Below are positions 1 through 64,000 of a stretch of 64,000 bases of DNA, in pieces (position 1 is the stretch's first letter; every line of letters starts with the position of its first letter). The translations under genes were made by a program, and so were the position numbers. The notes under the pieces are model-generated. The model saw only the letters and a list, made by a program, of their open reading frames with translations. It was not told the DNA's origin and searched no databases. Source of the DNA: Cinnamomum chago (taxonomy: Eukaryota > Streptophyta > Magnoliopsida > Laurales > Lauraceae); NCBI GenBank assembly GCA_038049695.1, contig CP142458.1, positions 44,671,501 to 44,735,500 of the forward strand. The letters are read 5' to 3'.

Positions 1-576
1 AAAAAGATATGATCACCTAAAGATGCCTACTTGAACTAGTTATGCTGCTGAAATCTGATCGCAGGTTGTCCAACTATCCCTGTTTGGGCCTCTGGTTGAC
101 ACGGTTCCTGAGGTTATTTTTGACTGACATTCTGGGTTTCAAAGTCCAATTACCATACTTTAAATCTGCTATTTTTCGGACCAAAACATTCACGTTTACC
201 TGGTTTTTAAATTGCGCACTTTTGCAACATAGTCGGGTCAATTCTGCTGAAACTGTGCAGAATTTTGCACTATTCACATACCAAGTCCGAATTTAGTCTT
301 TCTATTCAGTTAATAATCTTGTGATTTTAGCAACAAAAGACTTGTTCTAATGCAATTTCTAAATATGATGTATGCACAAAGACACTTTCCAACCATATAT
401 TATGCAAGTAACAAAAAATAGTAAGTTTCTACTAAACATAGAAAATATGTAAGTTGGGTTTTTGTAAATCTGGAATTTGTAAATAAAAAAATCAGAATAT
501 TAACTTTAAAATAAAACAAAAGGGGTGGAAAATAAAAAGCGGAAAAGGAGTACCAAAGATCTATTAGATTTAACAA
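1..576 (-). mobile_element. Athila-like Gypsy LTR piece (second copy)
   Basis: This stretch matches about 13,540-16,556 in order and nearly base for base once the nested transposon at 13,938-16,378 is left out, so it is a second copy of the same LTR. It contains the unoccupied form of that transposon's target site at 393-404. It ends where the Copia-A LTR begins. No coding region is visible; the short open frames here are not protein-like. The strand is inferred from the better copy, whose primer-binding site faces left. The left end lies outside the window. Confidence 0.7.
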
Positions 577-1499
577 TGGCTACAAACTAGAAGTAATAAT
601 GAAAAGAAACAACAGTACCGATCTGCAGTCTTGTATCCTTCTGGAATCGACAAAAATCAGAGGCAGAAGCTTGTGACCGAGGCACGTCAGGCGACGCTAT
701 CTTTAGGACGAGTTCCGCCCTTCCAGGATAAACCCAGATCCGAAGAGGATCTCTGCAGGAACTGCCCTCAGGATAGAACGGCCTTCACAGATCAGGCTTG
801 GTCGCACACCAAGTTCAGATCAATCTCCAGGAACCACAGAATGCTCACGTGAAAGGAAGAGGAGAAAAAAATAGAGAAGTATTTTTTCGTATTTTCTTTT
901 AACCCAAACCATGTTATTTTATAAGAGAAAATTAATTGAGCCATTAAACATGATTAAACCAGCGATTAATATCACAACGTTAAACAACAATTAAAGCCAC
1001 AACGTTTAGAACTAAAAAACGTGTTTTAAATCAACGTTTTAAATTGTTGTTTTGAATCAACGTTTTAAAAACTGTTTTAAATAAAGCAATTAATAAAAAA
1101 AAATTAGAAGTAAAAAAAAATGAATTTGAAAATTTTGGCCATAGCTATATCAAAGTATGGGGTCCCTCCAGGCCAGGCCAGGCTGGATTTGCACCCCCCT
1201 GTGCACGATATACACGCAAGATGCGCGTCGCGGACGCAACCCAGTTAAACGTTTTCCGGACCCGGAGCCCTGGGTTGAGCCGGACTCGTGTGCGCGCATA
1301 CGGCTCATGGTAAAAGGTTCAAGATGTGTATAGCAAAGGGAAAAACATATAAAACCACCTTAAGAAGTGAACTTTAGCAATGTGGGATTCCAAGTTCTCA
1401 GGTAGCCTTCACTTCCCGCATAAAGCAAAAGAGCAAAAGACAAAACACCTTTTTCAAGTCAAACCTTTGAATTTTTTGAAACACCTTAAAGACCCAACA
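577..1499 (-). repeat. Copia-A 3' LTR
   Basis: Read on the minus strand it begins TGTTGGGTC just after a polypurine tract and ends near GTAGCCA, where similarity to the Athila-like LTR on the other side breaks off. About 920 bp is ordinary for a Copia LTR. The inner boundary at 1,499 is well supported by the adjoining tract; the outer boundary at 577 is an estimate because no second LTR is present. Confidence 0.6.
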
Positions 1500-1511
1500 A
1501 TCTCCCCTTTG
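1500..1511 (-). promoter_or_regulatory. Copia-A polypurine tract
   Basis: The minus strand reads AAAGGGGAGAT directly before the LTR start TGTTGGG. In LTR retroelements this purine run is the RNase H-resistant primer for plus-strand DNA. Its place next to the LTR fixes the element's direction as minus. Confidence 0.75.
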
Positions 1512-2005
1512 TTTCAAAATATTCAATGAGCATTTTACTGGTAAGGTGATAGAGCTTGAACCTTACTGTCATGATATATTTCTGAACTTTTAGGAGTTAA
1601 AGTGACCAGAGTATTGAACTTCAACTCTTTATATCGGTTCAAAAATACATCAAGATTTATATACCTGGAGTTTGTAGGTCAGCACTTTACGGCCATGCGC
1701 TTAATCCTGAATTTCATGAGTGCTCTAGAGAATTTGTCCAAATTCTCATAGGAAGTGGCCCCACTTCCACACTCATATAGGTGAGTCTATCAAGAGTGCT
1801 CTCGCAGCTTTGCACCCCACCATATAGGCTATAGATCTCATTAAGGACTAAATCCAACCTCACTCGCTACAAGTTATGTACAAACAAATAATCTCACACA
1901 ACAGGGATGAGTACTCTAAATGTTAGTGCTTTATATCATCCAGATAGCTTGTTTTTCCCATTGAACCTTGTTGGCGGGATCTCTGGTCATTAGGTTGGGT
2001 TACCG

Positions 2006-2659
2006 CTATTGATGATTTTTGGACTTAAGACCCATCCCTTTGGTTGTTTCTTTTATCTTTTCTCTTGCAAGGCCTTTTGTCAAAGGATCTACTAAGTTGT
2101 CCTTTGATATTACATAATCAATTGCAATCACTCCTCCACTGAGTAATTGTCTCACATAGCTATGTTGCAATCTTACTTGTCTAGACTTTCCATTGTATGT
2201 GGCATTGTGTGCATTTATAATTGTTGCAATATTATCACAATGAATAATAATAGGAGGAAAAGGTTTAGTCCACAAAGGAATATCAAATAATAAATTTCTA
2301 ATCCATTTGGCTTCCGTGGCAGCGGCTCCCATAGCCAATAATTCTGAATCCTTAGTGGATTGTGTAATTGTAGTTTGTTTGTTTTTTTATTTCCATGATA
2401 TTGCAACACCTCCCAACGTGAAAATATAGCCACTGGTAGACTTAGAATCGTCTAAGTCTGTGTTCCAATCAACATCGTTGTAACATTCAACTACAGCTGG
2501 AAAACTAGAATAACACAATGCATAGTCTATAGTATGCTTTAAATATTTAAGTACTCTAAATACAACATTCCAATGTTCAACACCAGGATTATTAGTGTAT
2601 CTACTTAATTTGCTCACAACATAAGCTATATCAAGGCGAGTACAGTTCATAGCATACAT
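2006..2659 (-). pseudogene. Copia-A RNase H region
   Basis: The minus-strand frames show the Ty1/Copia RNase [21 protein letters not shown], then [32 protein letters not shown] and a tail with VDPLTKGL. In Copia Pol this domain removes RNA from the RNA:DNA hybrid and follows the reverse transcriptase. It is cut from its upstream partner by element E at 2,665. The copy is broken and not expected to make protein. Confidence 0.85.
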
Positions 2660-3880
2660 CAAACTGAAAGTCCACGAGGATCCTAACCCTAGAGGGGGGG
2701 GGGGGTGAATAGGGTGAGCTACAATTGTGACCAATTTAAACCAATTTTAATTTCTCAAACTAAACTAGTCACATGTGATGAATTATCATACAATATGCGG
2801 AAGCTAATACAAAAACAAACACCACATAGCAATCACCACAACACAATATTTATAGTGGTTCGGCCAACGTGCCTACATCCACTACCGGCTTGTGTATCCA
2901 ACACCCCACCGGATTCCACTATTTATGCTTTTTACTAGGCTAAGCAATAACCCTTACAATGATGCTTTTCAAGGCTAAACAACAACCTCTCAATGTGCTT
3001 TTAGAGGCTAAGCAATAACCTTTACAAAATGCTTTTCTTAGGCTAAGCAATAACCTTACACAATGCTTTTCTTAGGCTAAGCAATAACCTTTACAAATCA
3101 ATATTTCTCTAAGAAAGTGTTTACTCAACACTCTAAGAGATTACAATTTAAGCTCAAATAAATTGCCTCTAAATAGGCGAATATGAAAATGAAAATCCTA
3201 ACTCACACAAACACTCAATGAATGCAAAGATGTATGCTTATGAAGTGTGTGTGTGAAAACTTCAATCAAGTTTAAAAGTAAGCTCAATCAATTTATGCTT
3301 AATGCAATTTGAAAGTTTAAGGCACAAAAAGATATGATTGAAGTTCTATGCAAATCACTTGAACAATTACACACTTGTGAATGATATGAAAATCTAAAGA
3401 TCACAAGTTGTATGAAAGTGTTTAAGCCTAATCAAGTGATGCATGTGCAATGTTGTTTTCAAAAACTAATTTGACTAAAGATTAAATGAATGAAAACAAC
3501 AAGGGAAGTTTCAACCAAGTGAAGTAATCATGCAATAAAGGAAATCAAAGATTTATGGCTAAGCATGATTAAGAAAGTTTAAAACAAAACTTGGGTTGAA
3601 ATCAAAGTGATGAATCCAATCTTGAATATCAAAGATGGAGGGAAGAAAGGATTCAACACATCATTGTTATCATGCTTGAAATCATTTTCCAAAGTTTCAA
3701 ATAAAGCACATAACAAATGATTAATTAAAAGTAAAACTTACTTGGAGATTTAACTTAGTTGATCCAAGCTTAAGCTTTACTTAATGACCCCTTGATGTCT
3801 CTTAGATCATCCCCTTTGTCTTCTCTCAAAGCTCCTCAAAGAGGGTTTCAAAATCTCCAACCAAAGACAAAGGAAAGAAC

Positions 3881-3894
3881 TCATTTATATCCCC
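3881..3894 (-). promoter_or_regulatory. TATA box in element E LTR
   Basis: The minus strand reads GGGGATATAAATGA. It lies in the expected U3 part of the LTR, downstream of the palindrome cluster. The same site occurs in the other LTR at 9,920-9,933, which would be the active promoter copy. Transcription start is inferred about 30 bp further left. Confidence 0.6.
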
Positions 3895-3917
3895 AAAACA
3901 GCCCAACGGCTATATCC

Positions 3918-4072
3918 CCGGTTGACCGGCCATGACAGGCCGGTTGACCGGCCAAGCACAACGGTCATAAAAATGCCCGTTTGAGCTTCAGAAACCCGGT
4001 TAACCGGCAGTCTGGCCGGTTGACCGGGCCTCTTGGCCGGTTGACCGGCCACACATGGCCGGTTGACCGGGC
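3918..4072. promoter_or_regulatory. Six-copy CCGGTTRACCGG palindrome cluster (E 3' LTR)
   Basis: Cores GGTTRACC start at 3,920, 3,942, 3,998, 4,018, 4,039 and 4,061, giving steps of 22, 56, 20, 21 and 22 bp. One copy is a perfect palindrome (CCGGTTAACCGG); the others are near-perfect. The cluster sits 25-190 bp upstream of the LTR TATA box, a natural place for paired binding sites of a dimeric factor. That role is inference. Confidence 0.7.
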
Positions 4073-4569
4073 CTGCCCAGAAATTCCCATTTTTTGGGTT
4101 TCTTGAAGATTTTCTTTGGGGATCTTTTGGGCCATTAAAATCAAGCTTTTTCACATGTTTTAAATCATTCAAAGATGTATAAAAACATGAAACATCCAAA
4201 GCCTAAAATGATTTGAAACTTTAAACCATAGGCTAGCTTGATTTCTAAAAACTCCCTTTTCAAAAACAATGCATACATATATGATTATGAAGGGATGTAT
4301 GTATGCAAAGTTCAAACCTAAATTGACAAGATGATTTTCCAAATATAATGCACAATGAATTAGGTTTTCAAAAGAGTTTGAGTTTCAAAACCAATGCATC
4401 CAAGTTTAAAACCAAAACATGCATAAAACAAGAACTTTTCCAAATCTTAAAAGCTATGCATGTATGAAACTAAATTTCAAGGTTTTCTAAAACAATGCAA
4501 GTGTGAGAATTCAAATGATGCTAAAGTGCAAATGCATCCACCAAATTGCAAATTACAAAATCCCTAACA

Positions 4570-5194
4570 ATCTCCCCCTTTGCAATTTGATGGCAACTTA
4601 TTCATCATTGACATTTCACACTAAGTCTTCAGCTCCCCCTAAGCTGGACAAGTCTTGAAATCTTCTTGGATGCTCTTCCTCTTAGCTTGGGCTCTTGGGC
4701 TCTTTTCTTCAATCTTCTTGATGCTTGGAGCTTGATCATTCTTCAAGCTTTCTTTTCATCTTCCTCTCTTTGGCTAAGCATCTTCTTTAGCTCCAAGCTT
4801 TCTTTCTTCTATTTGCTCTCCCCCTTTGACCATGCCTCTTTCTCCCTTTGGCAAGGTATGCATTCTCTCCCCTTTGGAAGCTTGGACAACTCTCCCCCTT
4901 TGATGGATAGGAGATCTTCGAGTACTTGAACTCTCGAACTCTCTCCCCCTTTGAAGAGTAGGAGATCTTTGAGTCACACTTGAACTCTCTCTCCCCCTTT
5001 GACATTAAATTGCAAAGGTACCTACACACATGAAACAAGAAGAATACCTTTAGTAGCACCTGTTAACAAATGGAATTGAAAATGAAATTCATAACAGGCT
5101 ATCATGCATGAAAGTTATCTCTAAGGGCTCAAAGGCAATCCAAGGGTGAATTTGATCAAACTAATACTTCCTATGAAGGTTTACACTCCCCCTC
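4570..5194 (-). repeat. Polypurine tract plus an array of extra tracts (E)
   Basis: The normal tract (minus strand AAAGGGGGAGAT) abuts the LTR at 4,570-4,583. Similar purine runs recur at 4,817-4,833, 4,841-4,853, 4,864-4,877, 4,890-4,906, 4,939-4,956, 4,986-5,002 and 5,185-5,194, several sharing the core CTCTCCCCCTTTG on the plus strand. No protein is encoded here. Element F has the same arrangement. Confidence 0.75.
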
Positions 5195-5219
5195 AATCCA
5201 TTCTCTTCTTTTGTCAAGC

Positions 5220-7010
5220 TTTTGACAAGATATAACTATTAGATTCAAGCAGTAGATGGTTTAACCAAGTGAGGGTCAACTTCAAGGAAAGGATTAGATT
5301 CATATAACTATAGGGCTCATATGATCAAATTACCAAAAGAGAGCAAGGTCTAATGGGAGAAACGATCATGGATACCAATTGAAATAAACATATCAATTGA
5401 GATTAAAGGATGTGACTATAAACTCAATCACTCTAAAATGGATTTAAAAGTATAACTATTAGGAAAAAAATCCAAATTGGAGCTATCCATGATGCAATGG
5501 GGTTTACTAAACATAGCATTAAATAATTTAACTATGGAAAGCATATGCTATGTAAAGTTTTGAAAATCATTTCATTCAAACAATAAATATGACTATTAAT
5601 GTGCAAGAATGAGTGAAATGAAATTCAAACATGAAGCTAACCTCTACTAATAACCAACCAATATTATGAACACATAAACATGGTGGTCATGAGATATACC
5701 TATAAGAGCAAAAGAGGTGGCAACATGAACATTATGATGCTAATGGAATGTGACATGGAATGAAAACATATAACTATCAAGATCAAACCAATGTACACAA
5801 GGTCTATCACATACACAAGATAAGGTATCAATTGGATATGAAATCAATGGAAAGTTATACCAAATGAAACCAATTGAATATGACAACATGATTAAAAGCA
5901 AGGATGTGACAAACCCAAAATCCCATCAAGCATCATAAATGCATATTCATCACTTTTAAGGATATAACTATTGAGCATAGTGATGAACTAGGCAAATTGC
6001 AATGCAAAAGGATATGACTTGGTAATGCATGCAATTTCCAAAGTGTCAAAATCATATGAATTCAACAACTAAGATATCCATCAAACAAGAGATATAACTA
6101 TGAAAAAGGAATGGATTTCAAAGAGGTTCATATGATCAAGAACACTATTATGAAGTTGAAACATGTATAAAGATGACAACATTAAGAAGGTATACATGAA
6201 TCAACATCATAACCATCCAAAAAGAAATGACTATTAGGCATAGAGGATGGATTTGGGTTCTAGTATGGTTTCCAAAAATAAAACTAAGAACACAACCATA
6301 CATGGAACCAATTGTCATTTGCATATGCAAGGAAAGTAAACAAACAAGCAAAGATGCAAACAACAAACATTTCCATTTCTAAAGATAATGAAACCAAAAG
6401 AAAAAGAAATGAAAACATGGAACATGCTCAAAAGATTATAACTAATGAAGTTATGGAGCATTTCCATTCAATCAATCTTCAAATCATTTTGATAAACAAA
6501 ATCCAACAATGAGCATAAAAGGAATGATTTTGAAGATCAATTTTCAACTTTGTATTTGAAAAGATATAACTTAGATGAGACACATACAAGTTGATAATTC
6601 AAAACAATGAATTTCCATATAAGGGTATAACTTATAAATCCATGGAGAAATTTGAATTGAATCAAATCATTTGATTTACAAAAAGGATCTAACTAAGACA
6701 TACATCAAATGATTCAACAATTGATCATGAAGAGTCTAGCTATGAAAGCTTTTGAAATCACAATCAATTGATCATGTAAAGAAATGCAATGCAAGACATA
6801 TGTGTGCAAAAGACAAATCAAACATGATGAAATTATAATCAAATGATTTTGAAAACCATGACATGTAACTTAGAATGGTGCATGAAAACAAAATCAATTG
6901 ATCATAAAGAAGCAATGCATTTTAATAAATGTAACTAAAAGAAACAAAATGCAAAGCAACATGACCAACAAAATGATATAACTTAAAAAGAATAGGTTGG
7001 TCATGAAGGT
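5220..7010 (-). repeat. Hairpin array with shared loop motif (E)
   Basis: This AT-rich, non-coding stretch holds about nineteen copies of a motif close to RRATATAACTATTARGCA, roughly one per 90 bp. Many copies lie in the loop of an inverted repeat. Clear stems: 5,439-5,445/5,468-5,474; 5,512-5,519/5,545-5,552; 5,946-5,954/5,979-5,987 (9 of 9); 6,545-6,555/6,584-6,593; 6,665-6,675/6,704-6,714 (11 of 11); 6,917-6,923/6,946-6,952; 6,960-6,969/6,996-7,005 (10 of 10). Weaker ones: 5,568-5,577/5,607-5,620; 6,477-6,488/6,523-6,535; 6,611-6,618/6,642-6,651. Stem sequences differ from hairpin to hairpin. Function unknown. Confidence 0.8.
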
Positions 7011-7018
7011 TCAAGGCC

Positions 7019-8608
7019 CTAAGGTTTGTCAAGGTAAATAACTTTAGGAATCCACCTAAGGTCTTGAGTGGGTTGAACTTTGAAGTCAAGTTTGGACTTC
7101 TCACCAACTAAAGGAGATTTGACTTGATAAATTTTCAAATTAAACTTATCACCAAGATATTTAGATTTGACTAAATTTAGCTTAGATTGGTGATTAGTCT
7201 TTTGATGTTGGTGAGTTTGTTTCTTAGGGGATTGATTCATTTTTCTTTTCTTCTTATTTTCTCCCTTTCTTTGACTTTTGAAATTTAGATTTAACTTTGT
7301 AATTTTCTTCAAAAGTTCTTTCATGTTTTGACTTAAGGGAGTTAGGTTGAGAAGCTTTTTGTTAATAGATTCTTTTAAACTTGGTTTGACTTGTTTAACC
7401 TTTTTAGAATCTATTTTTGGAGACTCCATTTTAAGAGATTTAACTTGTTTAGACATTTTGGAGTCTTTCTTGATTTTTAGTGTCTTACCCTTCATAGGTT
7501 TTGATTCTCCATTTTTTAGTTCAAAGATGGGTTTAGACACATGGCTTCTTTTTCTTAGTTTGCACTCAAACATAAAATGCCCTTCTATGCCACAATAATT
7601 GCATTTGGTTTTGGGCAAAGGAGAAAGAGTGCTAGAGAATGAGGACTCACCTTTCACAAAAGTGTTGGTGAATTTAGGGTCATAAGACATATTCCTATTA
7701 AATCCAATACCCGTCCTATCTCCATGAGATTTACCCAATTTGAATAATTTTTCAAGTTTCTCTTCACTTTGGGTAAACTTGCACTCATACTTTTGTTTAT
7801 AGCTTTCAAGTTGAGTGACTTTGGTTATAAGGATTGAATTTTCATGTTTGACTTTTGAAAGTTCATTTTCAATTTCCTTATATTTGCTTAGCTCTTCATA
7901 GGCAAGTTTTAACTTAGAATTAAGCTCATTAACAACATTAGATCCAAGTTCTAAAGTTTTTGAATTACTTTGAGCATTAGACAAATTTTCATTTGAAATT
8001 GTCAACTTGGATTTTAAATAGTTAATGTTTTCATCTTGTCTTTTAATTGTATCTCTTAGGTTACAATTTTCCTTTTTAAGCTCATCACAATTTATCTTAG
8101 TCTTATTTAATTCATCTTGAGCATTTGATAAATTTTCCTTAGAGATAGACAATTTAGATTCAAGATTGTTAAAGTCTTTATCTTGCCTTTGTAATTGATC
8201 TCTTAGTTTTAGATTTTCCTTTTTGACATTCTCATAACCCATCTTTAATTCTCTTAGCTCATCTTGAATGTTAGATTGGTTATTTAAAGAGATCATGAAC
8301 TTAGAGTCTAGACATTTTATTACTTCTTCTTTCTCTCTAAGTTCATCTTTTGAAGAGGCTAGATCTTTGGTTAGATTCATAGATTCTTCTCTTAAGCTTT
8401 TGTTTCTTTTATCAAGCTTTGTAGATAATGTATATAATTCATTGTAGGCTTGTTGAAGATCATCTTCATCATACTCATTTTCTTCCTCTTTTGAGTCAAA
8501 TTGATATTCATTTAATTGATGGTTTGAATCTCTAATAGAAGGAAGAGTGAGAGGTCTAGAAGAATCTACAAAGTCTAGCCTAGTGGAGTCCATTCTAATG
8601 ATTTTCAA
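7019..8608 (-). CDS. Gag-like coiled-coil protein with CCHC zinc knuckle (element E)
   Basis: An open frame of 529 codons, the only long one in element E. Residues about 45-290 are Lys/Glu/Asn-rich with heptad-like runs, a predicted long coiled coil (for example DDLQQAYNELYTLSTKLDKR near the N-terminus). A single CX2CX4HX4C zinc knuckle (CNYCGIEGHFMFEC) lies at about residues 336-350, and the C-terminal third is a Lys-rich basic tail. This resembles the C-terminal half of Gag in some plant Copia elements, where the knuckle binds RNA; the usual N-terminal capsid-type region is not evident. Translation could begin at residue 1 or at the Met in MDSTRLDFVD. It lies between the 5' LTR and the hairpin array, so the protein and the structured RNA come from one transcript. 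Role in packaging is inference. Confidence 0.8.
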   Translation of the reverse strand: MKIIRMDSTRLDFVDSSRPLTLPSIRDSNHQLNEYQFDSKEEENEYDEDDLQQAYNELYTLSTKLDKRNKSLREESMNLTKDLASSKDELREKEEVIKCLDSKFMISLNNQSNIQDELRELKMGYENVKKENLKLRDQLQRQDKDFNNLESKLSISKENLSNAQDELNKTKINCDELKKENCNLRDTIKRQDENINYLKSKLTISNENLSNAQSNSKTLELGSNVVNELNSKLKLAYEELSKYKEIENELSKVKHENSILITKVTQLESYKQKYECKFTQSEEKLEKLFKLGKSHGDRTGIGFNRNMSYDPKFTNTFVKGESSFSSTLSPLPKTKCNYCGIEGHFMFECKLRKRSHVSKPIFELKNGESKPMKGKTLKIKKDSKMSKQVKSLKMESPKIDSKKVKQVKPSLKESINKKLLNLTPLSQNMKELLKKITKLNLNFKSQRKGENKKKRKMNQSPKKQTHQHQKTNHQSKLNLVKSKYLGDKFNLKIYQVKSPLVGEKSKLDFKVQPTQDLRWIPKVIYLDKP

Positions 8609-8695
8609 ATAAGGACAACTCTAGGGTTTTAACTCTAGGTTTTTACACCTAATCAAGAGTTCCAAACACTTGATCCTAAGGGATAGAGCACTTGT

Positions 8696-8706
8696 CTCTG
8701 ATACCA
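8696..8706 (-). promoter_or_regulatory. Primer-binding site, tRNA-Met type (E)
   Basis: The minus strand reads TGGTATCAGAG two bases after the end of the 5' LTR. This matches the 3' end of plant initiator tRNA-Met, the usual primer of many plant LTR elements, and fixes the direction of element E. The segment 8,609-8,695 is leader with no other feature seen. Confidence 0.85.
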
Positions 8707-8708
8707 AT

Positions 8709-10587
8709 TGAAAGTCCACGAGGATCCTAACCCTAGAGGGGGGGTGAATAGGGTGAGCTACAATTGTGACCAATTTAAACCAATTTTAATTTCTCAAACT
8801 AAACTAGTCACATGTGATGAATTATCATACAATATGCGGAAGCTAATACAAAAACAAACACCACATAGCAATCACCACAACACAATATTTATAGTGGTTC
8901 GGCCAACGTGCCTACATCCACTACCGGCTTGTGTATCCAACACCCCACCGGATTCCTCTATTTATGCTTTTTACTAGGCTAAGCAATAACCCTTACAATG
9001 ATGCTTTTCAAGGCTAAACAACAACCTCTCAATGTGCTTTTAGAGGCTAAGCAATAACCTTTACAAAATGCTTTTCTTAGGCTAAGCAATAACCTTACAC
9101 AATGCTTTTCTTAGGCTAAGCAATAACCTTTACAAATCAATATTTCTCTAAGAAAGTGTTTACTCAACACTCTAAGAGATTACAATTTAAGCTCAAATAA
9201 ATTGCCTCTAAATAGGCGGATATGAAAATGAAAATCCTAACTCACACAAACACTCAATGAATGCAAAGATGTATGCTTATGAAGTGTGTGTGTGAAAACT
9301 TCAATCAAGTTTAAAAGTAAGCTCAATCAATTTATGCTTAATGCAATTTGAAAGTTTAAGGCACAAAAAGATATGATTGAAGTTCTATGCAAATCACTTG
9401 AACAATTACACACTTGTGAATGATATGAAAATCTAAAGATCACAAGTTGTATGAAAGTGTTTAAGCCTAATCAAGTGATGCATGTGCAATGTTGTTTTCA
9501 AAAACTAATTTGACTAAAGATTAAATGAATGAAAACAACAAGGGAAGTTTCAACCAAGTGAAGTAATCATGCAATAAAGGAAATCAAAGATTTATGGCTA
9601 AGCATGATTAAGAAAGTTTAAAACAAAACTTGGGTTGAAATCAAAGTGATGAATCCAATCTTGAATATCAAAGATGGAGGGAAGAAAGGATTCAACACAT
9701 CATTGTTATCATGCTTGAAATCATTTTCCAAAGTTTCAAATAAAGCACATAACAAATGATTAATTAAAAGTAAAACTTACTTGGAGATTTAACTTAGTTG
9801 ATCCAAGCTTAAGCTTTACTTAATGACCCCTTGATGTCTCTTAGATCATCCCCTTTGTCTTCTCTCAAAGCTCCTCAAAGAGGGTTTCAAAATCTCCAAC
9901 CAAAGACAAAGGAAAGAACTCATTTATATCCCCAAAACAGCCCAACGGCTATATCCCCGGTTGACCGGCCATGACAGGCCGGTTGACCGGCCAAGCACAA
10001 CGGTCATAAAAATGCCCGTTTGAGCTTCAGAAACCCGGTTAACCGGCAGTCTGGCCGGTTGACCGGCCACACATGGCCGGTTGACCGGGCCTGCCCAGAA
10101 ATTCCCATTTTTTGGGTTTCTTGAAGATTTTCTTTGGGGATCTTTTGGGCCATTAAAATCAAGCTTTTTCACATGTTTTAAATCATTCAAAGATGTATAA
10201 AAACATGAAACATCCAAAGCCTAAAATGATTTGAAACTTTAAACCATAGGCTAGCTTGATTTCTAAAAACTCCTTTTTCAAAAACAATGCATACATATAT
10301 GATTATGAAGGGATGTATGTATGCAAAGTTCAAACCTAAATTGACAAGATGATTTTCCAAATATAATGCACAATGAATTAGGTTTTCAAAAGAGTTTGAG
10401 TTTCAAAACCAATGCATCCAAGTTTAAAACCAAAACATGCATAAAACAAGAACTTTTCCAAATCTTAAAAGCTATGCATGTATGAAACTAAATTTCAAGG
10501 TTTTCTAAAACAATGCAAGTGTGAGAATTCAAATGATGCTAAAGTGCAAATGCATCCACCAAATTGCAAATTACAAAATCCCTAACA
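8709..10587 (-). repeat. Element E 5' LTR
   Basis: Partner of 2,665-4,569, with about three substitutions between them. It has seven G in the G-run (twelve in the partner) and five palindromes rather than six, one 21-bp unit fewer. The cores start at 9,959, 9,981, 10,037, 10,057 and 10,079, and the TATA box is at 9,920-9,933. Confidence 0.93.
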
Positions 10588-10592
10588 CAAAC

Positions 10593-11739
10593 TACCAATC
10601 ACACTAGCATAGTCAAGTTGTGCCACACTATCACCATTATTCTTTACTAATTTAATACTTGGATCAAAAGGAGTGGACACTGGTTTACAGTTAAAGTGAT
10701 CAAACTTTTTCAACATTATTTCAATGTAATGTGATTGAGTCAATTTAATTCCAGTGTTATCTCTAATAATTTTAATTCCCAGATTTACACTTGCTTCTCC
10801 CAAGTCTTTCATATCAAAATTATTGGAGAAAAGTGACTTTGTTTCTTTGACACAATCCAAATTAGTTCCAAAGATCAACAAATCATCAACATATAAGCAT
10901 AAAATTATTGTAGACTCACCAAAAGTTTTATAGTAAATACATTTTTCAACCTCATTTATTTTGAAGCCATTTGAAAGAATAATCTTATCAAACTTCATAT
11001 GCCACTGTTTTGGTGCCTGTTTTAGTCCATATAAGGACTTTAACAACTTACACACCTTATGCTCTTGTCCTTTTATTTCATAACCCTTCGGTTGATACAT
11101 ATAAATCTCCTCCTCTAGATCACCATTTAGAAAAGTTGTTTTTAAATCCATCTGATGAATATATAAATTATGCACAGCAGCTATAGAAATCAAAGTCCTA
11201 ATGGAACTTATTCTTGATACAGGTGAAAAAGTATCAAAGAAATCTACCCCATCCGTTTGCCTAAAGCCTTTGGCTACTAGCTTGGCTTTGTATTTCTCTA
11301 TTGTTCCATCAGGTCTTAGTTTTTTCTTAAGGACCCATTTGCACCCTAAAGGCTTGGTACCTGAAGGTAAATCAGCTAGTTCCCAAGTATGATTTGCTAA
11401 AATGGTTTCTATTTCATCATCTAATGCTTCCTTACAAAAGGCAGCATCATGGGCAGACATTGCCTCCTTATAAGTAGATGGGTCCTTTTCTATTAGATAA
11501 GTCTCAAAGTCAGGACCGAAACTAGTGGATGTCCTAACTCTCTTGCTTCTCCTAAGTTGGGGTACCTCTTCTTCTGGAATTTCCAAAATTCTTGTAGATG
11601 AGGGGGTTTCAGATGTAATTCTAGTTTTAAAAGGAAAAACATCTTCAAAGAAGTCTGCATCTCTAGACTCAACTAGAGTTTGGTCTCCAATTTTCAGGAA
11701 TCTATAGACAGCACTATCTTGTGCATAACCTATGAACAC
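10593..11739 (-). pseudogene. Copia-A reverse transcriptase region
   Basis: The minus strand carries a long Ty1/Copia reverse transcriptase: KWVLKKKLRPDG, KARLVAKGF-type KAKLVAKGFRQ, MDLKTTFLNGDL, YGLKQAPKQWH and the catalytic LYVDDLLIFG. The frame ends at the insertion point of element E, after ASVIGSL. The enzyme would copy element RNA into DNA. It belongs to the broken Copia-A element and is a fossil. Confidence 0.9.
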
Positions 11740-11923
11740 ACATTCCCATCAGTGGGGTCCTAACTTCGGCCTTTTGGGGTAAACTATCCTAACATGGGCT
11801 AGACAACCCCAAACTCTAAAATATCTAAGGTTAGGCTTTCTTCCCTCCCAAATTTCAAAGGGTGAACTGTTAGTCTTAGAATGTAAAATTCTATTTAAGA
11901 TATAACAAGAAGTCAACAAAGCT

Positions 11924-12750
11924 TCACCCCCACAGATTTTTTGGACAACTGGATGAATTCATCATACAATTAACCATTTCAATCAAAGTCCGATTTTTTC
12001 TTCCTGCTATCTCATTTTGTTGAGGTGTGTAAAGAGTAGTAGTTGTCCTTTTAATTCCTTGGGATTCACAGAAGTCCAGAAAGTCTTTTGAAGTGTATTC
12101 ACCACCTCTATCACTTCTAAATTTAATTACTTTTCTATTTAATTTATTTTCAACTTCAGACAAATAAATTTTAAATTTAGATAAAGCTTCATCTTTAGTT
12201 CTAAGTAAATATACATAGGTATATCTAGAGCAATCATCAATAAAAGTAATAAAATAGTATTTTCCACCTCTAGTCATAGTGTTACTTAAATCACATATAT
12301 CAAAATGCACTAACTGAAGTAACTCAGTTTCTCTGTCCACTTTATGAAAAGGCTTTCGAGTAATTTTGGATTGAGAACATATTTCACATTTCTTATTTTC
12401 ATCTTTATATTTCTCAATCAATCCATCATTACTCATACTTTTTAATTTTATAAAATTAATATGTCCTAGTCTACCATGCCAGTCAAAAACAAAAGCAACT
12501 ATGTAAGCAGAAGAGGATGCATTATTATTGATTACATTTAACTTAAACATACCATCACAAGCATAACCCTTACCAACAAAAATACCTTTTTTACTAATTA
12601 CAAACTGATCAGACTCTATTACCTGCTTGAAGCCGGCTTTGTTGAGAAGAAAACCAGAAACTAAATTTTTTTCTCATCTCTGGAGCATGAAGCACATTCA
12701 GCAATATCACAGTTTTTTTGGAAGTGAATTGAAGTTCAACCTTCAGTTAG
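11924..12750 (-). pseudogene. Copia-A integrase and protease remnant
   Basis: The minus strand shows the Copia integrase: zinc-binding HHCC region (WHGRLGHINF, CEICSQSKITRKPF) and catalytic core pieces (VHFDICDL, FITFIDDCSRYTYVYLL, KFRSDRGGEYTS, TTTLYTPQQNEIAGRKNRTL). Beyond about 12,560 a short remnant of the Gag/protease junction remains before the element stops near 12,750. The copy is broken. Confidence 0.85.
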
Positions 12751-12914
12751 TAACTCGCATCATTGATTTTTGGAAAACTCCAAAAATTAGGGCGCTTTCC
12801 TAATCCAAATTAGGGCAGTGTCAACATTCTATGCATGCACCCCCTATTTCTAGCAAGATGCCAAAAGTAATGCGCAATTTTAAATAGGAAAGTCAGAAAG
12901 TCACCTTTACTGGC

Positions 12915-12934
12915 GCTCCCCGGCAACAGCGCCA
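12915..12934 (-). promoter_or_regulatory. Primer-binding site, tRNA-Asp type
   Basis: The minus strand reads TGGCGCTGTTGCCGGGGAGC. Athila-like Gypsy elements use tRNA-Asp as primer and show almost this sequence. It sits about 25 bp from the estimated LTR end. Confidence 0.75.
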
Positions 12935-14094
12935 AAAGCATCGGACCCCAAGTATAGGGTGCAATTGTAGTAATAATCTGGTGAGTCTAGGTCGATCCAC
13001 AGGGAGCAATGCTTTTTAAGAAGCTTTCCAACTTTAACGTGTCCTAATTTAGAAACTAAATCTAACCTAATAAAGAAACTAATCAAATTACAAGAAAATT
13101 CCTAAAAACTGAAAATTAAAAATTACAACTTTCCAAATAAAAAAATAAACCTAAACTAAATAAAGAAACCTAGTTTATTCAATCATATTCTAACTATAAC
13201 CTGCAAAGCTGACAAACTCATCAAAACAACCAATTTAATATAAAATAAATCAAAACAAATTTTCCTAAATTAGATCCTAATTACCAAAATCACGTTTTAT
13301 GCAAATATGAATGATCTATAATTCCCTAAATACTAACAATGCAATTTTATGCAAGTTTTTATAAATCTGATGCATGCTGTAAAAAATTCTAAGTATGGAA
13401 ACTCTTACACAGGCCCAATTTCACTGGACTGTACGACTAGTCTAAGATGATATGAACCTAAATCTAATGGCTGGAATCAATACTCTGATGATGCATGAAC
13501 ACAACAAAAAACAAGAATGGAAAAAGGACTTAAACGAAAAAGATATGATCACCTAAAGATGCCTACTTGAACTAGTTATGATGCTGAAATCTGATCGTAG
13601 GCTGTCCAACTACCCATGTTTGGGCCCATGGTTGACACGGTTCCCGAGGTTATTTTTGATTGAAGTTCTGGGGTTTCAAAGTCCAATTACCATACTTTAA
13701 ATCTGTTATTTTTCGGACCAAAACATTCATGTTTACATAGTTTTTAAATTGCGCACTTTTGTAGCATAGTTGGGTCAATTCTGCTGAAATTGTATAGAAT
13801 TTTTCACTATTCACATATCAAGTCCGAATTTAGTCTTTCTAATCAGTTCATAATCTTGTGATTTTAGCAACAAAAAACTTGATCTAATGCAATTTCTAAA
13901 TATGATGTATGCACAAAGACACTTTCCACCCATATATCACTACAAGAAATCTAGGCTGTTGTGACGAAATTTGATGACGAAATTTTTTTTGTCTTAAAAA
14001 GAACACCCAAAGAGGACGAAATATAAATTTTGTCATTTGTTTTCATTTTTTCCAAAAGTATAGAAGACGAAAAAAATTTTTCATATGCAAAAAT

Positions 14095-14900
14095 AAGGCG
14101 CCAACGTCATTTGCGTTGGCGCCAATTATTTTAGCTCATTGGAGACGAACATTTTTGTCACAAAATATTTTTTTTTGCGACGAACGTAACTTGTCACCAA
14201 TAAGGATAAGTTATGGAAGACGAACATATTTCGTCACCAAAATAAGGCGCCAATTTCATTTGCTTTGGCGCGAATTATTTTAGCTCATTGGAGACGAACA
14301 TTTTTGTCACAAAATATAATTTCTTTTTGCGATGAACGTAATTCGTCACCAATAAGGATAAGTTATGAAAGACGAAAATATTTGGTCACCAAAATAAGGC
14401 GTCATTTTCATTTGCGTTGGCGCGAATTATTTTAGCTCATTGGAGACGAACATTTTTGTCACAAAATATAATTTTTTTTTGTGACGAACGTAATTCGTCA
14501 CCAATAAGGATAAGTTATGGAAGACGAACATATTTCGTCACCAAAATAAGGCGCCAATTTCATTTGCTTTGGCGCGAATTATTTTAGCTCATTGGAGACG
14601 AACATTTTTGTCACAAAATATAATTTTTTTTTGTGACGAACATAATTCGTCACTATTAAGGATAAGTTATGGAAGATGAAAATATTTGGTCACCAAAATA
14701 AGGCGCTAATTTCATTTGCGTTGGCGCAAATTATTTTAGCTCATTCGAGACGAACATTTTTGTCACAAAATATAGTTTATTTTTGCGACGAACGTAATTC
14801 ATCACTAATAAGGATAAGTTATAGAAGACGAAAATATTTCGGCCAACAAAATAAGGCTCCAATTTCATTTGCGGTGGTGCCAATTTCATTCGTACTTGAG
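14095..14900. repeat. Six tandem ~151-bp units in CACTA-1
   Basis: Units begin with AAGGCG or a variant at 14,095, 14,244, 14,396, 14,548, 14,700 and 14,853, a period of 149-153 bp. The first unit begins with a GGCGCCAA / TTGGCGCC inverted repeat about 11 bp apart; later units keep it imperfectly. Each contains several GACGAA/TTCGTC motifs. The array multiplies the putative transposase-binding motif. Confidence 0.85.
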
Positions 14901-14944
14901 CCTATTCCTCTCTTACAAATAATGCTTTGGAAAAGCCTTTAAAA

Positions 14945-15401
14945 TGACTAAAATGGGCCCCCCCAGGCCCTAACGTCCATCCCCCTCCCCCCAATCCAAC
15001 GCCCCTTTTCCAAAACCCATTTCCCCCTTTTTCCCTCCATCTATCCCGGTCTCTCTTTTCCAAAACCCTTTTCCCCCTTTTCCAAAACCCTTTTCCAGAA
15101 GAGGAGAGAACAACCCTTTTCCCCATTTTCCAGAACCCTTTTCCAACATCTCCCACCCATCGTCTCAGGCAGTAGCCCCATGGCCCATTGGCCCCCATCA
15201 ATCATCATCACCCTCCATCAACACACGCAGTGCAAACCCATCCCTGATCAGTGATCCCTCTCGTCTCTACTTTTCTCAGTCTGTCTCGCCTAGAACTCGC
15301 AGATGCAGCCACCATCACCAATCACCATCATCTGCGCCCATCATCCTCCATCCAGGAGTCCGCCACCTCCAGGTACACCTACCTCTCTTAGTCTCTGCTA
15401 C
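14945..15401. other. C-rich segment of unknown origin inside CACTA-1
   Basis: A pyrimidine-rich stretch that differs in composition from the AT-rich sequence around it, with repeated CTTTTCCAAAACCC-like words at about 15,005-15,140 and a CATCATCACC-rich tail. It resembles a plant 5' leader or promoter region and may be a captured host fragment, but I recognise no gene and no convincing coding frame. Confidence 0.4.
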
Positions 15402-15587
15402 TGTGAGAACTTGGTTCGGGCAGTACCCTTCACAACGAGGCCTAGCGTGTCAACCACGGGCTTCAAACGGTGAGTCTCCGTTAGCCCGTATTGGAAATAT
15501 CCAAGTCCTGACCTTGGGCTTATAAGTCAAACCCCGTATTAACTTAGCATGAGGCTTTTTAAAACCGTGGGGCCCCGGAAATTGTAA

Positions 15588-15655
15588 GAACTCGGAAGTT
15601 AAGTGTGCTCGGGCGGGAGCAGTACTAGGATGGGTGACCTCCTGGGAAGTCCCCG
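15588..15655 (+). repeat. 5S rRNA-derived segment in left Cassandra LTR
   Basis: The words GAACTCGGAAGTTAAG, TGCTCGGGCGGGAGCAGTAC and GGATGGGTGACCTCCTGGGA match the 3' half of plant 5S rRNA, including box A and box C of the internal RNA polymerase III promoter. The 5' half of 5S rRNA is absent, so this is not a 5S gene. Confidence 0.85.
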
Positions 15656-15943
15656 CGCGTGCACGTGCCCCAAAGCAAACAATTTCATGCTGAGTTGGGC
15701 GGGGCTGTGACAGTTGGTATCAAAGCCAACGACGACTCTATTTCTAGTGGGGGAGAATGTGAGATCTTGGTCCGGGCGGTACCCTTAACCACGGGGCGTA
15801 GCGTGTCAACCACGAGCTTCAAACGGTGAGTCTCCGTTAGCCCGCATCGGAAATATCCAAGTCCTGACCTTGGGCTTATAAGTCAAACCCCGTATTAACT
15901 TAGTATGAGGCTTTTTAAAACCATGCGGCCCCGGAAATTGTAA

Positions 15944-16010
15944 GAACTCCGAAGTTAAGCATGCTCGGGCGGGAGTAGTACAAGGATGGGTGACCTCCTG
16001 GGAAGTCCTT
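15944..16010 (+). repeat. 5S rRNA-derived segment in right Cassandra LTR
   Basis: Same 5S-like block as in the left LTR (GAACTCCGAAGTTAAGCATG, then GGATGGGTGACCTCCTGGGA). It is closer to true 5S rRNA at the first box than the left copy is. Confidence 0.85.
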
Positions 16011-17000
16011 GAGTTGGGCGGGGCTGCAACATTCTTTATATTAAATGCAACAAAATTATTTCGTCTCTATTTCTTATATTTATGAAAAAATATTTGTCTC
16101 TAATTTCTTCCTTTAATGACAAAATATTTTGTCACTAATTACTTACAAGTATGTTTCCAACAGAGTGCATTGGTGACGAAAAAAATTACTTACAAGTATG
16201 TTTCACAAATTTATCTTTTTCAATGACGAATGTTTTTCGTCTCCAATACCTTTTAGCGACATGGCTTTGGCAACAAAATGGGTGACGAAATTTTTTTGTC
16301 TTAATTAGTTTCGGTGACGAAATATGTACATTTTGGGACAAATGTGTATCGTCCTTAAACCTCAAATTTCTTGTAGTGTATTATGCAAGTAACAAAAAAT
16401 AGTAAGTTTCTACTAAACAAGGAAAAGATGCAAGTTGGGTTTTTTCAAAACTGGAATTTGTAAATGAAAAAAATCATATTATTAACTTTAAAATAAAACA
16501 AAAGGGGTGGAAAATAAAAAGCGGAAAAGTAGTACCAAAGATCTAGAAACTAGACAATCCCACAAGTATTGACAATGCGATTATGCAGTCCTCTCTTCTC
16601 AGATTAGGAAAAAAACAAAGCAAGTGATTACTTAATGTCTCTTGGCTTTTAATCCATTTATTTTATTTTCAAAAACCTAGATCTAATCATGTGAAATATT
16701 GTCTCCAATCAGAACACATAAAAGAACCAGAATGAGAAAATTAACACACTTACATAGAGAATACGCAGAATCAATCCAAGTGATGTCTTTATTCCTTGAT
16801 CTTGAAGTACAAAAAATTAATGTTCTTCTCTCATTTTCATTATCTCAACATGGCCTCTCAACCTATGTCTAAAGAATTAGAAGGGAGAAGAAGAAAGGGA
16901 TTAGCGAGAGAAAGGGTGGATGGGAGTGGAGAGGGAGAGAGGACTTACAAGATTTTCAACTACAAGGCCCTTGGACGTCAAGCCACTTTGTTGGTTTCCT

Positions 17001-17010
17001 TTTTATAATT
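17001..17010 (-). promoter_or_regulatory. TATA box candidate in Athila-like LTR
   Basis: The minus strand reads AATTATAAAA about 0.9 kb into the LTR from its start at 17,944. Two GGACGTCC palindromes lie about 210-250 bp upstream (17,222-17,229 and 17,252-17,259). The choice of this TATA among AT-rich sequence is uncertain. Confidence 0.4.
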
Positions 17011-18540
17011 TTTTGATGCTTCTTTGTTTGGTTAGATTCCTCTTCCATTTTGGCTTGAACTCCAAGCAATCCTCCTATCTTGGCAACTTTTCTTGCTAAT
17101 GATAAAGTCTTGTAGTCTCATTCTTTCCATCTTTGGACTCCTCAAAACATCTTTAAGATTGCACATGAGAAGGACTCCAAAAAAATTCAGCTTGTGTGCC
17201 AACTTTTTTCTCTCATATGTGGGACGTCCAAGACTTGTGGACCCCACTAGTGGACGTCCAACACAACTTGGTTTCTCCTCTTTTTTTATTCTTGATTTTA
17301 CTTCCTTCTTAATCTTTATCTCCTTCTTGGATTAGATTTCTTCTTCCACAAGTTTGACTCTTCTAAGCTTCTTTAGATCTTCTTTCCATTCTTGAACAAA
17401 TCTCTTTCTTGAATTTGAATCACAATTTTTTTGCAACACACAGAAAAAAATATTTCTCAAAATCTTGGAAACTTGCATGCTAACAAAATGGGGCTCCTCC
17501 TTGGGCGTGTAGTGTGGTCCCTACTCAATTGCTTTTCAATGCGGGTCCCATTTCTTGTTTTCTCCTACAAATTGAAAGAGATAAATTTAATATTAATTAT
17601 ATGTAAGAAAATAATTATGAACCATGTATGGGATCCTACATGCCTAGTGATGCACCAAAATAACCATCTTTCCAAAAATATCACATGGTGCCAAAAATAG
17701 CAAGATATGCATTGATGAAACCAAAAGCCTAATTTTAGGGTGATAAATGAGATGAGAAAAACTTAATTTCACAAAAGTCATGCAATTCAATGAATTTTGA
17801 CCTATTTTGACCATGTTTCCAAAAATAACCTCAAATGCACGAAATCATGAGATTGAGTGCAAAATTTATTCAATTAAACATAATTAAGTCCACAAATGCT
17901 AATGAAATGATGACCTAATGACCTAGTTTTGTGGACTTATCAGAGAGCAAACTATTATTTATAGCTAAGTGTATACCATCATTTAATTTAAGGTCCATTA
18001 TTCAGTATTCGGTCCCATCAGATGGAGAAGAGACCTATACTAATGATTACCCTAAATCATCCACCTGGAAGTTTGTGCTGGAGATTCCATAATTAACTCA
18101 TCCGATTAGGAGGTAGAATCCAAGGTCAACACATAAATCAATTACATCTCCTACAAACAAATTGTGGAGACCGTGGGAACTAAAGAAGTTCCCTCTCCTA
18201 CTTAGTTATTTAACAATGAGGGTTCTTATAGAACAGGTTAATTAAGGCCAGTTTAAAATCTAGTAGTAATAGGCAACTATGTCTTTACTACTACATCATT
18301 CTACACATAATTAAACAGGATTAATATCATATCTAGTAAGCAATGATAATAATAGAAATCCAAGCACAAAAATTAATGACAACCAGCAAAAAAAAAAAAA
18401 AAAGCCTAGCTATCATGGTCAAGTAGGATCCTTTTGTCTTCATGATTGCCACTTCTTCAAACATGCGCTTCACAGAGGGGGTCCGGGGGTGTCCCTTGGC
18501 GGGGATCGAGCTTCTGCCTTCAGAACCTGCGCCCCTTCTT

Positions 18541-18772
18541 AAGAAATTACATTGAGTCCTAAGCCTCCTTGCAAACGGAGTTCACATGCTATCTCAATAT
18601 AATCACTTCTCTAAAAAAAAATTTACATTGAACCCTAAGCCTCTTGACGAATGGAGTTCACATGCTATGTCAATATAATTACATCACCATAAAATTACAT
18701 TGAACCCTAAGCCTCTTGACGAACAGAGTTCACATGCTATGTCAATATAATTACATCACCATAAAAATTGTA
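18541..18772 (-). repeat. Three tandem ~65-bp repeats in Copia-C leader
   Basis: Three units share CCCTAAGCCTC, GGAGTTCACATGCTATGTCA and ATAATTACATCACCAT with small differences. The matching leader of the right copy (about 23,010-23,150) has two units, so copy number differs between members of the family. Confidence 0.75.
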
Positions 18773-19013
18773 TTGAATACGTAAAACAGTAACCATGAAT
18801 TTAATTCATGGGATCCATTCACATAACATACACACATGGTGACCATGATAGCCAAATCAGTAACTCAGTTGCTACAAAACAAGGGTTAGATATATCGCTG
18901 CAAAGCAGGGGTTACTTACAGCAATAGCAGACCATGTTTCCTTATAGCAGCCTATAATCTTACTATGTTTACATCAATCCATACGCAGTATCAAGATCGG
19001 CTCTGATACCAAT

Positions 19014-20266
19014 TGTTAGAAATGAGTATAAACTAGGATCTCTAGATATTGCGTACAGATCGTTGTGGAAATTTCTTTGAACGAATATGATTAAATCATA
19101 CTTGCGAGATCTCTCTGATTTGATCTCGAACTTGCAGCGGCCCGAAATCCCCAAGATCTTCTACTGTATTCCTATATGCTAGAACTCGCACCAGGGAGTG
19201 GGCCTATTCTGCTCTCTAAAAATGAGATTTCTCTCTTCTTATACTTGTGTGTTAACCTAGGGAGCAATAACACATATTTATAGGCTACAATAGGGGCCTT
19301 AAAAAGGAAATAAAGATAGACTCCTTATAGAACTAGAAAACCCTAATTCGACCCAAATTAGAATCCTAGTTCCGTAAATTACAATTCAGTCCACTAAAGA
19401 ATTGTAATTGCACTCCTGTCCTTATTCTCAAAATAATATTTCGAGCTTCTTGTTATTAAATGCTTATTAATCTCCCCATGTTAAGATTCCAGATATCCAT
19501 CGATTAAATCATTACCGACATCCATATTTAATCGATATCTTTATAATTCCTTGAGACCTTACACTTTATTTATTTGATATGTCGGACACAAAGTCCACCT
19601 GCAGGATTTAACATAATCAAAACTTAAAAGCTTCATCAAGGGGATATCATCAATCCCTATTACGGGACCTGGATTCCGTCAATAAACTAATATCCACCAT
19701 ACAGGTAGTGTAGTCGTCCAATTCATTGAGATTATTGACCCATAGAAGATCTCACTCCTTCGTAAATCAAAATGCCAAACACTAAATGTATGTGTCCCTT
19801 ATTTATGTCGGGATTAAGAGTACAAGCACTCATAATAACCATTTAGATGTTCATCATCTTATATAGTCAGTATAAAGATAATAAACTCAAAAGCACGGTC
19901 TTGTTCAATACACACAAAGCGTACTAACATAATGAGTTGAAACTATACCGTTTCCCACAGCCAAGACAAGCCTGCTGAAACATCATGCTACAATCGTACC
20001 AATGGTGTGTCCAGATCCATCTAGCTTGTGAACAACAACTTATATTCCTTAAGAACCGACAAATGAGTCATCCGTGTATAAGTAAAATTCTACACACCAA
20101 CTTGTCTAATTTATAGAATAAAGGACACTCACATGCATAATAATTAATAATGCAATCATTTGCCCATATAAAATCTCAGTTAGATGAGAAAAATAAATAT
20201 ACTAAAAATAAATTAATCAGTCATAGACAAATACATAAAGTTTGATTTTAGTATAAATGTCCAACA
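19014..20266 (-). repeat. Copia-C left LTR
   Basis: The plus-strand form starts TGTTAGAAATGAG and ends ATGTCCAACA. Its 1,253 bp pair with the inverted LTR at 21,526-22,777, about 95% alike by eye. Confidence 0.9.
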
Positions 20267-21525
20267 GAGATAAACTCCACAAGACAGGCGGTGACCAACC
20301 GAAAAGCAAGGACATTTAGGCAAGATTAAAATGGAGAGAAAAACCAATAATTTGCTATGGTCAGCAGCAAGATTTTCTGAAATGACAATGATATTGCAAG
20401 CGGGTGTGAGAGAGAAGAAATGAGTTTGAAATTTAAATAAATTTGCATTTGAATTTAAAGTAGAACTTGAAAGGTTTCAATTAGTTTTTTATAAGAGAAA
20501 TGACCAAAAGGTTCTAGTGAAGGACAACGATATCAAAAAAGGGTGGAGGTGTTTTAGCATACTTTTAATTGAGGATTATGTAGGAGACATAAGAACAAAA
20601 GAGGATACTTCATGAGCAAAGCATATTTTTTCTCGTATAATTAAGGTAGTGGAAGTGAGGAAAGCATTAAAACAAACGAAGACATGAACGGCTATGGGTC
20701 CAGATGACATCTCGATTGAGGCTTTGAAATGCTTAGGAGAAGTTAGGGAGATTTTTCTAGCAAAAAAAAAAAAGAGGTTGGGGAGATTTGGTTAACTAGA
20801 CTCTTCGATAAGATATTAATAACAAAGAAAATACCTGATGAATGGAGAAGTAGTGTTGTAGTACCTATATATAAGAACAAGGGAAATATACAAAACTGTA
20901 CCAACTATCGTGAGATTAAACTTATGAGTCATACGATGAAGTTATGGGAGAGAGTAATGGAGCAAAGACTTAGACAGAAGACCAAGATATCTGAAAATCA
21001 GTTCAGTTTTATGCTAGGGAGGTCAACGATGGAAGCAACCTTCTGACTTAGACAATTAATGGAAAAATATCGATTGAAGAGGAAAAATCCGTATATGGTC
21101 TTCATCAATCTAGAAAAATCCTACAACAGGGTACTTAGAGATTTAATTTGGTGGGTTTTAAATAAAAGAAACGTTCCAAGAGGTTATAATGATATTATTA
21201 AAGACATGTATGAAGGGGAAGTAACGAGTGTGAGAACTAGTTATAGAGAGGCAGGGGAGTTCCCAGTGATAATAGGTATGCATCAGGGGTCAGCCCTAAG
21301 CCCTTATCTCTTTGCACTAGTTATGGATGAGTTAAATGCTCATATTCAAGAAGAGGTACCTTGGTGTATGCTATTTGTAGATGATATGATAGATGAATCA
21401 AGAGATGGTGCGAATGCAAAACTCGAGAGGTGGCGTGAGGCTTAGAATCGAAAGGGTTTAAAATAAGTCGTACAAAGGCGGAATATATAGATTGTGACTT
21501 CAGTGGGCATATAGAGAGTTGAAAT
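20267..21525 (+). pseudogene. RTE-type LINE fragment, reverse transcriptase region
   Basis: From about 20,480 the plus strand encodes pieces of a plant RTE-clade LINE reverse transcriptase: KDNDIKKGWRCF, GPDDISIEALKCLG, NYREIKLMSHTMKLWERVME, SENQFSFMLGRSTMEA, MVFINLEKSYNRVLRDLIWW, GMHQGSALSPYLFALVMDEL, then LFVDDM (family usual FADD) near 21,370. The 128-codon frame at 21,059-21,445 covers the core. A 35-bp A-rich insertion between repeated words (20,741-20,754 and 20,776-20,789) shifts the frame, a stop precedes 21,059, and the region after 21,445 has several stops. Both LINE ends are missing; the two Copia-C copies abut it. Dead copy. Confidence 0.85.
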
Positions 21526-22777
21526 TGTTGAAAATTTATACTAAACACATACTTTATGTATTTGTCTATGACTGATTCATTTTTAGTATATTTTGTTTTC
21601 TCATCTAACTAAGTTTTTATATGGGCAAATGATTGCATTATTAATTATTATGCATGTAAGTGTCCTTTATTCTATAAAGTAGACAAGTTGGTGTGTAGAG
21701 TTTTACTTATACACGGAAGACTCATTTATCGGTTCTTATGGAATATAAATTGTTGTTGACAATCTAGATAGATCTGGACACACCATCGGTACGATTGTAG
21801 CATGATGTTTCAGCAGGCTTGTCTTGGCTACGGGAAACGGTATAGTTTCGACTCATTATGCTAGTACACTTTGTGTGTACTGAACAGGACCATGTTTTTG
21901 AGTTTATTATCTTTGTACTGACTATATAGCATGATGAACACCCAAATGGTTATTATGAGTGCTTGTACTCTTAATCCCGACATAAATAATAGACACATAC
22001 ATTTAGTGTTTAGCATTTTGATTTACGAAGAAGTGAGATCTTTTATGGGTTAATAATCTCAGTGAATTGGATGACTACACTACGTGCATGGTGGATATTA
22101 GTTTATTGACGGAATCCATGTCCCGTAATAGGGATTGATGATTTCCCCTTGATGAAGCTTTTAAGTTTTGATTATGTCAAACCCTGCAGGTGGACTTTGT
22201 GTCCGACATATCAAATAAGTTAAGTGTAAGGTCTCAAGGAATTATAAAGATATCGATTAAATATGGATGTCAGTAATGATTTAATTGATGGATATCTGAA
22301 ATCTTAACGTGGGGAGATTAATAACAAGAAGCTTGAAATATTATTTTGAGAATAAGGACAGGAGTGCAATGACAATTCTTTAGTGGATTGAATTGTAATT
22401 TATGGAACTAGGATTCTAATTTGGGTCGAATTAGGGTTTTCTAGTTCTATAAGGAGCCTATCTTTATTTCCTTTTTAAGGTCCCTATTGTAGCCTATAAA
22501 TATGTGTTATTGCTGCCTAGGTTAACACACAAGTATAAGAAGAGAGAAATCTCGTTTTTAGAGAGCAGAAGAGAATTCGTAGAAGAGGCCCACTCCCTGG
22601 TGCGAGTTCTAGCATATAGGAATACAGTAGAAGATCTTGGGAATTTCGGGCCGCTGCAAGTTCGAGATCAAATCAGAGAGATCTCGCATGTATGATTTAA
22701 TCTTATTCGTTCAAAGAAATTTCCGCAACGATCTGTACGCAATATCTAGAGATCCTAGTTTATACTCATTTCTAACA
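21526..22777 (+). repeat. Copia-C right 5' LTR
   Basis: Begins TGTTGAAAATTT and ends TTTCTAACA, 1,252 bp. It is the inverted partner of 19,014-20,266. The last five bases before it, gaaat, would be the target duplication, but the other end is outside the window. Confidence 0.9.
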
Positions 22778-22779
22778 AT

Positions 22780-22792
22780 TGGTATCAGAGCC
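22780..22792 (+). promoter_or_regulatory. Primer-binding site, tRNA-Met type (Copia-C)
   Basis: TGGTATCAGAGCC two bases after the LTR matches the 3' end of initiator tRNA-Met. The leader from here to 23,986 has two ~65-bp repeats and no protein-like frame. Confidence 0.9.
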
Positions 22793-23986
22793 GATCTTGA
22801 TAATGCGTATGGATTGAAGAAAACATAGTAAGATTATAGGTTGCTATAAAGTAACATGGTCTGATATTGCTGTAAGTAACCCTTGTTTTGCAGCGATATA
22901 TCTAACACTTGTTTTGCAGCAACTGAGTTACTGATCTGGCTATCATGGTCACCATGTGTGTATGTTATGTGAATGGATCCCATGAATTAAATTCATGGTT
23001 ACTATTTTACGTATTCAATACAATTTTTATGGTGATGTAATTATATTGACATAGCATGTGAACTCTGTTCGTCAGGAGGCTTAGGGTTCAATGTAATTTT
23101 ATGGTGATGTAATCATAGTGAGATAGCTTGTGAACTTCGTTCGTCAGCTCGATCCCCACCGAGGGACACCCCCGGATCCCCTCTGCGAAGCACATGTTTG
23201 AAGAAGTGGCAATCATGAAGACAAAAGGATCCTACTTGACCATGATAGCTAGGCATCTTGTGCTGGTTGTCATTCTTTTTTTTTGCTTGGATGTCTATTA
23301 TTATCATTGCTTGCTAGATATGATATTAATCATGTTTAATTATGTTTAGAATGGTGTAGTAGTAAAGACATAGTTGCCTATTACTACTAGATTTCAAACT
23401 GGCCTTAATTAAACTATTTTATAAGAGCCCTCATTGTTAAATAACTAAGTGGGAGAGGGAACTCCCAAGTTCCCACGGTCTCCATCATTGGTTTGTAGGA
23501 GATGTAATTGATTTATGTGTTGACCTTGGAGTCTTCCTCCTAATCGGATGAGTTGATTATGGAATCTCCAATACAAACTCCCATATGGATGATTTAGGGT
23601 AATTATTAGTATAGGTCTTCTCTCCATCTGATGGGACCGAATACAGAATAATGGACCTTGAATTTAATGATGGTATACACTTAGTGATAAATAACAGTAT
23701 GCTCTCCATCGAGCCACTTCTATTATTTATAGGACCAAAGTTAAAGCAGCTATTTGGTTTTACTTGGCATGGTTTGTTGCCTTGATAGTAGAACTAAAAG
23801 GTTATATCCTATCTGAACAAAATTAGTATGGTACTTGTCCTCACATCGAGGCATACTATGCATTGGTGTTTTAGATTGTTGTCGGATTCTTTTATTATTG
23901 GCGGAGGGAGCCATTTTCTTTTTGAATCCAAAGATTTATTTTTGCCCATCATAATTTGTTAATTATGTAAATCTCAGGTTTTAAAA

Positions 23987-24502
23987 ATGGGTGCCTTCAA
24001 TCCACTTGCTGTAATTCTCAAAGAACACAAACTCACTGGACCTAATTACATTGGCTAGAAAAGAAATCTGAATATTGTGCTAACTGCTGAAGAGTACAAA
24101 TATGTGCTCACTGAGGTTTGCCCAAAGAAACCTAAAGATGGATGTACCGATGTGGTTGCCATCGAGGCATACAAAAAATGGATCAAGGCTGATGAGATGG
24201 CGTGATGTTACATGTTGGCATCCATGTCAAATGTTTTGCAACATCAACATCAATCTTGTCATACTGCCTATGACATCATGTACAGTCTCAAGGAGATGTT
24301 TGGTGATCAGGAGAGGGCAGCAAGACAGGTTGCCATGAAAGAACTGTTTAACAGTAAGATGGCTGAAGGTACCTCTGTGAGGGATCATGTCCTCAAAATG
24401 ATGGGACACCTCAATGAATTACAAGTCCTTGGAGCTGAAATTGATGGGGAGACCCAGATCGATATCATTCTCCAGTCCTTGACTGATTCCTTTGAGAGTT
24501 TT
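23987..24502 (+). pseudogene. Copia-C Gag, N-terminal part
   Basis: Starts ATG in MGAFNPLAVILKEHKLTGPN, a standard Copia Gag opening, followed by NLNIVLTAEEYKYVLTEVCP, then AARQVAMKELFNSKMAEGTS and EIDGETQIDIILQSLTDSF. This is the capsid-type region of plant Copia Gag. It stops at solo LTR D1, inserted at 24,503. Broken. Confidence 0.85.
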
Positions 24503-25012
24503 TGTCACGCCCCCGAACCAGAACCTCGGGGGCGGGAAATGGGATTAAGCACCAATAATATTTTACTTCTCCCAGGATCCGCGTGTGTGAAGACAACACA
24601 TTCTGAATATTTTGCGGAAGCATTTGTGGCGTTGCGACCCGAAGTCCGTGGCCATCGGATTCCGCGTCGCACTCAACCTTTAGCGTATAGCTATTATATC
24701 AAGAATCATATCAGACTGGAGTAACCATCACAATAAATTACAGAGCTGACAGTAACAAGATATTACATTCCCAAATATATTCAAGTTACAATTATCAATG
24801 TACATTAATTAAGAATCCCAAGAAAAAGGCTAATAAAAGCCATACAACAATAAGCTATAAACTACTACCCAAATGTGACGTAGCTCCGATGTCAAGCTCA
24901 ATGTCTACATGACATAGCCGACAAAACAACCTGCAAGGCATGACTCCACAGCCAACAAAAACACTCAACTCGGGACGAAGAAATCTGAACCTGAGTACCA
25001 AAAGTAGTGGGT

Positions 25013-25028
25013 CAGACACGACGGTCTG
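25013..25028 (-). other. Conserved hairpin in D1
   Basis: CAGAC and GTCTG separated by six bases. On the minus strand it is followed by GACCCA and TTTTGGTACTCAGG. The same arrangement with a different stem is found in the Tekay-like LTRs at 53,338-53,353 and about 61,196-61,212. Confidence 0.65.
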
Positions 25029-25084
25029 GCAGGTGGATGAAAAGATCACAAATATACTAAAGAATAAAACATATAATAAATCAT

Positions 25085-26000
25085 GCTAATCGATCAAATG
25101 CTGCATATAATTAAACGGGTGCAAAGTCGGGAATCTCGGGAAAACCTGTATTCATTTCAAGCATGGGTAAAACATGAATATCTAATAAAACATGTGTTCA
25201 TTTACATCATCTATAATCATAGATATTTAACAATCGGGTATTCGTCTAAAACATGTTTAAATATAGTGGTTTGACAAAACAAACGTTCATTTGAGACTTA
25301 GGTAAAAACATAAGTATACAACAAACCATGTATTCATAGCAGTCTAGCAAAACCAATGTCCATTCGAAACATATGTAAAAATACGGATATTTAACAAACC
25401 GGGTGTTCATTTAAAACAGGTGTACCCAAAGAAATCTGACAAGACTAATGTTCATTTATACCTATTCCAAAGTATGGATATTTAAACAAATCGGGTATCA
25501 TGTAAAATAGGTATAAACATAGGAATCTGGCAAAACAAGTGTCATCTAAAACATGTATAAATGTGGCGGTATGGCAAAACAACGTTCATTTGAAACCTAT
25601 GTAGAAATTTGGATATTTAACAAACCGGGTGTTCGTTTAAACAGGTGTAACCAAAGAAATCTGACAAGACTAATGTTCATTTATACGTATTTCAAAACAT
25701 GGGTATTCAACCAATCGAGTATCATTTAAAAACAGGTATAAACATAGTGATCTGGCAAAACAAGTGTCATCTAAAACATATTTCAAAGCATGGATATTTA
25801 ACAAATCGGGTATTCATTTAAAACATGTATAAACCTGGGGATTTGACAAACCAAATGTCATTTAAAACAAAGTATGGATATTTAACAATTCAGGTACTCC
25901 TTTAAAGCATCTGTAATCATATAAATCTAGCAAAACCATTGATCGTTTGAAACATGTCTAAAAGCATGGGTATTCACCCAATTAGCATCCATTTAAAACC
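25085..26000. repeat. Degenerate tandem repeats in D1
   Basis: Words such as GGATATTTAACAAA, CGGGTATTCATTTAAAAC, ATCTGGCAAAACAAGTGTCA and AAACATGTATAAA recur about every 60-115 bp. The equivalent region of D2 is about 32,395-33,130. No coding capacity. Confidence 0.75.
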
Positions 26001-27127
26001 TGTGCATGTACAAAGAACAGAAAACAATATAATAATAACTGAATTTACATTGGAGAATATGAACACTTGTTTAGATAACAACTCTCATAAAGGAAACAAA
26101 TCATATATCGAAAAACAAGTAAGCAATATAAACATGTCGGGTATCCAAGGGAGCGGGAACTGGCAAGGTGGCAATCACAAGAAGCTAAGTCCTCTATCAC
26201 CGAAGTGACAAGAGTATAACGGGACGTTGGTCTCAGTCACACAAGGTGAGGAGACTCAACGCAAATCATATATACAATATAAATATACGGGAACGGGACC
26301 ACGGTAGCGAACCGGGTATCGGGACGGGACCACGGCAATAACCGGGTATCGGGATCCAAACTGCAGCTGGCAGGACGGGAGAGGGATTTCCAAGTCAGTG
26401 GATCAGACTGACAAGGTATCCAAGCTTAGTGATGCCGACTCATAGGATAAAACCAATCGAGACATATGCGAGTAATCAAGTACAGTAAATAAACGGGTAA
26501 AACGGGGGTGCTCAAGGGCACACTGTCACTACATATCGGGCAATACATTTCGGGACAATTCACTGTTACTAGTGTAACTTCAATGCTTTCGGGAAAACAA
26601 GTAAATCAAGTGCAATAAATAAACGGGTAAAACGGGGTGCTCAAGGGCACACTTTCATATCATGTGGTGCAATGCACTTCGGGACAAATAACTGTTACTA
26701 GAGTAACTTCAATGTTTTCGGGAAAACAAGTCATATAATGCAAATCTTGGAAATGAAGTGAAACAATAAATTATAACAATTTCGGGAAAAGCATTAATTT
26801 CAAGATCTATTTAAGTGAATAGGGGTCCCGTATGTCGATTATAGTCATTACTTGGTACTCCTTGAGTTTGAAGACATTCTGGGCTCCTTATGCACTTTTA
26901 CGCTTTTCAAATGCACAACATCAAGTTGAAAACTCTTAATCACATACTAGTTTTCATTGGTTCAAATATCCACTTCACTTTTCAATCTTTTATCACTAAG
27001 ATAAGTATACCATTGGATTCCTTATTTCAAGAGCTTTCCAACGGTATATAGAACTTCCAAATCCGATATGGGAATCAAAAGTTATAGGCGTTTCAAAGTG
27101 ACAATTTTTACCCCCCTGCAGGTTCCC

Positions 27128-27235
27128 GGCGTCCGGACGCCAGAAACCAGGCGTCTGGACGCCCGGAAGCAGAAAAGGGCGCCCAGGTCTCTGTCTCCTG
27201 GCGTCTGGACGCCCGAAACCTGGCGTCTGGACGCC
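27128..27235. promoter_or_regulatory. Palindrome cluster GGCGTCTGGACGCC (D1)
   Basis: Copies start at 27,128, 27,150, 27,200 and 27,222, in two pairs each exactly 22 bp apart. Each is GGCGTC and GACGCC around two bases. The cluster lies about 1 kb downstream of the LTR TATA box, so it would be in the transcribed leader. Function unknown. Confidence 0.75.
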
Positions 27236-28274
27236 AGGAGGCAGAAACCTCCCAGGCAACTGAAATTTTGGTGTTCTTTTTGACATCCTTTCCCTCCTTT
27301 CTCTTCCACTTGAACTCTTATACAAATTGAGCTTTTCCTTGCTTCAACAAACATCCAAACTAAAATAAAACTCTCATCAAAACTTCAATGAATCATTAAA
27401 TCTAAACACCTCTTTTTCCACATTTTAATCCCCAAACAAGGAGAGGAGTTCCCATCATATACAAGGGTTCATTTGAGCCAAAATCTATGGATAAACAAAG
27501 TCTATTGATCACATTCCCATAACCAGAGATGTTTTAGCAAAACTCTATAAATGAGTATCAATTTCAAATCAATGTAACTCATAAACATAACCATGAATAG
27601 CCAAACCAATCCTATTCCTTATAAAACCATATGAGCAAACTTGATCAAATGAAATGCATACCTCTCCAAGAGATTAACAAGATAGAAACAACCATTAATG
27701 TGCAAATTTCGAAATCCATATATATGTGACAAGGAGCATAGGTGCACACATGTATCCAATGATCAAGAACAAGAATTAAACTTAGGGTTTTCTCATAAAA
27801 CTTCGATAACATTAAAACCATCCATTCATCCACTTGCCTTTGACTCTAATCAAGCAAATCAAGCTCCTAATCACCTCTCAAGCTCAAGATCCACAATCTC
27901 TACAAAAACCCCCAAAACAACCCAAAAATGGGTTAAACAATGAAATGACAATGAAACTTTCCAATAATCAAGGTGGAGCTTCTCTAAGGCTAGAAGATTA
28001 CAAATCTAGAAGATGGGAAGAATCACTTACTTGGAAGGTCCTCTAATGGACAAGGTGAGCTCAAGGGAGGTCTTGTGATGGAGGGTTCTCTTCACAAATG
28101 GTATCAATGGAAAGCTTGCAAGATGAAGAAGAAGAAGGTGGCCTCCATTTCTTGATTGATGAACTATTGGTATGGCTTGGAGATGAAGAAGCAAGAAGAA
28201 GAAGAAGAAGTTGCAAGAAAAGCCCTAGGCTCAGCTGGAACAATGGAGAATGGAGTGAATGAAGGAGACGGGTT

Positions 28275-28285
28275 CCCCTTATAAG
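28275..28285 (-). promoter_or_regulatory. TATA box in D1
   Basis: The minus strand reads CTTATAAGGGG, followed by a leader rich in CTTCTTCTTC. The same site, CTTATAAGAGG, is at 30,070-30,080 on the plus strand in D2. Confidence 0.6.
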
Positions 28286-28798
28286 CAAGTGGGGTTTGGG
28301 TCCCACAACTTAAGGGACTTGGGTGGCTGAAATCATCTAATTCGGGACTTCGGATGGATTCGACGAAGAAGGAAGAAATGATCGTCGAAATATCTAGTTT
28401 CCAAAAAGTATATGTTTCACGAATTTCGAGAATATCAAGTTTTGGGTACAGATTTGGTGTGCAATGACTGTTTTGCCCTCAAGGCCAAGAAATCGGTTTT
28501 TGGGTTCTCAAATGGATACGAGATCAACATGAAAGTTGTAGGATTCCTCAAGATGAATGCAACGGGCCAAAAACACGATACGAAACAAATCGGGAAAATC
28601 TCACAAGAAAAGCAAAGCCGAAAAGGGAACCCCCAAAGGGCCCCACAAGCTACCAAAGCACTCAAAAGCCCAAAACTAGAAGAAAAACCATTCTAGCTCA
28701 CAAACTCAACCCAACAACTACTAATCCCACTAAAAGAACTAATCCACAAATAAAACAACACTAATCCAAGAGATTAGGGGTCGGGTTCTCACAGTTTT

Positions 28799-29560
28799 CA
28801 CTTAAATTACAACATGAACAAGCTCAGTTCTTCTCTGGCGGAATTACTCAAGGAACTTCAGGCTGCTGAGGGACTTCTAAAAAAGCCACCTAGTGTTCAC
28901 GTTGCTGAAAAAGGTTCTGTTTCTAAGCCGAAAGGCAAGAAGAAACATAAAAAGGGTCAGAATCGTAAGGGAGTTTCTCAAGGGAGCAACAGACCACAGG
29001 GTGCAGTGAAGAAGCTTAATGGCAAGTGTTTTCGTTGCAAGCAAGCAGGGCACTGGAAAAAGCAATGTCCAACTTTTCTCAACAAAGTGAAAAATAAAGG
29101 TAAATTTCATTCACTAGTTGTTGAATCATGGTTGGTGGTTGTATCTACCGGTACCTGGTGTGTAGATACGGAAGCCACTAATCATGTTTGCAATTCTTTA
29201 CAAAGGTTTCAGGAAACCAGGCAGCTAAGTGATGGAGAGATTTATTTGCTTCTGGGTGATGCGACGAGAGTAGCAGCAGTTGCAGTAGGAGACGTTTGTC
29301 TAAGTTTTAGTAGAGATAGGACTTTAATTTTAAAAGATTGTCTTTATGTTCCCTCCATTAGGAGGAATTTAACTTCTGTTTCCAAGTTGGTTAAAGACAG
29401 ATATTTCGTTCTTTTTAATAAATTTGTGGTTATTAAGCACAATAAGTGTTTTATCTGTTTAGAGTCATTGGTGGATGATCTTTATATTATTGATCCTGTC
29501 TCTCCTAAACTGCAACTGACCGAATCAAATAACACAACTACACTACCATGTAAGAGAAAG
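28799..29560 (+). pseudogene. Copia-C Gag zinc knuckle and protease
   Basis: Contains the Gag knuckle CFRCKQAGHWKKQC (CX2CX4HX4C) and then the retroelement protease start WCVDTEATNHVCNSLQRF (usual form D-S/T-G-A) with LILKDCLYVPSIRRNLTSVS downstream. It resumes after D1 and stops where D2 is inserted at 29,561. Broken. Confidence 0.88.
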
Positions 29561-30940
29561 TGTGAGAACCCGACCCCTAATCTCTTGGATTAGTGTTGTT
29601 TTATTTGGTGGATTAGTTTCTTTTAGTGGGATTAGTATTTGTTGGGTTGAGTCTGTGAGCTAGAATGATTTTCTTCTAGTTTTGGGCTTTTGAGTGCTTT
29701 GGTAGCTTGTGGGGCCCTTTAGGGGTTCCCTTTTCGGCTTTGCATTTACTTGTGAGATTTTCCCGATTTGTTTCGTATTGTGTTTTTGGCCGTTGCATTC
29801 ATCTTGAGGAATCCTACAACTTTCATGTTGATCCCATATCCATTTGAGAACCCGAAACCCGATTTCTTGTCCTTGAGGGCAAAACAGTCTTTTCACACCA
29901 AATCTGTACCCAAAACTCGATATTCTCGAAATCCGTGAAACATATACTTTTTGGAAACTAAATATTTCGACGATCATTTCTTCCTTCTTCGTCGAATCCA
30001 TCCGAGGTCCCGAATTAGATGATTTCAGCCACCCAAGTTCTTTAAGTTGTGGGACCCAAACCTCACTTGCTTATAAGAGGAACCCATCCCCTTCATTGCA
30101 TCCCATTCTCCATTGTTCCAGCACAACTATTGAGCCTAGGGCTTTTCTTGCAACTTCTTCTTCTTCTTGCTTCTTCATCTCCAAGCCACACCAAGAGTTC
30201 ATCAATCAAGAAATGGAGATCATCAATCTCTTCCTCATCTTGCAAGCTTTCCATTGATACCATTTGTGAAGAGAACCCTCCATCACAAGACTTCCTTTGA
30301 GTTTACCTTGTCCATTAGAGGACCTTGCAAGTAAGTGTTCTTCTTCATCTTCTAGATTTGTAATCTTCTAGCCTTAGAGAAGCTCCACCTTGATTATTGA
30401 AAGGTTCCCTTGTCATTTCATTGTTTAACCCATTTTAGGGTTTGTTTTGGGGGTTTTTGTAGAGATTGTGGATCTTGAGCTTGAGAGGTGATTAGGAGCT
30501 TGATTTGCTAGATTGGAACCCAAGGCAAGTGGATGATTGGATCATTTTGATTATTAACATGTTTTGTGAGAAAAACCTTGTTTCATTTAGGGTTTTGGTG
30601 ATGTTAGTAGTTGTCTTTACTATGATTAATGTTGATTTCGAAATGTGCTTATTGATGAGTTTATTTTCTCTCTTGTTCATACTTGAAAATGTATGCATCA
30701 TATTATCAAGGTTTCAAATGGTTTCACATGAATGAGTTTTCTCCACCTTGAGATTTATTGTGAATGGAAAGAATGAAAAGGGAGAAACTTGAAATGAGGA
30801 GCTCTTTAGCTCATTTTAATGTCTTGGAAAACATGTGTTTAAGTCATCTTGATTATGGTTCCATGTGGTTGATTATATGTTGGAAGGTAAGGAAAAAGGA
30901 ATGAAAAATCAAGTGTTTCCCGGACCTGCACGCCCAGGTC

Positions 30941-31055
30941 CGATCGATTGGACCTACAGGCCGATCGATCGGTCTGTCTTTTAACAGTAAGGCTTTTTGG
31001 GCCGATCGATCTGCCGATCGATTGGACCCTGGTACAGAAATTTCGGCCGATCGAT
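30941..31055. promoter_or_regulatory. Palindrome cluster CCGATCGATCGG (D2)
   Basis: CGATCGAT cores start at 30,941, 30,962, 31,003, 31,015 and 31,048: steps of 21, 41, 12 and 33 bp, all near whole helical turns. The place in the LTR matches the GGCGTC cluster of D1, but the word is unrelated. Confidence 0.7.
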
Positions 31056-33222
31056 CGGAGGACTCAGTTTGAGTCCAGTGAAATTTGATATTGTTTTTTT
31101 TTTTTTGGAAACCTTTGGGCCTTCTATGAGTCCTAGGGGTATATACCCTAGTGTTAAGACCAATTATACCCTAATCTAAGGTCTCTAAGACTAGGGAACT
31201 AAAAAAAAAGAATGGTGATGATCTAGGCACTAATTATTGGTCTTAGGTGGGACCCTGGCTACCCTTTTTGGACTGTTTGGACCATGTGTGAGTATGTCTT
31301 GAGCCGACACGCCTCACGGTTGGTTCGGTGGCATCAAAGCTCAATCCATTTCAATCTTGAACGGGATGGAACGACGCGATATCTCTTTTATATCTAAATA
31401 CAAGTCTCTTCCTTGGTTATCGCGAATTCTATTCCTTTCTATGACTGAGTAGGTTGCTCGATGTTTCCGAATTATCGTCATGCCTAGGATGGACCATTTA
31501 TTGTCTCGATTTTTCTATCATAACATCTAGTTATAACCCTAAGCTCATGTTAAGTTTTGAAAATAGTAAAAGTGCATAAGGAGCCCGGAATGTCTTCTAA
31601 CTCAAGGAGTACCAAGTAATTATCATAATCGACATACGGGACCCCTATTCACTTATATAGATCTTGAAATTAATATTTTTCCCGGAAATTGTTATAGTTC
31701 ATTGTTTCACCTCATTTCCCGAGATTTGCATTACATGACTTGTTTTCCCGAAAGCATTGAAGTTACATTAGTAACAGTTATTGATCCCGAGATGTGTTGC
31801 CCGATATGAAATGACAGTGTGCCCTTGAGCACTCCCGTTTTACCCGTTTATTTACTGTACTTGATTTACTTGCATATGTCTCGATTGGTTTTGACCTATG
31901 AGTCGGCATCACTAAGCTTGGATACCTTGTCGGTTTGATCCACCGACTTGGAAATCCCCCTCCCGTCCCGCCAGCTGCAGTTTGGATCCCGATACCCGGT
32001 TATTACCGTGGTCCCATCCCGATACCCGGTTCGCTACCGTGGTCCCGTTCCCGTATATTTATATTGTATATATGATTTGCGTTGAGTCTCCTCACCTTGT
32101 GTGACTGAGACCAACGTCCCGTTATACTCTTGTCACTTCGGTGATAGAGAACTTAGCTTCTTGTGATTGCCATCTTGCCAGTTCCCGATCTCTTGGATAC
32201 CCGACATGTTTTATATTGCTTATATGTTTTCCGGTAAATGATTCGTTTCCTTTATGAAAGTTGTTATTTAGACAAGTGTTAATATTCTCCAAAGTGAATT
32301 CAGTTATTGTTATTATGTTGCTTTCTGTTCCTTGTACACGTATATGTTTTAAATGTATGCCGGTTGGGTGAATACCCATGCTTTTACATATGTTTCAAAC
32401 GATCAATGGTTTTGCTAGATTTATATAGTTGTACATGTTGTAAATGAATACCCGAATTGTTAAATACCCGTACTCTGTTTTAAATGACACTTGTATTCCA
32501 GATCCCTATGTTTATACCTGTTTTAAATGATTACTCGAATTGTGAAATATCCATGATTTGAAATATGTTTTAAAAGAAATACCCGAATTGTTAAATATCC
32601 GTGCTTTGTTGTAAATGACATTTGGTTTGTCAGATATCTATGGTTATACCTGTTTTTAAATGAATACCCGAATTGTTAAATACCCATGCTTTGAAATATG
32701 TTCCAAATGACACGTGTTTTGTCAGGTTTCTATGTTTATACCGGTTTCAAATGAATATCCGATTTGTGAAATATCCATGTTTTGAAATATGTTTCAAATG
32801 ACACGTATTCTGTCAGATTCCTATGTTTACACCTGTTTTAAATGAACACCCGGTTCGTTAAATATCCGTATTTTCACATATGTTTCAAATGGACATTGGT
32901 TTTGCTAGACTGCTATGAATACCTGGTTTGTTGTATACTTATGTTTTTACTTAAGTCTCAAATGAACGTTTGTTTTGTCAAACCACTATACTTATACATG
33001 TTTTAGACGAGCACCCGTTTGTCCAATACCCATGATTATAGATGATGTAAATGATCACATGTTTTATTAGATCTTCATGTTTTACCCATGCTTGAAACGA
33101 ATACATGTTTTGCCCGAATCCACGATTTTGCACCCGTTTAATTATATGCAGCATTTGATCGAATGGCATGATTTATCATATGTTTATTCTTCAGTATATT
33201 TATGATCTTTTCATCCGCCTGC

Positions 33223-33238
33223 CAGACCGTCGTGTCTG
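33223..33238 (+). other. Conserved hairpin in D2
   Basis: CAGAC, six bases, GTCTG, followed by ACCCA and TTTTGGTACTCAGG: the same hairpin as in D1, here on the plus strand. Confidence 0.65.
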
Positions 33239-33749
33239 ACCCACTACTTTTGGTACTCAGGTTCAGATTTCTTCCTCCCGAGATGAGTGCTTGAGTTGGC
33301 TGTAGAGCCATGTTTTGCAGGCTGTTTTGTCGGCTATGTCATGTAGACATTGAGCTTGACATCGGAGCTACGTCATATTTGGGGTAGTGTTTATAGCTTA
33401 TTGTTGTATGGCTTTGATTAGCCTTTTTCTTGGGATTCTTAATTAATGTACATTGATAATTGTAACTTGAACATATTTGGGAATGTAATATCCTGTTACT
33501 GTCAGCTCTGTAATTTATTGTGATGGTTTACTCCAGTCTGAGATGATTCTTGATATTTAGCTATATGCTAGAGGTTGAGTGCGACACGGAATCCGATGGC
33601 CACGGACTTCGGGTGCAACACCACGAAAGCTTCCGCCAAAAATATTCAGAATGTGTTGTCTTCACACACGTGGATCTTGGGAGAAAAATATAATTATGCT
33701 TAATCCCATCCCCGCCCCCGAGGTTCTGGTTCGGGGGCGTGACAGAAAG

Positions 33750-34753
33750 GAACCTTCTAAATTGAACCAAACGTACCTTTGGCATTTACGCCTTGGACAT
33801 ATTAATCTACACCGGATTTCAAGACTGTTTGCAAATGGTCCATTACATTCATTGGAAGTGGAGGCCATTCCAGTCTGCGAGTCTTGTTTAGAGGGGAAAA
33901 TGACCAAGTGTCCCTTTTCGGCAAAAGGCTACAAGGCCAAAGAACCATTGGAATTAGTTCACTCTGACCTCTGTGGTCCCATGAATGTCCAGGCTAGAGG
34001 TGGTTTTGAGTTTTTCATTACTTTCATTGATGACTACTCAAGGTATGGGTACATTTACTTAATGCGTCGTAAGTCCGAATGCTTTGAAAAATTCAAGGAG
34101 TATAGGGTGGAAACGGAGAAGCGTTTAAGTAAGAGTATCATAACACTACGATCTGATCGTGGTGGCAAGTACCTCTTTAGAGAATTTAGGGATTACTTGG
34201 CACAAGAGGGGATTACATCCCAGTTGTCTGCACCAAGTACTCCTCAACAAATGGTGTAGCAGAAAGAAGGAATAGGACTCTTATGGATATGGTAAGGTCA
34301 ATGATGAGTTATTCTGATTTGCCTAATTCGTTCTGTGGTCATGCTCTAGAAACGGCTGCATATATTCTAAACTTAGTCCCATCTAAGTCAGTACCTACTA
34401 CACCCACAGAACTATGGACTGGGCGCAAACCCAGTTTAAAGCATGTTCGGATTTGGGGTACTCCAGCACATGTGCTGAAAGGGAATGCAGATAAGTTGGA
34501 ACCATGAACGGAAGTTTGCATTTTCGTTGGCTATCCAGAGGAACAAAAGGTGGTTTGTTCTATAATCCTAAAGATCGAAAGGTCATTGTTAGCACCAATG
34601 CTCGATTCTTAGAAGAGGACTATGTAATGAATCACAAATCCAAAAGAAAAATTGTTCTAGAGGAATTGAGGGAAGAAAGACCTACTCAAAATTTTCCATC
34701 GCCAATAGTACAGGAGGACCTCAAGCTGATGATACTCCAGGTGAAACCACCAA
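33750..34753 (+). pseudogene. Copia-C integrase region
   Basis: Encodes LWHLRLGH-type LRLGHINLHRISRLF, CESCLEGKMTKCPF, LVHSDLCGPMNVQARGGFEF, FITFIDDYSRYGYIYLM and LRSDRGGKYL, the HHCC zinc region and catalytic core of Ty1/Copia integrase, then the C-terminal region (DLPNSFCGHALETAAYILN). It directly follows D2. Several interruptions; fossil. Confidence 0.88.
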
Positions 34754-34754
34754 C

Positions 34755-35604
34755 ATGATGGGTGACCAGCCAGATCAGCGTGTTGATGGTAGTACACTAG
34801 GATTAGTTTCAACACAGCGTGACACTACTCATACACAGACACAGGGTGTGCCTCGTCGTAGTGGGAGGGTTGTTCGTAAACCCGAACGGTATATATTCTT
34901 GGGAGAGTCATATGACAAAGTCCCTGATGAGCTAGATACCGAACCCTGTAACTATAATGAAGCACTCCAAGACAAAGATGCAAAACTATGGCAACAAGCT
35001 ATGACATCAGAAATGGAGTCGATGTACCATAATCAAGTCAGAGGGATCTTGTAGAACCACTAGAGGGGATAAAACCTATCGGTTGTAAGTGGGTCTATAA
35101 GAAGAAAAAAGGGCTGGATGGAAAGGTTGAAACCTTTAAAGCTAGGCTTGTTGCGAAAGGGTTTACTAAGAAAGAAGGTATCGATTATGAGGAGACTTTC
35201 TCTCCAGTAGCCATGCTGAAATCCATCCGGATCCTTTTATCCATTGCGGCTTATTCTGATTACGAAATTTGGCAAATGAATGTCAAGACAACTTTCCTTA
35301 ATGTAAATCTTGATGAGTGTATCTATATGGTACAACCAGAAGGATTCGTAGCTGAAGGCCGTGAGCACATGTTGTGCAAGGTTAAGAAGTCCATTTATGG
35401 ACTTAAGCAAGCATCTAGATCTTGGAACATTCGTTTTGATCAAGCCATTAAATCTTATGGTTTCGAACAAAACCCTGATGAACCCTGTGTGTATAAGAGG
35501 TGCAGCGGAAATGTGGTGATTTTCTTAGTACTTTATGTAGATGACATACTCCTCATTGGAAACGATGTCGGGTGTTGTCTTCGGTCAAAGTATGGTTGAG
35601 CAGT
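34755..35604 (+). pseudogene. Copia-C reverse transcriptase region
   Basis: Shows RRSGRVVRKPERY, KWVYKKKKG, KARLVAKGF, LSIAAYSDYEIWQMNVKTTF, YGLKQASRSWNIRFDQAIKS and the catalytic LYVDDILLIGND. The sequence is cut at 35,605 by D3, so the RNase H part is not in this window. Broken. Confidence 0.88.
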
Positions 35605-37363
35605 GTCACGCCCCAAAATCGGGATCCTGCAGCGATCCGATCTCGGGGAGTGTGATTTGGGGTTAATTAAAATTTTTGCTTTCCCCAGGATCCGCGTGGG
35701 TGAGAATTACAAAATTCCACACGACCTGAAATTTTCGCGGAAGCTGATGTGGCGTTGCGACTCGGAGCCCGTGGCCATCAGGTTCCGTGTTGCACTCAAC
35801 CGCTAACATAAAGCCATCAAATCAAGGCTCATTATCAGACTGGAACAATTCAAGAACCATAAAATACTGAGCTGACAGTAATAGGACAATTCATTTCCCA
35901 CGTATGTTCAAGTTTCAAATTATACAAATATATTCATGAAAAATCCCAAAAGAAAAAGGCTAATAGAAGCCATCCAAAAATAACCAACTAAACAAAATGC
36001 TACCCCAAATTATGTTACGAACTCCAGCGCCAAAAGCGACGTCTAGATGACATCGTTGGGCAACCACTCACGTCCAACCGACGGCTCAACCGCCTCCTCT
36101 GCTCAAATCGTCTAAAAGGCAACGGGGTTGAAATCTAGCACCAAACAAGAGAGTATCAGACACGACGGTCTGGAAAGTGAATAAAGCATATAAAAAGTGA
36201 CAAGTATTTATAAAACATTATGAGTAAAACAATTAAAAGTCTAAACATGATTATTGATGAAATAATTAAACAATTTCTAAACCATTAACAACTTTAAAGA
36301 GACATAGTAAACTGAGTAAAAACATTGGCAATCCACATATAACTATATTCTCCTATTACCGAAGTAACAAGAGCAAACAGAAACCATGGCCACTACCCGT
36401 GGGACCGGAATACAGAACTGTTGCCACTACCCATGGGACCGGAATAGAACCGTTGCCACTACCCGTGGGACCAGAATATAGACAGAATCCAAATTGCAGT
36501 TGGAAAATAATTTAAAGATCCCAAGCCGGGTGATCAGCCCAACTAGATGACCTAAGCTTAGTGATGTCATTCAAAACCAAAACCTGAATCGATACAAATC
36601 AAATCATAGTAATACATTTCCAAAATCGATAAAAAGAACTACTCCAGACAAATACATACTGACAAATTCGAACGAATCAGATGAGTAGCCTTACCGATGG
36701 TTTTGAACGTGGCAAACCACTCAAATCTATTTCAAAACAATTTGTAGAAAACATACAAATTTTCTTAACTTGGATGAATTAATGTATAGTGGTTTAATGG
36801 CTTACCACGGGTCGTCTTGACATACACTTAGTCCCTTAATGTCGATAATATATGCGGAACTTGGTGCCACTGAAGATTTCCGACAATTAAGGATATAAAG
36901 TGTGTATTAAGACTTAATTAAATTTCCCGGGTAATTCTAACATCAAACAACTCCATCATTTTTCCCATTTAAATTTCACGATTTAAGGTAATTTGATTCA
37001 ATGTATACATCTCATACTACTATGCTTCAATGAGGTTTAAATGGGCTTAAAATAATGGGGAAATGGGCTGGAAAAAGGGGCTGAAATGGGCTGGAAAGCA
37101 GCCCAGAAATGGGCTGAATTGGGCTAGAAAACAGCCCAAAAATTGGGCCTGAAATGGCCCAGAAAACAGCCCAGAAATTGGGCCTGATATGGGCTGGAAA
37201 ACAGCCCAAAAATTGGGCCTGAAAGGGCCCAGGCACGCTCGGACTGGGCTCTGCACGCCCAGTTCTGTGCAGGTTTCCTGCACTGTTTTGAGCATCTCCT
37301 TCCCCCCTTTTCAAACCAATTTCTACCTCTACAGCTGAGTTATCTCAAGCCTCAATATATCAT
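35605..37363 (-). mobile_element. D3: third D-like LTR, first part
   Basis: Begins TGTCACGCCCCAAAATCGGG and shares with D1 the words CCCAGGATCCGCGTG, GATGTGGCGTTGCGAC and the CAGAC hairpin (36,157-36,172), but is clearly diverged. A palindrome-rich stretch lies at 37,025-37,260. CACTA-2 interrupts it at 37,364 with target duplication CAT (37,361-37,363). The remaining parts I assign to it are 52,534-52,936 and 63,826-64,000. Its right end is outside the window. Confidence 0.72.
37025..37260. repeat. GCCCA/TGGGC repeat cluster in D3
   Basis: Short inverted words GCCCA and TGGGC alternate (for example GCCCAAAAATTGGGC, GCCCAGAAATTGGGC). Spacing is less regular than in the other LTR families (12, 23, 33 and 35 bp), but the position inside the LTR corresponds to the palindrome clusters of D1 and D2. 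Confidence 0.6.
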
Positions 37364-38041
37364 CACTACAAAAAAAATGTCTTAATGAGTCACTTTTAAA
37401 GTGTCTTAAAAAGTGGTTTGTGTCGCTTTTCTGGTTACTATGCAAGCGTCTTATCTGCCGGCGTCACTAAAAGTTCGCAAAAGCGTCTCAAGAAATACAT
37501 TTGTTGTGTCAGTTTCTGTTACCAAAGTGACACAAAAAAATTGTTACTTGTGTCACTTTAAACCCAAAAGTGACACTGAAATAACTTAGAAGCGTCACAA
37601 GAAAGATAACTTTTGTCATCAGTTGTGACAGTTTCCATTGAAGCGAGATACAATCAACATCTGTCGCAATGATCAATATGTTGTTTTTAGAACAAAAGTG
37701 ACATAAGTAGTCATCAGTTGTGACACTTTCCATAGAAGCGAGATACCATCCATTTTTTTTAAATAAAAATGCAATATATACATTACTAATAACATGCTGC
37801 AGTATGGATACACTTTCAAATCACTAAACCTGCCTTACAAAAGATGCAAAAAGATATAGATAGCAACATTCAATAAGAACCATTTCATTAATTGAAAATT
37901 AATCACCATTCACATTAAGGAACGTACTTGCTCGTCCACACACTAAATCAAACAAACTATTCAAAACATAGCCAATTTGAATCCATCCATAATCCAAACT
38001 ATTTACATTAACCTTCGAATTTGTAACGAAAGCACGTGGTT

Positions 38042-40339
38042 TAATGTACTGAGTACTAGCATGCACGTATGCCAAGCTATGCCTCGAAAATGAGCTGTTA
38101 GCAGGTAATCTTGGCACAACACGAACATTCCGAAGTGCTTCCCACCCAGATGAGAGTGTTGACTGCAAATTTGACAAACGTGTTCGAAGTGATTCCAACT
38201 TCATTACTGGAGGTTTTAGAGATGCAAAACTGCATCCAGGAGACATTTCAATGGACATCTTCACTCTACGAACTGCACAAGAAAAAGTTTAAGCCTGAAT
38301 CCAAATGAATGATTATATAATACAAGTACATAACCACACACACATACACACACACCAAGAAAGAAAAAAAAAAGAAGGAAGCATTACATTAAAATTCCTC
38401 AATCAGGCTTGAGAATAGCCTGATGCATGGACTCTTCAATGTGTTGTGTGAAATGTATGTGTTTCCAACAAAAGTATCAGATTACTACGATTGAGAACTT
38501 CAGTAGTTAACAACAATGACTCATGGAAACATATAACTACCTTGGACCTTCATTTTGCCAATGGTTTTCTTGGGTTTAGGCATCGTTCCTTCACTAACAA
38601 GCTATGTTGATCGTTTTGCCAGTAGCTCTTCCTCTGATTGCAACAAGGTCTGCTGCAAACTATATCACCAGTAATAGGGAAGAAATGAAGGGGATTAGAA
38701 TGGAAGAAAATCAAGAGTCCATGTCAGTAACTGGCATACTAATTATTTAAAAATCAGATATTAACCTAAAGAATTACATTTAATAAAATCAGTGCAAACA
38801 ACACTTAAGCATGCTTCTGCAAGCAGCAGATGCATCTTCTCCATCTCAGCACACACTATACACAAGCTACAAAGATGCATTACACCAAACACAAATGGCA
38901 AATAATTCCAAATTACCACATGACCTAAGGCCCCAAACTCTGCCACATATTCAAAGTCCAATTATTTTGCTAGTATGTTCTAAAATAACCAAAATATAGT
39001 TCTCATGAATCCCAGATAATAAACAAGTGGGAAGACCTAAATAGTGCCCTGCAGTACACCCCCCCCCCCCCAAACCTACTCCTATCAGGCGTAGGTTCGG
39101 AAGTGCCTTTCTCGTGTTTGGTTATAGATTTATATATTGTGACCTGAGTCATGTTTGGGGCAAGTTTGGGTTTTAACCACCCCCATCTCGCTCCATTTAT
39201 AATCACTTTAGATATTTTCTAACAGGCTGTTGTAGTACACAAATCATTCGTAGTCAGCAGGTACAGTACGTATAAGAGATTTGGAATGAGTTGTTATATG
39301 TTCATATCCACTTGCAGTATTAAACTATTAATTTCATTACAATATTTTTAAACTAAAAATTCTATTATCAAACCCGACCCCAAACGTACTCATCACAGGA
39401 AGGTATCGTATTGCAAATTATAAACCCATGATGGGTCAGGCCATGCATGGGGTGGGACTGTCCCTTTACCACTGTCAAATAGTAGATTCAGTCACAGACC
39501 CATGGTTTGACCCGTGCCTAAACCACAAGCAAGCTCGCATGTACTCGGTGAGCTCCCTCTAATATTGGCTATCACAGTAGACCCATCTATCATTGGCAAT
39601 AAAATGCGTGATCATCTAATGATGGAAAACACTGAGGAACATCAAATACTAAAATCATGGTAGGATCTATCTACAAGTTTGGGTTCCAATCTAAGGAAGT
39701 TGGTAAAGAGGATAATACAAGGCTTTTATGGAAAATGCATAAAATATACAACTTATATTAGCCAGCCCATCACATATAAAATATACTCATAAATAAAAAA
39801 GAGATTTCGCTTTTGCCCCTCTGGGTGCCCCATATCACCAAACCCAAAATGATGTTATTCCCTAATCATAGCAGAGGGCTCTCCCATTTCATTTAGGACT
39901 GGGTTTCCCTCCAGATCCGTCATCAATTCCTATGAACAACATTGGATTCTGATGACCAACATTATGTAAGAACCAGAGTGTATTTTTGGAAATGTGACCT
40001 TCAACAATATTTGACTAATTACATTTGATTACTTCTTTCTCCCAGGCTGAAGCTTGAAATGGAATTTGGAGTTTGTGGTTTCATCCATTGTATGTATGTT
40101 TAGTCACATAACCTGAACTCTGGGTTTATTCTATTCTATTTTCAAAAATTGTATCAGATTTAACTAAAAGAGGAAAAAAGGGAAGATGGAATGGAACTTA
40201 CCCAAATGCACTTCTCAAGAGTGCACATTCATTTTCCAAAAAGAGAGGAGCTTCTTCTGTACAACCTCTGGCCCACGAATGAAGGCAAAGACGGACACAT
40301 GCATCATATGAAACCACAGAATGCCACGTCCCTTGTCCG
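38042..40339 (-). pseudogene. Captured fragment of a conserved plant gene, three exons
   Basis: Three exons with proper splice sites. Exon 1, 40,339-40,202, encodes TWHSVVSYDACVRLCLHSWA and LFLENECALLRSAFG. Exon 2, 38,659-38,541, encodes LQQTLLQSEEELLAKRS, has one in-frame stop, then KPKKTIGKMKVQ. Exon 3, 38,272 to about 38,042, encodes RRVKMSIEMSPGCSFASLKP, LESLRTRLSNLQSTLSSGWE and VPRLPANSSFSRHSLAYVHA. I recall this as part of a conserved plant family of large C2-like proteins, but cannot confirm the name. Homology stops after STQYIK. Introns are kept, so capture was at DNA level. The piece is truncated at both ends and has a stop; it is not a working gene. Confidence 0.65.
38660..40201 (-). 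other. Intron-like interval between captured exons 1 and 2
   Basis: AT-rich DNA between the captured exons with no protein-like frame. It includes a run of about twelve C at 39,059 beside a short inverted repeat (AACCTAC / GTAGGTT). Nothing else is recognised. Confidence 0.4.
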
Positions 40340-41044
40340 CTGAAACCAGAAACAAGATACATAATTATCAATGAAAAGAAAGTAAGATTGAAACCAACCT
40401 ACATCTACCACACACTTAGTAACAGTAATCCAAGTCAGTTGGGTTTTTTTATGGAAGCGGATGGATGAAATCCAGAACCAAGTTAAATTCCAATTTGCAG
40501 ATGTATGTGCAACTAACTGTAAATATATTACATGCAATGATTACCGAGAACTATACAGTTAAACATTTCTTTTGAAAACACTCTAATAAGAAGGAAACAA
40601 CGAGTTCAACATAATACCCCTTCAAAATTCATAGCACAATGTTCCATTGAATAGAACATGTGATGAGAAAAAAATATATATGACCTAATAAAGATATTCT
40701 CAAAATATTACCAGTCTCAACAGATCTCTTTGCAATGCATGTGCAGGCGCCTCTTTTCCAAGGACTCAGGCCACGAAATATTGGTGAACTGACATGAGAC
40801 GAATGGAACTGTAAGTGTCATGAAGAAAGTTCTTGCCTGCCTATCTTTTGAATTAAGGGTAGTTCTAATCAGTACCTGGTACTAAATTTCGAAGGGTAGT
40901 TCTAAGCAAAGCACATCAGATCACACTATTATCATGTACAAGAATTTTGTTAAGTGCTTCTTTTTTTACTTCCTTCTCTACCTTAATTTTGTTAGGCACA
41001 TCCATCTTTGCTTCTTTTTTAACTTCATGTGAAATATACGTGTC

Positions 41045-41257
41045 TCATGTGTTTCTCATGTGTAGTGGGTCATCCACCTTCCTTTCCGGAAACACCCTGC
41101 CAACTCTAAATAGCCACTGTCCTGAACACATCAACATGACAAGGCCATCCTTTTCTATTATTTTTTTTTTATCTCTCACAGCCATGTCAGACACATCAAC
41201 CAGAATGAGAAGTACTTCCATATTCAAATCAAGACTAAAGCAGTGAAACAATAGCAA
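41045..41257 (-). other. Coding-like segment of unknown origin in CACTA-2
   Basis: A 70-codon minus-strand frame with VLLILVDVSDMAVRDKKKI and MLMCSGQWLFRVGRVFPERK. It lies between the two recognised captured genes and on the same strand, so it may be a third captured piece. I do not recognise it. 40,340-41,044 and 41,258-42,124 hold AT-rich sequence with no clear feature. Confidence 0.25.
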
Positions 41258-42124
41258 CGCGGATTAAACCGAGAAAATATGCAAATGTAATTTCTTTTCT
41301 GATTTGCATGCCACTCCACTGGTCCGCTGTAAAGGACCCGTACTACATGTACCTAAATTTTGAGTTAAATGATCTAGGCCCAGAACGAGACTCAGTTAAA
41401 AGGGCTTGAATCCGGGCTCAAATCAAGGCCCAATTACTTGTATACTGACATGAAAGGCATAATATACATCTATAGTACATAATATATTTGGCTCCGTGCA
41501 GATGGAATCTGTGGGCAGTGCCAAAACCTGAGTTTAGTTAGGCTAGCTCAATGCAATGACTTTTAATCTTGGACCTGAACTAAAAATGGGTACAGTTATA
41601 GGACTTAACCCAGATTTTTTCAATTTGTATCCTTGGAGAATCTCGGTATTATTTTCATCCACAGGGCCCTCAAAATTGAAAACATCTGCTCGCATTAAGA
41701 TTTAAATGCCCCTAACCAACCCAGCATTCATATAATTATAAAAGAAACCCAGGACAAACTATTTATTATATCTTTCTATTGAAATACGCATTCATTGATT
41801 TTGGGAGATTTTGGCATATTTAACTTACCAACAAAAAAGGAATTATTTACTACGGACCATGCCCTTGTCAAATAAATGTTAAGATGAAATAAAACGAGTA
41901 ACAGAGTGGTAAAAAAAAAAAACTGTGTTGGATGATGCTTAATACAACGCTAGCAAAAATCTAATTGGTCAACCAGTTGTGTGGCTGATTTTATGGTTGG
42001 AAATGAACATAATAACACATCAAATGGAATGAATGTTATTTTCCTTCTTTCTTTTCTCCTTTCTTATTACTGAAACTGAAGGATCCATGTCCTTTTTTTT
42101 TTTTTTTGGGAAGAACAGAAGTGT

Positions 42125-44580
<2,456 letters not shown>

Positions 44581-45150
44581 ATCTCCCCCTTTGCAATTTG
44601 ATGGCAAACTCACTCACCACTGAGATTACACACTTAGTCTTCAGCTCCCCCGCAGCTGAACAAGGCTTGAAATCTTCTTGGATGCTCCTTCTCTTAGCTT
44701 GAGCTCTTTTCTTCATTCTTCATGATGCTTGGTGCTTGAGCATTCTTCAATCTTTCTCTTCTTTAGCCAAGCATCTTCTTTAGCTTCCAAGCTTTCTTTC
44801 TTCTATTTGCTCTCCCCCTTTGACCATGCCTCTTTCTCCCTTTGGCAAGGTATGTATTCTCTCCCCTTGTAGAAGATCATACAAAAACCTCCCCTTAGGA
44901 AGCTTGGACATTCTCTTCACCCTTTTGAGAACTTGCATAATTTCTCCCCCTTTGCCATTAAATTGCAAAGGTACCTACACACATGAAACAAGGAAAATAC
45001 CTTTAGTAGCACCTGTTAACAAATGAAATCGAAAATGAAATACATAACAGGCTATCATGTGAGGTAGTAGTCTCTAAGGGCTCAAAGACAATCTAAGGGT
45101 CAATTTGATCAAAACTAATTCTTCCTATGAAGGTTTACACTCCCCCTCAA
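44581..45150 (-). repeat. Polypurine tract and extra tracts (F)
   Basis: The standard tract at 44,581-44,593 is followed by similar purine runs (minus strand) at about 44,645-44,652, 44,809-44,823, 44,860-44,868, 44,942-44,953 and 45,139-45,147. The same layout is seen in element E at 4,570-5,194. Confidence 0.7.
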
Positions 45151-45179
45151 TCCATTCTCTCCTTTTGTCAAACTCTTGA

Positions 45180-47300
45180 CAAAGATTTAACTATTAGGTA
45201 CAAGAAGAAGATGGTTTATCTAAGTGAGGGTCAACTTCAAGGAAAGGATTAGATTCATATAACTATAAGGCTCAATATGATCAAATTACCAAAAGAGAGC
45301 TAGGTCAATGGGAAAAGCAATCATGGATATCAATTGGAAAAACAAAGAATACCAATTGAGATGTAAGGATATGACTATTAAATCAATCACTCTAAAATGG
45401 ATTTAAAAGTATAACTATTATGAGAAATCCAAATTAGAGCTATCCATGATGCAATGGGGTTTATTAATCATAGCATCAAATAATCTAACTATGGAAAGCA
45501 TATGCTATGAAAATCTTGAACTCATTTCATTCCATCAAAAAAATATGACTTTTAAAGTGCAAGATGAGTGAAATGAAATTCAAGCATGAAGCCAACCTCA
45601 ACTAATAACCAACCAATATTATGAACACATAAACATGGTGGTCATGAGATATACCTATGTGAGCAAAAAGAGGTGGCAACATGAGCATTATGATGCTAAT
45701 GGTGTGTGACATGGAACAATCATATTACTTATCAAGTTCAATCCAATGCACACAAGGTTTATCACATTCACAAGAAATCAAATCAATCAAACATTATACG
45801 AATTGAATCCAATTGAATTTGATAACATGATAAAGAGCAAGAATGTGACAAAATTCCATCAAGCATCATAAATGCATATTCATCACTTTTAAAGATTTAA
45901 CTATAGAGCATAGTGATGAACAAGATAAATTGCAATGCACAAGGATATGACTTTGAAATGCATGCAATTTATAAAGTGACTAAATCATATGAATTCAACA
46001 TCTAAGATATCCATCAAACATATAGAAATATGAGGAACAGATTTCAAAGAGTTTCATATGATCAAGAACACTACTATGAAGTTGAAACATGTATAAGGAT
46101 AATATCACTTAGAGAAAATACATGAATCAACATCATAACCATCCAAAAAGAATATGACTAGAAAGCATAGAGGATGGATTTGAGTTCTAGTATGGTTTCA
46201 ACAAATATAATAAATACCACAACCATACATAGAACAATTTGACATTTGCATAGAGAGGATCAATCAACACTCAAGATCTAACTCATACCAATCATCAAAA
46301 GAATATAACTATTTAAGCACAAGAAGGTATGAGGTTAAAAGGATCAATCTATCATGTAACATCTCCACTCTTAGCAAATGTACTAAGCTTACAATGCAAT
46401 GAAAAAGGATATGAGGTCTATACCAAATGAACTTAGCACATTAAATCACATATGTACTTATTAGGCTCAAATGCAAGATTTTACTATAAAGCACATAAAC
46501 ACTCATTAATTTGCATTAATGAAACTATATACCAAAATAGGCACAAACATGCAAATCAATGAAACCATATCCAACCATGCAAAGTAAGACAACAAAATCA
46601 ATTTGCATAAAGAATGTAACTAATAGAGCAAAGATGCAAATTGTTTGTAAGAATTATTTCCTTCCAAATGATATAATCATAATTAGGCACAAGGAAATAA
46701 ATTCAAGGAAAATGCTTCTAGAAATATAACTAATAAAGCTTAGAACATTCTCCAAAGTTTTTCAAATCACTTCAATGTATGAAGTTCCAACAAAGAATCA
46801 TTTATAGAATTAAGAGCAAGTGATTTTGAAAAACAAAAGGTGTACTATTGTAAGATTTTCAATTTTTGAAACAATAGACACTCACAAATTTTCCATATCA
46901 AAAGATATAACTTGTAAATCAATGGAAAACTAAAGTTGCTTCAAATCATTTGATTTCCAAAAAGGATATAACTATGACAATCATCAAATGATTTTCCAAC
47001 ATCAATTGATCATGAAAAACTAGCTATGAAAGCATTTGTAATCACAATCAATTGATCATGAATAGATATGCACTACAAGAGATATAACTATATGAACAAA
47101 ATGCAAATCCATCATGTAAGTAATGCAACCAAAGGATTTTGAAAACCATGAGATATAACTTAAAAGTTCATGAAGACAAAATCAAATGATCACATAGAAA
47201 CATTGCATTTTAAAAGATGTGACTATAAAGAAACAAAATGCAAATGTAACATGACCAACAAAAAGATATAACTAAAAAGCATAGGTTGGTCTAGGGGTAT
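45180..47300 (-). repeat. Hairpin array with shared loop motif (F)
   Basis: About twenty copies of an RRATATAACTATWARGCA-like motif, many in hairpin loops. Clear stems: 45,879-45,887/45,912-45,920 (9 of 9); 46,599-46,608/46,634-46,643 (10 of 10); 46,654-46,663/46,691-46,700 (10 of 10); 46,943-46,954/46,983-46,994 (12 of 12); 47,205-47,211/47,235-47,241; 47,253-47,259/47,285-47,291. Several correspond in order and stem sequence to hairpins of element E. No protein frame exists here. Confidence 0.8.
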
Positions 47301-47565
47301 CAAGGCCTTAAGGTTACTCAAATAGTCTACCTTTGAAAATACACCTAAGGTCTTGAAAATGTGTCCTTGAGAGATCAGTTTGAGGACTCACCAACTCTAG
47401 AAGATATAACTTAGAAAAGTCTTAGAGTGGTGCAAAGAGGCTAGGGAAAAACATTTTCAAACATAGTGGAAATCTTTAAAACGATATGCAATAAAAACAC
47501 AACACTAGGGTTCAAATCTAGCAAGGATCAACTCCGGGTTGTTAAGCCCTAAAATGGAGTAACCC

Positions 47566-47577
47566 GCTCTGATACCA
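47566..47577 (-). promoter_or_regulatory. Primer-binding site, tRNA-Met type (F)
   Basis: The minus strand reads TGGTATCAGAGC two bases after the 5' LTR. 47,301-47,565 is leader with no other feature seen. Confidence 0.88.
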
Positions 47578-47579
47578 CT

Positions 47580-50163
<2,584 letters not shown>

Positions 50164-50604
50164 TCAAAATATTCCAGGAAAATTCAATGTTTGGGCCAAA
50201 CTCACATAAGCCTGCCTAAAAAATGGTTCTGTTTCAGACTCTGGAACTTGGATCCAAGCATGTTGGATGAGGGTTGTGGTTGAACACCTTAACACAAATG
50301 GTAGTCTGATTGTGAAGTCTAATCCTTCAGGAATTGGGCGAACCATATAAGACTTAGGAGGAACATTGTCCTAGCCTTTTCAAGCCATGTTAAGGCTGGG
50401 GGCTGCTAGAGCTGAGATTTTATCAAGTAGAGAAGGGTAATATTTTCTTAAATTCATGTTACAGGTTCCCTTGCTTATCAAAGCTGATTCAGTTAATGCT
50501 TTAAAGTGGGTAAAAATATGTGTTACTTCTCCTTGAAGAATGTTGCCAATTGTTAACATTGTGAGGGCAATTCCTTCCTGAGATTTCCTTTGCTCGCATT
50601 CCAA
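50164..50604 (-). other. Coding-like segments of unknown origin in CACTA-2
   Basis: Two adjoining minus-strand frames, 50,604-50,380 and 50,346-50,164, have balanced amino acid composition: SKGTCNMNLRKYYPSLLDKI, then PEGLDFTIRLPFVLRCSTTT and HAWIQVPESETEPFFRQAYV. They may be one captured piece. I do not recognise the family. 50,605-51,408 shows nothing I can name. Confidence 0.35.
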
Positions 50605-51408
50605 GGGATTAAAGTGAGGAAGAAGAAATCATTTGAAAGAAGTGGTATTCTTGCAGGATATGATTGTTCACACGTGGGACTTGGTAAGACTCTTGTAATT
50701 AGGATTCTTCTGTGTTCTTTTTTTGTAAACTGTCTTATAGACAGCTTTGAGTGATGGATGCTGACCTAGTGAACATGCTAAGAAAAAACTAGATTTTACA
50801 TTAATAATTGTAGGGACCCATGAGATTCACAATATTATGCTTTATATTCAGAATTCATGAATGCATAATTAATTGAATCATTTTACAAAGCAATTCAATC
50901 AGACGTCCTCAAAAATCTATCTTCGTAGTATTGACCTATGAGATTTCTAGTAAGTAAGCCATCCACAACAAGCAATTGAATATGTAAATCAGTAAATCAC
51001 ACCAAAGCCAAACTTTGGTATGATGAACCACATAAAAATCAGTGAACAGAAAATGCAGAAACAGAAGGTGCACACACAAAAAGGACCTAATTGAAACCCT
51101 AGAACCTTCAATCCATCATCTTGAAACTTGTCCGTCCCAATCGAAAAAAACAAAAAAAAAAAGAAAAGAAAAGACTCGCCCAAACCCAAATCTCCTTTCC
51201 TGCTTCCCGACTCCTAGCCCAATCCATCCCACCCATCGTCACCGAGTAGCCCCACAAAAATGGATCATGAATTTTGATTACTTTTGAAAGAAACAACAAC
51301 AATCAGACAGGCATATGATCTAACGCATTGAGATGTATATAAAAGTAAAACTTTTTTTTTATGTCAACAGGCATAACTGATGAAAACCAAATTGTGGGGC
51401 TTTTGAAA

Positions 51409-51606
51409 TCAGACCTGGCAAAGCACATCCATAGTCTGCCCGGAACCTTCAGGAAGGAGCTTGACCCGGAACTTCTGCACTCCATTTTTCACATTCAATT
51501 CTGAATCATTCCATGCAACTAAAAGAAGTTCCAGGAAGTCGCAGTGAATGCCCATTTTCCACCCAAATTGACTTTGACATGAAATTCTCACCGTACAACC
51601 CTTCAA
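51409..51606 (-). other. Possible captured exon of unknown gene in CACTA-2
   Basis: The minus-strand frame encodes GCTVRISCQSQFGWKMGIHC, ELLLVAWNDSELNVKNGVQK and FRVKLLPEGSGQTMDVLCQV, ending at a possible donor CCAG|GTCTGA. The composition looks protein-like, and strand and direction agree with the other captured exons. Family not recognised. Confidence 0.4.
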
Positions 51607-51729
51607 ATCGGAATCAAGGGGCTGGGATCACCAACCTCACAGTTGAGACAACTCCACCCCCTCCTCCCTCTCCAAAATCCACCACGCATAAAATGCCCAA
51701 ACCTCATTCTGCAGCCATGTTTCAAGGAA

Positions 51730-52140
51730 AAAGAAAAAGACAAGAAGAAATGGAAGAACAGAAGGGGCGGGACCCACATACCTGGCAAGTTCTCCCTCTT
51801 CTTCTCTGTTGACCGCGCCTGGCCTACACCTGAAACGGCAGCAGCAGGGGTAACACAAAAAAAAAGAAAAGAATGGAAGATGGCAGGAAGTGCGATCCAC
51901 ATACCTGGGCTAACTGGCGAGCTCCCTTCTTCCTCCTCCCCTCACTCTGTTGTCACTCTCCCTGCTCCCCACTCGGCCTCCACCTAAAAACCATGGCAGG
52001 GGATGTGATGCTCGGTTTCCACCTCAAACCATGGCAAAGAAGTTAACAAAAAAAGAAAGAAGATAAGAAATGGAAGAAGAGAAGGGGCGGCACCCACATA
52101 CCTGGGCCACCAGCTGGCGAGCTCCCCCTCTCTCTCCTCC
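51730..52140 (-). repeat. Three leader-like repeat units in CACTA-2
   Basis: Three units share GAAGGGGCGG-type and CTGGCGAGCTCCC words, and each has the minus-strand word CCAGGTATGTGG (51,774-51,785, 51,897-51,908, 52,094-52,105), a strong-looking splice donor. The GC- and CT-rich composition resembles plant 5' leaders. As the most upstream part of the captured region on the minus strand, this is a candidate promoter/first-exon area. Inference only. Confidence 0.5.
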
Positions 52141-52533
52141 CTCCTCTCGGGACGAGATGAGATGAGGGATGCGATGAGAGGGCTGCTGGGCGTGGTGATG
52201 AGAGGGATCGTGAGATGGAGACGATGAGAGGGCGCAGAAGGGGTTTGTCGATTGAAAATTAGGGAAAATAGAGTGGCGCGGAAGGGGTTTCGGCTTGAAA
52301 ACATATTCAGAAAAGAATTGCTAATGCGCAGGCAAAAGAAAATAAAGGCGCTATCGTATTATAGATTTGTTTTGTGTGTGTCGCGTTATAGAAAAGTGAC
52401 ACAACAAACCTCATCTTTATTTACTCCTCCTCTAAAGTGACACATTAGACCATACTGTGTCACTTTATTGTAAAAGCGACACAAAAACTCAATTTAAAAG
52501 CGAGACTAAAAGTCTTTTTTTTTTGTAGTGCAT

Positions 52534-52936
52534 CCATTCAACTCTAAAAATATCTCATTCCATGTACAAGTTTGATACAGAATTTAAACACTAATTAGAG
52601 GAAAACATAGAAGTCCCAATTGGCCTCTCCATGCACAGAATTGTTGTAGAAATTCTGACATTAACCAAGCTGAAAACAGAGATTTAGAGAAAGATTTCCA
52701 GCATTCTTAAAACATTAGTAAACCAGAGATCTTCATATTAATATAAACGAAACCATATAAAAGGGCTGAACATAAATTCTTTGCTAGAAAACTTCTGTAA
52801 ATCAGACCATACACGGCTCAAATAATCATTCAAATGAACTAATATTTTTAAACCAGAATTTAACATAATAGAATCATAAAGATATCAATTCTAAAATGCA
52901 TCCTCACTATCTTAAAACAAAACAGAAATAGAAACA
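52534..52936 (-). mobile_element. D3 LTR, second part
   Basis: Lies between the right target duplication of CACTA-2 and the left LTR of element G. Position and AT-rich composition fit continuation of the D-like LTR interrupted at 37,364. No coding feature. Confidence 0.5.
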
Positions 52937-55928
52937 GAAAAATCCGAGAACTTCCAAGATCGTAGATCCGCAGTGAGGTCCAATTTAAAACTTTTGAACA
53001 ATATAATATCAATGGTTAAATTGCGGAAGCATAAAAAGTGAAAAGGAAGCAATAGGTATCATGATATATCAAATAAGAGCAGAACTGTAGTCTAGTTTAA
53101 AAGTATTAATTGAAAGAACAAAGTTTAGTTACATTTTGACTGCTACCCAGCTCACTACAAAATCGCTTAAAACCCAAACAAAGATAAACACTCAAAGCCC
53201 GGGTACTGGCTCTCCAATCTCCGACTCGACATCTGGATCGGCCGGTCCCCAATCGTAATCTCCAGCTACGGGCGCCTCTACGAGCGCAAGCGCATCGTTC
53301 GCGTACTCGGGGTCGAGACCTAAGCACCAAAATGGGTCAGATCTAAAGATCTGGCAAGTCACAGTAAACAAGTAACATAGGACATATATATCAAAAGAGT
53401 AGAGACAATTACACAGTTTAAGGAATATCAAGATACAAGATCTAGGCAGTTGAGCAAGATAAACATATAGAATCAGGACAATATGTAACATCTAATCTAA
53501 TACAATATGGCACATTCACACGAGATGGATACCGCTGGATATTATGCCGCGGCTCTCCCATACTGAACACAGTCACGGCGGGAAATCTCACCAGTGCTTG
53601 GGATAACTAACCCCGCAAATAACTCTACAGTCTCACCACACTCATCACTAGGGGAGATTGGATTCGGTATCACATCGTCCGTCTAAAAACATAGCTCATC
53701 ATGATAGCTCTCTCAACACTCATAAATAGCTCCTACCAGGGATGATCAATCCAAAGGCTGAGCTTAAATCAACCGAGTGAATGTCTATGCCGACTCGATG
53801 AAACTCTAAAGGTCTCTGTCTGCCTAGGCTTTGCCTTGCATGAACAAGGTCCTAACATTGTCTCTAAGAGGTTCCAATATCAAATCAGTCCCTGGATTAC
53901 AATCCAAGTCCAAACCCACTCGTTGGATCCATACAGACGCCCATCAAACACATGGCCTGGTCTTAGACAGTCCAAACGAGGTAACAAGTCCATAACCAAA
54001 GATATCATGTTCATTCTCGTTCACAATGAGTTATATGTCTAATACATTTCACCTCTCCATTCTAAGGGTACTCATCCATACTTAGGCCATAAAAGGGCCC
54101 GTCTAGCCACAGACACGAGTCATTGTTCTCCCAATCACACATCGGGTCACCTCTAAGATATCCTAGGTTCAGGCCATCAATTTCCATTTAATTAACAGTT
54201 ATCAGCTACAGTAAGGATATAAGAGTGACAGTAGTAAGAAAGGTGAAGTATGAACTTCAAATATGAGAATCAATAGGGAAAATAACAATAGTCCAACCTA
54301 GGTAATGGACCACAATCAGGTCCAGGCCCATCTCAGGTAATTTGATCTCTAAATGGAATCTCAGATGCCAAAGGATACTGTGTTTGGTGCTCCTGAAGTT
54401 ACGGGCATCATTGATAACGTTTAAAGATCGAATCATCGTAGATTATACGACCAAAACCCTACTTGGTGGTCCCCACGAGTCAAGGTTGAGCCACACCATT
54501 GACTCGGGCATGGCACATCAATAGAAGTCCATTTGGATGGTCAATGGGCCCCACAAACGATCACAACTTCAGAATACTGAAAACTGGGAAAATCACTATA
54601 CACAATGTCCTCGGTCGACCTGGCACAGGGCTCGATCGACCGGGTACACTGGATGTTGACCGCCAGGTCGACCCTGGTGGAGTGTGCTCGGTCGACCTCC
54701 TGGCCTAGTCGGTCGGCCGAGTGCATTGGGAAAAATTGGGTCAAGTCCCTGGGAGACATGGTCTGATTTCAGGGGCTTCACGTTTGCTCGGTCGACCTCC
54801 TGACCTAGGCGGTTGACCGGGCATACTGAGATCCAGGAGATTGATGTCCCAACTCTCAGGCATTTCTGCTGCAGGTCATGTGTGCTCGGTCTACCGAGTA
54901 CACAGGATTTCTAGATCTGAGGGAAATCTAACTCACAGTCATTTTTCTACAGAACCTGTGTGCTCGGTCGACCTGGAGCATGGCTCGGTCGACCGCGCAC
55001 ACTGAATTGTCAGTCCGTAGGAAAAATAACTGAGACTTGTTTTTTCTCAGGTTTTAGTGTGCTCGGTCGACCGAGTACAAGCATCCTGCACAAAAACCCA
55101 GATTTCAGGGTTTCTTCCTTTCAACCCATTTTTCCGTTAAAACTCTTCCAATCTCGCCCAAACATCACCAAGTCAATAGAAAACATAAAAACACTTCAAT
55201 ATACTACCATCCAACACCCAAACGGGCCATTGATCTTCCAAATGGGCAATCCCATCCATCAATGCCACAAATCCATCAATACTAAGCTCATAGGTAGATC
55301 TAGCACATGTACATTAACTAAATTGAAAATGCAGAATCAAGGAAATAGAAACATATATTCTATGTTAAATATGTATGCTGCACTTGCCTTGTTTGAAATG
55401 GAAGGTTGTAGAGAGAGAAAGAAAGAACCAAGCCAATGCAAGTAGAAATCCCAGCTCCTAGGGTCTTCTCACTCACAAAACCAACTCAGAACTCAGGTCT
55501 AGAAGAGAGAAAGGAGAGGGGAAGTGAAGAAGATGAATAGTAGCTAAGGTATAGTATGGGAAAATGTGCAGTATATATAAGTTAGGGGTTTGGCTGGGGA
55601 CTGAAATACCCTTTTAGTTTGTATAGGATTAGGGTTAGGGTAGAGGGCATTTAGGTCTTTAGGGGAAGGTTCTAGACGAGTCTTTCATGGATACCCCCCT
55701 ATGGAAAATACTAATATCTAGCTAGGGCCCTATCTCACTAGCTAACCCTAGAAATTGCAAAAGACCCATATTAACTCTATTATTAACACAGCTAGACTAA
55801 TCTAACTAAAACTTAGGAAAGTATATAACTACCCTTACTAACCCCTTAATTAGTATAATTAGCTAATATATACTATTAAATATTATTCAAATTTCAAATT
55901 GAGGGCCCACAAGGGGTGGGGCCTCACA
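52937..55928 (-). repeat. Element G 3' LTR
   Basis: Ends GGGGCCTCACA on the plus strand. Relative to the other LTR its left end lacks about 75 bp. It contains the CAGATC/GATCTG hairpin at 53,338-53,353, a GGTCGACC palindrome cluster at 54,613-55,072, and TATATATAAG-type sequence near 55,570. Confidence 0.85.
54613..55072. promoter_or_regulatory. Palindrome cluster GGTCGACC (G 3' LTR)
   Basis: GGTCGACC or close variants start at 54,613, 54,634, 54,666, 54,690, 54,711, 54,790, 54,811, 54,966, 54,987 and 55,065. Pairs 54,613/54,634, 54,690/54,711, 54,790/54,811 and 54,966/54,987 are all exactly 21 bp apart. The other LTR repeats this at 62,471-62,977. On the minus strand the cluster is 0.5-1 kb downstream of the LTR TATA box. 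Confidence 0.75.
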
Positions 55929-56074
55929 TCACTCCCTCCTTTAAAACATTTGGTCTCCAAATGTAAAAACAAAGTTAGAGCATACCTGAGGTAAAAGATG
56001 TGGATAGTCCTTCTCCACCTGGTCACGTAGCTCCCATGTAGCCTCTTCCAGAGTGTGATGCTCCCACTGAACCT

Positions 56075-57316
56075 TTACCCACTTAACGATTCGGGTCCGG
56101 AGCACCTGCTCCTTGGTATCGATGACAGCAACTGGTCTGGCAACGTACGAAGCGTCTGGTTGGATATTGAGTGGTTGATGATGAAGAATGTGCTAGGGTC
56201 CTCCACGTACTTCTTCAGCATAGAGACTTGAAATACATCGTGCACTCCTGATAGCTCTAGCGGTAGCTGAAGCTTGTAAGCAACGTCTCCGATCCTTGAC
56301 CTGTTCTCGAGCGGCCCGATGTATCTCCACGCTAGCTTACCCTTCTCGCCAAACCTAAGGGTACCTCTAGCTGGGGAAACCTTCAAGAATACCTTGTCTC
56401 CCTTCTGAAACTCAAGAGGTCTGCGCCGGTTGTCTGCATAGCTCTTCTGTCGGTTGCAGCTTATCTTCAGGTTCTCAACTATCTGTCAAACCTTCTCGCT
56501 GGTGTCGCTGACTATGGATGGTCCATGGAAACTCCTGACACCAACTTCTTCCCAACAGACCGGGGTCTTGCATTTCCTTCCGTACAGAGCCTCGAACGGT
56601 GCCATCTTGATGCTCGAATGGTAGCTGTTGTTGTAGGCAAACTCTCAAAGAGGTAAGGAATCTTCCCAGTTCTCTTTGTAGTCCAAGACACACGCTCTCA
56701 ACATGTCCTCTAGTGTCTGGTTGGTACGCTCGGTCTGCCCATCTGTCTGAGGATGATAAGCGGTGCTGAAACTCAACTTGGTACCCAAGGCCTGCTGTAG
56801 ACTCTCCCAGAAATGGGAAGTAAAACTCGGGTCTCTGTCCGAAACATTCGAGGTTGGAACTCCGTGTAATGAAACAATCCTGTCCACATACAGCTTAGTA
56901 AGGACATCGAGCCCTGCCTTCATCGAAACTGGCAAGAAGTGAGCTGACTTAGTCAGTCAATCCACAATCACCCAAATGCCATCATGGCGTTTCCTGGTGG
57001 TTGGGAGTCCTGCAATGAAGTCCATGGTAATATGCTCCCACTTCCACTGGGGTATGTTGAGCTGGTGAAGTAGTCCTGGTGGCTTATGGTGTTCGACCTT
57101 GATCTGCTGACACGTCAAGCACCTGGAGACATAACGTGCGATTTCTTTCTTCATGTTGTTGCACCAGTAGTAGCTCCTCAGGTTCTGGTACATCTTGGTG
57201 CTGCCGTGGTGAATCGAATATCTGCTATGATGTGCATCTGTTAAGATCTCGTCCTTCAGCTCCTGAATATCCGGCACGCACAATCTGTCCTGATAGTAGA
57301 GCACTCCCCCAATCAA
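56075..57316 (-). pseudogene. Element G integrase
   Basis: The minus strand shows the zinc-binding region (HHSRYSIHHGSTKMYQNLRS, CLTCQQIKVEHHKPPG), the catalytic core ([60 protein letters not shown]) and the C-terminal GPLENRSRIGDVAYKLQLPL with VSMLKKYVEDPS, typical of chromovirus integrase. Broken. Confidence 0.9.
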
Positions 57317-57340
57317 TCTGAACTCTGACCTCTGGTCAAT

Positions 57341-58237
57341 CTACTCGATCACTCTGACAAGCTTTGGATCGTTGCGTTGGTTGTCCTTGACCTTTCCTAG
57401 CAACTCTAGTTCCCATGCGGACATGGTAGCAAGCATGACCCTTCCACTGAGCGGCTGAAACTGGACATCTAAGCTACTGAAGACATCGGTCCACACACCC
57501 TCTGCTGCTAGAAAACTGATGAGGGCGGTCCTCCTACTCAAAGCATCTGCTACGACATTCGCCTTAACCGGATGGTATTTGATAGGGAAGTCATAATCTT
57601 TGATGTACTCCATCCATCTCCTCTGCCAGTTGTTGAGGTCGTTCTGAGTAAACCAGTACTGCAAGCTGCGATGGTCAGAATGCACTTCAAATTTCTCCCT
57701 GTAAAGGTAGTGTCGCCATAACTTCAATGCAAAAACAACCGCTGCTAGCTCCAAGTCGTGAGTAGCGTACTTCTTCTTGTGCTCTTTCAACTGGTGTGTT
57801 CCATAGGTAATGACTTTCCCTTCCTGCATCAAAACACAACCAAGACCGGTCCCTAAAACGTCGGTGAAGACTACGAATCCACCATTACCGATAGGTAAAG
57901 ACAAGATTGGTGCTGTCGTCAGTCTCTCCTTCAGCTCTTGGAAGTTGTTCTCGCAAGCATCAGTCCATACAAATGGTGCATCTTTCCGCGTCAGCTTGGT
58001 CAACGGGGCTGAAATCGTGGAGAAGCTCTTGACGAATCTGCGATAGTAGCCTGCTAACCCGAGAAAACTCTGAATCTCTGCGGCATTCTTCAATCTCGCC
58101 CAATTCATCACTACTTTTATCTTCGCTGGGTCCACTGCTAGTCCGTTCTTGGAGATGATATGTCCGAGGAAAACTACTTGCTCCAACCAAAACTCGCACT
58201 TGCTAAGCTTCGCATACAACTGGTTGTCGCGTAACAA
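57341..58237 (-). pseudogene. Element G RNase H and RT C-terminal part
   Basis: The minus strand encodes [40 protein letters not shown], then RNase [58 protein letters not shown] and [12 protein letters not shown]. This is the standard Gypsy connection and RNase H region. Confidence 0.9.
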
Positions 58238-58858
58238 CTACAGAGACATCCTCAAATGCTGCTCGTGCTCCTCTCTGGACTTGGAGTAGACCAACACATC
58301 GTCGATGAACACAACTGTGAAGCTGTCGAGGTACGGAGCGAAGATCTTGTTCATCAGGGACATGAACACTGGTGGTGCATTCGTCAATTTGAACGGCATC
58401 ACAAGAAACTCGTAGTGGCCATAGCATGAACGAAACGTTGTCTTCTGCACATCTTGCTCTTTGACTCGCAGCTGATGGTATCCCGATCTCAAATCTATCT
58501 TCGAAAAGTACTGCGCACCCTAAAGCTGGTCGAAGAGCTCGTCAATCCGAGGAAGAGGATACTTGTTCTTCACTGTTGCCTAGTTCAGTTGTCGATAGTC
58601 AATGCACATCCTCATCGATCCATCCTTCTTCTTCACAAAGAGTACTGGTGCACCCCACGGCGACACGCTCGGCCTGATGAAGCCTTTGTTTAGCAACTCC
58701 TCCAACTGGGTCTTCAACTCTCGTAGCTCTACCAGAGCCATGCGATAAGGAGCTCTGGAAATCGGTGTTGTGCCTGGTGCAAGCTCAATGGTGAAGTCGA
58801 CTAACAGGTGGTAATCCCGGGATCTCGTCAGGAAACACATCGGGGAACTCGCAAACAA
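58238..58858 (-). pseudogene. Element G reverse transcriptase core
   Basis: Shows [71 protein letters not shown] and the catalytic [11 protein letters not shown] (YVDD-type box). Gypsy type. Broken. Confidence 0.9.
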
Positions 58859-59408
58859 CTGGGATCTCCTCTACTCCTCTGGTCGGCTTATCTTCCGAGA
58901 TGAACGCGATGTAGCCTTCGCAACCTGATTTCATCAATCTCTCAGCCTTCAGTGCCGAAATCACTCTGGTGCTGGGCCGCTTCCTCTCGCCCACGAACTC
59001 GATCGTGTCATCCGATCCGTCGATGGAGAGTCTGACTATCTTCTCAAAGCAATCCATCACTGCTCAGTATCTAGCCAACCAATCCATCCCCAAAATGACG
59101 TCGAAGTAATGCATGGGTAGCACGATCAGATCTGCAAGCAAAATGCACTCCCCAATCTGCACTCGGCATCTGGGGTGGTAAGTCTGACACACCATACTCC
59201 TACCCATTGGTGTGGACACAACTAACGTACAAGGCATTGCCTCTCCTACCCCACCAAGAACTAAAGCAAATGATGATGACACATACAAATGTGTCGCTCC
59301 TAGATCAAGCAACACCCTAGCAAGATGATCACTGATAGAAAGAGTACCTTCCACCATGTTGCATGCGGCCTCTATGTCCTCGTGAGTGAGTGCGAAAGCT
59401 CGACCCAC
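58859..59408 (-). pseudogene. Element G protease and linker
   Basis: LARVLLDLGATHLYVSSSFA is the aspartic protease active-site region (usual LIDSGATHSF), followed by FDVILGMDWLARY, the conserved end of Gypsy protease. The linker toward the reverse transcriptase contains [19 protein letters not shown], also standard. Confidence 0.88.
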
Positions 59409-59498
59409 AGCCTAGGGCCTCTGCTGCTGGCCATGGTGCCTCTGATGACTTCCTCGATGGTACTGCTGTCCCCGAGGCTGCTGAGGTGCGCGTGCCTG

Positions 59499-60514
59499 CT
59501 ACTGTGCACTGTACTGCGGCTGAGGTGCTAGTGCAACCTGATGTACTGGCGGAGCCGCTGGAGCTGGAGCTCCCGGAGGTGCTGGAAACTGAAGCATCGG
59601 GGGCTGATGCTCGCGGAGTGGGCAGTGCCTAGATATGTGCCCATGCTCACCACAGTCGAAGCATGCCCTAGGCCTGCGGTACTGCTGATGATGATGATGA
59701 TACCGCCCCACCTAGCCTGGTGGCCTCTGCCTCTAGAGTGGCTGTCGCTGCGGAATCACGGGTTGCTGCTTGATTGGTGCAATCCGGAGCCGTTTCTGCT
59801 GACAAATAGCCCCTAGTCGTTGAAGATGCTCCTCTGCCCAATAAGCTCTCCTCAAGGCCTCCTCATAGGTAGGTAGCTCAATACAAGTCATCGCCAGCTG
59901 GATCTCCTCCCTCAATCCATCAACAAACCGCCGAACCCTCTCGGCCTCTGACGTAAGCAGTGCCTCTGTGAAACGGGACAGCTGAGTGAAACGGAGCTCG
60001 TAGTGATAGACAGTCATACTGCCCTATTCAAGTGTCTGGAACTCCCTGAGCTTACGCTCTCTGACATGAGTGGGAATAAACTTCCTAAGGAAGTCTGCCT
60101 TGAAAGCAGTCCATGCCACCTCATCTCCTATCGCCTGATCCTCCACCAGTCCTCTGCCATGCCACGAAACATGTATGCTGCCAACTGCACTCTATGGCGC
60201 CCAGAGCACTCGAAGACCCTGAAGATCTTCTCCATACGGGCAATCCAGTCGTCCGCAACCATGGGGTCATCTGTGCCGGTAAACTCTGGCGGTCCCCTCT
60301 TAAGAAACCTCTCAAATATAACGTTTGGGTCCGCCTCCCGAACATGTACGTCCACTGAGGCTGGTGGGACCACCCTCTCGATCACCTCTAGGACCTGCGT
60401 CTGGAACTGCGCAAAGTCCTCCGTCTGCTGCTGATGTGCGGTCGTCTGGGCCTCCTGCGCGACAAGGAAGGCTCGTAGAAATCTCTCAAAAGCGATGCTC
60501 GTGGCCGGACTCAT
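59499..60514 (-). pseudogene. Element G Gag
   Basis: The minus strand begins MSPATSIAFERFLRAFLVAQ, with PEFTGTDDPMVADDWIARME and AAYMFRGMAEDWW (capsid region), then RFTEALLTSEAERVRRFVDG and the knuckle CFDCGEHGHISRHC near 59,660. The order is normal for chromovirus Gag. Broken. Confidence 0.88.
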
Positions 60515-60710
60515 CGCCGATCGCTAGTGCCTCAGCTGGTGCCTCGCCTCCAGACATCTATCAAGAAAAAGGAAATTGTGTCAGTTCGAGTCCAACACTT
60601 AGGACTACGCCGATTCTACCCAATCAATCGTCCTCACATGTATCCCATCACTAAATTCCTCACCACGTCCTAAAGTTTCTAGTGTGTTTTACTTCCTGGA
60701 GACCAGCTCA

Positions 60711-60722
60711 GCTCTAATACCA
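60711..60722 (-). promoter_or_regulatory. Primer-binding site of element G
   Basis: The minus strand reads TGGTATTAGAGC about six bases after the 5' LTR, one base off the tRNA-Met consensus TGGTATCAGAGC. 60,515-60,710 is leader with nothing else seen. Confidence 0.75.
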
Positions 60723-60728
60723 TAAAAT

Positions 60729-63700
60729 TGTAACGTCCCAATTCCGGATACCGAGAAAGTCGTCAGAATATCCGAACTTGGCGCGATACTTGCCGAAAAA
60801 TCCGAGAACTTCCAAGATCGTAGGTCCGCAGTGAGGTCCAATTTAAAACTTCTGAACAATATAATATCAATGGTTAAATTGCGGAAGCATAAAAAGTGAA
60901 ACGGAAGCAATAGGTATCATGATATATCAAATAAGAGCAGAACTGTAGTCTAGTTTAAAAGTATTAATTGAAAAAATAAAGTTTAGTTACATTTTGACTG
61001 CTACCCAGCTCACGACAAAATCGCTCAAAACCCAAAAAAAGATAAACACTCAAAGCCCGAGTACTGGCGCTCCAATCTCCGGCTCGACATCTGGATCGGC
61101 CGGTCCCTAACCGTAATCTCCAGCTACGGGCGCCTCTACGAGCGCAAGCACATCGTCCGCGTACTCGGGGTCGAGGCCTAAGCACCAAAATGGGTTAGAT
61201 CTAAAGATCTGGCAAGTCACAGTATACAAGTAACATAGGACATATATATCAAAAGGGTAGAGAGAGTTACACAATTTAAAGAATACCAAGATACATGATC
61301 TAGGCAGTTGAGCAAGATAAACATATAGAATCAGGACAATATGCAACATCTAATCTAATACAATATAGCACATTCACACGAGCTGGATACTGCGAGATAC
61401 TATGCCGCGGCCCTCCCATACTAAACACAGTCGCGGAGGGGAATCTCATCAGTGCTGGGGATAATTAACCCCGCAAATCACTCAACAGCCTCACCACACT
61501 CATCACTCGGGGAGACGAGATTCGGTATCACACCGTCCGTCTAAAAACATACCTCATCATGATAGCTCTCTGAACACTCATAAATAGCTCCTACCAGGAA
61601 TGATCAGTCCAAAGGCTGAGCTTAAATCAACCGAGTGAATGTCTATGCCGACTCGATGAAACTCTAAAGGTCTGTGTCTGTCTAGGCTTTGCCTTGCGTG
61701 AACAAGGTCCTAACAATGTCTCTAAGAGGTTCCAATATCAAATCAATCCCTGGATTACAATCCAAGTCCAAACCCACTCGTTGGATCCATACAAAGGCCC
61801 ATCAAACACATGGCCTGGTCTTAGACAGTCCAAACGAGGTAACAAGTCCATAACCAAAGATATCCTGTTCATTCTCGTTCACAATGAGTTATATGTCTAA
61901 TACATTTCACCTCTCCATTCTAAGGGTACTCATCCATACTTAGGCCATAAAAGGGCCCGTCTAGCCACAGACACGAGTCATTGTTCTCCCAATCACACAT
62001 CGGGTCACCTCTAAGATATCCTAGGTTCAGGCCATCCATTTCCATTTTATTAACAGTTATCAGCTACAGTAAGGATATAAGAGTGACAGTAGTAAGAAAG
62101 GTGAAGTATGAACTTCAAATATGAGAATCAATAGGGAAAATAACAATAGTCCAACCTAGGTAATGGACCACATTCAGGTCCAGGCCCATCTCAGGTAATT
62201 TGATCTCTAAATGGAATCTCAGATGCCAAAGGATACTGTGTTTGGTGCTCCTGAAGTTACGGGCATCATTGACAACGTTTAAAGATCGAATCATCGTAGA
62301 TTATACGACCAAAACCCTACTTGGTGGTCCCCACGAGTCAAGGTTGAGCCTCACCATTGACTCGGGCTTGGCACATCAATAGAAGTCCATTTGGATGGTC
62401 AATGGGCCCCACAAACGATCACAACTTCAGAATACTGAAAACTGGGAAAATCACTATACACAGTGTCCTCGGTCGGCCTGGCACAGGGCTCGATCGACCG
62501 GGTACACTGGATGTTGACCGCCAGGTCGACCCTGGTGGAGTGTGCTCGGTCGACCTCCTGGCCTAGTCGGTCGGCCGAGTGCATTGGGAAAAATTGGGTC
62601 AAGTCCCTGGGAGACATGGTCTGATCTCAGGGGCTTCACGTTTGCTCGGTCGACCTCCTGGCCTAAGCGGTTGACCGGGCATACTGAGATCCTGGAGATT
62701 GATGTCCCAACTCTCAGGCATTTCTACTGCAGGTCATGTGTGATCGGTCGACCCGGAGCAAGGTTTGCTCGACCGCGTACTCAGGATTTCTGGATCTGAG
62801 GGAAATCCAACTCCGAGTCATTTTTCTGCAGAACCTATGTGCTCGGTCGGCCTGGAGCATGGCTCAGTCGACCGCGCACACTGAATTGTTAGTTTGCAGG
62901 AAAAATAACTAAGACTTGTTTTTTCTCAGGTTTTAGTGTGCTCGGTCGACCCGAGCAGGGCTCGGTCGACCGAGTACACGCAGCCTACAGAAAAACCCAG
63001 ATTTCAGGGTTTTCTTCCTTTCAACCCATTTTTCCATTAAAACTCCTTCAATCTCGCCCAAACATCACCAAATCAATAGAAAACATAAAAACACTTCAAT
63101 ATACTACCATCCAACACCCAAATGGGCCATTGATCTTCCAAATGGGTAATCCCATCCATCAATGCCACAAATCCATCAATACTAAGCTCATGGGTAGATC
63201 TAGCACAAGTACATTAACTGAATTGAAAATGCAGAATCAAGGAAATAGAAACATATATTCTATGTTAAATATGTATATTGCACTTGCCTTGTTTGAAATG
63301 GAAGGTTGTAGAGAGAGAAAGAAAGAACCAAGCCAATGCAAGTAGAAATCCCAGCTCCTAGGGTCTTCTCACTCACAAAACCAACTCAGAACTCAGGTCT
63401 AGAAGAGAGAAAGGAGAGGGGAAGTGAAGAAGATGAATAGTAGCTAAGGTATAGTATGGGGAAATGTGTAGTATTTATAAGTTAGGGGTTTGACTGGGGA
63501 CTGAAATACCTTTCTAGTTTGTATAGGATTAGGGTTAGGGTAAAGAGCATTTGGGTCTTTAGGGGTAGGTTCTAGAAGAGTCTTTCATGGATACCCCCCT
63601 ATGGAAAATACTAATATCTAGCTAGCGCCCTATCTCACTAGCTAACCCTAGAAATTGCAAAAGACCCCTATTAACTCTATTATTAACACAACTAGACTAG

Positions 63701-63825
63701 CTAACTAAAACTTAGGAAAGTATATAACTACCCTTACTAACCCCTTAATTAGTATAATTAGCTAATATATACTATTAAATAGTATTCAAATTAAATTGAG
63801 GGCCCACAAAGGGTGGGGCCTCACA
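60729..63825 (-). repeat. Element G 5' LTR
   Basis: The plus-strand form starts TGTAACGTCCCAATTCCGG and ends GGGGCCTCACA, 3,097 bp. The minus-strand TATA box (CTTATAAATAC near 63,471-63,481) is followed by a CT-rich leader. It contains the hairpin near 61,196-61,212 and palindrome cluster 62,471-62,977. Confidence 0.9.
62471..62977. promoter_or_regulatory. Palindrome cluster GGTCGACC (G 5' LTR)
   Basis: Counterpart of 54,613-55,072. Cores at 62,471 and 62,492 are 21 bp apart and the last two (62,944, 62,964) 20 bp apart. Near the right end this LTR has a GGTCGACC pair where the other LTR has a single copy. Confidence 0.7.
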
Positions 63826-64000
63826 AGAAATCCCCTATCTTAGCTGCTCCAATCTACACCAAAGATCCCCATGAAAAACACTCAAAAACATCATATTTTG
63901 AAAAGAGAAGGAGCTCTCCAAGAATTCCTTTGCATGCATGATAGAAAGGCTCTAAAGGTTCTATTAAACCAGAAATTCGAAAAGGAAGCCATTGCTGACC
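63826..64000 (-). mobile_element. D3 LTR, third part (runs off the window)
   Basis: Sequence beyond element G, taken as the continuation of the interrupted D-like LTR. It begins agaaa, which also occurs beside the left end of element G. No coding feature is seen. Confidence 0.4.

What the first reader, a model, noticed from the sequence alone, without database searches (positions are those of the whole stretch)
5220..7010. Array of hairpins with variable stems and one conserved loop motif in element E
Directly visible: about nineteen copies of an RRATATAACTATTARGCA-like motif in 1.8 kb, at least ten of them between inverted arms. Examples: 5,946-5,954/5,979-5,987 (9 bp), 6,665-6,675/6,704-6,714 (11 bp), 6,960-6,969/6,996-7,005 (10 bp). 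The arms differ from one hairpin to the next while the loop word stays, the reverse of what decaying tandem repeats or inverted transposons give. Constant loops on changing stems are the pattern of RNA hairpins recognised by a protein through the loop, like dispersed packaging signals in some RNA viruses. The only protein encoded by the element is a Gag-like protein with a zinc knuckle, so a natural idea is that Gag reads the loops (TGCYTAATAGTTATATCY on the RNA strand) to package the non-autonomous RNA. The function is inference.
Basis: partly seen in the sequence, partly recalled or inferred. Interest (0 to 1): 0.87.

Follow-up and report, generated by a model that had tools for sequence, protein, structure and literature searches.

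The report
Hairpin array in plant jumping genes
A family of plant jumping genes that lack their own copying enzymes carries about twenty predicted RNA hairpins whose stems differ while the same short word sits in most loops; the stems are kept by selection, and the array probably marks the RNA for capture by proteins borrowed from another element.

Summary
Element E (7.9 kb, 5-bp target duplication) is a non-autonomous LTR retrotransposon with Sirevirus junction hallmarks. Its array holds 22 copies of the word, all on one strand, lying in predicted loops between paired arms that are largely unrelated from hairpin to hairpin. A second, young element in the window (F, 42.8-49.4 kb, about 80% identical, no ORF of 120 aa) and a third lineage (G, partial) carry the same kind of array. 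Over 42 non-redundant copies the arms vary half as much as the rest (0 of 1761 and 0 of 2131 circular shifts). Changed pairs regain pairing more often than slid controls: clearly for F-derived stems, weakly for E-derived ones. So it is a selected structure. What reads it is inference: packaging or RNP assembly in trans is my best guess (about 0.45). The 'Gag-like' ORF has a zinc knuckle and coiled coil but no detectable capsid domain; it is under purifying selection, yet F keeps the array without it. Against loop reading: within families the word varies more than the stems. Folding excess is modest, and no strand bias shows that RNA rather than DNA is selected.

The parts
5220..7010 (-). Hairpin array of element E (sense strand is minus): 22 words (plus-strand starts 5226, 5298, 5406, 5446, 5522, 5583, 5690, 5764, 5958, 6008, 6088, 6221, 6274, 6432, 6518 (weak), 6560, 6621, 6683, 6730, 6859, 6925, 6972)
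5559..5629 (-). Example hairpin: arms 5559-5578/5610-5629, 20 nt, 85% complementary
5940..5994 (-). Example hairpin: core 5946-5954/5979-5987 (9 bp)
6665..6714 (-). Example hairpin: 6665-6678/6701-6714, 14 nt, 93% complementary
6833..6907 (-). Example hairpin: 6833-6851/6889-6907, 19 nt, 89% complementary; two pairs changed on both sides in F
6960..7005 (-). Example hairpin: 6960-6969/6996-7005, 10 bp
6148..6212 (-). Strong hairpin (22 nt, 86% complementary) whose loop holds no word at the thresholds used
7019..8593 (-). Intact ORF, 524 codons from its ATG (533 aa stop to stop, 7019-8620): coiled coil plus CCHC zinc knuckle, no capsid domain detected
8696..8706 (-). Primer binding site TGGTATCAGAG (identity as initiator-Met tRNA complement recalled)
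8709..10587 (-). 5' LTR of E
2665..4569 (-). 3' LTR of E (98.4% identical to the 5' LTR); target duplication CAAAC on both sides of the element
4572..5193 (-). Seven polypurine octamers AGGGGGAG; the terminal one is followed by AT/TG
4542..4589 (-). 11-bp inverted repeat around the PPT/LTR junction (4542-4552 / 4579-4589)
   Evidence: read by eye
45150..47310 (-). Hairpin array of element F: 23 words at 6 bits; 21 used in the pairing tests (the weak one at 46272 and one below 7 bits left out)
46253..46600 (-). Stretch of F with words at 46272 (weak), 46299 and 46474 that has no aligned counterpart in E
47400..47419 (-). Further word in F's leader (11.7 bits); short flanking arms seen by eye only
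47580..49356 (-). 5' LTR of F; PBS at 47567-47577
42801..44580 (-). 3' LTR of F (99.6% identical to the 5' LTR); target duplication GACGT

Best explanation
E, F and G are non-autonomous Sirevirus-type LTR retrotransposons (G seen only in part) whose internal region is to a large part a selected array of about twenty stem-loops in the transcript. Most stem-loops present one degenerate word (about UAGUUAUAUC) in a loop of about 20-30 nt; the stems hold the loop open, so their sequence is free but pairing is kept. Inferred: the array is a redundant, multi-site landing platform for a trans-acting nucleocapsid-type protein, either the Gag of an autonomous Sirevirus partner or the coiled-coil/CCHC protein of E acting as adaptor. 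It would load the RNA into particles, as dispersed packaging signals do in some RNA viruses. Shown: the array, loop placement by prediction, stem constraint, insertions with intact ends and no pol. Inferred: action at the RNA level, the reader protein, packaging.
For: Words on one strand only, 21 and 21 at 8 bits against under 1 in shuffles. Inverted repeats found without regard to the word enclose it in 12 of 18 cases (0 of 1761 shifts). Word core unpaired 0.64/0.61 against 0.47/0.45 with paired segments on both sides: 0 of 1901 and 0 of 2261 shifts; G, 2 of 1321. Arms of stems scoring 20 or more vary 0.45 (E) and 0.50 (F) as much as the rest within families, 0 of 1761 and 0 of 2131 shifts; stems scoring 15 or more 0.38-0.61 after correction for base context. 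In alignable parts, changed pairs are Watson-Crick again in 104 of 490 cells for F-derived stems (slid mean 0.016, 0 of 30 slides reach it) and 45 of 615 for E-derived stems (slid mean 0.020, 2 of 30 reach it). F has LTRs 99.6% identical, a target duplication and no ORF of 120 aa or more; the array is about 2.2 kb of its 3.0-kb interior. E's ORF has a CCHC knuckle, pN/pS 0.50 in 13 of 17 copies, and 78 of the 81 best hits have no stop. Precedent: Gag-less BARE2 RNA is packaged into BARE1 particles, consistent with conserved packaging and dimerization signals (PMC3735527, passages).
Against: No binding, expression or particle data. The word as a whole is not better conserved than its surroundings within families, although its A and G are. 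A first column count over the whole array with loosely extended stems showed no stem effect. Over the whole array, compensation in E-derived stems did not exceed slid controls (0.064 against a mean of 0.058). The shared-to-singleton test did not separate selection from mutation. Folding excess is modest. G-U against A-C changes do not favour the RNA strand (36 to 23, slid 372 to 316, Fisher 0.34). No autonomous partner was identified.
Confidence: 0.45

Rival explanations
1. The array is an RNA export, stability or localisation element read by a host protein (like the constitutive transport elements of some retroviruses, recalled), not by a Gag-type protein.
For: Present in F, which has no ORF of 120 aa or more; the best-kept word positions are a short UAGU-like core, about the size of a host RRM-protein site (recalled); redundancy fits a dose-type signal.
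Against: No host factor identified; E keeps an intact CCHC protein under purifying selection.
Confidence: 0.22
2. The stems matter, not the loops: the array is a structural spacer or template-jump/dimerization region for reverse transcription, or dsRNA that interferes with silencing; the common word is a tolerated AU-rich loop.
For: Arms are constrained about twofold while loops vary most; 6 of 18 independently found inverted repeats enclose no full word core of 8 bits.
Against: One word, in one orientation, recurring 22 times with unrelated flanks, and present also in word-bearing F hairpins that have no counterpart in E, is hard to get without selection on the word.
Confidence: 0.2
3. DNA-level or mutational origin: palindromes created by strand switching of reverse transcriptase at the word, or DNA cruciform sites.
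For: No strand bias in G-U/A-C changes; both strands fold alike.
Against: Neutral palindromes should decay; arms are constrained within E and F and between E and G, and partly compensated.
Confidence: 0.1
4. Chance or remnant tandem repeats.
For: Some arms share words such as ATCAATTGATC (seen by eye), so part of the array may come from duplication.
Against: Permutation, shuffle and shift controls.
Confidence: 0.03

Closest known systems
Sireviruses (Ty1/copia genus)
   Same: Several AGGGGGAG octamers before the 3' LTR, AT/TG attachment site, inverted repeat around the PPT/LTR junction (definitions from passages of PMC2829016)
   Different: No pol; the inverted repeat is 11 bp where that paper gives 28 bp on average; a hairpin array is not among the features in the passages read
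LARD and TR-GAG non-autonomous LTR retrotransposons
   Same: LTRs, PBS and PPT without pol; F has no ORF of 120 aa or more, E keeps a Gag-like ORF; [quoted passage not shown] LARD over 4 kb and TR_GAG named in a passage of PMC6696364)
   Different: An array of stem-loops with one recurring loop word is not described in the passages read; E's ORF lacks a detectable capsid domain
BARE2 of barley
   Same: Cannot express Gag and is packaged into a partner's particles (PMC3735527, passages)
   Different: BARE2 still has pol (recalled); no hairpin array in the passages read
Dispersed packaging signals of RNA viruses
   Same: Multiple sequence-structure motifs with a shared recognition motif (PMC6281560, abstract)
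   Different: Here in an LTR retrotransposon; no coat-protein binding shown

Membership tests
Sirevirus | Multiple AGGGGGAG PPTs clustered upstream of the 3' LTR | tested here: met
   7 in E, 4 in F, sense strand only
Sirevirus | PPT followed by AT/TG attachment site | tested here: met
   both elements
Sirevirus | Inverted repeat bordering the terminal PPT | tested here: met
   E: 11-bp arms 4542-4552/4579-4589, read by eye; shorter than the 28-bp average in PMC2829016
Sirevirus | Palindromic CGG-CCG repeated motif in the LTR | not tested
   not scanned
Sirevirus | Sirevirus-type pol | tested here: not met
   No second ORF of 120 aa or more inside E and none in F: a Sirevirus derivative by its junctions, not an autonomous Sirevirus
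Sirevirus | Large gag with central CCHC and downstream coiled coil | tested here: inconclusive
   Coiled-coil matches lie before the CCHC; no capsid domain at Pfam E up to 10
LARD | LTR element over 4 kb without coding capacity | tested here: met
   F: 6.56 kb, no ORF of 120 aa or more stop to stop; shorter ORFs not examined
TR-GAG | LTR element coding only for Gag | tested here: inconclusive
   E codes one CCHC/coiled-coil protein; capsid part not found
Dispersed packaging signals | Many stem-loops presenting one motif in the loop | tested here: met
   (by prediction)
Dispersed packaging signals | Coat protein binds the motif | not testable with these tools
   needs a binding assay
Dispersed packaging signals | Loop motif kept by selection across copies | tested here: inconclusive
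   Only the best positions are kept; overall not

The most novel reading that the evidence does not exclude
A non-autonomous plant retrotransposon family has reduced its genome to LTRs plus a multi-copy RNA recognition array. It hitch-hikes through a self-encoded coiled-coil/CCHC adaptor (E) that bridges the array to a partner's capsid, and F is a second-order parasite that uses the same adaptor.
Probability: 0.25. Interest if true: 0.86.

Novelty: new variant of a known kind. Interest (0 to 1): 0.7.

Why it matters
How non-autonomous LTR retrotransposons are recognised by their partners is, to my knowledge, largely open. Here the candidate signal is explicit, repeated about 20 times per element, found in every one of the 42 non-redundant copies aligned (they were chosen by matching the array), and separable into stems and loop words, so the question becomes directly testable. 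It would also extend the dispersed packaging-signal idea from RNA viruses to plant retrotransposons.

Tried and rejected
Whole-array column test with loosely extended stems: no stem effect (E-F divergence 0.174 against 0.188; changed pairs broken 0.745 against 0.753 for random pairs, E-derived stems of score 20). Whole-array compensation: E-derived stems 84 of 1320 cells against a slid mean of 0.058 (no excess); F-derived 137 of 738 against 0.021 (excess). E about 6327-6640 aligns poorly to F, so I trimmed stems and restricted E-F counts to alignable parts; that choice was made. The within-family tests used the whole array.

RNAalifold windows with column shuffles: arrays z -2.08 and -3.74, but the LTR control is -2.89, so not specific. 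Shared-to-singleton test: singletons are depleted in stems too (Fisher 0.11 and 0.89), so it does not separate selection from mutability; the context correction was added for that. Strand test: not significant. Rfam: three matches, 25-31 bits against gathering scores of 50-90. Protein relatives: only P0001 and P0002. Viral and genome contigs: no confirmed relative. Complements of the word in the sense strand of E and F, kissing-loop idea: none for the four words tried. Autonomous partner: not found; the requests meant for it did not complete.

Papers: PMC2829016, PMC3735527, PMC7215508 and PMC6696364 by passages; PMC6281560 by outline and abstract only; every other paper as a search listing only. 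Searches listed no title on such a hairpin array; the lists were capped and the library lacks most subscription journals.

Full report
What is there. Element E runs on the minus strand from 10587 to 2665, with LTRs 8709-10587 and 2665-4569 (98.4% identical), 5-bp target duplication CAAAC, primer binding site TGGTATCAGAG, and seven AGGGGGAG octamers before the 3' LTR, the last followed by AT/TG. An 11-bp inverted repeat borders that junction (read). These match junction features given for Sireviruses in PMC2829016 (passages), though the inverted repeat there averages 28 bp. E has one ORF of 120 aa or more (7019-8620 stop to stop) and no pol. The array lies between the ORF and the polypurine cluster.

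Second and third lineages. F (42801-49356) has LTRs 99.6% identical, target duplication GACGT, the same PBS and PPT signals, and no ORF of 120 aa or more. About 2.2 kb of its 3.0-kb interior is the same kind of array. E and F arrays are 81.6% identical on average over 17 and 25 non-redundant copies. F 46253-46600 holds words (46272 weak, 46299, 46474) with no aligned counterpart in E, and E's hairpin at 6539-6599 has no alignable counterpart in F. A third lineage, G (L061, 1351 bases after its ORF), is 89% identical to E, 83% and 79% to F over two parts, and holds 14 words at 7 bits or more. The genome is 1.06 Gb; the two array queries had 6702 and 5938 first-look candidates, of which 40 each were scored, so the copy number is not known.

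Is it more than chance. 22 words in E and 23 in F, none on the other strand within the arrays; at 8 bits 21 and 21 against 0.28 and 0.55 in shuffles. The matrix was trained on these arrays. Of 18 inverted repeats with spacers of 20 nt or more found without regard to the word, 12 enclose a word core (shift mean 4.5, largest 11, 0 of 1761). Flanks pair with their own partner better than with those of other words in E, F and G. In partition-function folding, the word core is more often unpaired than the rest in E, F and G, with paired segments roughly 15-20 nt away on both sides in E and F; the antisense strand gives the same for E and F. In the 12 E hairpins scoring 20 or more, the loop is 26 nt at the median and the conserved G sits 12.5 nt from each arm; one of the 12 has a 66-nt loop. 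Register-aligned flanks share almost no information between hairpins, though a few arms resemble each other. Stability itself is only modestly in excess.

Is it selected. Within families the arms (stems scoring 20 or more) vary 0.0254 against 0.0563 (E) and 0.0293 against 0.0590 (F); no circular shift of the stem mask reaches this (0 of 1761, 0 of 2131). Correcting for base context leaves 0.61 and 0.41 (E, singletons and shared variants) and 0.38 and 0.45 (F; stems scoring 15 or more). Between E and F, in alignable parts, stems differ at 0.076 against 0.155 in spacers and 0.159 in loops outside the core; between E and G at 0.031 against 0.092 and 0.099 (threshold 17). Changed pairs return to Watson-Crick in 104 of 490 cells (F-derived stems; slid mean 0.016, 0 of 30 slides) and 45 of 615 (E-derived; slid mean 0.020, 2 of 30). 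By distinct types it is 14 of 182 against 83 of 2221 (Fisher 0.017). Cells count copies, not events; seven pairs in each stem set carry a compensatory type. Most changed pair types still break pairing: 61% and 54% plain mismatches and 15% and 12% A-C. The stronger argument is the rarity of changes in stems, not compensation.

Results against. The first, looser test found nothing, and the whole-array compensation count for E-derived stems showed no excess. The word is not more conserved than its surroundings within families: E core 0.064 against spacer 0.055; E-G 0.136 against 0.092. Only its best positions are kept (A and G: 0.026 within E), and the separate count of high-information sites was not significant. 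Redundancy among some 20 loops could explain this, but so could a model in which stems matter and loops do not. The strand of action is not settled: G-U and A-C changes do not differ significantly.

The protein. The ORF product has coiled-coil-type matches and a CCHC knuckle (zf-CCHC 18.0 bits in E against a cut-off of 20.8; 24.4 in relative P0002) and no capsid domain at E up to 10. 78 of the 81 best genomic hits have no stop; those are the best-scoring hits and include tandem copies, so they are biased. pN/pS is 0.50 over 13 of 17 copies, 3' part of the frame. Only two relatives, 71% and 64% identical, were found in 5.8 billion proteins. Its end (RWIPK) recalls the end of Sirevirus Gag before the protease; that is from memory and untested.

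How it most likely works. An RNA that lacks pol, and in F lacks any sizeable ORF, must be chosen in trans. F has near-identical LTRs and intact ends, so it was chosen recently. The one large internal feature that it shares with E is the array. An export or stability role is the main rival.

Novelty. Non-autonomous LTR elements with conserved RNA structure are known (PMC7215508, passage), and Gag-less BARE2 is packaged in trans (PMC3735527, passages). My ten searches listed no title on an array of stem-loops with one recurring loop word in such elements. I rate it a new variant of a known kind.

Noticed in passing
own genome C11:25428536-25472464, C4:41063273-41102607, C9:40049813-40130105, C6:12032633-12050476, C3:76428448-76444685: Copies spaced head to tail at regular periods (about 6.0, 6.0, 6.0, 5.2 and 7.3 kb), recalling the Cassandra tandem arrays of PMC7215508.
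   Followed up: no
own genome C7:33258183-33303264 and copies on C2 and C3: F subfamily lacking 364 bp of the array (query 188-551), so the number of hairpins varies.
   Followed up: no
window 2936-3097, 8975-9136, 43058-43230, 47834-48006: 34-bp tandem repeats inside the LTRs of E and F; E's LTR folds at least as well as the array by z-score.
   Followed up: no
window 10588-13937 and 1-2660: E is inserted in a copia element (RVT_2 at 10582-11748, rve at 11924-12673; repeat 1-400 / 13537-13937 at 93%, probably its LTRs).
   Followed up: partly
window 7970-8245: 147-bp internal duplication in the coiled-coil part of the ORF (75% matches).
   Followed up: no
L001-L060 array alignment: Copy differences are largely A/T exchanges and T-to-C rather than C-to-T decay, so they may have arisen during replication; the high A/T exchange is unexplained.
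   Followed up: no
window 6302-6376 against F 46592-46648 and L061 about 660-715: One hairpin seems shared by E, F and G, with the loop word present in F and, weaker, in G but lost in E (by eye).
   Followed up: no
window 14090-14885: 152-bp tandem repeat, 5.2 copies, 91% matches.
   Followed up: no
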